Part shown: in pieces, positions 1 through 64,000 of the stretch | How positions within the stretch are numbered: position 1 is the first letter of the stretch | Layout of the letters: each line of letters opens with the position of its first letter | Assembly (NCBI GenBank): GCA_027449685.1 | Contig: DAIDLC010000002.1 | Location: 1 to 64,000, forward strand | Direction: 5' to 3' | DNA: 64,000 nt | DNA from: Ferrovaceae bacterium | Lineage (GTDB): Bacteria > Pseudomonadota > Gammaproteobacteria > Burkholderiales > Ferrovaceae | Made by a program: the position numbers and the translations under genes | Notes under the pieces: model-generated | What the model was told of the DNA's origin: nothing | What the model saw: the letters and a program-made list of their open reading frames with translations, nothing else | Databases searched by the model: none

Positions 1-71
1 CGAAACGCCGCCGCGACACGCTGCGCGCGCAGGTCGTGGGGTTGGGCGATATCGATGGGCGCATCAGTCAT
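1..71 (-). CDS. Partial ORF of unknown function at the left edge
   Basis: An ATG at 71-69 opens a frame running off the window edge ([18 protein letters not shown] and a few more residues). The ATG overlaps the TGA that closes the tuf-derived frame, as in a normal translationally coupled gene pair. The stretch is visibly richer in G+C than the rest of the window. It lies beyond the point where tuf stops resembling EF-Tu, so it may come from another genome or contig joined here. I do not recognise the protein. Confidence 0.3.
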
Positions 72-283
72 GCGGTCGTGGCGCGCGCGTGCGCAGCGCG
101 CAGCTCCTGCGCCTTCTCCTCCGGCGCCGAATCAATCTGATCGTAACTCTTCGCCTCACCACCAAACTTCTTCGCCAGCACCTTCGTCATCGCCGCAGTC
201 AAAGTCGTCTTGCCATGGTCTACGTGCCCAATCGTCCCCACGTTTACATGGGGCTTCGTCCGTTCAAACTTGCCTTTTGCCAT
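68..283 (-). CDS. tuf: Elongation factor Tu, N-terminal fragment with aberrant tail
   Basis: The GTPase that delivers aminoacyl-tRNA to the ribosome. The ATG at 283 follows an AAGGA ribosome site. Residues 1-58 are classic EF-Tu, with the P-loop GHVDHGKT at about 20-27 and APEEKA at 53-58. EF-Tu should continue RGITI, but from codon 59 (near position 109) the frame reads [13 protein letters not shown] and stops at 68. The G2-G4 motifs and domains 2 and 3 are therefore missing. The upstream Tyr-Gly-Thr tRNA genes mark the classical tufB locus. The break is abrupt and the following sequence differs in composition, which fits an assembly chimera better than a decayed gene. Confidence 0.9.
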
Positions 284-336
284 ATCGATGTCCTTGAAAG
301 TACTCAGCTTGCGCCGCTGATGGTCGTTTAAGTGTT

Positions 337-411
<75 letters not shown>

Positions 412-433
412 CTTGCTTTCACCGCATTCTGCC

Positions 434-507
434 TGGAGCGGGTGAAGGGAATCGAACCCTCGTCGTAAGCTTGGAAGGCTTCTGCTCTACCATTGAGCTA
501 CACCCGC
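434..507 (-). tRNA. tRNA-Gly (anticodon TCC)
   Basis: 74 nt with acceptor GCGGGTG/CACCCGC, anticodon loop CTTCCAA (TCC), T-loop TTCGATT and an encoded CCA. It differs at only about four positions from the tRNA-Gly(CCC) at 48273-48346, so the two are recent paralogues. Confidence 0.96.
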
Positions 508-547
508 GTAAATCCTAAAAACACTTTGTTCAATCATGCAAAAAGCA

Positions 548-632
<85 letters not shown>

Positions 633-646
633 AAAACGAACCCGTG

Positions 647-676
647 ATTATGGACAAGAAAGCCCGTGCCTGTCAA
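647..676 (-). promoter_or_regulatory. Promoter of the tRNA-Tyr-Gly-Thr-tuf operon
   Basis: On the minus strand a perfect -35 TTGACA (676-671) is followed after 18 bp by CATAAT (652-647). The predicted start lies a few bases upstream of the tRNA-Tyr 5' end, with a GC-rich discriminator as in stringently controlled tRNA promoters. Confidence 0.8.
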
Positions 677-711
677 TGCCATTGTCACTTTTCCAAGGGA
701 ATATCACGGTT

Positions 712-1320
712 TTATTTTGCATCATCGGGCGCTTCCCGGGCTATCGCGGAGCCTGTTGCGTTCTGTAAACCCTCGCGAGTCACCGGTTTGTTGTGGCGAA
801 ACACCCAGGCACTGGCGGCATGGAAGTTGAATCCCATACCCGCCAGCGACCCCAGGGCGACGGCCACTTCCGGGTAGCGATACAGCCAGGGCAGCGTGCT
901 GATGCCCACCCCATACACCCCGTTATTGATGACGGCACCCAGTGCGTTGGCACTGACATAGCGCCCCCATTCCTGCAATAATGACCAGTATCTGGAGAGG
1001 CTCCGGGCCCTCGGGCCGAGCGGATTCGGGACCCTACGACGGGCAACAAAGGTATAGTACCGATTGACCCACCAAGTGGTGCAGACCGCCAACAAAAAGC
1101 TGCCGGGCTTGGCCTGGTAAGGGCTCCAACCAAAATAGCGGATTTGCATCCCCAAGGTGATGGCGTCTACGGCAAAGCCTATAATGCCTGCGAGCGCAAA
1201 GCGCAATACCTCCCGCTTATCGACCATCAACCGTATTTTTGCTCGCATCGCCTGGGGTTCTGTGGGTTTGATTAGGACCGGAATCTGCTGCAAAATCGTA
1301 TCACACGGAGTTTGTTGCAT
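712..1320 (-). CDS. GtrA-like membrane protein
   Basis: A small multispanning inner-membrane protein of the GtrA family, thought to help flip or supply polyprenyl-phosphate-linked sugars to a partner glycosyltransferase. Four hydrophobic segments are visible, starting around LRFALAGIIGFAVDAI, with the family-like FLLAVCTTWWVNRYYTF near the middle. About 202 aa from ATG 1320, which has a GAGG ribosome site upstream. Internal ATGs at 1248 and 1227 lack one but would give a length closer to typical GtrA (130-150 aa). The GT2 gene diverges from the same CATG, which fits a flippase/transferase pair. The exact sugar and acceptor are unknown. Confidence 0.8.
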   Translation of the reverse strand: MQQTPCDTILQQIPVLIKPTEPQAMRAKIRLMVDKREVLRFALAGIIGFAVDAITLGMQIRYFGWSPYQAKPGSFLLAVCTTWWVNRYYTFVARRRVPNPLGPRARSLSRYWSLLQEWGRYVSANALGAVINNGVYGVGISTLPWLYRYPEVAVALGSLAGMGFNFHAASAWVFRHNKPVTREGLQNATGSAIAREAPDDAK

Positions 1321-2446
1321 GGGCCATACCTCGTCTACCCCCACAGGCCAAGCGCTTGTCACCCCTTCGCCCGCACTTCAGGCAAGCTGCGTCCAGGCTG
1401 ACACGCCCCCTTTACCTGCATTCCCTGCAGGGGCGGGCTCCGATCTGCGCCAACCAGACCTGAGCACTGGCCCAACGGTCTCGTTGATTGTTCCCATGCA
1501 TAACGAGGCCGAAAACGTCACCGCCCTCTACCAACGCATTTGCGCCACTCTGGACCCGCTTCGGGAAACCTGGGAGATGGTCTGTGTCAACGACGGCAGC
1601 ACCGATGACACGCTCCTGCAGTTACTGGCCCTTCAAGACCGCGACCCCCGTCTTTCCATTCTCGATTTGTCTCGCAAGTTTGGTAAAGAAGCGGCGCTAA
1701 CCGCCGGTTTGAACGAAGCCCGTGGCGCCGTGGCCATTCCTCTGGACGCTGATTTACAAGACCCCCCGGAATTGATTCCGCAGTTACTCGCCCGTTGGCG
1801 CGAGGGATACGAAGTGGTTTTGGCTACTCGGCATCAACGGGAGGCAGACTCGTGGTTGAAGCGCACCAGCGCTTTCCTGTTTTACCGCGTCATGAACCAT
1901 CTCAGCGAGGTTCCCATTCCCTCCGATACGGGAGACTTTCGTCTCATGTCACGCACGGTTATCGACGCCCTGAAACAACTGCCCGAACGTCGGCGCTTCA
2001 TGAAAGGCCTGTTTGCCTGGGTGGGTTTCAAAACCACAGAAGTCTGTTACCAGCGCCCGGCCCGCCACGCAGGACACTCCCATTTCAGCCTGTGGCGTCT
2101 GTGGAATTTTGCCCTGGAAGGCATCACCTCCTTCAGCCAGGCCCCCTTGCGCCTGGCTTCCTATCTGGGACTGGCGGTCTCGCTCATGGCTTTTCTGTAT
2201 GCGCTCAAGATCATTCTGGACACCCTCCTGTTTGGAAACCCGGTCAAAGGCTACCCTTCCCTGATGGTGGCCATTCTGTTTTTTGCGGGCGTACAACTCA
2301 TGGCCCTCGGGGTTTTGGGAGAGTACTTGGGACGACTGTACGAAGAGAGCAAGCAACGCCCCATCTATCTCATTCGTCAGCGTTACTTGGGAACCCCCCA
2401 ACACCTCACCGCAGAAGCAGTAAGACCCAACGTTGCAGAGAAGTAA
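1319..2446 (+). CDS. GT2 family polyprenyl-phosphate glycosyltransferase
   Basis: Likely transfers a sugar from a nucleotide donor to undecaprenyl phosphate on the cytoplasmic face of the membrane (DPM1/GtrB/ArnC-like). The catalytic domain begins VSLIVPMHNEAENV, followed by VNDGSTDDT and the metal-binding DADLQDPPE, then GDFRLMSR. Two C-terminal membrane segments (LGLAVSLMAFLYALKI and LMVAILFFAGVQLMAL) end in an EYLGRLYEE motif typical of the family. About 375 aa from ATG 1319, preceded by CGGAG. The first ~55 residues before the fold are low-complexity, so the true start could be further in. The partner GtrA-like gene is divergent. Confidence 0.88.
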   Translation: MGHTSSTPTGQALVTPSPALQASCVQADTPPLPAFPAGAGSDLRQPDLSTGPTVSLIVPMHNEAENVTALYQRICATLDPLRETWEMVCVNDGSTDDTLLQLLALQDRDPRLSILDLSRKFGKEAALTAGLNEARGAVAIPLDADLQDPPELIPQLLARWREGYEVVLATRHQREADSWLKRTSAFLFYRVMNHLSEVPIPSDTGDFRLMSRTVIDALKQLPERRRFMKGLFAWVGFKTTEVCYQRPARHAGHSHFSLWRLWNFALEGITSFSQAPLRLASYLGLAVSLMAFLYALKIILDTLLFGNPVKGYPSLMVAILFFAGVQLMALGVLGEYLGRLYEESKQRPIYLIRQRYLGTPQHLTAEAVRPNVAEK

Positions 2447-2468
2447 GCGCTCACAACATCCGCCTGGC

Positions 2469-3998
2469 TCAGCTGTCGCTCACGCTCACCCGATTGCGCC
2501 CCCCGTGTTTGGCGTGATACATGGCCTGGTCGGCACGCTGCAAGGCACTGTCGATGTGCTGGTCCGAAACCAATACCTTGGCCACTCCAATGGAAATGGT
2601 CACCTGCAAGGGAGCTTCCGTGGCACCCTCCAGGGTGATCTGCTCGGCCGCAATGCTGCGCCTCAATCTTTCCGCTGCCTCCCAGGCGCTGCGGGTGCTG
2701 GTTTCCGGCATCAGGATGGCAAACTCCTCACCCCCGATGCGCCCCAGGATATCCACGGCGCGCAAATGGCGCCGGCAGACCTCACCGATGCGTTTGAGCA
2801 CCTCGTCTCCCCGCTGGTGACCAAAGGCATCATTGACCGATTTGAAATGATCCACATCGAACATGAGCAGTGCAGGCAGCCGATCAAAGCGCTTGGCGCG
2901 GGCCAACTCCTTGTTACTTAGAGCCAGAAAGTGGCGCAAGTTGAACAATCCCGTCAGGGCATCCGTTTGGGACAGATGGGTCAGCTCCATTTCCAGCTCG
3001 TAATGACGCGTCATGTCGGTTCCCAAACCCAGTAGATAGGCCTTGCCATCCAACTCGGTGCGAGCCCCCGTAAAATGATAGGGGATGGCATCTCCCGACT
3101 TTAACCGCAGCCGTGCCTCTACCCAGGTATGCCCGGATTCAAAACCTTCCTTGAGCTTTTGCTGGACCAAGGGAACATCTTCTGGAACAAACAGGTCCTG
3201 TACGCTCATCTGCTCCAGTTCCACTTGGGAAAAACCGGTAACACTCCCCAGCAAGGGATTCACCTGCCGAAATTTTCCTGCAGGGTCGATCATGTAGAAA
3301 ATCCCGGGGAGGCTTTTGATGATGGTGATCAATACCTGATTTTGCTGAAGCAATTTGACTTCTGTTTTTTTGCGACGCATCACCTCCTCGTCCAGTCGAT
3401 ACTTGACGCTCAGTAAATCCTGGGCACGCAGGGTGAGAGTGTCATAGAGGTGGTCCACGGCGAGCAACAGGGCTTTACCCGTATGGCGCATGGCGTTTTT
3501 TTCTGCCGCCAGGGCTGCCTTCGGACTTTCTCCTGCCTGCATCAGCTTAAGGCCACGGGCCATGGGCACATCGACCCCTACAATATGGTTGATCAGCCAC
3601 TTGGAGAGGAACCCGAGAAGATGCGCTATAGTCTCAGTGGGATTGACGTGCGCCTCCATGGTCAAGCGTTCCATTTGCCGCACGAAGGAACGGTGTACCT
3701 GTCGGTGGGATTGCTCACGCGCGGGATCGAAGGAAAAAGCCTTCATGAGCCCTTCCTCGGTCCCAAAATGAATCTGGATGTAGGCGCGCAGTTCATCGAC
3801 GACCCCGAAGAATTCCTGGGGCCGGGGATCCCACTGCTCAGTCTCGATCAACATCTGGTTCAACTGGTTGACCATGTTCAGAAGGCGCTGATGTTGCGCG
3901 TCCAATTCAGGAATATCGGTCTTGAACAAGGGCCCCCAGACAAACAGATCGATTGTCTGGGCGGAGGAGGGCGGTTGCCGGTTTGAAGGGATGGACAT
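2469..3998 (-). CDS. Hemerythrin-PAS-GGDEF diguanylate cyclase
   Basis: About 509 aa, predicted cytoplasmic and likely to make c-di-GMP in response to oxygen or redox state. The N-terminal bacteriohemerythrin domain keeps all seven di-iron ligands: H36, H77, E81, H98, H102, H138 and D143. A helical linker and a PAS domain (around SLPGIFYMIDPAGKF) follow, then GGDEF with active-site GGEEF and an inhibitory RxxD (RAVD) just upstream. ATG 3998 is chosen because the fold starts soon after; the ribosome site is weak. Only 28 bp separate it from the divergent gnd. The iron-oxygen role is family knowledge; the link to carbon metabolism is inference. Confidence 0.9.
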   Translation of the reverse strand: MSIPSNRQPPSSAQTIDLFVWGPLFKTDIPELDAQHQRLLNMVNQLNQMLIETEQWDPRPQEFFGVVDELRAYIQIHFGTEEGLMKAFSFDPAREQSHRQVHRSFVRQMERLTMEAHVNPTETIAHLLGFLSKWLINHIVGVDVPMARGLKLMQAGESPKAALAAEKNAMRHTGKALLLAVDHLYDTLTLRAQDLLSVKYRLDEEVMRRKKTEVKLLQQNQVLITIIKSLPGIFYMIDPAGKFRQVNPLLGSVTGFSQVELEQMSVQDLFVPEDVPLVQQKLKEGFESGHTWVEARLRLKSGDAIPYHFTGARTELDGKAYLLGLGTDMTRHYELEMELTHLSQTDALTGLFNLRHFLALSNKELARAKRFDRLPALLMFDVDHFKSVNDAFGHQRGDEVLKRIGEVCRRHLRAVDILGRIGGEEFAILMPETSTRSAWEAAERLRRSIAAEQITLEGATEAPLQVTISIGVAKVLVSDQHIDSALQRADQAMYHAKHGGRNRVSVSDS

Positions 3999-4026
3999 AG
4001 GATCATCATAATCATAGGGGAAGGAA

Positions 4027-4938
4027 ATGGAAATAGGCCTGATCGGTTTGGGAAAGATGGGAGGAAACATGGCCACCCGCCTGTGTCGGGGTGGAGTCCG
4101 TGTGGTGGGATTCGATCGCTCACCGGAGGTTGTCTCCACCTTGGTTCAGAGCGCAGGAATATTGCCTGCCAACTCGCTGGAAGCGTTGTTAGCTCAACTT
4201 GCCCCCCCGAGGGTCGTGTGGCTCATGCTTCCCAGCGGCGCGGTGACAGAAGCGCAAATTCAGGCCCTCATCCCCTTGCTGCAGAAGGGTGACGTCATCG
4301 TGGACGGTGGAAATTCCAATTATCATGACAGCGAGCGTCGCGCTGCCTTGCTGGCCCCCCACGGCATTGGCTTTGCCGATGCCGGCACGTCGGGCGGTGT
4401 ATGGGGCCTGGAGAATGGGTATTGTCTGATGGTGGGTGCCACAAAGCTCGTCTTTGAACAGATTGCTCCCTTCATTCGGGTACTAGCCCCGGCCCCCGAT
4501 CGGGGATGGGCCCATGTGGGCCCGGTGGGGGCAGGACATTTTGTAAAAATGGTTCACAATGGCATCGAGTACGGCATGATGCAGTCTTTGGCGGAAGGGC
4601 TCTCTCTGCTCCAGGGAAAACAGCAATTTGCCCTGGATTTGGCGCAGATCACTGCCTTATGGCGCGAGGGTTCGGTGGTACGCAGCTGGTTGCTGGATCT
4701 GACCGCCCAAGGCTTGATCGCCGACCCCGCTTTGCAGCATGTGGCTCCCTACGTGGCCGATTCGGGCGAAGGTCGCTGGAGCGCGATCGAGGCCATCGAC
4801 CAAGGTCTGGCAACGCCTGTCCTGTCCTTGGCCCTGCAAATGCGTTTTCAAAGTCAGGATCAAACCGGCTTTGGCTTCAGGCTGTTATCCATGATGCGCA
4901 ATGCCTTCGGGGGTCATGCCCTGCGAGAACTCCCATGA
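4027..4938 (+). CDS. gnd: 6-phosphogluconate dehydrogenase, short decarboxylating type
   Basis: Oxidises 6-phosphogluconate to ribulose 5-phosphate and CO2. At 303 aa it is the short bacterial (YqeC/GndA-like) form rather than the ~470-aa form. The Rossmann motif GLIGLGKMGGNMA opens the protein. Substrate-site motifs GGNSNYHDS, GTSGGVWGLENGY and GHFVKMVHNGIEYGMMQ are present. The first beta strand ends in VVGFDRS: an acidic Asp rather than the Arg/Thr of NADP enzymes suggests NAD preference (inference). An AGGGGAAGGA site precedes ATG 4027. Its stop overlaps zwf (ATGA), so the two are translationally coupled. Confidence 0.93.
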   Translation: MEIGLIGLGKMGGNMATRLCRGGVRVVGFDRSPEVVSTLVQSAGILPANSLEALLAQLAPPRVVWLMLPSGAVTEAQIQALIPLLQKGDVIVDGGNSNYHDSERRAALLAPHGIGFADAGTSGGVWGLENGYCLMVGATKLVFEQIAPFIRVLAPAPDRGWAHVGPVGAGHFVKMVHNGIEYGMMQSLAEGLSLLQGKQQFALDLAQITALWREGSVVRSWLLDLTAQGLIADPALQHVAPYVADSGEGRWSAIEAIDQGLATPVLSLALQMRFQSQDQTGFGFRLLSMMRNAFGGHALRELP

Positions 4939-6440
4939 AAACGCTCGAACCCTGCACGCTGGTCATCTTTGGAGCACGGGGCAACCTGGCGCGGCGCAAA
5001 CTCATTCCCGCCTTGTACGAACTGGAAGGCAGCGCGCGACTGCCGGAGCAAATGGCCATTCTTGCCTCGGGACTGGAAGCCTTGACGCGCGAAGCCTGGC
5101 AAGAGGAAGTCCGACAACTGTTGGCAGGACATGCCCACGCTGAGGCTGGATCGGCTCAGCTCAACCATTTTTGCCAGCGCTTGCATTACCATCAAATAAA
5201 CCCCTCCGATCCCCAAAGTTATCAGGCCCTGCAAGACAAACTGGAACACGCCGAGACCTTCCCAGCACACCGCATTTTCTATATGGCCGTTCGCCCCGCG
5301 GATTACCCCGGCATTGTGGAACATCTGGGTCACGCCGGACTCTTGGATCAACGGGGAGGCTGGCGCCGGATCGTGTTAGAAAAACCCTTTGGATATGATC
5401 TGCTCAGCGCCCAAATTCTTCAGGCCGGTTTGCATCGACATCTGGACGAACAGCAAATTTTTCGCATCGATCATTATCTGGGGAAGGGCACGGTGCAAAA
5501 CGTCATGGTCTTTCGTTTTGCCAACCTGCTCTTGGAGCCCCTTTGGAATCAGCATTATATCGACCACGTACAGATCACTCATTCGGAAACCCTGGGTGTA
5601 GAGGGGCGTGCCGATTATTACGAAGGCGCCGGTGCCTTGCGCGATATGGTGCAAAGTCACTTATTGCAGCTCCTCACCCTGGTGGCCATGGAGCCCCCCG
5701 TTTCGCTGACGGCTGAACACCTGCGGGATGAAAAGGTCAAGGTTCTCAAATCGATCCGCCCCATTACGCAAAACGCTGTACATGCGCACGCCTTTCGGGG
5801 CCAGTACGAACGGGGTGTCAGTGCCGGGCAGTCCGTGCCGGGGTATCTGGAAGAGCCCGGTGTGGCCTCCGACAGCACCACCGAAACTTACGCCGCCCTA
5901 AAGCTCTACATCGACAACTGGCGTTGGTCAGGTGTGCCTTTTTATCTGCGCACCGGAAAACGTCTGGCGGAAAACAGCTCGGCCGTCTATATCCGCTTCA
6001 AATCCCCTCCCCAGGATCTGTTGCGCGCGGCCCGTCATGGCCCCCCTCAACCCAATTGGATCATGCTGGGTATTCAACCCAACGATTCCTTGCGCATGGA
6101 AATGCAGGTGAAAATGCCCGGACTGGATTTGCAAACCCGCACCATCAGTCTGGACGCTACATATCACCAGGGTTCTGAAGCCGACTATGATGCCTACGAA
6201 GAACTGTTACTCGACGTCATGCAAGGAGACCACTCGCTGTTTTTGCGCATCGATGAAATCGAAGCCGCCTGGCGCGTGGTGGATCCGGTTTTGAAAGTGT
6301 GGTCCATGGAACGGGAGTTCATCAACACTTACCCGGCCGGCAGCTGGGGCCCTCGTGGCACCTACCGCCTGTTCTCCCACGAAGATCAGTTTTGGCGCCA
6401 TTCCCTGGACCCGGAAGGGGCCAATCTTCAACCCTATTGA
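4935..6440 (+). CDS. zwf: Glucose-6-phosphate 1-dehydrogenase
   Basis: First step of the oxidative pentose phosphate pathway, converting glucose 6-phosphate to 6-phosphogluconolactone with NAD(P)H formed. 501 aa, usual length. The active-site RIDHYLGKGTVQN with the catalytic His, the EKPFGYD motif, and VPFYLRTGKRL are intact. The nucleotide-binding motif reads FGARGNLARRK, where most homologues have GASGDL; both the Ser-to-Arg and Asp-to-Asn changes lie at the cofactor loop. The start ATG 4935 overlaps the gnd stop. pgl follows directly, so the three enzymes form one operon. Confidence 0.96.
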   Translation: MKTLEPCTLVIFGARGNLARRKLIPALYELEGSARLPEQMAILASGLEALTREAWQEEVRQLLAGHAHAEAGSAQLNHFCQRLHYHQINPSDPQSYQALQDKLEHAETFPAHRIFYMAVRPADYPGIVEHLGHAGLLDQRGGWRRIVLEKPFGYDLLSAQILQAGLHRHLDEQQIFRIDHYLGKGTVQNVMVFRFANLLLEPLWNQHYIDHVQITHSETLGVEGRADYYEGAGALRDMVQSHLLQLLTLVAMEPPVSLTAEHLRDEKVKVLKSIRPITQNAVHAHAFRGQYERGVSAGQSVPGYLEEPGVASDSTTETYAALKLYIDNWRWSGVPFYLRTGKRLAENSSAVYIRFKSPPQDLLRAARHGPPQPNWIMLGIQPNDSLRMEMQVKMPGLDLQTRTISLDATYHQGSEADYDAYEELLLDVMQGDHSLFLRIDEIEAAWRVVDPVLKVWSMEREFINTYPAGSWGPRGTYRLFSHEDQFWRHSLDPEGANLQPY

Positions 6441-6453
6441 CCATTTCGCGCCC

Positions 6454-7170
6454 ATGAGCTCGTTCTCCGAACACACTCCGCAGGCGATGGCTAGCTGTTT
6501 TCATACCGTCCACGTGTTCGATTCACCTGCATTGCTGGCTCGTGCGGCCGCCAGGCGCATTGCGTTACTGGCCCAGCGCGCTGCGCGTACCCAACCGTTT
6601 CTGCGCATCGCCCTGGCTGGTGGAACAACCCCGCAAGCTTGTTACCAGGCGCTGCGGGAAGAACGACTGGACTGGTCCCGCATTCATATCTACTTTGGGG
6701 ATGAGCGCTGCCTGCCCACGTCAAACCCCCAGCGCAATGATCGAATGGCGGCCCTAAGCCTGTTGGATCATGTACCGATTCCAGAGCAGCAGATTCATCG
6801 GATTCCAGCGCAGCAGGGAGCCGTTCTTGCCGCCCTGGATTACGCCGCTTGTCTGCAGCACGCGGGACCACTGGATCTGATCCTATTGGGCATGGGCGAA
6901 GATGGGCATACCGCCAGTCTGTTTCCGGGGCTTGTCGACCCCGGGGAACAACGGCTGGTGATTCCGGTGTTGCAGGCGCCCAAGCCCCCTTCGGAGCGGG
7001 TATCCCTGGGGCCGGCGGCTCTTTTGGCAGCACGGCAAGTATTTTTTTTGGTGGCCGGCCCAGCCAAGCATGCGGCGCTACAGCGCTTGCGACGGGGTGC
7101 GTCCCTCCCACCACAGCAATTCAAGCTGGCACACTGGTATGTGGACCGAGCCGCCTGGCATGGGGTATAG
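6454..7170 (+). CDS. pgl: 6-phosphogluconolactonase
   Basis: Hydrolyses 6-phosphogluconolactone, linking Zwf to Gnd. About 239 aa. Family motifs: LAGGTTPQACYQAL near the N-terminus, HIYFGDERCLP, DLILLGMGEDGHTASLFPG, and the C-terminal FLVAGPAKHAAL. Start ATG 6454 is 13 bp after zwf; ATG 6487 would shorten it by 11 residues, and neither has a strong ribosome site. It is the last gene of gnd-zwf-pgl; the next genes (mazEF) have their own promoter. Confidence 0.93.
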   Translation: MSSFSEHTPQAMASCFHTVHVFDSPALLARAAARRIALLAQRAARTQPFLRIALAGGTTPQACYQALREERLDWSRIHIYFGDERCLPTSNPQRNDRMAALSLLDHVPIPEQQIHRIPAQQGAVLAALDYAACLQHAGPLDLILLGMGEDGHTASLFPGLVDPGEQRLVIPVLQAPKPPSERVSLGPAALLAARQVFFLVAGPAKHAALQRLRRGASLPPQQFKLAHWYVDRAAWHGV

Positions 7171-7279
7171 CCGGAACGGTATTTGGGTTACCAGAACACG
7201 GCGGCGCGGCGGTGGAGCAAAGCGATCGAGATGATGGTGGCGCAACTGAATGCTGGCCTGCTTTCGTGAGAAAAGAGGC

Positions 7280-7320
7280 TTGCATATCCTCGCTGGCGTA
7301 TCTACAATGTAGAAACGCCA
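7280..7320 (+). promoter_or_regulatory. mazEF promoter with palindromic operator
   Basis: -35 TTGCAT (7280-7285) and -10 TACAAT (7303-7308) are separated by exactly 17 bp. A 27-bp near-perfect palindrome (7294-7320, 12 of 13 arm pairs, core TCTACAATGTAGA) covers the -10 box and start region. This is the expected place for binding by a dimeric MazE/AbrB-fold antitoxin, giving autorepression. The ribosome site AAAGGAGA of the antitoxin begins directly after it. Confidence 0.85.
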
Positions 7321-7334
7321 AAAGGAGATCCGTC

Positions 7335-7577
7335 ATGGAAGCCGTCATTCGCAAATGGGGTAACAGTCCCGCTGTTCGCTTGCCAACCAACGTTTTGAGG
7401 GAGGCAGGTTATCAACTCGAGCAGAAAGTTGACCTGATTGTTTCACGTGGCCGCATCGTCATACAGCCGTCTGAAAAGGTGGAATACGACCTTGATGACC
7501 TCATCAGTGGCATCAACTCGTCCAATGTCCATAACGAGGTGAGCTTCGGATCACCGGTTGGTAACGAGGTACTTTGA
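7335..7577 (+). CDS. MazE/AbrB-type antitoxin
   Basis: An 80-aa protein with a swapped-hairpin AbrB DNA-binding domain: EAVIRKWGNSPAVRLP is the diagnostic N-terminal motif. A short acidic tail (YDLDDLISGI) is likely to block the toxin. It should neutralise the toxin encoded next and repress the operon through the palindrome at 7294-7320. Strong ribosome site AAAGGAGA 6 bp before ATG 7335. The stop TGA overlaps the toxin ATG (TGATG). Close to MazE/ChpBI/PemI; the exact subfamily is not assigned. Confidence 0.93.
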   Translation: MEAVIRKWGNSPAVRLPTNVLREAGYQLEQKVDLIVSRGRIVIQPSEKVEYDLDDLISGINSSNVHNEVSFGSPVGNEVL

Positions 7578-7918
7578 TGCCGCGCGCTTATGTTCCCGAC
7601 ACAGGCGAGGTGGTTTGGCTTGAATTTGATCCTCAGGCTGGGCATGAACAGGCCGGCCACCGACCTGCGTTGGTCATCAGTCCAGCAAGCTACAACGGCA
7701 AAACCGGATTGATGGTGTGCTGCCCGATGTCGACCAAGATCAAGGGGCACCCATTTGAAGTCGTGACGCAGGTCGATAGCGTGGATTGCGCGGTACTTTC
7801 GGATCAAGTGAAATCGCTCGACTGGAAAGTCCGGCGTGCCAAAAAGAAGGCTGTCGTTAGCGAGGATGTCCTGGTGCATGTCAGGGCCAAGATGAAGGCG
7901 TTGTTGCAAATCTCCTGA
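7577..7918 (+). CDS. MazF/PemK-family mRNA-cleaving toxin
   Basis: A 113-aa endoribonuclease of the MazF/PemK/ChpB fold. The first strands carry GEVVWLEFDPQAGHEQAGHRPALVISP, written here as pieces GEVVWLEFDP and GHEQAGHRPALVIS, including the conserved catalytic Arg after GH and the Ser/Thr-rich strand. VLSDQVKSLDW is the usual second conserved block. Start is ATG 7577 in TGATG with the antitoxin; a TTG one codon earlier is possible. Full-length and apparently intact. Its cleavage sequence cannot be predicted. Confidence 0.93.
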   Translation: MPRAYVPDTGEVVWLEFDPQAGHEQAGHRPALVISPASYNGKTGLMVCCPMSTKIKGHPFEVVTQVDSVDCAVLSDQVKSLDWKVRRAKKKAVVSEDVLVHVRAKMKALLQIS

Positions 7919-8032
7919 AGGTAGTTTGCGAATGGCGACCATTTTTCGCGCTCACTGTGAATGGATTGTGAACGGACATAGGGTTTTCGGTGATGAGATG
8001 ACCCGGAGATTATCTTAAGCCATTGTTTTTAT

Positions 8033-8108
8033 TGGTGCCGACAGAAGGAATCGAACCCTCGACCTTCTGATTACAAATCAGCTGCTCTACCATCTGAGCT
8101 ATGCCGGC
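8033..8108 (-). tRNA. tRNA-Thr (anticodon TGT)
   Basis: 76 nt with acceptor GCCGGCA/TGTCGGC, anticodon stem CTGA/TCAG around loop TTTGTAA (TGT), T-loop TTCGATT and an encoded CCA. It stands alone downstream of sspB. The 114 bp between it and mazF hold no feature I can support. Confidence 0.96.
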
Positions 8109-8128
8109 GTGATCAATCGGACGGAATT

Positions 8129-8551
8129 TTACTTGATAACCGTGAGTGTGGGTTTTTTTTGTTTGCCCGACTTCGGCGCTTCGGGCGCTGGCCTGGTTTC
8201 CTTAAGCAATTCCGGCTCTGAGGCTTGCACGTCTTCCCCCTCGGGTGGAAAAAGCATGCCTTCGCCGGTTTCGCGCGCATAAATCCCCAGTACCGCGTTC
8301 CAGGGGACATAAATGTCGCGGGATACACCCCCGAAACGCGCGTTGAACTGCACGTCCAGATTGCCCAGGATAAGATTCCGGGTGGCCGAAGCGCTGATGT
8401 TCAGGACGATCTGGCCTTCCTTGACGAACTCCGTGGGGACGCGTGCCTGGGTGCCCGTCACCTGAATCTGCAGCAGGGGAGTCAACCCATTATCACCACA
8501 CCATTCCCATATTGCCCGGGTAAGGTAAGGTTTTGTGGAAGAAGTGATCAC
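8129..8551 (-). CDS. sspB: ClpXP protease adaptor SspB
   Basis: Binds ssrA-tagged peptides and hands them to ClpX. 140 aa. The substrate-binding domain has RPYL-like KPYLTRAIWEWC, GQIVLNIS and FNARFGG. A flexible charged linker leads to the C-terminal tail LTVIK, matching the LRVVK-type ClpX-docking motif of E. coli SspB. The start is GTG 8551, immediately after the sspA TAA, so translation is coupled. Confidence 0.95.
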   Translation of the reverse strand: MITSSTKPYLTRAIWEWCGDNGLTPLLQIQVTGTQARVPTEFVKEGQIVLNISASATRNLILGNLDVQFNARFGGVSRDIYVPWNAVLGIYARETGEGMLFPPEGEDVQASEPELLKETRPAPEAPKSGKQKKPTLTVIK

Positions 8552-9151
8552 TTACTTCCTCATGGCTTTTTCGGAAGGGGTCATGGAGTCGATGAAGGCC
8601 TGCCGCGAGAACAAACGTTCGGCATATTTCAACAGCGCCGCAGCAGTTTTCGGCAAAGTGATCTGGTATAGCTCCAAACGCCACAACAGAGGGGCCACAG
8701 CCACATCCAGCATGGTAAATTCGTCGCCCAGCATGAACTTCTGTTTGACGAAAACAGGCGCAATCTGGATCAGGTTTTCACGAATCAAGACCCGCGCCTT
8801 CTCGGCAGCCTTGGTATTTCCTGATTCCAGCGTAGTCACATGAGAAAACAGCTCTGCTTCGAAGCGATACAGAAACAACCGGGCGCGAGCGCGCATTACG
8901 GGATCAGCCGGCATCAATTGCGGATGGGGAAAGCGCTCGTCGATGTACTCGTTGATGATATTGGATTCGTACAAAATCAAATCGCGTTCCACCAGGATGG
9001 GAACGCGATTGTACGGATTCATCACCCCGATGTCTTCGGGCATGTTAAACAGGTCCACGTCGATGATCTGAAAATCCATGCCCTTTTCGAACAGCACGAT
9101 ACGGCAGCGCTGGCTGAAGGGGCAAGTGGTCCCTGAATACAATGTCATCAT
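8552..9151 (-). CDS. sspA: Stringent starvation protein A (GST fold)
   Basis: A glutathione-S-transferase-fold regulator that binds RNA polymerase in enterics. About 200 aa. Thioredoxin-like N-terminus MTLYSGTTCPFSQRCRIVL, followed by the NPYNRVPILVERDLILYES block where PVLV/ES contacts glutathione in true GSTs. It sits between petC and sspB, the usual betaproteobacterial order, probably on the same transcript. Two ATGs (9151, 9148) are possible starts. Confidence 0.94.
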   Translation of the reverse strand: MMTLYSGTTCPFSQRCRIVLFEKGMDFQIIDVDLFNMPEDIGVMNPYNRVPILVERDLILYESNIINEYIDERFPHPQLMPADPVMRARARLFLYRFEAELFSHVTTLESGNTKAAEKARVLIRENLIQIAPVFVKQKFMLGDEFTMLDVAVAPLLWRLELYQITLPKTAAALLKYAERLFSRQAFIDSMTPSEKAMRK

Positions 9152-9185
9152 GCGCGCGGTGTCTCCGAGTTAGAGGAAGGAGGGA

Positions 9186-9938
9186 TCAATGCACATCCTT
9201 CCAGTATTCATGTTTGAGCGCCCGGGCGACGAAGAATGCAATGACCAGGAAAATCATGGCAAAGTAACCGATATGAATCCGTGTTTCGCGGGCTGGTTCG
9301 GCCATGAACTCCAGGTAATTGACGAGATCCGCCGTAAACCGGTCAAACTCCTGAGGCGACATTTTACCCGGTTTCGCAAGAATTAACGACGCATGATGCT
9401 GCCCTTCAGGTCCTTCACCAGGTTTTAGCTCCTGCTCTCCCTGCAATTCGTAAAGGACGTTAGGCATGGCAACCCCCGGGAACACCCGGTTGTTCCAACC
9501 GGATTCGCGGTTGTCATCGCGATAGAAGCTGCGCAGATAGGTGTATATCCAGTCCGAGCCACGCACTCGCGTTTCCACTGACAAGTCGGGGGGAGGAACA
9601 CCAAACCAGGCTTTGGCATCTTTGGGATTCAAAACCACCGTCATGTAGTCGGCAATTTTGGCATCAGTCAGAATCAGATTCTTTTTGACTTGCTCCTCGG
9701 TCAACCCCAGTCGGGTCAGCAGATCAAAGCGAGCAAACTGGGCACCATGACAATTCATGCAGTAATTCATGAAATGCTGGGCCCCGCGTTGCAAGGAAGC
9801 CGTATCCGTTGGGTCGATGGGGGCATGATCCAGCTTGACGGCCAGTGAGTTTGCAGAAGCGATGGATTGGGTCAGAAGGACTAATCCCACAGCCACCCAG
9901 CGTGCAATCCGTTGGTTCCAGGTAGAAAGTTTCATCAT
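9186..9938 (-). CDS. petC: Cytochrome c1 of the bc1 complex
   Basis: Carries electrons from the Rieske protein to soluble cytochrome c in the periplasm. 250 aa with a cleavable N-terminal signal sequence ending near SIASA. The haem c site is C60-M-N-C63-H64 and the likely axial Met is in GVAMPNVLYE. A C-terminal anchor (YFAMIFLVIAFFVARA) is followed by the short cytoplasmic EYWKDVH. The ATG at 9938 overlaps the petB TGA. Confidence 0.97.
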   Translation of the reverse strand: MMKLSTWNQRIARWVAVGLVLLTQSIASANSLAVKLDHAPIDPTDTASLQRGAQHFMNYCMNCHGAQFARFDLLTRLGLTEEQVKKNLILTDAKIADYMTVVLNPKDAKAWFGVPPPDLSVETRVRGSDWIYTYLRSFYRDDNRESGWNNRVFPGVAMPNVLYELQGEQELKPGEGPEGQHHASLILAKPGKMSPQEFDRFTADLVNYLEFMAEPARETRIHIGYFAMIFLVIAFFVARALKHEYWKDVH

Positions 9939-11146
9939 CCGGTCACTCGATCAGGTACAGGTTTGGTTTTATCCATACGCGTAAAAATGGGCATCAGGAA
10001 GAAGAATCCGAAATACACCAGCGCACAGATCCGGGAAACGGGATTGACATACCATAGGTTTGGGTCTTGGGTTCCCATGTATCCCAAAATCAGGAAAGCC
10101 ACCACAAACAGCCCCAGAGCCGTTTTGTAGAGCGAACCCCGGTAGCGGACAGACTTGACGATGCCCCTATCCAGCCACGGTAGAAGAAAGAAAATGACCA
10201 CGGCCAGCCCCATGGCAATCACGCCCACCTGTTTTTGCGGAATGGCCCGCAAAATGGCGTAAAACGGTGTGAAGTACCAAACGGGGGAGATATGTGGCGG
10301 TGTTTTGAGGGGATCGGCCGGGATGAAGTTGTTCTCCTCCAGGAAATACCCACCCATCTCTGGCGAGAAGAAAATGATCCCGAAATACACGATGAGAAAG
10401 CCCACGACCCCCACGATGTCCTTCACACTGTAGTAGGGATGAAAGGGAATTCCATCCAGCGGAATACCAGTGGTTGGGTCCTTGTGCTTTTTGATTTCGA
10501 TGCCATCCGGGTTGTTGGATCCCACCTGATGCAGGGCCACGATGTGCAAAAACACCAGAATCACCAAAATCAACGGCAAAGCAATGACATGGAAAGCAAA
10601 AAAGCGGTTTAGCGTGGCATCGGCAATGACATAATCCCCCCGCACCCACAAGGCCACTGGAGGGCTGATGGCATCCACGAGAGACACGATCACCTGAGCA
10701 CCCCAGTAGGACATCTGCCCCCAAGGCAACAGGTAACCAAAAAACGCCTCGGCCATCAAACACAGATAAATGGCCATACCCAATAACCAGATGAGTTCAC
10801 GCGGTTTCTGGTAAGAGCCGTAGAGCAGACCCCGCATCATGTGCAGGTACACCACCACAAAAAACATGGAGGCGCCGGTGGAATGCATGTAACGGATCAA
10901 CCACCCGTAGTCCACATCGCGCATGATGTACTCCACCGATGCAAAGGCAAAACGGGCATCGGGCTTGTAGTTCATGGTGAGAAAGATACCGGTGACGATT
11001 TGAATCACCAGTACCAGCATGGCTAGGGAGCCAAAGTAGTACCAGAAATTGAAGTTTTTTGGTGCGTAGTACTCGGCGAGATGCTCCTTCCAGACGGAAG
11101 TCAGTGGAAAGCGCTCGTCAACCCAGCCTAATAGGCGCGTCATCAT
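9935..11146 (-). CDS. petB: Cytochrome b of the bc1 complex
   Basis: Membrane subunit with quinol oxidation and reduction sites, about 403 aa. The four bis-His haem ligands are visible in the HSTGASMFFVVVYLHMMRG and FFAFHVIALPLILVILVFLH regions. The Qo motif reads PVWY, the usual beta/gammaproteobacterial form of PEWY. Start ATG 11146 has GAGGG seven bases upstream; a TTG at 11152 would add two residues. It directly follows petA and overlaps petC. Confidence 0.97.
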   Translation of the reverse strand: MMTRLLGWVDERFPLTSVWKEHLAEYYAPKNFNFWYYFGSLAMLVLVIQIVTGIFLTMNYKPDARFAFASVEYIMRDVDYGWLIRYMHSTGASMFFVVVYLHMMRGLLYGSYQKPRELIWLLGMAIYLCLMAEAFFGYLLPWGQMSYWGAQVIVSLVDAISPPVALWVRGDYVIADATLNRFFAFHVIALPLILVILVFLHIVALHQVGSNNPDGIEIKKHKDPTTGIPLDGIPFHPYYSVKDIVGVVGFLIVYFGIIFFSPEMGGYFLEENNFIPADPLKTPPHISPVWYFTPFYAILRAIPQKQVGVIAMGLAVVIFFLLPWLDRGIVKSVRYRGSLYKTALGLFVVAFLILGYMGTQDPNLWYVNPVSRICALVYFGFFFLMPIFTRMDKTKPVPDRVTG

Positions 11147-11148
11147 GT

Positions 11149-11751
11149 TCAAGCCCTCTTCTTTTCTTCACCGATCAGCAAGCGGGTCTCGCTCAGAAAG
11201 GTGTAAGGTGGTATGCGTAAATTGAGTGGGGCAGGCATGCTTTTGAACACACGCCCAGACAGGTCGTACTTGGAGCCGTGGCAAGGGCAGAAGAATCCGC
11301 CGGGCCAATCACTTCCCATGCCGCTGGCTTCACCCTTCTTCATTTTATCCACTGGCGAGCAGCCCAGATGGGTACATATCCCCACGGTCACCAGGAGATT
11401 GGGATGTTCGGCAGAGGAGCGGTTGGGATTCTTGCAAAACTCGGGTTGCTCCGAGCTGGCCGAGTCAGGATCGCTCAACAACGCGTTGTTTTTTCCCAGT
11501 TGGGCCAGCATTTCGGGAGTACGGTTTACAATCCAGACAGGCTGACCACGCCATTCCTGGGTCATCATCATTCCCGGTTCCACCTTGGAGACATCCACTT
11601 CCACCGGCGCACCGGCCGCCTTGGCGCGGGCGCTGGGCAACATACTCAAAATAAAGGGCGTTACCACCGCCGCAACTCCTGCCGCACCCACAACGGTGGT
11701 TGCTCCTACCAGGAATTTACGCCGCCCATGATCTGCCAGTGTTTCACTCAT
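11149..11751 (-). CDS. petA: Rieske iron-sulfur subunit of the bc1 complex
   Basis: 200 aa. The N-terminal Tat signal-anchor has the twin arginines R10-R11 in GRRKFLVG followed by a hydrophobic helix; it would need the TatABC proteins encoded nearby. The 2Fe-2S ligands lie in CTHLGC and CPCHGS, both complete. First gene of petABC-sspAB. The ATG at 11751 lies 166 bp from the divergent protease gene. Confidence 0.97.
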   Translation of the reverse strand: MSETLADHGRRKFLVGATTVVGAAGVAAVVTPFILSMLPSARAKAAGAPVEVDVSKVEPGMMMTQEWRGQPVWIVNRTPEMLAQLGKNNALLSDPDSASSEQPEFCKNPNRSSAEHPNLLVTVGICTHLGCSPVDKMKKGEASGMGSDWPGGFFCPCHGSKYDLSGRVFKSMPAPLNLRIPPYTFLSETRLLIGEEKKRA

Positions 11752-11917
11752 GATGTTTTACCTGTTTTTGGGCTATATTGTTGGTACAAATTGGGGATTC
11801 TAACAGAGCCCCAAAGCCAAAATTGTAAAAAAAGATCTTCACTTCTTTCCATAAACACGCCGATGTTGCGCTGCAACGTCTATCATAACCCTAATCTTTG
11901 AAAAAAATATTGATCTA
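11752..11917. other. petA / protease divergent intergenic region with inverted repeats
   Basis: 166 bp, AT-rich. An interrupted repeat TTGGGG/CCCCAA spans 11791-11814. A second, GATGTTGC-gct-GCAACGTC (11862-11880, one arm mismatch), lies just upstream of the protease start. They could be operators or transcript hairpins; no convincing -35/-10 pair was found for either gene. Confidence 0.4.
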
Positions 11918-13084
11918 ATGCAAAAACTTTGGCTGATTTTTTCCCAAACCGTGACCATCTGCCTGGGATTATTGTTTGTGGTGGCCACATTCCGGCAGGA
12001 CGCAATCCCTGGCACCCGCTCCCTGGGAACCGTCCATGAAGCTGTCCGGGACGATACCGCAACGCCCCCCGGCTCATTTCGAGAGGCGGCACGCAAGGCT
12101 ACCCCCTCGGTGGTGAACATTTTTACCAGCAAGCAAGTGCATACACCGCACCCTCCCATCTTTCCCGACAACCCGGCACTGCGACGATTCTTTGGCAACA
12201 ATCCGCCACCCGATACACAACAGCAGTCCAGCCTGGGCTCAGGGGTTATCGTTCTGGCACAAGGCTATATTCTCACCAACGATCACGTCATCGATGGGGC
12301 GCAGGAAATTCAGGTGGCGCTTTCTGACGGGCGCAATGTCAAGGCACAGATCGTGGGAGCCGACCCGGAAACCGATCTGGCTGTGCTCAAAGTCGACCTG
12401 CAGAACTTGCCCGCCATCACCTTCGGCCTATCCGAACAAGTTCGGGTGGGTGACATGGCACTTGCCATTGGCAACCCCTTTGGGGTAGGCGAGACCGTTA
12501 CCTTGGGGATCATCAGTGCCTTGGGGCGCAGCAAACTGGGCATCAACACCTTTGAAAACTTCATTCAAACCGATGCAGCCATCAATCCGGGCAATTCCGG
12601 CGGCGCCCTGGTGGATGCTTCGGGCAATCTGATCGGAATCAATAGTGCCATCTACTCCAAAACCGGAGGCTCACAAGGGATCGGCTTTAGCATCCCGGTC
12701 AGCCTGGCCAAGTCCGTCATGGAAGAAATCATCAAAACCGGTGCTGTAACCCGGGGTTGGATTGGGGTGGAAGTACAGGATCTGACTCCGGAGCTGGCCG
12801 AATCTTTTCAGCTCTCAAAGCCTGACGGCGCGCTCATCTCGGGCATTCTCAAGGGAGGACCCGCAGAACGGGCCGGTGTGCGTCCGGGAGATGTTCTGGT
12901 ACAGGTGGAAAACAAACCCATCCTGGACTCCCAGGAAATGCTGAATCGGATTTCCGCCCTCAAACCCGGGCAAACTGCGCATCTGCATGTGTTGCGTAAC
13001 CACCAGACGCTGGAAATGAATGTCACCGTGGGAAAACGCCCCAAGGGGGCCATCAGGAATCTGGACGAGGAACCGGAGCAGTAA
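11918..13084 (+). CDS. Membrane-anchored DegS/AlgW-type serine protease
   Basis: Periplasmic trypsin-like protease with one PDZ domain, 388 aa. A single N-terminal transmembrane anchor (residues ~5-24) replaces a signal peptide. The catalytic triad H123 (TNDHV), D153 (TDLAVLK) and S227 (GNSGGA) is complete. One PDZ domain (about 275-370) starts GWIGVEVQDL. Single PDZ and anchor favour DegS-like envelope-stress proteolysis over DegP, but a quality-control role is possible. Its 3' end overlaps the convergent tatC by 32 bp. Confidence 0.9.
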   Translation: MQKLWLIFSQTVTICLGLLFVVATFRQDAIPGTRSLGTVHEAVRDDTATPPGSFREAARKATPSVVNIFTSKQVHTPHPPIFPDNPALRRFFGNNPPPDTQQQSSLGSGVIVLAQGYILTNDHVIDGAQEIQVALSDGRNVKAQIVGADPETDLAVLKVDLQNLPAITFGLSEQVRVGDMALAIGNPFGVGETVTLGIISALGRSKLGINTFENFIQTDAAINPGNSGGALVDASGNLIGINSAIYSKTGGSQGIGFSIPVSLAKSVMEEIIKTGAVTRGWIGVEVQDLTPELAESFQLSKPDGALISGILKGGPAERAGVRPGDVLVQVENKPILDSQEMLNRISALKPGQTAHLHVLRNHQTLEMNVTVGKRPKGAIRNLDEEPEQ

Positions 13085-13820
13085 CCGTTGGAGTTACTCT
13101 TGGCTGCACGCGGGTTGCCGCCAGAATACCCACCTCATAGAGCAGCCACAGAGGCAAAGCCAGCATGGTCTGGGACACGGCATCAGGCGGAGTGAACACG
13201 GCCCCCACCACAAATGCCCCCACAATCACGTAGCGTCGTGCAGCGCGTAATTGCCGGACGGTTATCACCCCCAGTTTCACCAACAGGACCACCGCCACAG
13301 GGGTTTCAAAAGCCAAACCAAAAGCCAGAAAGATGTTGATGACAAAACCCAGATACTTTTCGATGTCCGTCATCACCTCAACACCCTGCGGGGCCGTATT
13401 GGCAAAAAAACCGAACACAAAGGGAAAAACCGCAAAGTAGGCAAAGGCCATGCCAAAGTAAAACAAAGCGGTACTGGAAACAATGAGAGGAAGGGCCAGG
13501 CGCTTTTCGTGGGCATACAGCCCTGGCGCCACAAACCCCCAGATTTGGTACAACACGTAGGGTAGCGCCAGTAAAAAGGCCACCAACCCAGCCACCTTCA
13601 TGGGCACAAAAAAGGGGGTCGTCACCTCGGTGGCAATCATGTGCCCACCCGCCGGCATCTTGCTCAGCAAGGGTAAGGCCAGCCAGGTATACAAGTGATT
13701 GGCAAAGGGGAGCAGGCATAAAAACACGGCCAGTACGGCCACCACAGCCCTAATCAGGCGCGTGCGCAACTCCAGCAGATGCCCGATGAACTCCTGAATG
13801 GCACCGTTTTCTTCGTTCAC
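13053..13820 (-). CDS. tatC: Twin-arginine translocase subunit TatC
   Basis: Receptor for twin-arginine signal peptides. 255 aa with six transmembrane segments and the family start FIGHLLELRTRLIRA (conserved HLxELRxR). The cytoplasmic loop motif FVAPGLYAHEKR holds the conserved Glu. Start is GTG 13820, overlapping the tatB stop as GTGA. A Pro/Thr-rich tail lies in the 3' overlap with the opposite-strand protease gene. Exports at least the Rieske protein PetA. Confidence 0.97.
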   Translation of the reverse strand: MNEENGAIQEFIGHLLELRTRLIRAVVAVLAVFLCLLPFANHLYTWLALPLLSKMPAGGHMIATEVTTPFFVPMKVAGLVAFLLALPYVLYQIWGFVAPGLYAHEKRLALPLIVSSTALFYFGMAFAYFAVFPFVFGFFANTAPQGVEVMTDIEKYLGFVINIFLAFGLAFETPVAVVLLVKLGVITVRQLRAARRYVIVGAFVVGAVFTPPDAVSQTMLALPLWLLYEVGILAATRVQPRVTPTVTAPVPRPDS

Positions 13821-14365
13821 GAGGCAGGGTTCTCCAGGTGGGCGCTATCAGTCGCTGCGGACACTGGCTTGCCCGAAGAAGTCATGGATACGCTGCGTCG
13901 CGGTGTGCCCCGCACACTGAAAGGGTCGCCCCCAAAAGGCGTATGGTCCGCAGCAGAGGCGTTTGAGGGAGCGTTGGAAAGCCCTGGGGCCGAGATTGAG
14001 GCCAACGGAACAGGATTGGAGGGGAGGGTAGAAAAACCGGGAACGAGTTCCGGGGCCATGGCCGAAGCCGCGTTGCTTTCTGTGGACAGGGCCGGGGCAT
14101 TGAGCACAGATTGCACTTCGGTACCAGCATGCGTCACTTGCTGCTGCACCTCGCGCGCAGCCTCATTCATGCGCTGTTGCAAGCCTTTCAATTCCGACTG
14201 CTGGATTTCATTTTCGATTTCCGCCTTTACGGAATTAGCGTAACGACGAAAGCGTCCAAACAATACGCCCGCAGCACGTGCCACTTTGGGTAATCGCTCG
14301 GGACCAATGGCAATCAGGGCCACCAACCCCACCAAGCCAATTTCAGAAACGCTAAAATCCAGCAT
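13817..14365 (-). CDS. tatB: Twin-arginine translocase subunit TatB
   Basis: 182 aa. One N-terminal membrane helix with MLDFSVSEIGLVGLVALIAIGPERLP written as blocks MLDFSVSEIG and LIAIGPERLP, the latter with the conserved hinge GPERLP. An amphipathic and coiled helix (VKAEIENEIQQSELK) follows, then a low-complexity tail rich in Ser, Pro and Ala. Works with TatC in signal peptide binding. Lies between tatA and tatC. Confidence 0.95.
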   Translation of the reverse strand: MLDFSVSEIGLVGLVALIAIGPERLPKVARAAGVLFGRFRRYANSVKAEIENEIQQSELKGLQQRMNEAAREVQQQVTHAGTEVQSVLNAPALSTESNAASAMAPELVPGFSTLPSNPVPLASISAPGLSNAPSNASAADHTPFGGDPFSVRGTPRRSVSMTSSGKPVSAATDSAHLENPAS

Positions 14366-14389
14366 GAATCGGCAACAGCATCCCTGTCC

Positions 14390-14650
14390 TCAGGACTGGG
14401 ATTTCTCTCGCACACTCACCTCGGGCGCTGGCATGGCGGTTTTCTGTTCCAGCGGTTTGGCCTCTTCCACCTTGGCCTCGGAACCCGAAGTCCCTGCGCC
14501 ACTGCCAGATGATCCGGCCATCCCTTCCTTGAATCCTTTTACCGCCCCACCCAGATCAGCACCGATATTACGCAACTTTTTAGTGCCAAATACCAGCACC
14601 ACAATCAAGAGAATCAAAAGCAAGTGTTGAATCGTGAACAGGTCACCCAT
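14390..14650 (-). CDS. tatA: Twin-arginine translocase subunit TatA
   Basis: 86-aa pore-forming component. N-terminal hydrophobic helix ([13 protein letters not shown]) with the [14 protein letters not shown] hinge and amphipathic helix, then a flexible tail. Follows hinT and precedes tatB in the same direction, the usual betaproteobacterial arrangement after the his operon. Confidence 0.96.
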
Positions 14651-14690
14651 GGTGGTCTCCTTCCCTATGCGCCCATTGCGTGCGGATTAG

Positions 14691-15041
14691 TTATTTGCTC
14701 GTTTGTAGCGGGGGCAAGACCCCACCGCCCAGAATATGGACATGCAGATGATAAACTTCCTGGCCACCTCCGCGCCCGGTATTGATCACGGTACGAAACC
14801 CGTGCTGCAAACCTGCCTGATGGGCTAACCGCGGTGCCTGCAGCAATATCTTTCCCAACAGCGCCTGATCCTCTGCCTGGCACTGGGCCAGGGAGTCCAG
14901 GTGCTTTTTGGGTATGATCATGAAATGCACCGGTGCGGCTGGACGAATATCGTGAAAAGCCAAAAGCTCTTCATCCTCGTAAATCTTCTGGCAAGGAATT
15001 TGGCCTTGCACGATTTTGCAGAAAATACAATCGGTCATCAT
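14691..15041 (-). CDS. hinT: HIT-family purine nucleotide phosphoramidase
   Basis: Hydrolyses adenosine 5'-phosphoramidates. About 116 aa. Starts DCIFCKIVQGQIPCQKIYED, cut here as DCIFCKIV and IYEDE, with the zinc-like Cys pair seen in many bacterial HinTs. The catalytic triad motif HLHVHILGG (HxHxHxx) is intact. Tandem ATGs at 15041/15038 follow GAGGA. It sits between hisE and tatA, the common order in this group. Confidence 0.94.
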   Translation of the reverse strand: MMTDCIFCKIVQGQIPCQKIYEDEELLAFHDIRPAAPVHFMIIPKKHLDSLAQCQAEDQALLGKILLQAPRLAHQAGLQHGFRTVINTGRGGGQEVYHLHVHILGGGVLPPLQTSK

Positions 15042-15048
15042 CGGTTCC

Positions 15049-15372
15049 TCAGCGCCGTGCGGCCTTTTCTTCAATGCCAGAGATTCCTTCACGCCGAGCC
15101 AGTTCCATCAGGACATCGCGTGAGGACAATCCAAAATGGGCCAACAGGACCAAGGTATGGAACCAGAGATCAGCGCTTTCCCGAACGATGTGTAGTCTAT
15201 CACCGTCCTTGGCAGCCAAAGCGGTTTCCAGGGCTTCCTCTCCCACCTTGCGAGCCATGGCATCCACACCCTTATGGTAGAGCGCAGCCACGTAAGAGCT
15301 TTCCGGGCTCGCACCTTTGCGCCCCAGAAGCGTTTGGTCCAGTCGTTGCAGAATATCGGTCGAACTAGTCAT
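15049..15372 (-). CDS. hisE: Phosphoribosyl-ATP pyrophosphatase
   Basis: Second step of histidine synthesis, PR-ATP to PR-AMP. 107 aa. The MazG-like helical fold has the metal-binding [14 protein letters not shown] and [10 protein letters not shown] blocks. ATG 15372 overlaps the hisI stop by 8 bp. HisE and HisI are separate proteins here, not fused as in enterics. Confidence 0.95.
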
Positions 15373-15769
15373 GATCCTTTTGTGTTGCATAAATGATTTG
15401 TGGTGTTTTGATGACGGGGTCTACTTCTACCCACTCATCTTGCACCAAACGCCTGAAAAAACAATGGGCACGCCCCGTATGGCAAGCAATACCACCCGTT
15501 TGATGAACTTGCAGCAACAGCACATCCCCATCACAATCCAGACGGATTTCCTGGACTTGCTGCCCATGTCCGGACTCTTCGCCCTTTACCCACAAACGTC
15601 CCCGGGAGCGAGACCAGTAAGTTGCCTGCCCTGTTTGCCTGGTTAAGCTCAGGGCCTCACGGTTCATCCAGGCCATCATCAGGATTTGACCAGTGCCTGC
15701 CTCTTGGGCAATGGCGGGGACCAGACCCTGTTCGTCCCATTTCACCAGATCCAGCCAGTGCGTCATCAT
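15365..15769 (-). CDS. hisI: Phosphoribosyl-AMP cyclohydrolase
   Basis: Third step of histidine synthesis. 134 aa. Conserved blocks [36 protein letters not shown] and the zinc ligand motif [13 protein letters not shown] are present. Tandem ATGs (15769, 15766) overlap the hisF stop in ATGATGA-like fashion, so translation is coupled to hisF. Confidence 0.96.
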
Positions 15770-16530
15770 AGCCGAACCTCGATCCCTTGCGCGCACATCA
15801 AATCTTTGGCCTGACGAACCGTATATTCTCCATAGTGAAAAATACTGGCGGCCAAAACAGCATCCGCCCCCCCCTGGAGGATGCCATCGCATAGATGCTG
15901 CAAGGACCCCACACCACCACTGGCAATAACCGGTACGCCGACGGCGTCCGTCACCGCACGCGTCAACGCCAGATCAAAGCCTTCCCGGGTTCCGTCCCGA
16001 TCCATGCTGGTCAGCAGAATTTCACCCGCCCCCAACTCGGCGCAGCGCACCGCCCAAGCGACTGCATCCAGTCCCGTGGCATGGCGCCCGCCATGGGTAA
16101 ACACCTCCCAGCCCGAAACCGTCGCGGAACGCTTGGCATCGATGGCCACCACGATGCATTGTGACCCAAAATGCTGGGCCGCTTCCGCCACCAATTCTGG
16201 ACGATTGACCGCTGCCGTATTGATGCTGATCTTGTCGGCCCCGGCGTTCAGTAAGCGCCGGACATCCTTCACTTCGCGCACCCCCCCGCCCACGGTCAGC
16301 GGGATAAAAACCTGTGCCGAAACCGCCTCGATGATGGGCAAAATCAAATCACGGTCATCCGAGCTGGCCGTAATGTCCAAAAACGTGACCTCGTCAGCGC
16401 CTTGTTCGTCATAACGACGTGCCACTTCCACCGGGTCACCCGCATCACGCAATCCCACGAAGTTGATCCCTTTGACCACACGTCCGGCATTCACATCCAG
16501 ACAAGGAATGATGCGCTTGGCCAGGCCCAC
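15766..16530 (-). CDS. hisF: Imidazole glycerol phosphate synthase, cyclase subunit
   Basis: 254-aa (beta/alpha)8 barrel that joins ammonia from HisH with PRFAR to make IGP and AICAR. Catalytic Asp in RIIPCLDV and in [10 protein letters not shown]. Phosphate-binding GGGVR and ASGGVGS motifs are intact. GTG start at 16530, two bases after the hisA stop. Confidence 0.97.
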
Positions 16531-16532
16531 GT

Positions 16533-17291
16533 TCAGGCACCAGCGTTTCGTTCGGCCGACAACTTGAGCGCCAATTGATTGGCCTCGGCAAAGTTCAGCG
16601 TCCCTTCGTAAATGGCGCGGCCTGTGATGGCCCCAAGTATGCCTTCATCCTGGGCGGCACACAGCGCCCGGATATCTTCCAGTCCATTGATCCCCCCACT
16701 GGCAATGACCGGCACCGTCAGGGCCCGGGCCAAAGCCACGGTGGCCTCGATGTTCACGCCCACCATCATGCCATCCCGGCCGATATCTGTATAAATGACC
16801 GCTTCCACCCCGTAGCCCTGAAAACGCCGCGCCAAATCAATCACCTCATGCCCCGTGAGCTTGGACCAACCATCCACCGCCACTTTTCCCTCTTTGGCAT
16901 CCAGCCCTACCATGATATGCCCGGGAAAAGCGTCACAGGCCTCATGCAAAAACCCAGGGTTTTTCACGGCGGCAGTCCCGATGATGACTTCCGATACGCC
17001 ACTGTCCAGATACCGTTCGATGATATCCAGCGTACGAATCCCCCCCCCCAGTTGAATGGGAATGGCGCCGTTGATCTCGTCGACAATCTCTTGCATGGCA
17101 CGCTCGTTCACTGGTTTTCCTGAAAAAGCGCCATTCAGATCCACCAAGTGGATCCGCTGCGCACCCTGATTCAGCCAATGTCGAGCCATTTGCGCAGGGT
17201 CTTCCGAAAACACCGTCGCATCTTCCATCAGTCCCTGGCGCAGACGCACACAACGACCATCCTTGAGATCAATAGCGGGAATCAACATCAT
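16533..17291 (-). CDS. hisA: ProFAR isomerase
   Basis: Fourth-step isomerase, a barrel homologous to HisF, 252 aa. Starts [16 protein letters not shown] with the catalytic Asp; the second Asp is in YTDIGRDGM; phosphate motifs QLGGGIR and ASGGING. Two adjacent ATGs (17291/17288), weak ribosome site. 11 bp downstream of hisH. Confidence 0.97.
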
Positions 17292-17302
17292 GATGGGAAT
17301 AC

Positions 17303-17941
17303 CTAAGGGTTCCAATGAACAAAATTAGCCAATAGCGCCAGCCCGGATGCCGCGCTCTTTTCGGGATGAAATTGAACCGCAAACAGATTGTCCTGGGCTA
17401 CGGCACAGGTGAAGACAAAGGGATAGCGACTGGTCGCCGCGGCCAGTTGTGAGGCATGTTCCTGCACAAAGTAGCTATGCACGAAATAAAACCTGGTCCC
17501 GCCAGGAATTCCCCGCCAAAGCACATGATCCTGACAAGGCTCTACTTCGTTCCAACCCATGTGCGGGACCTTCAATCGGGCACCATCCGCAGCAAACATG
17601 TGCTGTGCCGGAAAACGGCGGACTTGCCCGGAAAGCAGACCCAATCCGGCACAAGGTCCTTCTTCCGAGGCGTCAAACAACATCTGCAAACCAATGCACA
17701 AACCCAGAAACGGCTTGTTGCGAGCCGCTTCCAGGAGTGGTTCGCGCAAGTGGTGCTGCTCGAGGGCGCGCATACAATCGGGCATGGCCCCTTGTCCCGG
17801 AAAGACCACGCGCTGCGCGCGGCGGATCTGGTCTGGATCGGCCGTAATCTTGACCTGGTCCTGGGGCGCCACAACCTCTAACGCCTTGGCCACAGAACGC
17901 AGGTTTCCCATGCCGTAGTCTACAACGGCGATCAGTGCCAC
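17303..17941 (-). CDS. hisH: Imidazole glycerol phosphate synthase, glutaminase subunit
   Basis: Class I glutamine amidotransferase that feeds ammonia to HisF. 212 aa. Nucleophile Cys in GLCIGLQM, oxyanion PGQGAM, and the His-Glu pair in QFHPEKS. Starts [13 protein letters not shown]. The start is GTG 17941 with a G-rich ribosome site; a second GTG two codons upstream is possible. Confidence 0.95.
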
Positions 17942-17957
17942 GCCCACCCCCAATCCG

Positions 17958-18545
17958 TCACAGCGATCCTTTGGTAGAAGGCATCCTGTCGCTTGCACGA
18001 GGATCGCGTTCAACCGCGGCACGCAACGCCCTGCCAAAAGCCTTGAAGACGGTTTCGGCCTGGTGATGCGCATTGCGCCCCTTGAGATTGTCTACATGTA
18101 CCGTGATACCCGCATGATTGACGAATCCCTGAAAAAATTCCTGCAGCAAATCCACGTCGAAATCACCAATGCGCGCCCGAGTAAAGGGCACTTGAAAATA
18201 TAAGCCCGGACGTCCCGACAAATCCAGCACCACACGTGTCAGTGATTCGTCCAGAGGAATGCAGGCATGGCCATAGCGCACCAGACCCCTTTTATCCCCT
18301 ACGGCCTGCGCCAAGGCCTGCCCCAGGCAAATGCCCACGTCCTCCACACTATGGTGGGCGTCGATGTGCAGGTCGCCGGTTGCGTGCACCTTCAAATCCA
18401 CGAGTCCGTGCCGCGCCACCTGATCGAGCATATGATCGAGAAACGGCACCCCCGTGTCCAGAGTGGACTGACCGGTGCCATCCAGATCAAGCTCGACAGT
18501 GATGCGAGTTTCCAGGGTGTTGCGCGAAATCTGCGCTGAACGCAT
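17958..18545 (-). CDS. hisB: Imidazoleglycerol-phosphate dehydratase
   Basis: 195-aa monofunctional dehydratase; the histidinol phosphatase domain of enteric HisB is absent. Metal-binding motifs [26 protein letters not shown] and the mirrored [12 protein letters not shown] are present. The missing phosphatase must be encoded elsewhere. Confidence 0.97.
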
Positions 18546-18586
18546 TGGGAAGTACCTGTGCGGTTTGAGAATTCAAACGTGTGAAG

Positions 18587-19666
18587 TTAGTCGGAGCAGA
18601 CCGTTTGTTCCAGCACGCTCTGGAATGCCGCCAGAAACTGCTGATTTTCTTCAGGGGAGCCTACCGTCACGCGCAGACAATCCGCCAGAAGGGCATGCGC
18701 TTTCCCCAAATTCTTGATTAATATACCACGATGGCGCAGGCCGTCAAAGATACGCGCCGCTCCTGCCACGCGCAGCAGCAGAAAATTGGCCTCACTGGGA
18801 AAAACCGTCACCCCCTGAAGGGAGGACAATTGGGTGCGCAACACTTCCCGTTGCTGTCGGATGCACGCTGTTTGCTCCTGCAATACCGACAAACGGCTCA
18901 ACAGGTAGCTGGCAACAGCCTGATCCGGAACGGAAATGTTATAAGGCAAGCGGACTTTTTCCAACTGATCGAGCAACTCCCGTGGACCTGCCAAAAACCC
19001 CAGACGGATCCCGGCCAACCCCAACTTCGAGAGTGTACGCATCACCAGCAAGTTGGGATAACTGAGTAATTCCGGCAGAAATGATTCGTCCGTAAAGGGA
19101 AAGTAGGCTTCATCCACTACCACCAAACCAGAGGATTGGTGCAATACCTTGCGCAGCAGGGAGGCGTCAAAACAGTTCCCCGTGGGATTATTGGGATAAG
19201 CCAAAAAAATAACCGCAGGCTGATGGTACTCAATGGCCTGCAACAGGGGTTTCTCGTCCAGTTGGAACTGGGGGTCGAGAGGAACCCCCACATAGTCCAT
19301 GCCCACGAAGGTCGCCACCATGCGGAACATCACAAAGGAGGGTTCTACTCCCAGCATCACGGCGCCCGGTTGGGCGGTGGCCATGGCGATCATCTGAATG
19401 ATTTCGTCGGAGCCATTTCCCAGCAACAGGCCCGCTTGATGTGGCACACCCATGTGCTGATACAACAACTCTCGCAAGCGTTCGGGGCGGGACTCTGGAT
19501 AGCGGTTGAACGCCAGTCGCGACAGGATCTGCGCCAATTCCTGCTGCAACGGGGCAGGAAGAGGATATGGGTTTTCCATGGCATCCAGTTTGAGCATCCC
19601 TTGGGAGTCAGGAACCTCGTAGGCCCCCAAGGCCTGAATCTGCGGCCTGATCACGCCAGGATTCAT
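18587..19666 (-). CDS. hisC: Histidinol-phosphate aminotransferase
   Basis: PLP enzyme, 359 aa. The substrate region reads [15 protein letters not shown] contacts [17 protein letters not shown] and VVDEAYFPF; the PLP lysine is in [14 protein letters not shown]. The ATG at 19666 overlaps the hisD stop by four bases. Same transcript as hisD. Confidence 0.96.
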
Positions 19667-20967
19667 CGATGCTCCAGGCGCATGGCGGCCGAGCAGGCAT
19701 GCGCCTGCAAACCTTCCTGCTCTGCCAGGTCGCGGGCAATTCGACCCAGCGTCTGCGCTCCTGCGGCAGAAACCTGAATCAGGCTGGAACGTTTCTGGAA
19801 ATCGTACACCCCCAGGGGAGATGCGAAACGAGCAGTCCTACCCGTGGGTAACACGTGATTGGGGCCGGCACAGTAATCCCCCAAGGCTTCAGAACTGTAG
19901 GCCCCCACAAAAATGGCTCCGGCATGACGCAGCAATGGTAGCCAGCGTTCTGGATGCAAGACCGAGAGTTCCAGATGTTCTGGCGCTATCTGGTTGGAGA
20001 GTTGGCAGGCTTCTTCCAGATCCCGCACCTGAATGAGAGCACCGCGACTTTCCAGGGAGGACTGAATGACTGCCTGACGCGGCATGCGGGATAACTGCTG
20101 ATGCATGGCTGCCGCCACCTGATCCAGATACTCTCCATCGGGGCTCAACACAAGGGATTGGGCCAATTCGTCATGTTCGGCCTGGGAAAACAGATCCATG
20201 GCAATCCACTCGGGAGACGTGCTGCCATCTGCAATCACCAGGATTTCCGAGGGGCCTGCCACCATGTCGATTCCCACGACGCCAAACACGCGCCGTTTGG
20301 CCGCTGCCACATAGGTATTGCCCGGACCCACAATCTTGTCCACCGCCGGAATGGTTGCTGTGCCATAGGCCAGGGCAGCAATGGCTTGTGCTCCACCGAT
20401 GGTAAATACCCGCGTTACCCCACCCAGAGCCGCTGCAGCCAGTACCAGTTCATTGCGCACACCCTCTGGTGTGGGAACCACCATGATGATTTCCTGTACT
20501 CCCGCTACAGCCGCAGGAATCGCATTCATCAGTACCGAAGAGGGGTACACGGCTTTGCCGCCAGGCACGTACAAGCCCACACGATCCAGGGGCGATAGGC
20601 GCTGTCCCAAAACTGTGCCATCCGCCTCGGTATAGCTCCAACTGTCACTTTTCTGCCGCTCATGGAACAAACGGATCCGTTGCGCGGCAGTTTCCAGAGC
20701 CCTTCGCACAGCGTCGGGAAGAGCCTCCAGGCTCTGGTGCAAGTCAGATTGGGTCAGCTCCAGAAGTGCTGGTTGCGCTACATCCAACCGATCGAATTGG
20801 CGGGTGTAATCCAAAAGCGCTTGATCACCCCGCATACGCACCTGCGCGATGATGTCCGCCACCACCTGATCCACAGCCGGATCCTGCGCGCTTTCAAAGG
20901 CGGTTAGGTGCGCCAGTGTGGCCGCGAAATCGGGGGCCGCGGAATGCAATCGCCTCAGTTTCATCAT
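19663..20967 (-). CDS. hisD: Histidinol dehydrogenase
   Basis: Last two steps of histidine synthesis, NAD- and zinc-dependent. 434 aa. Motifs: [44 protein letters not shown] and the His pair APEHLEL, with GPNHVLPT near the C-terminus. Overlaps hisG (ATGA) and hisC. Confidence 0.97.
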
Positions 20968-21658
20968 CCTGGTTGCCTTGTATTCGTTCGACCCCTCATG
21001 GCGGCCGCAACGCCTGTTGAAAACGCATCGAGAAGAGGCGCCATGCGGGCACGATTGAGTTTCCAGGCCGCCACATTGAGTATCAGGCGGGCGCTGATCG
21101 CCGTAATTTCTTCCACCGCTTCCAGATGATTGGCCTTCAGTGTATTGCCGCTGCTGACCAAATCCACGATGACATCAGCCAGACCCGTCAAGGGGGCAAG
21201 TTCCATGGATCCATACAATTTGATGAGATCCACATGCACGCCTTTGAGCGCGAAGTGATCGCGCGCGCTACTGGCATATTTGGTCGCCACCCGCAACCTC
21301 GCACCACGTTGAATCGCCTTGGCATAATCGAAACCCTGAGGAACCGCCACCATCAACCGACAGCGGGCAATGCCCAGATCTAGCGGTTGATAAAGCCCCT
21401 CCCCACCATGCTCCAGCAAGACATCTTTACCAGCCACCCCCATGTCGGCTGCCCCGTATTGAACGTACGTGGGAACATCGGAGGCACGCACGATCACCAA
21501 TCGGACATCAGGACGATTGGTGGGCAGAATGAGCTGGCGCGAACTTTCCGGATCTGCCAACGCAGTGATGCCCGCTTCCTGGAGCAAGGGCAGGGTATCT
21601 TCAAAAATGCGGCCTTTGGACAGGGCCAACGTGATGCCTTGAAAAGGAGAAAGCGTCA

Positions 21659-21659
<1 letters not shown>
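20964..21659 (-). CDS. hisG: ATP phosphoribosyltransferase, short form
   Basis: First, feedback-controlled step of histidine synthesis. 231 aa, the short HisG(S) form lacking the C-terminal ACT-like regulatory domain, so it should need a HisZ partner, which is not in the window. Motifs: [16 protein letters not shown] and the PRPP loop [13 protein letters not shown] (E/D-x-VxSGxT). ATG 21659 shares a base with the murA stop; a TTG one codon earlier is less likely. Confidence 0.95.
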
Positions 21660-22924
<1,265 letters not shown>

Positions 22925-22935
22925 TCAGACAATCC

Positions 22936-23181
22936 TCAGGAGCGTTGCAGTTCGGCCCACTGTTGGGGCGTGAGCGTGCGCATGGAAAGCGCATGAATTT
23001 CGGAACGCATTCTGTCGCCCAATGCCTGGTACACCAACTGATGCTGGGCCACGCGGGACTTTCCCGCAAACAGATGACTGACGATCAGTGCCTCGAAATG
23101 GTGTCCATCTCCACTCACCTCCACCTTTTCGCAGGCCATGCCCGATTGGATGTAACGCTCGATATCTTGCGGAATAACCAT
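22936..23181 (-). CDS. ibaG: BolA-family protein IbaG
   Basis: 81-aa BolA-fold protein that may bind Fe-S clusters with a monothiol glutaredoxin. Conserved KVEVSGDGHHFEALIVS and SRVAQHQLVYQALGDRM. Its position next to murA and the mla cluster matches E. coli ibaG rather than bolA. ATG 23181. Confidence 0.92.
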   Translation of the reverse strand: MVIPQDIERYIQSGMACEKVEVSGDGHHFEALIVSHLFAGKSRVAQHQLVYQALGDRMRSEIHALSMRTLTPQQWAELQRS

Positions 23182-23203
23182 GATGAAAGCTCTCTCGTTG
23201 AGG

Positions 23204-23965
23204 TCAGGTACGCAAACGCCAACCGCTGCGCAACACCGCCAAGGTCGTCCATGATAAAGCCAAACCTGTACTTCCCACAACGAACAGAGAGGCCCAGGGG
23301 GAGACGTCTGCAACGCCCAACAGACCATAGCGGAAGCCATCGATGGCATAAAAAAACGGATTGAATCGAGTCATTTGCGCCCAAAAAGGAGGCAAGGCGT
23401 GAAGGGAGTAAAAAGCCCCAGAAAGAAAGGTCAAGGGCAGAATGACGAAGTTTTGCCACACGGCCATCTGATCGAATTTTTCCGCCCAAATTCCCGCCAG
23501 TATCCCCAATGACCCGGCCATGATGGTTGCGAGCAGCGTGAAAGCCAACAGCCAGAAAACATGCATCAGCGGCAATTCAAAGAAAAACCAGGCCGTGAGC
23601 CAAACCACACTCCCTACCAACACCCCCCTGACCACAGCCGCCAGCACATAGGCCCAATAGAATTCCCAGGTCGACAAAGGGGTTAGCAGGATAAACACCA
23701 AATTTCCCGTCACCTTGGATTGCACCAGACTGGAGGAGGTATTGGCAAAGGCATTCTGCAACATGGACATCATGACCAAACCCGGAATCAGAAACGCGCC
23801 GTAGGTCACACCGGGATAAATGGTGGGACGTCCTGCCATGACCTGAGCGAAGACCAACAGGTATAACAGGGTCGAGATCAGTGGGGCCAAAATCGTCTGA
23901 AACCAGACCTTCCAGAACCGCAGGATTTCCTTGAACAATAGGGTGCGAAAGCCCTGCATGATCAT
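23204..23965 (-). CDS. ABC-2 type exporter permease (YadH-like)
   Basis: 253-aa inner-membrane permease with six hydrophobic segments, pairing with the ATPase encoded upstream. The LLYLLVFAQVM and FNPFFYAIDGFRYGLLG regions match the ABC-2 family; the latter is the usual motif before the final helix. ATG 23965 overlaps the ATPase stop. Substrate unknown. The adjacency to mlaB and ibaG is common in beta/gammaproteobacteria. Confidence 0.9.
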   Translation of the reverse strand: MIMQGFRTLLFKEILRFWKVWFQTILAPLISTLLYLLVFAQVMAGRPTIYPGVTYGAFLIPGLVMMSMLQNAFANTSSSLVQSKVTGNLVFILLTPLSTWEFYWAYVLAAVVRGVLVGSVVWLTAWFFFELPLMHVFWLLAFTLLATIMAGSLGILAGIWAEKFDQMAVWQNFVILPLTFLSGAFYSLHALPPFWAQMTRFNPFFYAIDGFRYGLLGVADVSPWASLFVVGSTGLALSWTTLAVLRSGWRLRT

Positions 23966-24705
23966 TGATCTCCCTGGGATCCATGCTGGTGCATGATCGA
24001 CACGAACACCTCCTCCAGACTCTCCGATTGGTAAGACTGAAGCAAATGGCGGATTTCGTCCATGGCCACAATCTGGCCTTGTTTCAGAATAGCCACATGC
24101 CGGCACAGCGCCTCCGCTTCGTCCAGATAATGGGTGGTCAGCAGGATCGTGTGCCCTTCCTTCTGATTGAGACGCTGAATGAACTTCCATAAACTTTGAC
24201 GCAATTCCACATCCACGCCAGCGGTCGGTTCATCCAGAACGATTACGGGGGGGCGGTGTACCAGGGCCTGAGCGATCAACACCCGGCGTTTCATGCCTCC
24301 CGAGAGGGCACGCATGTTGGCCTCAGCCTTGTCGGCCAGTTGCAGATTGAACAGGATATCATCGATCCAATCGTCATTATGTCGCAGACCAAAATAACCG
24401 GACTGTATTCTCAGGGTTTCGCGCACCGTAAAAAAAGGATCGAATACCAATTCCTGGGGAACCACTCCCACGCTGCGCCGGGCAGCACGGTAGTCCTTGA
24501 GGACATCATGCCCCATAACCCGCAGCACTCCCGAGTCCGGCCTGGACAAACCAGCCAAGGCATTGATGAGCGTTGTTTTCCCCGCACCGTTGGGACCCAG
24601 CAGGGCAAAGAAATCCCCCTGAGGGACCAGAAGGCTAACGCCCTTGAGCGCCTGCATGGTGCCAAAAGATTTGCGCAGATCCCGAATTTCGATGGCAGGT
24701 TCCAT
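23962..24705 (-). CDS. ABC exporter ATPase (YadG-like)
   Basis: 247 aa. Walker A GPNGAGKT, signature LSGGMKRR, Walker B VIVLDEPTAGVD and switch His in TTHYLDEAE are all present. Couples with the YadH-like permease. ATG 24705; a TTG precedes it by one codon. Only 9 bp from mlaB, so probably on the mla transcript. Substrate unknown. Confidence 0.92.
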   Translation of the reverse strand: MEPAIEIRDLRKSFGTMQALKGVSLLVPQGDFFALLGPNGAGKTTLINALAGLSRPDSGVLRVMGHDVLKDYRAARRSVGVVPQELVFDPFFTVRETLRIQSGYFGLRHNDDWIDDILFNLQLADKAEANMRALSGGMKRRVLIAQALVHRPPVIVLDEPTAGVDVELRQSLWKFIQRLNQKEGHTILLTTHYLDEAEALCRHVAILKQGQIVAMDEIRHLLQSYQSESLEEVFVSIMHQHGSQGDQ

Positions 24706-24714
24706 CAAGAATCT

Positions 24715-25011
24715 CTATGCCTCAACCCCGGAATTCTCTTGCAGCAAAAACGTGACACCATAGAGTTCGGCCAGTACCCGAAGATTGTCCGGAACATGCA
24801 CGAAATGCACCTGACTGCCGGCCGACTCGGCATCGCGGCGCCACTGCAACATCAACGCCAGAGCAGAGGAATCGATATCGGTGACCTCCGAAAAATCCAC
24901 CACACTGCGCGCCTGGGAAAAGGAGGGCACACTGGTTTGCAGCAAGGTTGTAACCGTGTCAATGCGAACGGGTCCCGACAAACGCAGGACGTGAGCTTCT
25001 GCGGGGCTCAT
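24715..25011 (-). CDS. mlaB: STAS-domain protein MlaB
   Basis: Small cytoplasmic partner of the MlaF ATPase in the phospholipid transporter. 98 aa. STAS fold with DFSEVTDIDSSALALML, where the Ser-Ser after DID is the conserved phosphorylatable/contact position. ATG 25011 overlaps the mlaC stop. Confidence 0.9.
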   Translation of the reverse strand: MSPAEAHVLRLSGPVRIDTVTTLLQTSVPSFSQARSVVDFSEVTDIDSSALALMLQWRRDAESAGSQVHFVHVPDNLRVLAELYGVTFLLQENSGVEA

Positions 25012-25634
25012 TTGGCTTCAGCGGCCTTGCGCTTTTGCTCTAGCGCCTGGATCAGGCCATCGATTCCGTTACGCCGTACGATATCGGAAAACTCGCCCCG
25101 GTAATTGGTGACCAGACTGACTCCATCCACCTTGATGTCATAGACTTTCCAGTCACTTCCCAGCTGTTCCATGCTGTAGTCGATAGGAATGTTTTGCCCG
25201 CCAGAGGGCACCAGTAGCGTATGTACCACGGCCTCCTTGTCCGCAGCCTGAACTTCGGAGCCTTTTACCTGAAGCGTCTGATCCTTGTACTGCGACAAGG
25301 AACTGGAATAGGTGCGTACCAACAAGTCCTTGAAGTCCTCGGTGATCTGCTTTTGCTGTTCACCGGAGGCCTGGTTCCAGTTGCGTCCCATGGCCAGGCG
25401 CGTCATGCGGGTAAAGTCGAAATGGGGCAACACCTTTTGATTGATCAAGGCATAGGCCTTGTTGCGATCCCCGGCCTGAATGCTTTTGTCTGCCTTGACG
25501 GTAGCAATGACTTCGTCTGCCGTTTGGCGAATGACCGCCTCAGGGGTCGATTCCGCGCCCCACAGCACGCAGGACAGCAGCACTCCACCAAAAAACAACC
25601 CAGTCCGCAAAACGCGCTTCATCTCAACCATCAT
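25008..25634 (-). CDS. mlaC: Periplasmic phospholipid-binding protein MlaC
   Basis: Shuttles phospholipid between outer-membrane MlaA and the inner-membrane MlaFEDB. 208 aa with a signal peptide (LFFGGVLLSCVLWGAES). Family blocks KVLPHFDFTRMTRLAMGRNW (split in use as LPHFDF and MGRNW) and IPIDYSM, WKVYDIKVDGVSLV. Overlaps mlaD by ATGA. An internal ATG (25622) is an alternative start. Confidence 0.94.
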   Translation of the reverse strand: MMVEMKRVLRTGLFFGGVLLSCVLWGAESTPEAVIRQTADEVIATVKADKSIQAGDRNKAYALINQKVLPHFDFTRMTRLAMGRNWNQASGEQQKQITEDFKDLLVRTYSSSLSQYKDQTLQVKGSEVQAADKEAVVHTLLVPSGGQNIPIDYSMEQLGSDWKVYDIKVDGVSLVTNYRGEFSDIVRRNGIDGLIQALEQKRKAAEAK

Positions 25635-26113
25635 TTTTCCGCTCCCTTCGCCGTGTTCCCGTCCTGTGCCTTGTTAAACAGGAACTGACCAATCAGTCGT
25701 TCCAATACCATCGCCCCTTGGGCCAATTTGATTTCATCGCCATTTTTCAGCATCTTGTCGTCACCCCCTGCATCCAGACCAATGTATTGCTCCCCCAATA
25801 TTCCCGAAGTGAGCACAGAAGCCGAGGTGTCGGTGGGAAAATGATATTGCTCATCGATGCTCATGCGGACCTCAGCGTTGTAATGCACCGCATCGAAATG
25901 AATCGAGGAGACGCGACCCACCAAAACACCGGCACTGCGCACCGGCGCCCGCTCCTTGAGTTGTCCGATATTGTCGAAATGGGCGCTTACCGAATAAGTT
26001 TTCCCACTGGAGCCAAAGGACAAATTTCCCACCTTGAAGGCCAACATGAGAAAAGCCATAAAACCCAACAATACAAAAAAGCCTACCCATAAGTTCAATG
26101 TGCTGCGTTCCAT
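25631..26113 (-). CDS. mlaD: MCE-domain protein MlaD
   Basis: Anchored periplasmic hexamer that binds lipid. 160 aa. One N-terminal helix (LWVGFFVLLGFMAFLML), then a single MCE domain with YSVSAHFDNIGQLKERAPVR (key piece FDNIGQL) and GVLVGRV. ATG 26113 lies in TGATG with the mlaE stop and has AAAGGGTGG upstream; GTG 26122 would add three residues. Confidence 0.95.
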   Translation of the reverse strand: MERSTLNLWVGFFVLLGFMAFLMLAFKVGNLSFGSSGKTYSVSAHFDNIGQLKERAPVRSAGVLVGRVSSIHFDAVHYNAEVRMSIDEQYHFPTDTSASVLTSGILGEQYIGLDAGGDDKMLKNGDEIKLAQGAMVLERLIGQFLFNKAQDGNTAKGAEK

Positions 26114-26913
26114 CAGTTCCACCCTTTCAGCATAAAAGCAGTCAGTAACAGATCGAGGGCCAGTATGGCCAGGGAAGAGGTCACCACGGTTCGCGTTGTG
26201 GCGCCGGACACGCCCTCCGCCGTGGGAGGAGCTTCATACCCTTCAAACGTTGCAATCGCCGAAACCGCTACACCAAATACCAGACTTTTGATGATGCCAT
26301 TGACCACATCCTGTCTAAAATCTACCGCAGCCTGCATTTGTGACCAGAAGGCGCCATTGTCCACCCCAATGAGTACCACAGCCACGACGAAGCCGCCAAA
26401 AATCCCCATGCCGCTAAACAGCAAGGCAAGCAGCGGCATGGAGAGCACCCCGCCCCAAAAACGCGGAGCCACCACACGAGCAACCGGGTTGACGGCCATC
26501 ATTTCCATGGCGGACAGTTGTTCGGTTGCCTTCATCAAACCAATTTCTGCGGTAATGGCCGAGCCTGCCCGACTGGCAAAAAGCAAGGCCGATACCACAG
26601 GCCCCATTTCACGCACCAGAGCCAATGCCACCAGGACCCCCACGCTCTCCTCAGAGCCATATTTCTGCAAGGTTTCGTGACCCTGCAAACCCAATACCAT
26701 GCCCACAAACAACCCGGAAACCAGGATGATGATGAGGGACTGCACGCCCGCATAGTAGACTTCGCGGACAATCAAACTGGGGCGCTTGAAAGGGGTGGCG
26801 GAATGGACCAGAATCAACGCGAGAAATGTCACCGTGGCCCCAATGCGCTCCACAATTTTGAGCGTACGATCACCCACCACGCGCACGGCCTTCAGAACAG
26901 AATCAACCATCAT
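26113..26913 (-). CDS. mlaE: Phospholipid transport permease MlaE
   Basis: 266-aa permease with the MlaE family helix bundle. Conserved LVREMGPVVSALLFASRAGSA (key pieces LVREMGPV and AGSAITAEIG) and the MEMMAVNP loop. Overlaps mlaF by ATGA and mlaD by TGATG. Together with MlaF, MlaD and MlaB it forms the inner-membrane Mla complex that keeps the outer leaflet asymmetric. Confidence 0.96.
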   Translation of the reverse strand: MMVDSVLKAVRVVGDRTLKIVERIGATVTFLALILVHSATPFKRPSLIVREVYYAGVQSLIIILVSGLFVGMVLGLQGHETLQKYGSEESVGVLVALALVREMGPVVSALLFASRAGSAITAEIGLMKATEQLSAMEMMAVNPVARVVAPRFWGGVLSMPLLALLFSGMGIFGGFVVAVVLIGVDNGAFWSQMQAAVDFRQDVVNGIIKSLVFGVAVSAIATFEGYEAPPTAEGVSGATTRTVVTSSLAILALDLLLTAFMLKGWN

Positions 26914-27716
26914 GCAGGCCGTCCCGCCAGGCCGAAATCTGGTTGAATGGGTTGGGCCGGATAATGAAACGGCATGGGGCCGTCCGATTCACCCCACACA
27001 AATTGATGGACAAACGGCAGTGTGGAGGCGCGAATCTGATCTGGCGTACCCTCCGCCAGAATGACACCTTCCGCCACAAAATAAACATAGTCGACAATTT
27101 TCAAAGACTCCTGAATATCATGAGTCACCAGCACAGAGGTCGCACCAAGCGCATCGTTCAAACGCCTGATCAACTGTCCGATAACCCCGAGAGAAATGGG
27201 ATCGAGCCCGGCAAAGGGTTCGTCATACAGAATCAGGCTCGGATCCAGTGCCGTGGCGCGGGCCAAAGCCACCCGACGCGCCATGCCGCCGGAGAGTTCG
27301 GAGGGCATCAGGGTATTCACCCCACGCAACCCTACGGCATTCAGTTTTAACAAGGTCAAGTCGCGAATCATGGATTCGGACAAATCCGTATGTTCGCGCA
27401 TCTGAAAAGCCACATTGTCAAACACGGACAGATCGGTGAACAAGGCTCCAAACTGAAACAGCATGCCCAGTTTACGACGCAAACGGTAAAGTCCCTGTCG
27501 GTCCAGGTGGTTCAGATGTTCTCCTGCCACCATCATCCGCCCCTCTCGGGCTTGCAACTGCCCCCCCATGAGGCGCAGGAGCGTCGTTTTCCCGCAACCA
27601 CTCAACCCCATGATCGCCACCAGACTGCCACGGGGAATCCGCATGTTGATGCCCTTGAGGACCAGGCGCTGTCCGTATCCAAAATTGAGGTTTGAAATTT
27701 CCACCAGGTTTTCCAC
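26910..27716 (-). CDS. mlaF: Phospholipid transport ATPase MlaF
   Basis: 268-aa ABC ATPase. Walker A GLSGCGKTT, signature LSGGMARRVALARA, Walker B LILYDEPFAGLDP, switch VTHDI. The C-terminal extension (FVWGESDGPMPFHYPA) is the handshake tail typical of MlaF. GTG start 27716 after GAAGG. First gene of the mla-to-tat block; the 68 bp upstream to the antiporter stop should hold its promoter. Confidence 0.95.
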   Translation of the reverse strand: MENLVEISNLNFGYGQRLVLKGINMRIPRGSLVAIMGLSGCGKTTLLRLMGGQLQAREGRMMVAGEHLNHLDRQGLYRLRRKLGMLFQFGALFTDLSVFDNVAFQMREHTDLSESMIRDLTLLKLNAVGLRGVNTLMPSELSGGMARRVALARATALDPSLILYDEPFAGLDPISLGVIGQLIRRLNDALGATSVLVTHDIQESLKIVDYVYFVAEGVILAEGTPDQIRASTLPFVHQFVWGESDGPMPFHYPAQPIQPDFGLAGRPA

Positions 27717-27784
27717 GGGGGCTGACCTTCAGTTTCTTGAACATAGCGGAACATTCTAACCTACGCTTTGGCCCCCGACCAAAT

Positions 27785-29755
27785 CTAGCCTTGTAACAAA
27801 CGGGTTTCGGCGCGCGCCAAAGAGTCTGGCAGTCCCAACAGAACGATGACATCCATGGCAGCAAGGGCCATGTCCGGTGTAGGGCGCAGACCCCGTATTC
27901 CATGCCGTCGGATGGCCGTGACCTCGACCCCCAAGCCATCCAGATCCAGATCCCGGAGTTGCCTGCCATTGGCATAAGCCCCCTCGCCCATGACGATGGA
28001 GTGCAGTCGGGGCTGATTCTGCTCGGCATGTTCCGTGCTGTCATCGGTCATGCCCCGAAAAAATCCTCGCATGAGATGATAGCGTTCGGAACGTACCTGT
28101 CGAATTCGTTTGAGCACGCGGGCCAGAGGTACTCCCAACTCCAGCATGGCGTGCGAGGCCAACATCAGGGAGCCCTCCAGGATTTCCGGTACCACTTCAG
28201 CGGCGCCAGCGTCCTTGAGTTGATCCAGGTCCATGTCATCATAGGTGCGTACAATGACGGGCAATCCGGGCTCCATTTCCCGCACCTGACTGATGATGGC
28301 CAGGGAAGCGTGCGTATCTGCAAAAGTGACGACCACGGCTGCGGCCCGGTGCAGTCCGGCAGCGATCAACACCTCGCTGCGCACCGCATCACCGAACACC
28401 ACAGAATCTCCCGCGGTGGCTGCAGCACGGACTCGTTGCGGGTCCATATCCAGTGCAATGACAGACAACCCCTCCTGTTCCAAAAACCTGGACAAATTTT
28501 GCCCGCTGCGCCCGTAACCGCAAACAATGACATGACGTTGCACGCCATAACTGCGCGCCGATAACTCATGCAGCGCCAGGGAGCGCAAGGTCCATTCGCT
28601 GGCACAACAGTAGAGGACGATACGATCGCTCATCATCATGATCAATGGCGACAAGAGCATGGAAATCAGCATGGCCGCCAAAACGATCTGCAGTACCGAC
28701 TCTGGCAAGAGCTTCAACCCCTCTGCCTGGGCCAGCAATACAAACCCGAATTCACCTGCAGGTGCCACGGCCAGTGCCGTTCGTAAAGCCACCGAATCCA
28801 CATCCCGGAACCAACGGCCCAATGCAAACACGATGATGAGCTTGAATCCCAGCAATGCCAGTAGCGTTGCGATTACCCAGGGCAATTGCGCCAGAACCAC
28901 CGACAGATCGAGCAAGGTCCCGATCGTAATGAAAAACAGGCCCAGCAATACATCCCGAAACGGCTTGATATAGTCTTCCACCTGATAGCGGTAATCCGTC
29001 TCGGCCAGCAGCACACCAGAAATGAAGGCGCCCAAGGCCAGAGACAACCCGGCGCGTTGGGTTACCCAGGCCATGAACAAGGTGACCAGGAGTACATTGA
29101 GAATAAATACTTCCGAGGTTTTCTGTTGTGCCACCCAATGAAACCAGCGGTTCATCCAACGTTTTCCAAACCCCAGCAATAACGCCAGAGCCAAGACGGC
29201 CTTGAGCCCCGCCAGAAGCAGCGTATGGCCCAGCGCACCTTGCCCCTGCGCCAGGGCCGGGATCAATACCAGCAAGGGGACAACGGCCAGATCCTGAAAC
29301 AGCATGATGCCCATGATGCGTTGGCCATGGGTGGATTTGAGTTCCAGGCGTTCCGAAAGCAGGCGCGAGATGATGGCCGTGGAAGAGAGGGCAAGCGCTC
29401 CGGCCAGAGCCACGCTGCCTTGCCAGGCAATCCCTAGCGCCAAGGACAGCAGCAAACCCAGGCCCAAGGTGAGCAGCATCTGGGCCCCACCCAAGCCAAA
29501 GACCGTCCGTCGCATGGCCATCAGTTGCGCCAGGCTGAATTCCAGACCCACGGTAAACATCAAGAAGATTACCCCGAATTCGGCCAATCCCTGAGTGGCC
29601 GTATCCGGTGGGATCAAACCCGTAGCGTGGGGCCCAATCACAATGCCGGCCAGCAAGTACCCGAGCATGGCAGGCAAACCCAGCCTGCGAAACAGGGTCA
29701 CCCCCAAAGAGGCTGATAAAAGAAGAATGAGAACCAGTTCAAGCGTAGCCATCAT
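27785..29755 (-). CDS. KefB/C-type (CPA2) cation:proton antiporter
   Basis: About 656 aa. N-terminal half has ~12 membrane segments (LGYLLAGIVIGPH, GVIFLMFTVGLEFS). A TrkA-N (RCK) NAD-binding domain starts VIVCGYGRSGQNLSRFL, followed by a TrkA-C domain at the C-terminus with EVTAIRRHG. Likely K+/H+ exchange or glutathione-gated K+ efflux; YbaL-like rather than strictly KefB, as no KefF/G ancillary gene is adjacent. Start ATG 29755 or 29752 behind GAGGG. Diverges from kdsD with 48 bp between. Confidence 0.9.
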   Translation of the reverse strand: MMATLELVLILLLSASLGVTLFRRLGLPAMLGYLLAGIVIGPHATGLIPPDTATQGLAEFGVIFLMFTVGLEFSLAQLMAMRRTVFGLGGAQMLLTLGLGLLLSLALGIAWQGSVALAGALALSSTAIISRLLSERLELKSTHGQRIMGIMLFQDLAVVPLLVLIPALAQGQGALGHTLLLAGLKAVLALALLLGFGKRWMNRWFHWVAQQKTSEVFILNVLLVTLFMAWVTQRAGLSLALGAFISGVLLAETDYRYQVEDYIKPFRDVLLGLFFITIGTLLDLSVVLAQLPWVIATLLALLGFKLIIVFALGRWFRDVDSVALRTALAVAPAGEFGFVLLAQAEGLKLLPESVLQIVLAAMLISMLLSPLIMMMSDRIVLYCCASEWTLRSLALHELSARSYGVQRHVIVCGYGRSGQNLSRFLEQEGLSVIALDMDPQRVRAAATAGDSVVFGDAVRSEVLIAAGLHRAAAVVVTFADTHASLAIISQVREMEPGLPVIVRTYDDMDLDQLKDAGAAEVVPEILEGSLMLASHAMLELGVPLARVLKRIRQVRSERYHLMRGFFRGMTDDSTEHAEQNQPRLHSIVMGEGAYANGRQLRDLDLDGLGVEVTAIRRHGIRGLRPTPDMALAAMDVIVLLGLPDSLARAETRLLQG

Positions 29756-29803
29756 GCCCTCAAGTATAATTCGAACCCATGACTTCCAAGATGACAATTC
29801 CCC

Positions 29804-30778
29804 ATGGATAATACCGCCCTGCTTCAATTGGCACGAGAAGTACTCGAATTGGAGTCCGAGGCCATCCTGGCCTGCGCCCAACGCCTGGACGACTCGTTTG
29901 TGGCCGCCCACCATCTGCTGCTTTCCTGCAAAGGCCGGATCGTGGTCAGCGGCATGGGCAAATCCGGACATGTGGGCAACAAAATCGCTTCCACGCTGGC
30001 CAGCACTGGCACCCCGGCATTCTTCATGCATCCCGCCGAGGCCAGCCATGGTGACCTGGGCATGATCGTCAGCGAAGACGTCCTGATCGCCTTGTCCAAC
30101 TCCGGAGAAAGCGACGAATTACTCACCTTTGTGCCACTCTTGAAGCGCCGTGGAACCCGCATTCTGGCCTTGACCGGAAACCCCCGTTCGCGCCTGGCAC
30201 GGTTGGCAGATGTGCACCTGGACAGCTCGGTAGCACGCGAAGCCTGCCCCCTCAACCTGGCCCCCACTTCCAGTACCACGGTTACTTTGGCTCTGGGAGA
30301 TGCCCTGGCAGTCACTCTGCTGCAAGCGCGCGGGTTTTCTGTCGCGGATTTTGCCCGCACACACCCCGGTGGATCCTTGGGCAAACGATTGTTGTTGACC
30401 GTCAAGGACGTCATGCACCAGGGTGAGCAGGTTCCCAAAGTCCATCTGGAAGCCAGCGTGGCCCAGGCTTTGGCCGAAATGTCCTCCAAAGCACTGGGCA
30501 TGACTGCCGTAGTCGATGGTCAAGGAACGTTGCACGGGGTGTTCACCGACGGGGATTTACGCCGAGCACTGGAGCAAGGCCTAACCTCCATCACCACCAT
30601 TCCGGTGCGAACGCTCATGACGGCACACCCCATCACCACTACTCCTGATGTATTGGCCTCCGAGGCGGCCATATTGATGCAACAACGGAAAATTTTTGGA
30701 CTGTTTGTGATCGACGCCACCAGAACCCTGCAAGGCGCCTTCAACATGCATGACCTGCTGCGCACCGGCATTGTCTGA
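29804..30778 (+). CDS. kdsD: Arabinose-5-phosphate isomerase
   Basis: Makes D-arabinose 5-phosphate for Kdo and LPS. 324 aa. SIS domain with VSGMGKSGHVGNKIASTLASTG (key piece GMGKSGHVGNK) and SNSGESDEL; two CBS domains from about residue 200 (VKDVMH, TDGDLRR). Starts the LPS block kdsD-lptCAB. kdsC, usually the next gene, is absent. Confidence 0.95.
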   Translation: MDNTALLQLAREVLELESEAILACAQRLDDSFVAAHHLLLSCKGRIVVSGMGKSGHVGNKIASTLASTGTPAFFMHPAEASHGDLGMIVSEDVLIALSNSGESDELLTFVPLLKRRGTRILALTGNPRSRLARLADVHLDSSVAREACPLNLAPTSSTTVTLALGDALAVTLLQARGFSVADFARTHPGGSLGKRLLLTVKDVMHQGEQVPKVHLEASVAQALAEMSSKALGMTAVVDGQGTLHGVFTDGDLRRALEQGLTSITTIPVRTLMTAHPITTTPDVLASEAAILMQQRKIFGLFVIDATRTLQGAFNMHDLLRTGIV

Positions 30779-30794
30779 AGGCGCCCCATCCCTC

Positions 30795-31379
30795 ATGTTC
30801 CGGATCATGCATAGCCTGGAAACCTGGAGTCCCTTGCTGGTAGTGTTGTTGCTGGCGATGGTGACCACCTGGTTGTGGCGGGTCGTGGAAACCAACTTTA
30901 CCCCCGGTTCGCACGCAATCGCCCATGACCCCGATCTCATCATGCAAACTTTTACGGCGCGTCAATTGGGAGACACAGGGCAGATCCGTTACACGCTACG
31001 TGCAAAAAAAATGATACATTATCCTGATGATGACACTTCACACTTTGATGATGTGACATTTGCCTCGCTGGAGCCCGATGCCCCCACCTTGACGGTTCGC
31101 TCCGATCATGCCGTTCGATCCGAGAAAAAGGACGAGGTCATCTTTACCGGAAACGTCGTGGTAACCCGCAATGCCACGCAAGACCAACCCTTGACCGTCA
31201 TCAGGACTTCGGTGCTCACGGTTTACCCGCGTCGTGGTATAGGCAAAACCGACCAGCCGGTGTCTGTGGATTATGGAAAAGATACGCTCACGGCAACCGG
31301 CATGATCGTCAACAGCAAAACCAGAATGGCAGAGTTTACCCGTGCAAAACTTACCCATATTCCGCCAGTTCATCCCTGA
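30795..31379 (+). CDS. lptC: LPS export protein LptC
   Basis: Bitopic inner-membrane protein that passes LPS from LptB2FG to LptA. About 194 aa. One N-terminal helix (LLVVLLLAMVTTWLWRV), then a beta-jellyroll periplasmic domain (YTLRAKKMIHYPDDD, VIFTGNVVVTR). The start is uncertain: ATG 30795 or 30807, with an ATG at 30750 overlapping kdsD also in frame. Follows kdsD by 16 bp. Confidence 0.88.
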   Translation: MFRIMHSLETWSPLLVVLLLAMVTTWLWRVVETNFTPGSHAIAHDPDLIMQTFTARQLGDTGQIRYTLRAKKMIHYPDDDTSHFDDVTFASLEPDAPTLTVRSDHAVRSEKKDEVIFTGNVVVTRNATQDQPLTVIRTSVLTVYPRRGIGKTDQPVSVDYGKDTLTATGMIVNSKTRMAEFTRAKLTHIPPVHP

Positions 31380-31982
31380 ATTTCTTTTTCTCATGACCGC
31401 TACGCTGGCCATGCCGGCTTTTGCCGATCATGCCGACCGTACCCAGCCCGTGCACATCGAAGCCGACAAGATGACCGCCGATGACAAACATAAAAACACC
31501 TTGTTTGAAGGCACGGTCATTCTGACCCAGGGAACGATTCGACTGACTGCAGACCACATGACCGTGCGCGAAGACCCGAATGGATTCAAATATGCCTCTG
31601 CTTTTGGCAATCCTGTAACCTTCCGTCAAAAACGCGAGGGACTCAACGAGTGGGTAAAAGGCTCGGCTCAACACGCAGAATATAACGGCAAACTGGATCG
31701 CATCGAGCTATTCGACCACGCCGACGTGCATCGCGACAAAGATGAAATCAAGGGCGACTATCTATCCTACGACACCAGATCCGAAGTGCTTCAGGCTCAT
31801 GGGCATGAAGATGCCAAATCCACCCCGTTTTCCACTCCCAGCGGCAGAGTGCATGTCACACTGCAGCCCGGAAAAAAACAGGAAACGGAAACGCCGCCTC
31901 CCACACCGCCCGCCCATGGCACCACCCCCGTCACCCCGTCCTCAAAGGCCCCCGCATCCACAGCCACTCCGGGGAAAGCGCC

Positions 31983-31986
<4 letters not shown>
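31342..31986 (+). CDS. lptA: LPS transport periplasmic bridge protein LptA
   Basis: 214 aa. Signal peptide ending at PAFA, then the jellyroll ([33 protein letters not shown] with the EG.V...G...I pattern). The last ~40 residues are Pro/Thr-rich low complexity. GTG 31342 gives a full signal peptide and a 38-bp overlap with lptC; the next ATG (31393) would cut it off. The stop overlaps lptB by ATGA. Confidence 0.9.
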
Positions 31987-32705
<719 letters not shown>

Positions 32706-32708
32706 GTC

Positions 32709-34148
32709 ATGAAGGTCCATTTACAGCTTAAGCAAGCACAACATCTGGCCCTCACGCCACAGCTTCAGCAATCGATACGCTTGTTACAGTTATCCACTCT
32801 GGACCTGGATCAGGAACTGGAAAAGTTTCTGATGGATAATCCCATGCTGGAACGCGCTGATCCGGGTCAAGAGGATATGCCGCTTTCGCTGGGCGCTCTG
32901 GTGGGCACAAACACCGCAGAATCCAGCACGGGGCACGACGCTCAGGAATCCGCTGACGCACCCGAACCCTGGCAGGATGAAACCTCCTGGTCCCTTGAAG
33001 ACTCTACCGGACCCTCCTGGCAAGACACGGAAGACAATGGCGACTATCCGTATCAATGCGTGGGGCCCATCACGCTGCTGGATCATCTTTCCGCGCAACT
33101 GCGCTTGATGGCTCTCAGCGATCGGGACCACCAACTGATGACCCTGCTGTTATCCCATCTCGATGAATCGGGCTACCTGCAACAACCCATTGAAGAAATC
33201 ATCGCCACCAATCCCTCAGACGCAGACCCCATCGAGCCCGGTGAAATCCAGGTGACATTAAAGCTGTTGCAATCCCTGGACCCTGTAGGAGTTGGGGCGC
33301 GTGATCTCGCCGAGTGCCTTACACTGCAGCTACAAGCACTGTCCGCACCCGAACCCGTGCGCCAGGCCGCCTTGGCCATCGTCAAGGATCATCTGCCACT
33401 CTTGGCCGCACGCGATCACACCCGTTTGCGCAAAACCCTGGGTTTGAGCGAGGAACTATTGCGTGCAGCCCACAAGCTGATCACCCAACTGGATCCCAAA
33501 CCCGGCGCCGCATTCAATTTGACCGAAACACGCTACGTCATGCCTGACGTCCTGGTGCGCAAACAAAAAGAGCGCTGGGTCGCCCAACTCAACCGCGAAG
33601 CCATGCCACGCCTGCGTATCAATGCCTTGTATGCCGGACTCATGAAATCTGGAGCCGGTCCCTCCAATACGCTGAATACGCAATTGCAGGAAGCGCGCTG
33701 GCTGATCAAAAACGTGCAACAACGATTCGACACCATTCTGCGGGTTTCCCAGGCTATCGTGGACCGACAGCAAGCCTTTCTGGAACACGGTGAGGTGGCC
33801 ATGCGCCCGCTGGTTCTCCGTGAAATTGCAGACACCCTGGGCTTGCACGAGTCCACCATCTCCCGGGTCACCAGTCAAAAATACATGATGACGCCGCGCG
33901 GATTGTTTGAACTCAAATACTTTTTTAGCAGCCACGTGAGTACCGATACCGGAGGTGCGGCATCCTCCACGGCAATACGTGCCCTGATTCGGCAACTCAT
34001 TGCCGCCGAAGATTGCAAAAGTCCTCTCTCCGATAGCCAAATTTCGGATATTCTGGCAAAACAGGGGCTTCAGGTGGCACGTCGCACCGTGGCAAAATAC
34101 CGCGAGGCCATGCAGATTCATTCTGCAAGTCAACGCAAAACATTGTAA
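32709..34148 (+). CDS. rpoN: RNA polymerase sigma-54 factor
   Basis: 479 aa. Region I is Gln/Leu-rich (LKQAQHLALTPQLQQSIRLL, read as QHLALTPQLQQSIRLLQ). An acidic region II, the core-binding region, the HTH (TLGLHESTISRVTSQKY) and the RpoN box ARRTVAKYREA are all present. It follows lptB, the classical order. Nearby hpf, ptsN and rapZ are its usual companions. Confidence 0.97.
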   Translation: MKVHLQLKQAQHLALTPQLQQSIRLLQLSTLDLDQELEKFLMDNPMLERADPGQEDMPLSLGALVGTNTAESSTGHDAQESADAPEPWQDETSWSLEDSTGPSWQDTEDNGDYPYQCVGPITLLDHLSAQLRLMALSDRDHQLMTLLLSHLDESGYLQQPIEEIIATNPSDADPIEPGEIQVTLKLLQSLDPVGVGARDLAECLTLQLQALSAPEPVRQAALAIVKDHLPLLAARDHTRLRKTLGLSEELLRAAHKLITQLDPKPGAAFNLTETRYVMPDVLVRKQKERWVAQLNREAMPRLRINALYAGLMKSGAGPSNTLNTQLQEARWLIKNVQQRFDTILRVSQAIVDRQQAFLEHGEVAMRPLVLREIADTLGLHESTISRVTSQKYMMTPRGLFELKYFFSSHVSTDTGGAASSTAIRALIRQLIAAEDCKSPLSDSQISDILAKQGLQVARRTVAKYREAMQIHSASQRKTL

Positions 34149-34166
34149 TCACTGGAGGAAAACAAA

Positions 34167-34490
34167 ATGAATGTCACCCTGACCGGAAAACATGTGGATA
34201 TCACCCCAGCCATCCGGGAGTATGTGGTAGAAAAAATGGGACGCATCAAACGCCATTTCGATCAACCCATTAGCATCAATATGGTTCTTTCGGTAGAAAA
34301 ACTGACCCATCATGTGGAGGCCAACGTATCGGCCAATGGTCGCAATCTGTTTGCCGAATCCACCCATTCCGACATGTACGCTGCCATTGACGAACTGGCG
34401 CATACACTGGATCGCCAGATCATTCGCAACAAGGAAAAGCAGCACGATCAACGCAACGGACAACCGCTCAAGCATCTATCTGCCGAATAA
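34167..34490 (+). CDS. hpf: Ribosome hibernation promoting factor (short HPF)
   Basis: 107 aa. Short HPF/YfiA family with MNVTLTGKHVDITPAIREYV and DMYAAIDELAHTLDRQI. Lacks the long-form C-terminal dimerisation domain, so an RMF partner elsewhere is likely. Strong ribosome site TGGAGGA before ATG 34167. Confidence 0.95.
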   Translation: MNVTLTGKHVDITPAIREYVVEKMGRIKRHFDQPISINMVLSVEKLTHHVEANVSANGRNLFAESTHSDMYAAIDELAHTLDRQIIRNKEKQHDQRNGQPLKHLSAE

Positions 34491-34505
34491 GCCCTGCCGA
34501 TCATC

Positions 34506-34991
34506 ATGATCTCCATTCAGCAGTTGCTCAAACCCAGCCATGTTTTGCTCGATCTGGAAGTCACCAGTAAAAAGCGCTTGTTCGAACAAATCGGCATTTT
34601 GTTCGAAAATCACGACCAAATGTCCCGCAGCCAGGTCTTTGATGCCCTGTTCAATCGAGAAAAACTGGGGTCCACAGGCTTGGGACATGGCTTTGCCCTG
34701 CCGCACGGAAGAATGAAAAAGTTGCGGGAAACGCTCTGTGCGTTCATCCGGATTGCAGGGGACATTCCTTTCGAATCGCCAGACGGACAGAATGTTAAAA
34801 TGGCTTTGGCCCTATTGGTCCCGGAACATGCCACCGAGCAGCATCTCAATCTGCTGGGCGAGATTGCTGAAATGTTCAACGATCCTGATTTACGCAAAAG
34901 CTTGCTGACGGCACAGGACGAAGCGCAAGCCTGGCAGGTATTGACCCAGTGGACACCCTATGCCAGACGTCAGCGTTCAGCGTCTGTTTAA
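34506..34991 (+). CDS. ptsN: Nitrogen PTS EIIA protein
   Basis: 161 aa. Phosphoryl acceptor His in LGHGFALPHGRM and the substrate loop REKLGSTGLG. Regulatory EIIA of the PTS-Ntr chain. No PtsP or NPr genes are in the window; hprK, whose usual target is an HPr-like protein, follows with a 32-bp overlap. Confidence 0.94.
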   Translation: MISIQQLLKPSHVLLDLEVTSKKRLFEQIGILFENHDQMSRSQVFDALFNREKLGSTGLGHGFALPHGRMKKLRETLCAFIRIAGDIPFESPDGQNVKMALALLVPEHATEQHLNLLGEIAEMFNDPDLRKSLLTAQDEAQAWQVLTQWTPYARRQRSASV

Positions 34992-35928
34992 CGAAAATCG
35001 CGACAAACTCGATCTGGTCTGGTTAGCGGGCCGTCAGGGCTATCAACGCTCGGCTCCAGTGGGAAGCCTGACAGATTCCCGCGCTGGTTTGATTGCCCAC
35101 CTGAATCTTACACATCCCCACCGCTTTCAGGTGCTGGGGCAAATGGAAATCAATTACCTGCTGGGACTGGATGGAGCCTCCCTGCAACGCGCCCTGGATA
35201 ATATCCTGTCCCAGGACCTGGCTGCCATCATCATCGCCGATGGCAGTCTCTTGCCAGAGTCGCTCTACAATGCCTGTGAACAGCAGGGGATGCCGGCTAT
35301 CGGCTCCTCGGTATCCAGTGCCACTGTCATCAATTTGCTACGCCATTACCTGGAGCAGGAGCTGGCCGAAGAAATCACGCTCCATGGTGTCTTCATGGTC
35401 ATTCTGGAGGTGGGCGTTCTCATTACCGGTGATTCCGCAGTAGGAAAAAGCGAATTGGCCCTGGAACTGATCACACGGGGTCACGGCCTGGTGGCTGACG
35501 ACGCCGTGGAGTTCTATCGAATCAGCCCGGAAACCCTTCAGGGGCGCTGCCCTCCCATGCTGCGTGACTTTCTGGAAGTACGCGGACTGGGGCTGCTGAA
35601 CATTCGCTCCATCTTTGGCGAAACGGCCGTTCGCCCTCGCAAAAACCTGAAACTCATCGTCCATCTGGAGCGACCTCCGGGGGGCGATCTTGGTGCCCTC
35701 GATCGTTTGCCAGGCAATAATAAAACGCAAAATATTCTGGGGCTGGATATCCCCAAGGTCACCTTACCGGTTGCCGTGGGCCGAAATCTTGCCGTTCTCG
35801 TGGAAGCCGCAACCCGGAATTTCATCTTGTCTCAAAGGGGTATCGACAGTACCCTGCAATTCATCGAACGACAACAGCAGTTCATGGCCCAGGACAAATT
35901 TTTACCCGGCGTGGAACTCGATGACTGA
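34960..35928 (+). CDS. hprK: HPr kinase/phosphorylase
   Basis: 322 aa. N-terminal MurF-like domain; C-terminal kinase with Walker A GDSAVGKSELAL, ADDAVEFYRI and the signature EVRGLGLLNIRSIFG. Phosphorylates Ser of HPr in Firmicutes; in proteobacteria its output on the PTS-Ntr is less clear. ATG 34960 lies inside ptsN; its stop overlaps rapZ. Confidence 0.95.
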   Translation: MPDVSVQRLFNENRDKLDLVWLAGRQGYQRSAPVGSLTDSRAGLIAHLNLTHPHRFQVLGQMEINYLLGLDGASLQRALDNILSQDLAAIIIADGSLLPESLYNACEQQGMPAIGSSVSSATVINLLRHYLEQELAEEITLHGVFMVILEVGVLITGDSAVGKSELALELITRGHGLVADDAVEFYRISPETLQGRCPPMLRDFLEVRGLGLLNIRSIFGETAVRPRKNLKLIVHLERPPGGDLGALDRLPGNNKTQNILGLDIPKVTLPVAVGRNLAVLVEAATRNFILSQRGIDSTLQFIERQQQFMAQDKFLPGVELDD

Positions 35929-36787
35929 CCCCATAACGCCCATAAACGCACAAGTGGTTCTCATCAGCGGACTGTCCGGATCTGGCAAGACAGTGGCCTT
36001 GCGCGCACTGGAGGATGCGGGCTTTTTCGCCATGGACAATTTACCCATTCCCTTTGCCACAGCCATCGTTCGTGATCTGGTGCAGCGCGGAGAAAAACAC
36101 ATCGCCTTGACCCTGGATGCCCGCGGTGGTGAGCCCATCCGGTTGCTACCCACGATCATTGACCAACTGCGCAGCGAGCACCTGGATGTGCGCCTGCTTT
36201 TTCTGGAGGCCAATGACCAGGATCTGGTTCGACGTTTTTCCGAAACCCGACGACCTCATCCCCTGGCCGATGGGCATCGCTCTGTTTCCGAGTGCATCCG
36301 ATTTGAACGTGCTCTGCTGGAGACAGCAGCGAATCTGGGCAGGCGCCTGGATACGTCCCTGATTTCACCCAACACCCTCCGAAGCTGGGTACGCGACTTC
36401 GTTCAACTGGATCCTTCCGGGTTGACTTTGTTTTTCGAGTCCTTCGGTTTCAAAAACGGGATTCCGCTGGATGCTGATTTTGTCTTTGATGTGCGCTGCC
36501 TGCCCAATCCATTTTATGACCCCGATCTACGCGCGCTCACGGGAAAAGATACTGCTGTTATCCAGTTTTTGCAGGACCAGCCCCTGGTGCAACGCATGCT
36601 GCAAGACGTTTTATGCTTTGTACAAGACTGGCTACCCGAGTTTTTACGCGATAACCGCAGCGCACTGACCATCGCCATCGGTTGCACAGGAGGTCAGCAT
36701 CGCTCGGTATATTTGGCCGAACGACTCGCCCGACAACTGCAAAGTCAAGGACAAGTTACGCGCGTCATTCATCGCGAGCTGCCCTGA
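35921..36787 (+). CDS. rapZ: RNase adaptor protein RapZ
   Basis: 288 aa. Walker A GLSGSGKTVALRALEDAG (key piece GLSGSGKT), DNLPIPF, SETRRPHPLA (shown as RFSETRRPHPL), and the C-terminal AIGCTGGQHRSVYLAERLA (key piece IGCTGGQHRSV) with basic residues for RNA binding. In E. coli it guides RNase E to GlmZ. Last gene of the kdsD-to-rapZ block; recG converges 3 bp away. Confidence 0.95.
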   Translation: MTDPITPINAQVVLISGLSGSGKTVALRALEDAGFFAMDNLPIPFATAIVRDLVQRGEKHIALTLDARGGEPIRLLPTIIDQLRSEHLDVRLLFLEANDQDLVRRFSETRRPHPLADGHRSVSECIRFERALLETAANLGRRLDTSLISPNTLRSWVRDFVQLDPSGLTLFFESFGFKNGIPLDADFVFDVRCLPNPFYDPDLRALTGKDTAVIQFLQDQPLVQRMLQDVLCFVQDWLPEFLRDNRSALTIAIGCTGGQHRSVYLAERLARQLQSQGQVTRVIHRELP

Positions 36788-36790
36788 TCC

Positions 36791-38869
36791 TCAAGCGCCA
36801 AGCAAGTCCTGTTCCGTGGCCAACCAGCGCAGCGCATGGCATTGCGCTTCATGGGGAGCACGGGCCACCCATCGCTTGGCCCACAGGGCGGCCTCCTGCA
36901 GCAAATCCTCGTCACGCTCCGGATCGCCAAATCGAAGCAGGCCTTCGCCGCTCTGACGAATCCCCAGATACTCCCCAGGTCCTCGCAGCAATAAATCTTG
37001 TCGTGCCACTTCGAAGCCATCCTGATTCTCAAAAATGACTTTCAGGCGGGCACGGGCCAATGCCGACAAGGGATGATGATAAAGCAACAGACACACACCC
37101 TGCTGCGTTCCTCTTCCAATGCGCCCACGCAACTGATGCAACTGAGCCAATCCCATACGCTCCGCATGTTCAATCACCATGATCGTGGCAGCCGGAACAT
37201 CAACACCCACTTCGATAACCGTGGTCGCAACCAGTAGCTGGATTTCACCAGTGCCAAAGCGCATCATGCAGTCGGCCTTTTGCTGCGCAGGCATACGACC
37301 ATGCACCAGCCCAACCTGCAAATCGGGAAAGGTTCTGGACAGGTGCTCAAAAGTAGCCACTGCGGTTTGTAATTGCAACGCTTCCGATTCCTCGATGAGC
37401 GGGCAAACCCAATAGGCCTGCCCCCCTTGAAGACAAGTGGTGCGCACGCGTTCAATGACCTGTTGGCGTCGACGATCATCCACCAGTTTGGTGATAATGG
37501 GCTGTCGTCCCGGTGGCAAGCCATCCAGAACGGATAAATCCAGATCCGCAAAATAGCTCATGCTCAGGGTTCGCGGTATGGGTGTTGCACTCATCATCAG
37601 TTGATGCGGTATACCCAGGTGGCTCTGTTGGGAACGCTGGCGTAACCATAGTCGCTGCTCAACGCCAAAGCGCTGTTGCTCATCAATCACCACCAACCCG
37701 AGTGCCTTGAAATCAACCCAATCCTGTAACAAGGCATGAGTTCCCACCACCAATTGGGCCACTCCTGATTGGATGCGTATCAGGGCCGACGCTCTTTCCT
37801 TGCGGGATAACTGCCCCGTCAACCAGACGCTGGAGATACCCAAAGGCTGCAATCTGGCATCGATCTGGCGAAACAGCTGATCACATAAAATTTCGGTTGG
37901 CGCCATCAGCGCCGCCTGATAGCCCGAGGAAATAGCCTGCAAACACGCCAGGGCTGCCACCATGGTTTTGCCACTACCCACATCGCCCTGAAGCAAGCGC
38001 TGCATGGGATACGGTTTGACCAAGTCGGCATCGATCTCTTGTACGACGCGTTGCTGCGCCTGTGTCAGTGCAAAGGGTAAGCGTTGCAAAAATGCCTGGC
38101 GCTGCTGCGCCGAACCCGGAAGAAATGGTGCCTTGATCTTCTGACGTCGCTGGCGATGCAACAGCATGGAAATTTGCTGGGCCAGGATTTCGTCGAATTT
38201 GAGCCGCCTCCATACCCGGTGGGTTCGGTCCAGCAAAGCCTGCACATGCTCTGGATCAGTGGGGTGATGAATCATCCGCAAACTTTCCTCCAGACCGGGC
38301 AAACCAAGTGCCTGGCGCATCTCTTGGGGAAGCAGTTCCTCCAGATCGGCGTGCTGCAACGCCCGTTGCACAGATTGACGCAAACGTTCCTGACTCAACC
38401 CGGCAGTGGTGGTATAGATGGGTGTTAGCGTTTGGGGAAGCGGGCTAGGTGCCTGAAGGATGCGGTAACGTGGGTGAATCATTTCCGCTCCCAGTAATCC
38501 GGGGCGCACTTCCCCAAACAAACGCAACCTTGTATCTGGCTTCAACGCCTGAATCTGGCTTCCATAAAAATGCAAAAACCGCAAAACCAGCGCTGCACTT
38601 TCGTCGCGCACCAAAACCTTCAATATTTTTCTGGGGCGTCGAGTAACCTCCGTGTGCACCACTTGAGCTTCTACACAGGCCGGATGACCGGGTTTAAGAG
38701 ATCCAATCGGCGTGATCCGGGTCTCATCCTCGTAACGCAGAGGAACATGGAGCAGCACTGCGAAAGGATGGTGCAAGTGCAGCTTTTTTAGCTGATTGCG
38801 CAAAGCCGGAGTCAGGCCCAATTTCTCCAGCGGATCATTGCCGTCCTGGTGGGAAGACAGAGCCTTCAC
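36791..38869 (-). CDS. recG: ATP-dependent DNA helicase RecG
   Basis: Branched-DNA helicase for stalled forks. About 692 aa. Wedge/OB domain (PLRYEDETR), helicase motifs GDVGSGKT, DEQQRFGV, SATPIPRTL, and C-terminal TTVIEVGVDVPAAT and QLRGRIGRG. No ATG near the N-terminus: GTG 38869 has CGGAG 8 bp upstream; a TTG at 38902 would add 11 residues without a ribosome site. Same direction as ridA. Confidence 0.95.
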   Translation of the reverse strand: MKALSSHQDGNDPLEKLGLTPALRNQLKKLHLHHPFAVLLHVPLRYEDETRITPIGSLKPGHPACVEAQVVHTEVTRRPRKILKVLVRDESAALVLRFLHFYGSQIQALKPDTRLRLFGEVRPGLLGAEMIHPRYRILQAPSPLPQTLTPIYTTTAGLSQERLRQSVQRALQHADLEELLPQEMRQALGLPGLEESLRMIHHPTDPEHVQALLDRTHRVWRRLKFDEILAQQISMLLHRQRRQKIKAPFLPGSAQQRQAFLQRLPFALTQAQQRVVQEIDADLVKPYPMQRLLQGDVGSGKTMVAALACLQAISSGYQAALMAPTEILCDQLFRQIDARLQPLGISSVWLTGQLSRKERASALIRIQSGVAQLVVGTHALLQDWVDFKALGLVVIDEQQRFGVEQRLWLRQRSQQSHLGIPHQLMMSATPIPRTLSMSYFADLDLSVLDGLPPGRQPIITKLVDDRRRQQVIERVRTTCLQGGQAYWVCPLIEESEALQLQTAVATFEHLSRTFPDLQVGLVHGRMPAQQKADCMMRFGTGEIQLLVATTVIEVGVDVPAATIMVIEHAERMGLAQLHQLRGRIGRGTQQGVCLLLYHHPLSALARARLKVIFENQDGFEVARQDLLLRGPGEYLGIRQSGEGLLRFGDPERDEDLLQEAALWAKRWVARAPHEAQCHALRWLATEQDLLGA

Positions 38870-38911
38870 AGTCACCACTCCGTTGCCATCAGAGGATAGC
38901 AAAAAATGGAT

Positions 38912-39295
38912 TCAGGCGGGCAGGACCAGAATCCCGTCCATTTCCACGAGAGCCCCCTTTGGCAGAGCCGCAACTCCCACCGCGGCCCGCGCCGGATATG
39001 GCGCTTCAAGGCGGCGCGCCATGGCTTCGTTGACTTTGGAAAAATGGTTCAAATCGGTCAGATACACTGTCACGCGCACCAGATCGTTCATTGTTCCGCC
39101 ACTGGCCACGATCACTGCCTGAAGATTTGACAGAACCTGTTCGATTTGCCCATCGACCCCTTCCACCAAATTCATGGTGTGTGGATCCAGCCCAATTTGC
39201 CCCGACAGATAAACCGTATCCCCCACGCGCACGGCTTGCGAATACGTTCCAATGGCCCCAGGTGCCTGGGGGGTTGCAATAATGGTTTTTTTCAT
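38912..39295 (-). CDS. ridA: RidA family enamine/imine deaminase
   Basis: 127 aa. Removes reactive enamine/imine intermediates from PLP enzymes. Blocks [22 protein letters not shown] (key pieces YSQAV, SGQIG), [23 protein letters not shown] (key piece VRVTVYLTD) and C-terminal [20 protein letters not shown] with the active Arg. 16 bp after spoT. Confidence 0.95.
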
Positions 39296-39311
39296 ACTGT
39301 GGCTTCCTTGA

Positions 39312-41450
39312 TTAATTCTGTACCCGCGTCATACGTACAACCTCGGGAATCTCCCTGAGTTGGTGCTGCAAAATGGCCAGATGGGCACGATCGCGCACTT
39401 GAACGGTAAAGTTGATTTCGGTATAGGTGCCATCGGGCTTGGCGATACTCACGCTGTCGATATTTGATTGGGCATTTGCAATGGCTGAGGCAACCGTTGC
39501 CAGTACGCCGCGTCGATTGAGCACCATCAACTTGATCGCCACATCAAACATCTTTCCAGTGGCGTTTTCCCACTCCACATCAACCCACTTGTCGGGATCG
39601 GATCGATATTGACGGATAGCCCGACAGTCCTGCGTATGGATCAACAAACCCTGCCCTTTGCGAATGATACCGATAATGGGATCGCCGGGAATGGGACGAC
39701 AACAATGGGCAAATTGCACGGCAATCCCTTCACTGCCACGAATGGTGATAGATTGTTGACCCTCTGCAACCGGCAAGTCCGATCGGGATAGCAGGGTACG
39801 CGCCACCACCACGTTGAGACGGCGCCCCAAGCCAATTTCGGCCAGCACTTCGGCGCGTGTTTTACAGCGATCGCCCTTGAGAAGTTGCTCCCATTGAGCA
39901 TCCCGAATGCTCTCTGGCGCTGCTTTGAGCGCGCGCAAGGCCTGATTGAGTAAACGCTGTCCCAGTTGCACCGACTCATCCAGCAACATGGTTCGAAGAT
40001 AATGGCGGATTTTCGATCTGGCTTTGGCGGTGACTGCATAATTGAGCCATGCCGGATTGGGCGCCGCATTGTCCTCGGTGATGATTTCCACCCGGTCTCC
40101 ATTGGACAAAGGTGTTCGCAAGGGAGCCAGTTCGTTGTTGATTTTCGCGGCAACACAACGATGCCCCACATCCGTATGTACATCGTAGGCAAAATCTACG
40201 GGAGTAGCCCCTCGGGGCAAGGACTTGATGTTGCCTTTGGGTGTGAACACGTAAACCGCATCAGGAAACAGATCAACCTTGATATGCTCTAGAAATTCCA
40301 CGGCATCGCCACTCTCACTTTGATATTCCAGGAGAGATTGCAGCCATTGATGGGTTTTTTGCTGTACATCACTCAGGGGAGTATCCGAGGATTTATACAG
40401 CCAATGGGAAGCAACGCCGGCTTCTGCAATTTTATGCATCTCGTGCGTGCGTATCTGGATTTCGATAGGCGTTCCGAAGGGGCCAAACAAGGTGGTATGC
40501 AAGGACTGATAGCCGTTGGCTTTGGGAATGGCGATGTAATCCTTGAATTTTCCGGGAATCGGCTTATACAGCGTATGCAAGGCGCCCAAGGCCAGATAGC
40601 AGGCCGGAACGTCTTTTACCAGAATGCGAAATCCATAAATGTCCAGAACTTGAGAAAAGGACAGGGATTTATCCAGCATCTTGTTGTAGATGCTGGATAA
40701 ATGTTTTTCCCGACCCGTGACTTGAGCCTCAACGCCAAATGAAGTCAGTCTGGGGTTGATGGCCAGCAAAATTTTGTTCACCACTTCCCGGCGATTTCCC
40801 CGCGCAGCTTTTATCGCCTTGGTCAGGACCTGATAGCGATTGGGAAAGAGGAACCGGAAGCCCAGATCCTGCAATTCCTGAAACACCCTATGCAAGCCCA
40901 GACGATTGGCAATCGGGCTGTAAATATCCAGGGTTTCCCGTGCAATGCGACGTTGTTTGTCACCGCTCATGGCGTCGAGCGTACGCATATTGTGCAGGCG
41001 ATCTGCCAGTTTGATCATGATGACGCGCACATCGCGTGCCATGGCCAGCAGCATTTTTCTGAAATTTTCTGCCTGGGCCTGCTGCTCGGTTTGAAATTCC
41101 AGCCGATCCAGCTTGCTCACCCCATCCACCAATTCGCTCACCGATTTGCCAAACTGCCGCAAAATGTCGCCCGCAGTCAGCGCAGTATCTTCCACCGTGT
41201 CGTGCAACAAGGCGGCCACCAGGGCCTGAGCATCCAGATGCCATTCTGCCAGAATGGTGGCCACAGACAGGGGATGGGTGATGTACGGATCGCCAGATTT
41301 TCTGAATTGTCCTTCATGGGCCCGAGAAGCCATTTGAAAGGCACGCTCAAGAGCCTCCAGGTCCGCATGTCGCAAGTAGCTGGAGGCTACCGCAAGCAAC
41401 GGCTCGGACGTGACCTGCTTGGGAATCTGTGCCGGTGCGGGGGTGGTCAC
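39312..41450 (-). CDS. spoT: Bifunctional (p)ppGpp synthetase/hydrolase SpoT
   Basis: 712 aa. HD hydrolase domain with [19 protein letters not shown] and [14 protein letters not shown]; synthetase domain with DIYGFRILV and [17 protein letters not shown] domain ([17 protein letters not shown]); C-terminal ACT ([17 protein letters not shown]). An intact HD domain and the rpoZ neighbour mark it as SpoT rather than RelA. GTG start 41450. Confidence 0.95.
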
Positions 41451-41464
41451 AGTTCCCCGGGAGG

Positions 41465-41671
41465 TCAGACGGGAACCTTGTTCAGAATGTCGAGCCCAAT
41501 TTTCCCCGTGGCGATTTCCCGCAGGGCAATGACGGTGGGCTTATCCTTGTTGGACTCCACCAGTGGCGTGGCACCGGAAGCCAGTTGCCGAGCCCGGTAA
41601 GTTGCAGCCAAGGTGAGTTCAAACCGGTTATGAATGGTACCTAGTGCGTCATCGACAGTAATACGGGCCAT
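41465..41671 (-). CDS. rpoZ: RNA polymerase omega subunit
   Basis: 68 aa. [20 protein letters not shown] is family typical (key pieces [15 protein letters not shown]), then RARQL and the [11 protein letters not shown] block. Lies between gmk and spoT, the classical order gmk-rpoZ-spoT; omega takes part in binding ppGpp on RNA polymerase. Confidence 0.96.
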
Positions 41672-41691
41672 GAAAATTCCTTAGTGACGAT

Positions 41692-42303
41692 TTATCGGGA
41701 TTGATTGCGAATCAAGTCCACATAACGGGGGTACTGCCTGGAACGCCGACAACGGGAGGCGCGGACGATGGCAGTCAAATCCTTGGCGGCCTCGGTGAAA
41801 TGGTCGTTGATGATAGCATATTCGAACTCCGACTCGTGATCCAGATCATCCTGGGCCAGTGCCAGGCGCTTTTGGATGACCTCAGGGCTGTCTTTTCCCC
41901 GAGCCAGCAAACGTTCGCGCAAGGCCTGCAGGGAGGGCGGCAAGATGAAAATACTGATGGCCTGGGTAAAGAGCGCGCGCACCTGACGCGCACCCTGCCA
42001 GTCGATTTCCAGAACCACATCCATCCCGCGCGCCAGGGACTCCTGAATATCTTTGGCCGAAGTGCCGTAATGATTTCCGTAAACCTCGGCAGACTCCAGA
42101 AACTCCCCCCGTTCGCGCATGCGCAGGAAGACCTCATGAGTGACAAAATGATACTCGCGTCCATGGGCCTCGCCAGGTCGGGGAGGGCGGGTCGTATGGG
42201 AAATGGACAATTTCACACCCGAATCGGCCGCCACCAGGGCTGACACCAGGCTGGATTTTCCCGCACCAGAGGGCGCGGAGATAATAAAGATTTGACCGCT
42301 CAT
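41692..42303 (-). CDS. gmk: Guanylate kinase
   Basis: 203 aa. GMP to GDP. P-loop SAPSGAGKSSL, HTTRPPRPGE, GMP-binding GREYHFV and VLEIDWQGARQ are all intact. ATG 42303 overlaps the yicC stop (ATGA). It is the second gene of yicC-gmk-rpoZ-spoT-ridA-recG. Confidence 0.97.
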   Translation of the reverse strand: MSGQIFIISAPSGAGKSSLVSALVAADSGVKLSISHTTRPPRPGEAHGREYHFVTHEVFLRMRERGEFLESAEVYGNHYGTSAKDIQESLARGMDVVLEIDWQGARQVRALFTQAISIFILPPSLQALRERLLARGKDSPEVIQKRLALAQDDLDHESEFEYAIINDHFTEAAKDLTAIVRASRCRRSRQYPRYVDLIRNQSR

Positions 42304-43172
42304 TCGATGTTTTGAACCTGTTCACGCATCTGCTCAATCAACACTTTCAAATCCATGGAGGCACGCGACAGTTCGCTCGACACGGATTTGGAACCCAAGG
42401 TGTTGGCCTCGCGATGCAACTCCTGCATGAGGAAATCCAGGCGTTTACCCACCGTACCCCCCGCTTCCAGTACGCGATCGACTTCATCCAGATGGAGCTG
42501 CAAGCGAGATAATTCTTCTTCTATATCAATTTTCGAAGCAAACAGGGTGACTTCCTGAAGCACCCGCTCCTCTTCATGACCTCCAAGGGCTTCGCGCATT
42601 CTCAGCGCCAGTTTATCCTTGAAACCAGCCACAAGAGAAGGGATTTTGGCAGACAGGGGCAGAAGCAATTGCTTCATTTCGGCCACCCGTTGCTGCACAA
42701 ATACCTTGAGTTGCGCCCCCTCGCGCGCACGCGTGTGCATCAGTTGCTGCAGTACTTCAGTGGTCAGTTCCGCACAATCCTGTTCCAGGGAGTTTTCGGT
42801 GGACTCATCGCGCCGCAATACCCCGGGCCATTGCAGAACTTCTGCCACCGACAGCGGCGTGGCATCGGAAAACACCTCTTGAACGATGGCGCTTACGGCT
42901 TTCAATTGCTCCAAAGACGACGTATCCAACAAAGCGTATTGCAGTCCAGTGTCGCGTTTGCGCAAGTCCAGGCGACAATCCACCTTGCCCCGCTTGACCT
43001 GGGCCGAAATCTGTTCACGCATTGCAGGTTCAAAAACCCGCAGCGTATCAGGACCACGAAACTGAATTTCCAGAAAACGGTGGTTCACGGTTTTGATTTC
43101 CAGCGTCAACGTCCCGCAGGGAAGATCGCGGGTTACTGCCGAAAAACTGGTCATACTCTGTACGCTTGCCAC
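42300..43172 (-). CDS. yicC: YicC-family endoribonuclease
   Basis: 290 aa. N-terminal SMTSFSAV, EIKTVNHRFLEIQFRGP (key piece VNHRFLE) and a C-terminal DUF1732 block LDFLMQELHREANTLGSKS (key piece REANTLGSK), which holds the acidic active-site residues. Sequence-specific RNA cleavage in E. coli. GTG 43172 is the likely start, ATG 43154 the alternative. Diverges from rph with 130 bp between. Confidence 0.93.
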   Translation of the reverse strand: MASVQSMTSFSAVTRDLPCGTLTLEIKTVNHRFLEIQFRGPDTLRVFEPAMREQISAQVKRGKVDCRLDLRKRDTGLQYALLDTSSLEQLKAVSAIVQEVFSDATPLSVAEVLQWPGVLRRDESTENSLEQDCAELTTEVLQQLMHTRAREGAQLKVFVQQRVAEMKQLLLPLSAKIPSLVAGFKDKLALRMREALGGHEEERVLQEVTLFASKIDIEEELSRLQLHLDEVDRVLEAGGTVGKRLDFLMQELHREANTLGSKSVSSELSRASMDLKVLIEQMREQVQNIE

Positions 43173-43302
43173 TATCGCTGCCCCGTTGATGAGAGTAGTA
43201 AGGCGAACCGAATGAGATCATTCAATGCCGGTTCAATCATACTCCACTCTGGTGTAATTGGCGTAAACTGGTGCTTTTGAAGGTTTTCAGCGAGGAAGTT
43301 TC

Positions 43303-44046
43303 ATGCGTCCCAGTCAGCGTCGAGCCGATCAATTGCGCGCCGTCTCTTTTAGTCGCGGCGTCTCTCGCCATGCGGAGGGATCCGTACTGGTGGAATTTGG
43401 TCACACCCGTGTGCTGTGTACGGCCAGTGTAGACCGGGGGGTTCCGGGGTTTTTGAAGGGTCAGGGAAAGGGATGGGTCACGGCAGAATACGGCATGTTG
43501 CCCCGGGCAACACACACACGCAACAAGCGTGAGGCAGCCACTGGCAAGCAGGCTGGACGCACCATGGAAATTCAACGGCTGATTGGCCGCTCGCTGCGAG
43601 CGGTCATGGACCTGGACGTGTTGGGCGAATGCACGGTCACCCTGGATTGCGACGTCTTGCAAGCCGATGGTGGCACGCGCACAGCTAGCATCACTGGTGC
43701 CTATGTGGCCTTGAAAGATGCCATGGAACGTCTCGTCCAGCAGGGCGTTCTGCGCCAGTCCCCCTTGCTGCAGCAGGTCGCTGCCGTTTCCGTGGGAATT
43801 TTTGAAGGGATTCCCGTTCTCGATCTGGACTATGAGGAAGATTCCTGTTGCGACACAGATATGAACGTGGTCATGACCTCGGATGGGCATTTCGTGGAAG
43901 TTCAGGGTACGGCAGAAAAAGCACCGTTTCGGCGCCATCAGATGGATGCCCTGCTGGATTTGGCCCAATCCGGCTGCCGGGAATTATTTGCCTTACAGTT
44001 GCAGGCCCTGGACCAGCCTCTGCCTCAGGCGGGGGCCGGTATATGA
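43303..44046 (+). CDS. rph: Ribonuclease PH
   Basis: 3' to 5' phosphorolytic trimming of tRNA. 247 aa. [42 protein letters not shown] (key pieces [16 protein letters not shown]), and [16 protein letters not shown] (key piece [10 protein letters not shown]). Ribosome site GAGGAAG before ATG 43303. The stop overlaps rdgB by ATGA. Confidence 0.97.
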
Positions 44047-44636
44047 GCCCGTGGGTCCTGGCCACCCGCAATGCGGGAAAGCTTGAGGAGTTTCAGCGTT
44101 TGTTAAGCCCGCTGGGGCATGAAATCCTGTCTCAGGAGGCTCTGGGAATTCCCGAAGCACCGGAACCCCACTGCACGTTTCTGGAAAATGCGCTATCCAA
44201 GGCGCGCCATGCCTGTGCATTAAGTGGTTATCCGGCCCTGGCCGATGACTCCGGACTTTGCGTAGAAGCCCTCGAAGGCGCACCAGGAGTCATATCCGCC
44301 CATTTTGCGGGAGAGCCGCGCTCGGATCAACGCAACAATGAAAAGCTGATTCGGTTACTCCACGGGCAACCCAACCGACGCGCATACTATTACTGCATTT
44401 TGATCTGGATTCGGCATGCCCAGGACCCCACGCCTCTGGTTGCCGAAGGACGTTGGGACGGGGAGATTCAGCATTGTGCGCAAGGTTTGGGAGGGTTCGG
44501 TTACGATCCCTATTTCTTTGTGCCCTCCCTGGGGTGTACCGCCGCCCAATTATCCCTGTCTCAAAAAAACCAGATCAGCCACCGGGGCCAGGCCCTCCAG
44601 CATTTGCTTGGCCAACTGCAGCAGCGCCACGGATAG
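44043..44636 (+). CDS. rdgB: dITP/XTP pyrophosphatase (Ham1)
   Basis: 197 aa. House-cleaning enzyme that removes deaminated purine triphosphates. [44 protein letters not shown] and SHRGQAL are the family signature blocks. Coupled with rph (ATGA) and followed by hemW: the common rph-rdgB-hemW order. Confidence 0.97.
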
Positions 44637-44680
44637 CCTCTGGTTCTCTATTGCCCAGAATGGTCGCGGCACAACCACTT

Positions 44681-45814
44681 ATGTCGCCCCCCTTGTCCGT
44701 ATACATCCACTTTCCCTGGTGTATTCAAAAATGTCCCTATTGTGATTTCAACTCTCACGCCTTACGCACCGACTTGCCAGAACAGGCTTATGTACAGGCC
44801 CTCCTTGCCGACCTGGAATTCGCCCTGCCTCTCATCCAGGGGCGTACGGTCCATGCCGTCTTTTTTGGCGGCGGAACCCCTAGCCTGATCTCGGCGCAAG
44901 GTCTGCATCATTTTCTGCAAGCCTTGCGCCATCAACTGCCCCTCATCGATGGGGCCGAGGTCACTCTGGAGGCCAATCCGGGAACCGTGGACCGGCAACG
45001 TTTCGAAGGCTATCGCAACGCTGGTGTTACGCGTCTGTCTCTCGGCGTACAAAGCTTCAATCCCGATCATCTCAAACGCCTGGGACGGATTCACGATGGG
45101 GATGAGGCCTACCAAAGCGTGGACCTGGCCCGGGATTGTTTTGAGCGCGTCAATGTGGATCTGATGTACGGACTACCCTTGCAAACGCTGGAACAGGCCC
45201 AGCAAGATATTCGCGTTGCCCTGACGTTAGGAGTCGCACATCTGTCCTGTTATCAATTGACCTTGGAGCCCAACACGCCCTTTGCCCAAACTCCACCTCC
45301 GTTACCCTCTCATGACAAGGTGGCGCAAATGGGAGAACACATCAACCAGCTGCTGCTTCAGGCGGGCTTCCACCACTACGAAACCTCCGCCTATGCTCAA
45401 GCAGGTCAGGAATCCCAGCATAATCTCAACTACTGGAACTTTGGCGATTATCTCGGCCTGGGCGCAGGTGCCCATGGCAAAATTACCACACCGCAAGGCA
45501 TTTTGCGCCAAATGCGCCCCAAACACCCCGATCACTATCTGCGTGCCGTAGCACAGGGCCACCCGGTGCAAGCACAACACGTCGTGGAGCCCCAGGATTT
45601 ACCCTTCGAATTCATGATGAATGCCTTGCGTCTCACTGCAGGAGTGGCCACCTCCCAGTTCCAGCAGTACACTGGTCTCCCATTAGACACCATCGAAGCC
45701 CCCCTGAATCAACTCCGAGCAAGGGGATTACTGTCCCCCAATCCCGAGCGGTTGTGTGCAACCCCTCTGGGGCAACGCTTCCTGAATGATGTGCTACAGA
45801 CGTTTTTGGAGTGA
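44681..45814 (+). CDS. hemW: Radical SAM heme chaperone HemW
   Basis: 377 aa. Radical SAM cluster site C-IQK-C-PY-C within YIHFPWCIQKCPYCDFNSH (key piece CIQKCPYC); the SAM motif FFGGGTPS; and LSLGVQSFNPDHLKRLGR (key piece LGVQSFN). HemW rather than HemN, since it lacks the extra CPG C-terminus of HemN and keeps the short CxxxCxxC. ATG 44681 matches E. coli alignment; ATG 44660 would add 7 residues. Confidence 0.94.
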   Translation: MSPPLSVYIHFPWCIQKCPYCDFNSHALRTDLPEQAYVQALLADLEFALPLIQGRTVHAVFFGGGTPSLISAQGLHHFLQALRHQLPLIDGAEVTLEANPGTVDRQRFEGYRNAGVTRLSLGVQSFNPDHLKRLGRIHDGDEAYQSVDLARDCFERVNVDLMYGLPLQTLEQAQQDIRVALTLGVAHLSCYQLTLEPNTPFAQTPPPLPSHDKVAQMGEHINQLLLQAGFHHYETSAYAQAGQESQHNLNYWNFGDYLGLGAGAHGKITTPQGILRQMRPKHPDHYLRAVAQGHPVQAQHVVEPQDLPFEFMMNALRLTAGVATSQFQQYTGLPLDTIEAPLNQLRARGLLSPNPERLCATPLGQRFLNDVLQTFLE

Positions 45815-46440
45815 ATGTGACCACTTACTATTTAATCCGGGAGACCACCTCGGGCCATTTGATATCTCTTGCAGGCCGGCATGGAATCCAGTGGGCCAGC
45901 CTGGCCTCCACCTTTTCCCAGGCCTGTGACCAATTACAGACGCAAGCGTTGCGCCAACAGGGCCTCACCGTGAGCAGCGGATTGCAGCTCTGGGAAAACT
46001 CACCTCGGTTTCCGTCAGACTGGAGTGACGCCCTGACTGGCGCCCTGGAGTGCCCCCTGGAATCCTGGCAGGCGCCACTGGATCTGAAGGGCAGTACCTT
46101 TCAGCAAGCCATTTGGCAAGTATTGCTGCGCATTCCCCAAGGTCGATTGCTGCGTTATGGCCAAGTGGCTGCTCTGGCCGGACGCCCGCGTGCAGCTCGA
46201 GCGGCGGGCAGTGCCTGCGGCGCCAATCCGGTACCCTTTCTGGTCCCTTGTCATCGCGTGATTGCGCATAACGGCCAATTGGGCGGCTTTGGTTTGGGAT
46301 TGGCGCTCAAGAAAACCCTGCTAGAACGGGAGGGAATCGATTTACAACGGCTTGCGGAATATGAGATCCCAGACTCCATGACCGAGGCGCAACCCTCGCT
46401 GCTCGAATTTGGTGAGAGGCCGATACGCGGGACGGACTGA
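45811..46440 (+). CDS. ogt: Methylated-DNA-protein-cysteine methyltransferase
   Basis: Suicide repair of O6-methylguanine. 209 aa. DNA-binding wing GRLLRYGQVAALAGRPRAARAAGSA (key pieces YGQVA, RAARAAG) and active Cys in VPCHRVIAHNG. GTG 45811 overlaps the hemW stop. The last ~30 residues after LLEREGI go beyond the family's usual end and are encoded antisense to the 3' end of trmB (99-bp overlap). Confidence 0.92.
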   Translation: MNVTTYYLIRETTSGHLISLAGRHGIQWASLASTFSQACDQLQTQALRQQGLTVSSGLQLWENSPRFPSDWSDALTGALECPLESWQAPLDLKGSTFQQAIWQVLLRIPQGRLLRYGQVAALAGRPRAARAAGSACGANPVPFLVPCHRVIAHNGQLGGFGLGLALKKTLLEREGIDLQRLAEYEIPDSMTEAQPSLLEFGERPIRGTD

Positions 46441-47031
46441 GAAAGTATCGCTGGTATTCTGCAAACCCGGTTCAGCCTGCAATACCTGCAGCATGTGCTG
46501 GGCATATTCTTCCCAGTCCGTGGCCATGTGCACATAGCCTCCCGGTTTGAGACGATCGACCAGCTGTTTCACAAAGTCCGGTTGGACCAGGCGTCGCTTA
46601 TGATGGCGCTTCTTGGGCCAAGGGTCGGGGAAAAACAGGTGCACGCCATCCAGAGAACCCGGTACCAATAAGTGGGTGACCACCTCCACTGCGTCGTGAC
46701 GCAGTACCCGAATATTCTTCACGCCCGATTCGTCAATGCGTTTGAGCAAACTGCCCACGCCGGGACGATGCACATCCACCGCCAAAAAGTGTGTATTGGG
46801 CAAGCTTTGGGCAATGGATACCGTAGTCTCACCCATCCCAAAACCGATTTCCAGTACCAGAGGGATGTGCGCATCAAAAAAATCAGGGTACTGCTGACGC
46901 AGCACGACTTGCGCAGAAAAATCAATTCCCCATTGCGACCAGAGGGAATCAAACGCACGCTGCTGGGCCACGGAAATCCGCCCCTGGCGCAACACAAAAC
47001 TGCGAATGGGACGATGACTGTTGTGCGACAT
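46342..47031 (-). CDS. trmB: tRNA (guanine-N7)-methyltransferase
   Basis: 229 aa. SAM site LEIGFGMGETT; FPDPWPKKRHHKRRLVQ (key piece PDPWPKKRHHKRR); RPLTKFEQRG and the ordinary C-terminus LGHGVWDLIF. Forms m7G46 in tRNA. Ends in the normal place, so the convergent overlap comes from ogt. Downstream of thiS-thiG, a known gammaproteo/betaproteo order. Confidence 0.96.
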   Translation of the reverse strand: MSHNSHRPIRSFVLRQGRISVAQQRAFDSLWSQWGIDFSAQVVLRQQYPDFFDAHIPLVLEIGFGMGETTVSIAQSLPNTHFLAVDVHRPGVGSLLKRIDESGVKNIRVLRHDAVEVVTHLLVPGSLDGVHLFFPDPWPKKRHHKRRLVQPDFVKQLVDRLKPGGYVHMATDWEEYAQHMLQVLQAEPGLQNTSDTFSVRPAYRPLTKFEQRGLRLGHGVWDLIFRKPL

Positions 47032-47074
47032 GGGGATAGAGGGCCCGCTTACCCGTGACCGGTATGAGAACGCC

Positions 47075-47875
47075 TCAAACCGGGTCCATCAATCCGGCTG
47101 CCGGAGAACTTGGGCTTGCCTGATAGGGCTTTTTGGGCATTCGTCCCGCACGCCAAGCCTCCCGTCCAGCCTGCACAGCCTTGCACATGGCGCTTGCCAT
47201 GAGCACCGGATCCCTGGCCTGAGCGATGGCCGTGTTCATGAGCACACCCGAACAACCCAATTCCATGGCGATACTGGCATCGGAAGCAGTGCCCACGCCA
47301 GCATCCACAATGACAGGCAGCTTGACTGTATCTAGTATGATCCCCAGATTCCAGGGGTTGAGAATCCCCATCCCCGAGCCGATCAGAGAGGCCAAAGGCA
47401 TGATGGCTACGCAACCAATCTCTTCCAGGCGTTGCGCCATGATGGGGTCGTCACTGCAATACACCATGACCTGAAACCCCTCCTTCACCAAAATGCGCGC
47501 GGCCTCGAGCGTTTCTACCATGTTGGGGTAGAGCGTGTGCGCATCGCCCAAAACCTCGAGCTTCACCAGGGTATGTCCATCCAGTAGCTCGCGCGCCAAA
47601 CGCAGGGTACGCACTGCTTCCTGGGCCGTATAGCAGCCCGCCGTGTTCGGCAGCAACGTATAGCGTGCAGGCGAAATGGCGTCCAGCAAGCTGGGCTGGG
47701 TTGGGTCTTGCCCAATATTGGTGCGCCGAATGGCAACGGTCACGATTTCAGCACCGCTGGCTTCAATCGCTAGCCGGGTTTGTTCAAAACTGGCATATTT
47801 GCCGGTACCCACCAGAAGTCGGGAGCGCACCGGTTTTCCGGCCAGAATGAAGGGATCGTCGTTTATCATGGGCAT
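47075..47875 (-). CDS. thiG: Thiazole synthase
   Basis: 266 aa. Makes the thiazole phosphate of thiamin with ThiS thiocarboxylate and [14 protein letters not shown], the Schiff-base Lys in [28 protein letters not shown] and [13 protein letters not shown] are family blocks. Follows thiS by 8 bp. Confidence 0.97.
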
Positions 47876-47883
47876 GAACTGAA

Positions 47884-48084
47884 TTATCCGCCACCGACGG
47901 CTACCACGATTTCCAAGCGATCGTCTGGTGCCAGAACGGTGTGTTCAAACAAACTACGGGGCAAGATTTCCCCATTACGCTCCAGAGCAACGCGACGCCC
48001 GCTCAAGCCCAACTGCTCCAGCAATTGAGCCGCAGTGGGTGGCTGTTCAAAAGCATACGCCTGTCCGTTGATCGTTAGATGCAT
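47884..48084 (-). CDS. thiS: Sulfur-carrier protein ThiS
   Basis: 66 aa, ubiquitin-like. [12 protein letters not shown] start and the obligatory C-terminal GG (IVVAVGGG). The C-terminal Gly is thiocarboxylated by ThiF. ATG 48084; a GTG one codon earlier is possible. The 185 bp upstream to the tRNA-Gly contain no other gene I can support. Confidence 0.95.
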
Positions 48085-48232
48085 CACAAGGGGTACCGTG
48101 CAGAGGAAGGATCATTCTATCAGAAAGCCGTCCCGATCCCACCAAACCGTCTGCAGTCAGTAGTTGCACCCAGCGCGTTCAAACCCTGGCAGAAGATTTT
48201 ATCCTTGCCCAGGAGCATGCCCCGGTAACACG

Positions 48233-48261
48233 TTGAGCTCAGTGGGGTAGTAGCGTAGAAT
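48233..48261 (+). promoter_or_regulatory. Promoter of tRNA-Gly(CCC)
   Basis: TTGAGC (48233-48238) and TAGAAT (48256-48261), spacer exactly 17 bp. The predicted start lies about 5 bp before the mature tRNA 5' end. Confidence 0.7.
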
Positions 48262-48272
48262 CACGGCTTGCT

Positions 48273-48346
48273 GCGGGTGTAGCTCAATGGCAGAGCAGAA
48301 GCTTCCCAAGCTTAAGACGAGGGTTCGATTCCCTTCACCCGCTCCA
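48273..48346 (+). tRNA. tRNA-Gly (anticodon CCC)
   Basis: 74 nt with acceptor GCGGGTG/CACCCGC, anticodon loop TTCCCAA (CCC), T-loop TTCGATT and an encoded CCA. Nearly the same as the TCC isoacceptor at 434-507, with most changes in and around the anticodon. Confidence 0.96.
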
Positions 48347-48414
48347 GCGCAGCATTTCGCTACACTATGTTCCTCTGACTTGTTCAACTGGCGTGAGATG
48401 GCGCGCGCGCTATT

Positions 48415-49485
48415 TTGGAGCCACGGTATTTGGAACACTTCGCAGCCACCATCATCCACTGGCAAAATCAGTACGGGCGCCACGACCTGCCCTGGCAATT
48501 GACCCGCGACCCCTATGCACGCTGGGTATCCGAGGTCATGTTGCAGCAAACTCAAGTCGCGCAGGTCATCCCTTATTACCTGCGCTTCATGACGCGATTC
48601 CCCACGGTCACTGCCCTGGCTGGCGCCCCTTTGGAAGAAGTGCTCAAGGTGTGGGCCGGGCTGGGGTACTATGCCCGCGCACGTCATTTGCAACGCGCTG
48701 CACAATGGGTTTGTGCACATCATCAAGGCTGTGTTCCCACCGACCCTGCTCAGCTGCTCAAGCTTCCCGGCATTGGCCGTTCCACTGCTGCCGCCATCGC
48801 CACCTTCTGTGGAGAAACACCCCATGCGATCCTGGATGGCAACGTCAAGCGTCTTTTGACACGGGTATTTGCCATTACTGGGGTTCCCTCCAGCAGTGTC
48901 GTTCAACGCCAGCTATGGCAATTGGCCGAGCGCCTCTTACCGCCCCAACAAGGCGCTACTTATATTCAGGGTTTGATGGATCTCGGTGCGACCCTGTGCA
49001 CTGCACGTCGCCCATTGTGCCTGGATTGCCCACTACAAAGTACCTGTCAGGCCTTTCAATTGGGGCAGCAAGAAGATTTTCCCACTGCCCGGGCGCGCCG
49101 CAAACTGGCGCAAAAGTCTACCCGCATGCTTTTGCTGCGGACTCCAGACGGCAGATTCATGGTAGAAAAAAGACCATCCAGCGGGCTGTGGGGTGGGTTG
49201 TGGTGTTTTCCCCAAATGGACCCCATACTGGACCCCTTTCAGCAGGCTCAGAAAAAATGGGGCCTGGTCACCTGCGAAGTGGCGCGATTGGCAACGCTGC
49301 GACACACGTTCACGCATTTTCATCTGGATATCGAGCCGTACCTGTTACAAGTGGATCTTGCGCACTCTCTTCCCACTTCTTGTACGGACGATCAAAATTG
49401 GTTTACCTTACGCCAGTTACAACGAGAAGCCACTCCGGTGGCGGTTCGTAAACTGGTCAAACTATTGCAAAGCCATCCGGCCTGA
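48415..49485 (+). CDS. mutY: A/G-specific adenine glycosylase
   Basis: Removes A mispaired with 8-oxoG. 356 aa. Catalytic Glu in EVMLQQTQV; HhH LLKLPGIGRSTAAAI; catalytic Asp in ILDGNVKRLL; 4Fe-4S site C-X6-C-X2-C-X5-C (CTARRPLCLDCPLQSTC). C-terminal NUDIX-like domain with SGLWGGLWCFP. TTG start 48415; no better in-frame start nearby. Confidence 0.96.
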   Translation: MEPRYLEHFAATIIHWQNQYGRHDLPWQLTRDPYARWVSEVMLQQTQVAQVIPYYLRFMTRFPTVTALAGAPLEEVLKVWAGLGYYARARHLQRAAQWVCAHHQGCVPTDPAQLLKLPGIGRSTAAAIATFCGETPHAILDGNVKRLLTRVFAITGVPSSSVVQRQLWQLAERLLPPQQGATYIQGLMDLGATLCTARRPLCLDCPLQSTCQAFQLGQQEDFPTARARRKLAQKSTRMLLLRTPDGRFMVEKRPSSGLWGGLWCFPQMDPILDPFQQAQKKWGLVTCEVARLATLRHTFTHFHLDIEPYLLQVDLAHSLPTSCTDDQNWFTLRQLQREATPVAVRKLVKLLQSHPA

Positions 49486-49509
49486 ACGCACCACGGCGCC
49501 TATCACGCG

Positions 49510-50430
49510 ATGAAAAATTCTTCTCCTTCATTCCGACCGCTCGACCCTGCACCCATTGGTAGCAGACGCACCCGTTTTTCAGCCTGGTGGCGCTTGATGC
49601 GGCTGGACAAACCCATCGGCACCCTACTGCTCCTCTGGCCCACTCTGTGGGCCCTGTGGCTGGCCAGCGACGGACATCCCACCTGGGCCAACGTGCTGGT
49701 TTTCACTCTGGGTACTCTGCTCATGCGCTCGGCGGGTTGCATCATGAACGATCTAGCCGACCGCAACGTGGACCGACACGTCAAACGCACCTGCCAACGT
49801 CCTCTCACAACGGGTGAAGTTAGCCTCAAGGAAGCCCTGCTATTGGCCGGCGCTGTGAGTCTGTTGGCTTTTGCCCTGGTACTGACACGCAACACGCTCA
49901 CGATTTTGCTGGCCTTGCCAGCTCTGTTTTTGGCTGCCAGCTACCCTTTGACCAAGCGCTTTTTTCCCCTGCCACAAGCCTATCTCGGTATCGCTTTCGG
50001 GTTTGGGATTCCCATGGCCTTCGCAGCTGAAACCGGACAGGTTCCCGGTTTGGCCTGGAGCTTGTTAGGTGCCAACATTCTGTGGACCATCGCTTACGAC
50101 ACGGAATACGCCATGGTGGATCGGGATGACGATATCCGCCTGGGTATTCACTCTTCCGCCTTGTTCTTTGGTTCCTGGGAGGTACGGGCCATCATGGCCT
50201 GCTATGCGCTGGCCTTGATTCTGTTATTCCGTGCTGGAGTACAAGCGCAAATGGGGTGGCCCTACAAGGCAGGGCTGGCCGTTGCGGCCTTAATCGCTCT
50301 GTACCACTATGGGTTGATAAAATCGCGTTCCCGGGAACAATGCTTCAAGGCTTTTTTACACAACAACTGGTTTGGGGCTACGGTCTTTGCAGGAATATTG
50401 CTGAATGATCTGCTCGAACACCGAAGCTGA
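49510..50430 (+). CDS. ubiA: 4-hydroxybenzoate polyprenyltransferase
   Basis: Membrane prenyltransferase of ubiquinone synthesis. 306 aa, about nine helices. First Asp motif NDLADRNVD (NDxxDxxxD type) and second DTEYAMVDRDDD (DxxxD), both complete. MRLDKPIGTLLLLWPT is the family start. Feeds quinone to the bc1 complex encoded above. No ubiC adjacent. Confidence 0.95.
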   Translation: MKNSSPSFRPLDPAPIGSRRTRFSAWWRLMRLDKPIGTLLLLWPTLWALWLASDGHPTWANVLVFTLGTLLMRSAGCIMNDLADRNVDRHVKRTCQRPLTTGEVSLKEALLLAGAVSLLAFALVLTRNTLTILLALPALFLAASYPLTKRFFPLPQAYLGIAFGFGIPMAFAAETGQVPGLAWSLLGANILWTIAYDTEYAMVDRDDDIRLGIHSSALFFGSWEVRAIMACYALALILLFRAGVQAQMGWPYKAGLAVAALIALYHYGLIKSRSREQCFKAFLHNNWFGATVFAGILLNDLLEHRS

Positions 50431-50521
50431 GGCGCAGTAAGTCAAAGCAAACCTGGCGCCCACAGCGCCAAGACGTTTGGCAAAAAGACCGACTTGCAGT
50501 CGTTCAGGTTCGCTTGATCCC

Positions 50522-51031
50522 TCAAAAGCCGTACTTCAGGCCAATAGACAGCAAATCCACACCGGCATCACCATTGATCCGGTTGTACTTGAGCTGATAG
50601 CGATCCCACCCACCCTGGAAATGCAGGCTGCGTGTTACGTCGTATTTCAAGCCCAGTCCCATCCGGTTGTAGGAAAAGGCGTCCGACAGCCCTTCGTTCC
50701 AGCTACTCAAGGTGGGGTCACTTTCCGCACGGGTGCTGGACAATTTCCCGATCAGTCCAAAGCGATCGTTCAAGGGCAGCAGACCTGCCCCACCCAACGA
50801 AAGACTGCGCGGGGCCAAGGCAAAGTCCTTGGAAGAAAGCATTCCACTCGGCTTGCCCGAGCGCCACAAACCACCCGTATCAGACCCGAGGTCGGACTCG
50901 AAAAGCGGCGTATACACTGGAGCGTTGATTCCGGAAAACCATCCCTGCTCACCCGCATGAATCCCTTGGGCGCAGGTCAAGCCGAGCGCCAGTAGCACGA
51001 TGGATGCTTTTATCTCCTGTTGTCGGTTCAA
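50522..51031 (-). CDS. Predicted outer-membrane beta-barrel protein, unassigned
   Basis: 169 aa. A signal peptide (IVLLALGLTCAQGIHA) is followed by a Gly- and aromatic-rich stretch and a C-terminal part with alternating strands (MGLGLKYDVTRSLHFQGGW, YNRINGDAGVDLL) ending in LKYGF, with a terminal Phe as in outer-membrane barrels. Looks like the second half of an OmpA-N/Opa-type 8-strand barrel. Only a TTG start (51031) with GAGGG 9 bp upstream is available. No closer family is recognised; flanked by ubiA and dacB, own transcript likely. Confidence 0.65.
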   Translation of the reverse strand: MNRQQEIKASIVLLALGLTCAQGIHAGEQGWFSGINAPVYTPLFESDLGSDTGGLWRSGKPSGMLSSKDFALAPRSLSLGGAGLLPLNDRFGLIGKLSSTRAESDPTLSSWNEGLSDAFSYNRMGLGLKYDVTRSLHFQGGWDRYQLKYNRINGDAGVDLLSIGLKYGF

Positions 51032-51188
51032 GGCAGCGCCCTCGCTAAAACTTAAGTGAATATCCCACGCTTAACATTCTATCCGCATCAGGTATTTTTC
51101 TCAATACCCCTGTCTTGTCATAAAGCCCGCATTGCTGCTCTACATCAGGTCCATGACATCCTTCTGGCGGAGTATCCCAGCAGCACCG

Positions 51189-52619
51189 TCAGGGTTGTTC
51201 CTCTATCCAGCGCAGCAAAGCTTCCTGAGCCTCTTTCGAGGCACCCGCCCGTGCATCATTGGCCATGAATACCAGGCTGACCCACTGCCCTTTGGCGTTC
51301 AGGCCATACCCTGCCAGGGCATTCACTCCTTGTATTGAGCCGGTCTTCAGACGAAAACGGTGCACTAGTTCCGGTGCCTCGAAGCGATGCAGCAGGGTTC
51401 CCTCTTCACCGATCCAGGCCAAAGAGGCCATGAATTCGGGCTGCAGAGGATTCTGCGCCGCATCTTGCAGCAACTGATTCAGATGCGCCGGAGTGATCTG
51501 TTCCTGGCGCGAAAGTCCAGATCCATTTTCCAGAACCAGTTCTGGAAAATGCATGCCTCGCAACCCCAGCAAACGCTTCACTTCCTGGATCGACTGTGCC
51601 GATGTCAGCGCCGCAGAGCCAGGCGCGTTCTCTCCCAACTCAAGAAACAGGGTGCGAGCCATGAGATTGTTGCTATTCTTGTTGATCCCACCGATTTGGC
51701 TGGCAAGCGCTGGGGATTGCATCTCCTCCAGCAATGGCAGGTCGGCCGGAATCTTTCCCCAGACTACATGCCCGGCAAAGGTCCCTCCCAATTCGCGCCA
51801 ACTGGCGCGAAATAGCGCCTCAATCCAGGCGACATCATCCAGCACATGCAAGGACAAGGTTTTTTCCTGGCATTGGAGCGACAGGCGACCATCCAGACGA
51901 ACCGTGGCTCGCGGGCCCTCATCTTCCACCTGCAGCGCCAGATTCTGCTTCCAATCTGCCGGACAAGGTCCGGAGTCCCCCAGCAGATGCGAGACCAAGC
52001 GAACCTCGGGCAACTGGATTTCTGGATAGACCCGGATCTGTTTCCCCAAGGGCACGATATGCAGAAGCTCTGTCCTGGATGCCAGATCCAGTGGCCCGGG
52101 AATGGCGTTATAGGCACGATAGCCCAAGCCATCGAAAGCGCTTGGGTCCTGATTGGCCATTGCAAAGGCTGGCCCCTGAATCACGATATCTCCGCGAATC
52201 TCGCGCATTCCCTGATTGCGCAACTGGCGCCACATCTGCTGCCAGCGCTCGAAAGACAGGGCAGGGTCGCCTTCTGACTGGACGTAAAGGTTTCCTGACA
52301 CCACGCCTGCACGGGCAGGTTGACCCCATACCCGGGTCACCCAGGTTTTGGTTGGCCCCCATTTCAGCAACGCCGCATAGGTGGTCACCAACTTCATCAA
52401 AGAAGCCGGTAAGCGGGGAACCTGTTCGTTCCACACCAGTCGCGGCGATTTCTCACCAACCACCTGAACCATGACCGAAACCCCGGACAGCGGGATCTGC
52501 GCATGGGCCAGCGCCTCTTTGACGCTGGCAGGAAATTCCCCTCGAGGTTCCTGGGCCATGCCGGAACAGCTCATCCCCAGAAGGAACAACCATCCTAGCC
52601 AAAGTTTTTTGTCGCGCAT
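51189..52619 (-). CDS. dacB: D-alanyl-D-alanine carboxypeptidase/endopeptidase (PBP4 type)
   Basis: 476 aa, class C penicillin-binding protein. Signal peptide (LWLGWLFLLGMSCSGMA). Catalytic motifs SxxK in PASLMKLV, SxN in NKNSNNLMA and KTG in RLKTGSIQG, all intact, with the inserted domains between the first two motifs. Periplasmic cell-wall hydrolase. ATG 52619 is only 6 bp from the groES promoter on the other strand. Confidence 0.95.
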   Translation of the reverse strand: MRDKKLWLGWLFLLGMSCSGMAQEPRGEFPASVKEALAHAQIPLSGVSVMVQVVGEKSPRLVWNEQVPRLPASLMKLVTTYAALLKWGPTKTWVTRVWGQPARAGVVSGNLYVQSEGDPALSFERWQQMWRQLRNQGMREIRGDIVIQGPAFAMANQDPSAFDGLGYRAYNAIPGPLDLASRTELLHIVPLGKQIRVYPEIQLPEVRLVSHLLGDSGPCPADWKQNLALQVEDEGPRATVRLDGRLSLQCQEKTLSLHVLDDVAWIEALFRASWRELGGTFAGHVVWGKIPADLPLLEEMQSPALASQIGGINKNSNNLMARTLFLELGENAPGSAALTSAQSIQEVKRLLGLRGMHFPELVLENGSGLSRQEQITPAHLNQLLQDAAQNPLQPEFMASLAWIGEEGTLLHRFEAPELVHRFRLKTGSIQGVNALAGYGLNAKGQWVSLVFMANDARAGASKEAQEALLRWIEEQP

Positions 52620-52624
52620 CGCTC

Positions 52625-52653
52625 TTGAAATTCCCCTAGGGAGCCCTTACACT
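52625..52653 (+). promoter_or_regulatory. groES-groEL promoter
   Basis: TTGAAA (52625-52630) and TACACT (52648-52653) with a 17-bp spacer: a vegetative sigma-70 type promoter. CTTGAAA also resembles the -35 of heat-shock sigma-32, but no CCCCAT-like -10 matches at the right distance. Confidence 0.75.
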
Positions 52654-52654
52654 G

Positions 52655-52681
52655 TTAGCACTCACGCACAATGAGTGCTAA
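52655..52681. promoter_or_regulatory. CIRCE operator
   Basis: TTAGCACTC-N9-GAGTGCTAA, a perfect consensus inverted repeat directly after the -10 box. HrcA should bind here and repress groESL; hrcA itself is not in the window. Confidence 0.97.
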
Positions 52682-52719
52682 CATCCCATTATTTAACCCA
52701 CTCGCAGGAGATAGACCGC

Positions 52720-53010
52720 ATGAAAATTCGCCCGTTACATGATCGCGTGATTGTCAAACGCCTCGAAGAAGAGCGCAAGACCGCCTCCGGCATCGTCATC
52801 CCTGATTCTGCGGCCGAAAAACCCGACCAAGGTGAAGTGTTGGCCGTAGGCAAAGGCAAGCTGTTGGAAGACGGTACGGTACGCACACTCGATGTCAAAG
52901 TCGGAGATCGCATCCTGTTTGGCAAATACTCTGGCCAAACGGTCAAAGTCGATGGCGACGAACTGCTGGTGATGCGCGAAGAAGACATCATGGGTGTGGT
53001 AGAGGCTTAA
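52720..53010 (+). CDS. groES: Co-chaperonin GroES
   Basis: 96 aa. Lid of the GroEL chamber. [18 protein letters not shown] (key piece RPLHDRVIV), mobile loop [14 protein letters not shown], and [19 protein letters not shown] before ATG 52720. groEL follows after 117 bp. Confidence 0.98.
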
Positions 53011-53076
53011 ATCTCCCGCATCCCCGGGAACTCCCCGTTGATGAACCGTTTTTGATACTCCCGTTTTGGTCTGTGA

Positions 53077-54771
<1,695 letters not shown>

Positions 54772-54808
54772 CGTCCGTCCCCGTACCAACCAGGCCTTCT
54801 GGCAGTTC

Positions 54809-54845
54809 AACAGCTCCCATGCTTTGGCATGGGAGCTGTTTCATT
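54809..54845 (+). terminator. groESL terminator
   Basis: Perfect 14-bp stem (AACAGCTCCCATGC with its complement) around a TTTG loop, 38 bp after the groEL stop. The T-run after it is short, so it may be part terminator, part mRNA-stabilising hairpin. Confidence 0.8.
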
Positions 54846-55164
54846 TCCGGCTTCGCTTGCAGCGCCGGGTTTCGAGGGTCATTTGCTCTCCCCTGAAGCC
54901 ACCTCATCCAGATCTCCTTGCACTTAAAACCATCCGCGTGCATTCTGTATATAATCCCATTAGCCTATCTGCACCCTCGACCGAGCCTAACTCGGCCACT
55001 GCACTGGAGCATCTTGCTTGAGCGCTGCCCCTGCAACTCATACAGGGTAGACCACTGTAATATATAAGACTTAAAAAAAACTATGAACCTGTTGAAATTA
55101 CAGGTAATATCCATCGCGTACGACCTTAAAATAAATTTAAAACCGTCTTCAACGGAGGAAAATC
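54846..55164 (+). other. Intergenic region with actP-operon promoter area
   Basis: 319 bp without a convincing gene. Small hairpin CCGAG-cctaa-CTCGG at 54981-54995. AT-rich start region TGTAATATATAAG (55056-55068) looks like a -10 area, though no good -35 is seen. An inverted repeat ACCTGT-N7-ACAGGT (55087-55105) lies in the presumed leader. Ends in a strong GGAGGA ribosome site at 55155. Confidence 0.45.
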
Positions 55165-55374
55165 ATGGCAGTCAACCTCGCTCGAAAGGGTAGGGCACGA
55201 CCTCGCTTGCTCGACCTATCACCTCACCCATCATTGATCGGCGCCCCTTGTTCCATCCTCACCCTCTTTGTCGCCGTTGGTAGCGCCTTCCCCCTGGCAA
55301 AAACCTGGAATTCATTGAAAGCGTTGCACCCCAGCCATCCCGGCGCGCTCACAATAGGAGAAAGTCATGTCTGA
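55165..55374 (+). CDS. Small unassigned protein upstream of DUF485
   Basis: 69 aa from ATG 55165, 4 bp after an excellent ribosome site (ACGGAGGAAAA). Basic N-terminus (ARKGRARPRL), a central hydrophobic stretch (CSILTLFVAVGSAFPLA) that could span the membrane once, and a short tail. Its last 8 bp overlap the DUF485 start, whose own AGGAGA lies inside it. Position and ribosome site argue for translation; I recognise no family. Alternatives: a leader peptide or a fortuitous frame. Confidence 0.45.
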   Translation: MAVNLARKGRARPRLLDLSPHPSLIGAPCSILTLFVAVGSAFPLAKTWNSLKALHPSHPGALTIGESHV

Positions 55375-55678
55375 AATATCCGCAGATCACATTCAAAACA
55401 ATCCGAAGTATCACCAACTCATCAAACAGCGAGATGCTTTGGCCTGGAGCTTATCGGCCATCGTTTGTGTCATGTATTTCGGCTTTACGCTCATGATCGC
55501 CTTCACTCCCGACGTCTTGACAGCGCCCATTTCGGCCGACAGCGTGATTCCCCAAGGCATGCTCATCGGCGTGGGAGTCATTTTAGGGTCCATCATTCTG
55601 ACCGGTGTTTATGTCGCGCGCGCCAACGGTCAGTTCGATACGCTCACTGACGAAATCATTCAGGAATCACTCAAATGA
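55367..55678 (+). CDS. DUF485 inner-membrane protein (YjcH-like)
   Basis: 103 aa. Two membrane helices ([18 protein letters not shown] and [24 protein letters not shown], key piece GVYVARAN) with the family [16 protein letters not shown]-terminus. Nearly always just before actP; presumed accessory subunit. AGGAG 7 bp before ATG 55367; the stop overlaps actP (ATGA). Confidence 0.95.
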
Positions 55679-57384
55679 GACTATTTCACTCTACTCTCCG
55701 CACCCTTGCCGCTTTATGTACCGGTTTTATATGCAATCTGGCCTGGAGCGCCGATGCGCCCACCGCACCCGGTGCCCCCCCTGCGTCTCCCCCAATCAAC
55801 TGGGAGGCCATCATCATGTTCGTCATTTTTGTGGCTATTACCCTGGGGATTACCTATTGGGCTGCCAAACGCACCAAGTCAGCTTCTGATTTCTACGCTG
55901 CGGGTCGGGGCATTACCGGTTTGCAAAACGGCATGGCAATTGCCGGGGACTATATGTCCGCTGCTTCTTTTCTTGGCATTGCCGCGCTGGTGTACATGAA
56001 TGGGTTTTATGGACTGATCTTTTCTGTAGGCTGGCTGGTGGGTTGGCCCATTATTTTGTTCACGGTGGCCGAACGCTTGCGTAATCTGGGTAAATACACC
56101 TACGCCGATGTGGCCTCTTTCCGACTGCAACAGGGCCCCGTACGAACCATGGCAGCCATTGGTTCTCTCATCGTAGTGCTCTGGTATCTCATTGGCCAGG
56201 CGGTGGGTGCTGGGCAGTTATTGCATACCCTGGTGCCACAAATTTCCTATACTCAATCCATCATCATTGTCGGTACACTGATCATCATTTACGTCACCTT
56301 TGGTGGCATGAAGGCCACCACCTGGGTGCAGATCATCAAGGCTGCCCTGCTGCTGGGTGGTGCCACGCTGATTGCTTTTGGTGTCATGGCCCATGAAGGC
56401 TTCAGCTTCGAAAAACTGTTCGCTGATGCCGTTGCCATCCACCCCAAACACCTGGACATCATGAAGTCTGTAGTGCCCATTGGCGCCAAGGCCAACCCCG
56501 TGGAATCCATTTCCCTGGGACTGACGCTAATGTTTGGCACTGCTGGATTGCCACATATTTTGATGCGTTTCTTTACCGTCACCAACGCCAAGGCTGCCCG
56601 TAAATCAGTGCTCTACGGCACCTGCTTCATTGGCTATTTCTATATCCTGACCTTCATCATCGGTTTCGGCGCCATCGTCATGGTGGCCAACCATCCGGAA
56701 TACGTGGTGGACGTATCCAAGAACATCCTGGCCTTGAAGGGTGGTGGCAGTATGCCGGCGGTGTATTTGTCGCATGCCGTAGGGGGTGACCTGTTCCTTG
56801 GATTCATCGCTGCCGTGGCCTTTGCCACCATTCTGGCCGTGGTCTCTGGCTTGACCATGGCGGGAGCCTCGGCATTGTCCCATGACATTTATGCCAATGT
56901 GATCAAGAAGGGCACTGCCACGGAAGCTGAAGAAATATGGGTGTCCAAAGTATGTGTCATCGGCTTGGGAATCCTGGCGATCTTGCTCGGGATTGCCTTT
57001 GAGAAGCAAAACGTGGCCTACATCGTGGCCCTGACCTTCTCGATCGCCGCTTGTTCCAATTTCCCGATTCTGGTTCTGTCCATCTTCTGGCGTGGGCTCA
57101 CCACACGCGGTGCTGTGTTGGGCGGCTATACGGGAATTTTTGGTTCCATCGGGTTATTGATCATCGGACCCACGGTCTGGACCAAAGTGTTGGGTAATGG
57201 CCCGGCCATTTTCCCCTACGACTTCCCGACCTTCGTGGTGTTACCGCTCGTTCTGATCGTGGCTTACGTGTTTTCGGTCACGGATAACAGCGAAAGTGCC
57301 GCCAAGGAACGGGCTGCCTTCGACCGCCAGAAAATCCGCTCCGAAACCGGCCTGGGCGCAGAAGTATCCGCAGCTGTGCACTGA
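55675..57384 (+). CDS. actP: Cation/acetate symporter
   Basis: 569 aa, SSS family, 13-14 helices. Cleavable signal peptide (ending LAWSADA), as in E. coli Act[31 protein letters not shown] (key pieces [18 protein letters not shown]) covers the sodium site region. Imports acetate/glycolate-like acids with a cation. Last gene of its operon. Confidence 0.95.
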
Positions 57385-57409
57385 TCACTAGTCCCAGCGC
57401 GCTATCCTC

Positions 57410-57442
57410 AAGGCCCCGGGGCAAGTCCCGGGGCCTTTTTTT
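57410..57442 (+). terminator. Rho-independent terminator after actP
   Basis: Perfect 11-bp stem AAGGCCCCGGG with its complement, 6-nt loop, then a run of seven T. It also separates actP from the convergent exonuclease gene, and may work in both directions. Confidence 0.95.
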
Positions 57443-57477
57443 GTGCTCACGACACGGCCTGGCTACGCCTTCTGATC

Positions 57478-58101
57478 TCAGCCCCGTTTGAGCAGACGCC
57501 GCAATTTGACGAACATCAGAGCCGTCATCAGCGCATCGCTCAAGGCATCATGGGCCTCCCCCAGAATGGGCAGCTCAAGATCCTGGCGGATGGCTTCAAA
57601 ACTCAAGTCCACGTTACTGTCCCAACGTTTGGCGAATTTGTAGTCGTAATACATCCCTGACACCTCGATCTTGGTCTGCGGCAAGCCCACTCCCAGGAGG
57701 GGCTGCACCAGACGATTCAGCATGGCCACGTCAAACTCCAGGTAATAACCCACCAAAGGACGGTTCCCGACAAAGGCTAGAAAGCGTTCGGCCGCTTCGC
57801 TCGACGTCATCCCTGCCTCCAGGTCCTTGTGGCGTAACCGGTGGATCAGGATATTTTCCTTCTTCAAGGTTCCCGCAGGTTTGATGAGTAACTCCAGTCG
57901 CTGGCTCGTGAGAATGTGATTGCCTCGAATAGGAATCGCCCCAATGGAGATGATTTCATCCTGTCGCGGGTTGAGCCCGGTGGTTTCGCAATCCACGCTG
58001 ACCCATTCGTTTTCTGGCGCAGGATCGAGCAGCGACAAATAGCTGGGGTGACGCAAACCATGCCGCCAGCGCCATCTCCTGAACCAGTCAGCAGGGCTCA
58101 T
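57478..58101 (-). CDS. DEDDh 3'-5' exonuclease (DnaQ-like)
   Basis: 207 aa. ExoI motif VDCETTGLNP (D, E), ExoII VGYYLEFDVAML (D), and ExoIII HDALSDALMT (H, D): all catalytic acids present. Not the polymerase III epsilon subunit itself: it lacks the polymerase-binding tail and opens with a Trp/Arg-rich stretch (WFRRWRWRHG). ATG 58101 is in TGATG with the DUF294 gene, so the pair is coupled. Substrate unknown. Confidence 0.9.
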   Translation of the reverse strand: MSPADWFRRWRWRHGLRHPSYLSLLDPAPENEWVSVDCETTGLNPRQDEIISIGAIPIRGNHILTSQRLELLIKPAGTLKKENILIHRLRHKDLEAGMTSSEAAERFLAFVGNRPLVGYYLEFDVAMLNRLVQPLLGVGLPQTKIEVSGMYYDYKFAKRWDSNVDLSFEAIRQDLELPILGEAHDALSDALMTALMFVKLRRLLKRG

Positions 58102-59915
58102 CACAAGGTGTCCAGTCTGAAGTGAAAATGCAGCAACTGCTTGAAACGTTTCACGACCTGCAAACTATCCCGCAACAAATCCCGCTCCAGGGTGCTGAGG
58201 CGATCCAGGTGGATGAGATGGCTGGGGCGTTGCCCCACAGAGAGCATCTGCAAGCCCTGGCGCAAGCGCATATCCATCAGGAAGGCCAAAGCTTCGTGCA
58301 GGTCCTGAACGAGATCATGGGGCAGACGCTGACTCTGTTCCAGCGCATCCAAGCGCTCCCGGGTGCCATTGACGGCCAAACGGGCCTCCAACGCCAGGCT
58401 CCGCACCCCATGCACAATAGGGAAAATGCCCAGTTTCTTGATATCGATGACATCCGGCGAGTCCGCGCCAGGCAACAGCCGGGACCACCATCCCCCAGGG
58501 CCCCCAAACTGATCCACGGCCCGCGCAAATTGCGCCAAAAACTGGGGAGACTGTTGCAGGATGTCACGAAAATACTGTTTCAGCGCTTCCAGCAAGTTGC
58601 GATCTCCGCACACCGCGGCGGCATCCGTAAAAATAGCCAAACGTATGGGAGATTCCGCAGTAGGATGATAAATCCATTGCCGCAACGTTTCCTGGAATGC
58701 CTCTAGCGTTTGGCACCAGATGGGATTGCGCATCATGATTCCCCCTGGGCAGGGGGGATAGCCAAACTCACATAGGGCATCATTGAAGCGGCTGGTAATG
58801 GCGATCAGATCCGGATGCTGGTACCCATTACGCAAAATCAGACCATTATCCTGATCGGTTTTAAGTAGTTGTTCCCCCCGTCCCTCGCTGCCCATGACCA
58901 TGACACAGCTATTTTCAATCAACTCCGTTGGAGCCAGCAGACGCCAGAGTCTTCCAAATACCTTGGCGTTGAGCTCCTGCACCAATTTGGCAATCAGGCT
59001 TACCTTGACTTCGCTTTCACTGAGCAATTGAATCAGCCGCTGTATCTGTTGACAGGCCAGCTTGAGCTCATCCACGGTATCTGCCTGCTGAATCTGATAC
59101 CAGATCAGATGCGAATGATTGGAAATGAAGCTCAACAGATCCAGTTGCTCCAGCACCCCCACGACCACCTGGCTGCGCTTGACCACGACCCGATGCACAC
59201 CATGCCGAATCATCAAAATCAAGGCTTCGAAGACGGATTCATCCGCTTGCACATCGATCAGCGCCCAGGTGGTCAATCGGCCCACAGGAGTGTTTTTGGG
59301 ATCGTCTCCCGACAGGATGATTTTGCGAATATCGGTCGTAGTGAAGATACCCAGACGCTCCGGGCTACTGCCTTGCACCAATACGTGGTTTAATTGCTCT
59401 GCTTCCAGCATTTGTGCCACCTGGAACACCGATCGATGTTCCTCCACGTACACGGGCATGCGGACATAGGCCTGCTCGATCCTCGACACCATGAGCGAAT
59501 GCAATTCCCGTTGCGTGCGTCGCTCGCTCAAGGTCCGAAGTTTTTGCGAGATATCCGAAAAGAGGAGCGCTCCAAAACTGACGTTGGCCGCAATCAAGCG
59601 TTTGACCGTTGCCTCCGGCAGCAAATAAACAATGGCTTCTTCCACGGCCACAAAGCGTCCCACCACTTTGCCAGCCATGAGCGCGCGCCCATCAAAGGTT
59701 TCATCCTGACCATACAGATACACTTCTTCTTCTTGCTCGCTTTGGCGCACCCGTCCCTTGACCACCACGAATAAGTGACTTGGCACCGTATTGGGCGCCA
59801 AAATTACACTGCCTTCCGGATAGTAGGCCATGTCGACGCTATTCCTCACCCATTGCTGCTGTTCTGCAGTCAACACATCAAAAGGTGGGACTGAAAAATT
59901 AAAAGATTTTGCCAT
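58101..59915 (-). CDS. cNMP-binding, CBS and DUF294 nucleotidyltransferase-like protein
   Basis: 604 aa, soluble. In order: cNMP-binding fold (~10-130), two CBS domains (~150-265), a GlnD-like nucleotidyltransferase (DUF294, ~295-445) with [17 protein letters not shown] at 342-358 carrying the GS and the D-x-D metal ligands, and a DUF294_C helical domain to the end. Architecture suggests a nucleotide-sensing enzyme that may modify a protein, as GlnD/GlnE do; the substrate is unknown. Operon with the exonuclease; converges on actP, diverges from argH. Confidence 0.88.
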
Positions 59916-59974
59916 GGGCGATTGCTCTGAATGCTCTATACTTGTGGGTTATCATCGTACTTGGGGTGTCCGTC

Positions 59975-61390
59975 ATGACGCACAACACCAACCCGTCCGC
60001 TGCAAAAATCTGGTCTGGACGATTTTCGGCCCCAGTTGCCGAATCGGTCAAGTCTTATACTGCCTCGGTGGGTTTTGATCACCGCCTGGCTCCCTTCGAC
60101 ATCCAGGCTTCTTTGGCTCATGCTCAGATGCTGCAAGAATCCGGGCTTATAAGCCAGGACGATTGCAACAACATCCACCAGGGATTGGAGGTGCTGTCCC
60201 AGGAAATTGAAACGGGCAAGTTCCGCTGGAATCTGGAGGACGAGGACGTCCATCTCAACATCGAACGACGCCTCACCCAACTGGTGGGAGATGCGGGTAA
60301 ACGGCTGCATACGGCGCGCTCCCGCAACGATCAGGTGGCCACGGACATCCGCCTTTACCTGCGCCATGCCACGGATCAGATTCTGACACTGCTGCAGCGA
60401 ACACGTCTTGCCTTACTGGATCTGGCGCAAACCCATGCCGCTACCATCATGCCGGGCTTCACCCACTTGCAGGTGGCACAGCCCGTTACCTTTGGCCATC
60501 ACCTCATGGCCTATGTGGAAATGTTTGGTCGGGACGCCCAACGGCTGTCCGAAGGACGGCGGCGTATCAATCAACTCCCCCTGGGTGCGGCGGCCCTGGC
60601 CGGCACCAGTTATCCCATCCGTCGGGAACGCGTGGCCGAGCTTCTGGGATTCGAAGGCGTTTGCCAGAACTCACTGGATGCTGTATCCGACCGCGACTTT
60701 GCCATCGAGTTTTGCGCCACGGCAGCGCTTCTCATGACCCATATCTCGCGCATGTCGGAAGAACTCATTCTCTGGATGAGTCCCCGCTACAATTTCATTC
60801 GTATCGGCGATGCCTTTTGCACCGGTTCCTCCATCATGCCGCAAAAGCGCAACCCCGATGTCCCCGAACTGGCCCGTGGTAAAACGGGTCGTGTTTTTGG
60901 GCATCTGATGGGGCTGCTTACGCTCATGAAAGCCCAACCTCTGGCCTATAACAAGGATAATCAGGAAGACAAAGAGCCCCTATTCGATACGGTAGACACC
61001 CTGTTGACGACTCTGGAAATCTTCTCGGAAATGCTGCGCGATGTCCAGGTCAATGCCGACACCATGCGCCGTGCGGCCCTGGAGGGGTTTTCCACCGCCA
61101 CGGATTTGGCGGATTATCTGGTCAAGCGGGGACATCCTTTTCGCGATGCGCATGAAATGGTTGCACGCGCCGTCCGTCACGCAGAGTCCTTGAGCTGTGA
61201 CTTGTCAGAGCTCCCCCTGGAGCAGCTCAGAACGTTTTCTGACCGTATCGATGCCGACGTGTACGCCGTGCTAACCCTGGAAGGATCCGTTGGCAGCCGC
61301 AACAGCCTAGGAGGCACTGCCCCAGAACAAGTGGCTGCCGCCATTGCCCGCGTTCGGGCTAGTCTCCTGGAGCAAGGGCACTGGTTTTAG
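59975..61390 (+). CDS. argH: Argininosuccinate lyase
   Basis: Last step of arginine synthesis. 471 aa. WSGRFSAP start; [15 protein letters not shown] (key piece [12 protein letters not shown]); the catalytic Ser loop [20 protein letters not shown] (key piece [11 protein letters not shown]) intact. ATG 59975; 59 bp of shared divergent promoter space with DUF294. Its last 32 bp overlap the convergent MarR gene. Confidence 0.97.
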
Positions 61391-61952
61391 GCGTCTGCTC
61401 CCGGCAAATTTTTCGGGTTTCCGGAATGGACAAGCGCTCACCAAACCAGGTGCAATGGGTGATGCGCTGGCTTTTTTTCTGGCAATAGGCGCACGCGCCG
61501 CAAACACCGAACAAAGGTTTTCCAGACTGCCCTTGCACGGTATGCAGAATGGATCGCAACAACGAAACACTATCCCGAATGCGGTTAGCGCTCATATCCC
61601 GGGTCGCCTGATTCCACAATCCGGTGGGGTTGGCTTCGCGCAGAAAAGCCTCACCCAATTCGCTCAGGCGCAATCGCACAACCCGCTTATCCATCTCATC
61701 CTGATAGCGCTCCACCAAGCCGCGTCGATCCAGCAACAACAAACTTTGCGAGACGGTTCCTTTGGTCAAGCCCAGGTACTCGGCCAAAGCCTGAGGGGTA
61801 TTACTAAAGCGATTGGCTTGCTGCAAGAAGAGCATGGAATGAATGTGGACCGGCTGTAGCCCATAGCCATTCCCGGCACGGCGAAACTCGGCCCGCATCA
61901 GGTTTTCAAGGCGACTGACGAGTTCCAGCAAGGAAGTTGGGGTTTTTTGCAT
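61359..61952 (-). CDS. MarR-family regulator with C-terminal cysteine cluster
   Basis: 197 aa. Winged-helix MarR domain (~10-135) with recognition helix [25 protein letters not shown] (key piece [10 protein letters not shown]) and wing [13 protein letters not shown]. Beyond the domain a tail holds C151, C154, C157 (CGACAYC), C167 and C183, able to bind a metal or Fe-S cluster or form disulfides. ATG 61952 is preferred; the frame can open at TTG 61973. Its promoter carries a perfect palindrome, suggesting self-repression. Target genes are unknown. Confidence 0.85.
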
Positions 61953-61958
61953 CTTTCT

Positions 61959-61987
61959 ATAGTATTGATTCAATACAAAATTGTCAA
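61959..61987 (-). promoter_or_regulatory. marR promoter with embedded palindromic operator
   Basis: On the minus strand TTGACA (61987-61982) and TACTAT (61964-61959) with a 17-bp spacer, close to the sigma-70 ideal. A perfect 15-bp inverted repeat GTATTGA-T-TCAATAC (61962-61976) overlaps the -10. Only six bases lie between the -10 and ATG 61952, so the transcript could be leaderless. Confidence 0.85.
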
Positions 61988-62251
61988 AAATAAAATCCTT
62001 GGAAGAATTATATCGAACCGATATCTATGACTCACTATCCCCATGAATGGGATTGATTTTTTTATAAACCGCGCAATATTTCCGAGTCAACTCATTTTTT
62101 TACATTCCCGCAACAGAATCAGCCCTGGTTGCTGCTTGCACAAGAGGGGTCGTCCAGGCAATGTGGGCGCTTTGCACCCGCCTGCGGCCATACCGCAGAC
62201 CCTCACCTAACCGTCTCACTGCGGATATTTTCACTATGATAGACTAAGCGC
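61988..62251. other. Intergenic region between marR and lptM
   Basis: About 264 bp without a gene. Inverted repeats ATATCG-aac-CGATAT (62010-62024) and CTGCGG-ccata-CCGCAG (62182-62198). TATGAT (62235-62240) could be the -10 for the lptM-lysA transcript; no clear -35. Confidence 0.4.
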
Positions 62252-62455
62252 ATGAGATCTGTTGGCCGCCCTGTGCGTTTTTTTTGGATTCTACTACTGA
62301 GCACTCCGCTAAGCGGCTGCGGCCTGAAGGGCCCGCTCTTTCTTCCCCCCAAACCCAGCACCACCGGTAATTCGGCTCCTTCTACCTCCCCAAAACCCCC
62401 CGAAGCGCCGACTGGAACCACTACGCCCCCTTCTACTCCTACCAAGACACCATGA
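62252..62455 (+). CDS. lptM: LptM-like small lipoprotein
   Basis: 67 aa. Signal peptide (FFWILLLSTPLSG) with lipobox LSGC, then the diagnostic CGLKGPLFLP (E. coli YifL/LptM: CGLKGPLYFP). A Pro/Thr/Ser-rich tail follows. In E. coli it helps disulfide isomerisation and assembly of LptD. The stop overlaps lysA by ATGA, the usual pair. Confidence 0.92.
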   Translation: MRSVGRPVRFFWILLLSTPLSGCGLKGPLFLPPKPSTTGNSAPSTSPKPPEAPTGTTTPPSTPTKTP

Positions 62456-63726
62456 AGACCGATTTCTTCCTGACTCCCGAATTAACCAGAAACAACCAGG
62501 GAGAATTAATGTATGAGGGGGTATCCCTCACCCTTCTGGCGCAAGTTCATGGCACCCCCTGCTATGTGTATTCCAAAGCAGCCATCTGCAACGCCTGGCA
62601 AGAATTCGATGAAGCCTTCAGGCCGCTATCTGCGCTCATCTGTTACGCCGTCAAGGCCAATTCGAACCTGTCTCTGCTGCGCTTGCTGGCCCGCCTGGGA
62701 GCAGGATTCGATATCGTCTCTGGGGGCGAATTAGCGCGTGTTCTAGCTGCCGGAGGAGATCCACGCAAGGTCGTGTTTTCCGGAGTAGGGAAATCCAGCT
62801 CGGAAATGAAGCAGGCCTTGCTGGCCGGAATTTTATGTTTTAACGTGGAATCCCTGCCCGAATTGGAACGCTTGTCTCATATCGCCTCGGAATTGGGGGT
62901 TTGCGCCCCCGTTTCCTTGCGCGTGAATCCCGATGTAGATCCTAAAACCCATCGCTACATTGCCACCGGATTAAAACAAAGCAAGTTTGGTATTGCCTAC
63001 GAATCAGCCTTGGCATTGTATGAGCACGCACGGACGTTGCCTGGCTTACAGATCACCGGCATCGATTGTCATATTGGTTCCCAGATCACCTCCTTGTCCC
63101 CCTTTCTCGAGGCCCTGGAACGCATTCTGCGATTGGTGGAACGTTTGGATTCAGTGGGTATTCCACTGCGTCACCTGGATCTGGGGGGAGGATTGGGTAT
63201 TCGTTATCACGATGAAGAACCCGTTGCACTGCGCACCTATGCCCAGGAAATTGGCCAGCGACTGCGCCACTTCAAGGGTCGCTTGCTGCTGGAACCGGGG
63301 CGTCGGATCATGGGCAACAGCGGTCTTTTCCTCACCCGTGTGGAGTACTATAAAACGACTCCGGACCGGTGTTTTGCCGTTGTGGACGGAGCCATGAACG
63401 ACTTGATCCGCCCGGCGCTATACGACGCCTGGCACGAAATCGTTCCGGTGCTAGCCCGAGACCGCACTGAAGAACTGGTGGATGTGGTGGGACCCGTGTG
63501 CGAAACAGGGGATATTCTGGCGTCACAACGCAATCTGGCAGTGTCCCAGGATGATTTGCTGGCCATATTATCCACCGGCGCCTATGGCTCATCCATGGGG
63601 TCTAATTATAATGCTCGCCCGCGCCCAACAGAACTACTCGTGGATGGTACGCAGGTGCATGTCATCCGACGGCGCGAGTCCTGGGAAGCCATGTACGCAC
63701 AGGAATCGCCCGCTCTCGATCTTTGA
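62452..63726 (+). CDS. lysA: Diaminopimelate decarboxylase
   Basis: Final step of lysine synthesis. 424 aa. PLP Lys in CYAVKANSNLSLL (key piece YAVKAN), GFDIVSGGEL, HIGSQI, DLGGGLGI, EPGRR and the C-terminal GPVCETGD with the active Cys. Coupled to lptM. Confidence 0.97.
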   Translation: MKTDFFLTPELTRNNQGELMYEGVSLTLLAQVHGTPCYVYSKAAICNAWQEFDEAFRPLSALICYAVKANSNLSLLRLLARLGAGFDIVSGGELARVLAAGGDPRKVVFSGVGKSSSEMKQALLAGILCFNVESLPELERLSHIASELGVCAPVSLRVNPDVDPKTHRYIATGLKQSKFGIAYESALALYEHARTLPGLQITGIDCHIGSQITSLSPFLEALERILRLVERLDSVGIPLRHLDLGGGLGIRYHDEEPVALRTYAQEIGQRLRHFKGRLLLEPGRRIMGNSGLFLTRVEYYKTTPDRCFAVVDGAMNDLIRPALYDAWHEIVPVLARDRTEELVDVVGPVCETGDILASQRNLAVSQDDLLAILSTGAYGSSMGSNYNARPRPTELLVDGTQVHVIRRRESWEAMYAQESPALDL

Positions 63727-63727
63727 T

Positions 63728-63743
63728 GGTGCAGTACTGCACC
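63728..63743. repeat. 16-bp perfect palindrome after lysA
   Basis: GGTGCAGTACTGCACC, uninterrupted dyad, two bases past the lysA stop. Without a loop or T-run it is a poor terminator and more like a protein-binding site. Confidence 0.6.
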
Positions 63744-63997
63744 GTTCATTTAGTAGCTGATCGATACTTTTTTTACAAATATCAGTCAAAATAGTTCATC
63801 TCATTCCCTGTCATTCCATGGGTTTTCTCATAAAACTGCAATAGAATCCTCATCACCAATCAAGGGCTGCACATTCTGGCAAGGCGCGCCCTTCATGCGT
63901 GGGTTCGATGGTTTTGGTCGATTGCCCCCACTTTGGTAGTGTCTTACACGAATCAAGATGGAACCGAGCCTTTACCCTCAACATCAAGGAGTCAACC
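63744..63997 (+). other. Leader/promoter region of a gene starting at the right edge
   Basis: 254 bp, AT-rich at first. TAGAAT (63842-63847) is a possible -10. A strong ribosome site AAGGAG (63986-63991) stands 6 bp before the final ATG. No coding frame here is convincing. Confidence 0.4.
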
Positions 63998-64000
63998 ATG
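63998..64000 (+). CDS. Start codon of a gene continuing past the window
   Basis: ATG at the last three bases, preceded by AAGGAG with ideal spacing. Nothing of the product is visible. Orientation is the same as lysA, with ~270 bp between, so a separate transcript is likely. Confidence 0.6.

Follow-up and report, generated by a model that had tools for sequence, protein, structure and literature searches.

Gene pairs resembling the one analyzed here have previously been described in Pseudomonas, where a CBS/DUF294-type protein is encoded with an RNase_T exonuclease downstream, as in PP_0354/PP_0353 of P. putida and PA3233/PA3232 of P. aeruginosa, with Pflu5625 of P. fluorescens as a further example; in P. 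aeruginosa PAO1 the pair adjoins actP-yjcH (PMC9927547, PMC5715377, PMC9765439). The Pseudomonas pair belongs to the CrbS/R (MxtR/ErdR) regulon and is associated with the ACTU motif. In P. putida, the PP_0354 promoter is bound by ErdR (PMC8402216), and in P. fluorescens, Pflu5625 is likewise in the CrbS/R regulon, with its deletion having a negligible effect on acetate (PMC5715377). When P. putida was grown on pyruvate, growth was slower in both the ΔPP_0353 and the ΔactP-I strains, while the ΔPP_0354 strain was similar to the wild type (PMC9927547), a phenotype that is modest and comes from one report in one species. The gene pair and its link to ActP are therefore already published in Pseudomonas and are not new. 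In Bacilli (Geobacillus, Anoxybacillus, Paenibacillus, and Brevibacillus), a DUF294-dnaQ pair has been found in amtB operons, mostly in species listed as lacking glnK (PMC3412718). We found no biochemical function for any DUF294 member in the literature searched.

Two better-characterized groups of enzymes provide points of comparison. GlnD and GlnE resemble DUF294 proteins in possessing a Pol-beta-fold transferase and a related C-terminal helical domain (PMC3710099), and GlnD, the PII uridylyltransferase/uridylyl-removing enzyme, carries small-molecule sensing domains and acts on GlnK, which in turn controls AmtB. MntA, of the HepT/MntA (HEPN/MNT) system, shares the GSX10DXD active motif with DUF294 proteins, and attaches three AMPs to a tyrosine of a protein, a modification that snake venom phosphodiesterase can remove (PMC7641770).

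Organization of the locus in Ferrovaceae

The window, that is, the whole 64,000-nucleotide stretch of DNA analyzed, derives from the Ferrovaceae-like genome, 1.86 Mb in size, of a bacterium resembling iron oxidisers, and a single DUF294-domain protein was found in this assembly, which is 83% complete. The closest database relatives of this 604-aa protein, at 64% identity, are found in two Ferrovum/Ferrovaceae MAGs. The locus comprises the following features:

55367..55678, plus strand: DUF485 small membrane partner, YjcH-like (Pfam)
55675..57384, plus strand: ActP cation/acetate symporter of the SSS family (PRK09395, 796 bits, cut-off 750)
57410..57437, no strand: terminator-like stem between the convergent units (12 pairs plus a T-run)
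57478..58101, minus strand: DEDDh 3'-5' exonuclease, PRK09145 equivalog (ORF, Pfam, NCBIfam, catalytic residues)
58101..59915, minus strand: DUF294 family protein, 604 aa (ORF list and Pfam scan)

The ATG of the exonuclease at 58101 overlaps the stop codon of the DUF294 gene as TGATG, with a GTG at 58104, one codon upstream, as a possible alternative start. On the opposite strand, the DUF485 and ActP ORFs overlap as ATGA. The two units lie tail-to-tail and are separated by the strong terminator-like stem, implying that DUF485-actP and the pair are probably not co-transcribed here. The preliminary description of this DNA had reported both the tail-to-tail arrangement and the translational coupling to an exonuclease with complete catalytic acids, and these observations were confirmed. 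The argH gene is divergent from the pair, with 59 bases between the starts.

We equated the window pair with the Pseudomonas pair by annotation and neighbourhood. The two differ in arrangement, in that the Ferrovaceae pair is tail-to-tail with actP whereas the Pseudomonas pair follows it, and apparently also in regulation. No CrbS-like SSF-kinase fusion was seen in the window's own genome (83% complete) or in ten Ferrovaceae genomes that are 92-99% complete, the SSF proteins all being of transporter length, and no match to the ACTU inverted repeat, a gammaproteobacterial motif that may differ here, was found near the window genes. CrbS/R is thus not supported as a regulator here, and the pair is apparently kept in this lineage without it.

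Among Ferrovaceae, the block groEL-DUF485-actP-[exo-DUF294]-argH-marR-lysA is syntenic. The transferase was found in 17 of 32 genomes, all of which also encode ActP and the orthologous exonuclease; an additional genome, whose contig ends at this locus, carries the exonuclease and actP, and the 11 genomes without ActP are also without the transferase. At both loci read from genus g217 (L154 and L155), the interval from actP to argH lacks the pair, which in two genomes (G276 and G277) is located elsewhere without a neighbouring ActP. This combination of absence and joint relocation indicates that gain, loss, and movement affect the two genes together. The transferase (64% identity) and exonuclease (60%) evolve faster than ActP (about 90%), and both are under purifying selection (dN/dS of about 0.03-0.14). 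In one Ferrovaceae genome (L149, G303:C1, about 7300-8720), actP is interrupted by 1.4 kb of inserted DNA carrying a transposase-like ORF, and the adjoining exo-DUF294 pair is intact.

Domains and catalytic residues of the two proteins

The domains and active-site residues of the DUF294 protein were placed as follows:

59583..59825, minus strand: cNMP_binding-like domain, residues 31-111 (Pfam, 33 bits; canonical phosphate-binding cassette absent)
59121..59468, minus strand: tandem CBS region, about residues 150-265 (Pfam and motif; CBS1 has G-h-x-[ST]-x-x-D, as GIFTTTD)
58656..59051, minus strand: DUF294 nucleotidyltransferase domain, residues 289-420 (Pfam)
58848..58892, minus strand: active-site motif GSX10DXD, residues 342-356 (alignment of homologues)
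58623..58625, minus strand: D431, invariant third acidic residue (29/29 and 74/74), just beyond the Pfam DUF294 match
58119..58547, minus strand: DUF294_C, putative substrate-binding helical domain, residues 457-599 (Pfam)

The catalytic half is well supported by profile matches (DUF294, PF03445, 139.5 bits against a cut-off of 21; DUF294_C, PF10335, 138.7 bits against 22.5). The second CBS domain (residues 219-265) scored 44 bits with Pfam CBS, while the first, at about residues 155-200, falls below the Pfam threshold when taken alone. The cNMP-like, two CBS, and DUF294 components of the architecture given in the preliminary description therefore stand, together with DUF294_C, with the qualifications that the cNMP-like domain is without its canonical cassette and that the first CBS is sub-threshold. 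In contrast to GlnD, a Pfam scan detected neither an HD-type removing domain nor ACT domains in the window protein, which instead has cNMP-like and CBS domains; if a removing enzyme exists, the separate exonuclease would fill that role. MntA differs as well, being a minimal protein of 139 aa that modifies a toxin RNase, compared with a protein of 604 aa that has sensor domains and transporter partner genes.

To assess conservation we used 103 aligned homologues, consisting of 29 that are ActP-linked, a set that includes a few duplicate genomes, and 74 others. The GSX10DXD motif, which is that of protein adenylyltransferases, was present in 101 of the 103. D354, D356, and D431, all present in the window's transferase, were kept in 28, 29, and 29 of the 29 ActP-linked proteins and in 73, 74, and 74 of the 74 others, so that the metal-binding Asp residues, on whose retention the earlier reading of an apparently active GlnD-like transferase depended, persist in nearly all homologues. 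The exonuclease matched RNase_T (Pfam, 74 bits) and PRK09145 (NF006601, 269.8 bits, equivalog cut-off 189), and has a complete DEDDh set (D38, E40, D125, H185, and D190) that is invariant in the ActP-linked group (28/28). Given that the catalytic residues are nearly invariant, both proteins look like active enzymes, and the DUF294 protein is probably, judging from its sequence, an active nucleotidyltransferase. AlphaFold2 with three-sequence input yielded a pLDDT of 51-52 for both proteins. In PDB sequence and profile searches, the matches listed covered just the cNMP and CBS parts, and the catalytic half searched by itself gave no credible PDB match.

At the D125 position, most exonucleases accompanying non-ActP DUF294 proteins carry Glu instead of the motif II Asp (45/53), making them DEEDh-like, and the subfamily differs by transporter, being PRK09145 with ActP and PRK09146 with BCCT (one case typed). 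Long exonucleases of 708-745 aa were also observed within a few kb of DUF294 genes that lack the usual short exonuclease (L107 4183-6309, L077 11985-14222, L078 857-3025, and L084 11086-13278), one of them with PAS domains.

The sensor half of the protein bears on which ligand might be recognized. The cNMP-like domain is present in 29/29 ActP-linked and 70/74 other homologues. The canonical phosphate-binding cassette, G-E-x-n-R-[STA]-A, was found in none of the 103, with E. coli CRP passing as a control, and a search of the window's 83%-complete genome yielded no class III adenylate cyclase. The absence of the cassette renders cyclic-nucleotide sensing, which had been suggested previously, doubtful. 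The CBS1 ribose-binding motif, G-h-x-[ST]-x-x-[DN], is kept in 26/29 ActP-linked proteins and 67/74 others, and the corresponding CBS2 motif only among the others (54/74). Taken together, the retention of the CBS1 motif in most homologues, the missing cassette, and the lack of a class III cyclase make an adenine nucleotide the better guess, and the most likely ligand would be an adenine nucleotide bound at the CBS1 motif, as opposed to cAMP bound at the cNMP-like domain.

Association of the pair with secondary transporters

From genomes sampled across the class and across the phylum, we compiled 120 proteobacterial DUF294 loci, selected by DUF294 similarity only; DUF294_C itself was matched at E <= 0.001 in 129 of 299 sampled proteobacterial genomes. 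An exonuclease lay within 2.5 kb in 103 of the 120 loci, which are not phylogenetically independent since some genomes supply more than one, and the median gap between transferase and exonuclease was -1 nt (69 pairs). SSS symporters lay within 4.5 kb at 75/120 loci and BCCT transporters within 5.5 kb at 17/120, so that one or the other was near in 91 loci, 81 of which also had the exonuclease. By rough estimate, given a few SSS/BCCT genes in a 4-Mb genome, only a few per cent of random genes would be expected to lie so close to one. The linked SSS proteins are of either the ActP/DUF485 or the VC_2705/DUF4212 type. Of the other 29 loci, whose neighbours are mixed, two adjoin acetyl-CoA synthetase; 17 of the 120 are without a nearby exonuclease. 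These results extend to wider genomes the linkage to the exonuclease and to acetate/SSS symporters that the preliminary description had anticipated. Its acetate framing was correct insofar as the ActP linkage is real, but it was too narrow, as the pair is also found beside VC_2705-type symporters, BCCT transporters, and, in Bacilli, amtB (PMC3412718).

The betaine/choline-type BCCT transporters were found beside DUF294-exonuclease pairs at L099 (9139-10824), L187 (8783-10354), and 15 other loci, and we found no published report of this arrangement. Two DUF294 genes flank a single symporter at L071, L075, L076, L096, L098, and L114.

From the perspective of the transporter, only 11 of the 34 ActP-like genes sampled from the class had a DUF294 gene within about 5 kb, implying that the transporter does not require the pair, which is rather an accessory to it. 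The orientation relative to actP is convergent in Ferrovaceae and that of a co-directional operon in other lineages, indicating that the proximity reflects more than one inherited arrangement.

It could be that the two proteins have separate roles, with the DUF294 protein functioning as a ligand-gated regulator that acts by binding, and the exonuclease as a housekeeping DNA/RNA repair enzyme that shares only its promoter. The differing phenotypes of the PP_0353 and PP_0354 single mutants (PMC9927547), as well as the 17 DUF294 genes without an adjacent exonuclease, are consistent with this possibility. However, the nearly invariant catalytic residues of both proteins, their exact co-occurrence in Ferrovaceae (17/17 genomes, and an eighteenth in which a contig end cuts the locus), and the movement of the pair as a unit argue against it, and we regard it as unlikely.

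A candidate mechanism for the control of uptake

Based on the data presented above, we instead favor a reading in which the pair would constitute a transporter-associated regulatory module. The N-terminal half of the DUF294 protein would sense a ligand, and the protein would transfer an NMP to a protein hydroxyl, thereby lowering uptake; the acceptor may be the Na+-coupled transporter encoded next to the pair, the small subunit of that transporter (DUF485/DUF4212), or a protein that regulates it. The coupled DEDDh exonuclease would then strip off the nucleotidyl group, restoring uptake. The chemistry, target, direction of control, and ligand in this scheme are those that we infer, and we assign a probability of roughly 0.4 to its core, that the transporter or a partner receives an inhibitory nucleotidyl group from the transferase and that the exonuclease takes this group off. 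A circuit in which the writer inhibits and the eraser restores would fit the P. putida mutants, since loss of the putative eraser resembles loss of the transporter and loss of the putative writer resembles the wild type. The nucleotidylation of a protein is also plausible as chemistry, given that MntA, with the same motif, AMPylates tyrosine and that a phosphodiesterase reverses this modification. The idea that a protein is modified and that the exonuclease reverses the modification thus appears better motivated than when it was first suggested.

ActP-type and VC_2705-type symporter tails were observed to end in R-x(3)-G-x-G-...-H (L002, L037, L044, L051, L060, and others). This shared C-terminal tail was considered as a target and rejected as not specific, since the tail of E. 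coli ActP is similar; the E. coli control gave no DUF294_C match.

What counts against a protein-demodifying role is that DEDDh enzymes normally act on nucleic acids. An alternative is that control is exerted on RNA, with the transferase extending and the exonuclease trimming the 3' end of a transporter mRNA, small RNA, or tRNA, and with CBS sensing setting the balance between the two. RNA or DNA is the usual substrate of DEDDh/RNase_T exonucleases, and the degradation of central-metabolism mRNAs by PP_0353 has been proposed (PMC9927547). In contrast, the DUF294/DUF294_C architecture groups with GlnD/GlnE-type protein modifiers (Pfam clan, PMC3710099), no RNA-binding domain was matched by Pfam among the window proteins, and the neighbours are transporters rather than RNA genes, so we consider control at the RNA level improbable.

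A third possibility is that the pair forms a second-messenger module, in which the transferase would make a small nucleotide signal, the exonuclease would degrade it, and the transporter would be one effector. Oligonucleotide-signal synthases are found among the Pol-beta-fold transferases, short oligonucleotides can be hydrolysed by DEDDh enzymes, and tight two-gene coupling would suit a maker and breaker. On the other hand, transporters and their small subunits are the only recurring candidate effectors beside the pair, and DUF294_C resembles a protein-substrate-binding domain; we judge this explanation very unlikely.

Returning to reversible nucleotidylation, the mechanism might be a general one, with DUF294 and DEDDh exonuclease proteins serving as a widespread writer and eraser that reversibly nucleotidylate SSS/ActP, SSS/VC_2705, BCCT, and possibly AmtB transporters, or their small subunits, according to adenylate state. 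In this broad form the proposal is rather doubtful. What is new here is the breadth of the pair's association with secondary transporters, and association with several transporter kinds suggests, from gene content and neighbourhood, a possible on/off switch for nutrient uptake. For acetate/pyruvate, VC_2705-type, and betaine-type uptake, DUF294 pairs are candidates for the missing regulators. If the proposed mechanism is true, the exonuclease would be a candidate for a type of enzyme that removes protein-linked AMP, and reversible protein modification would join the known ways of switching secondary transporters.
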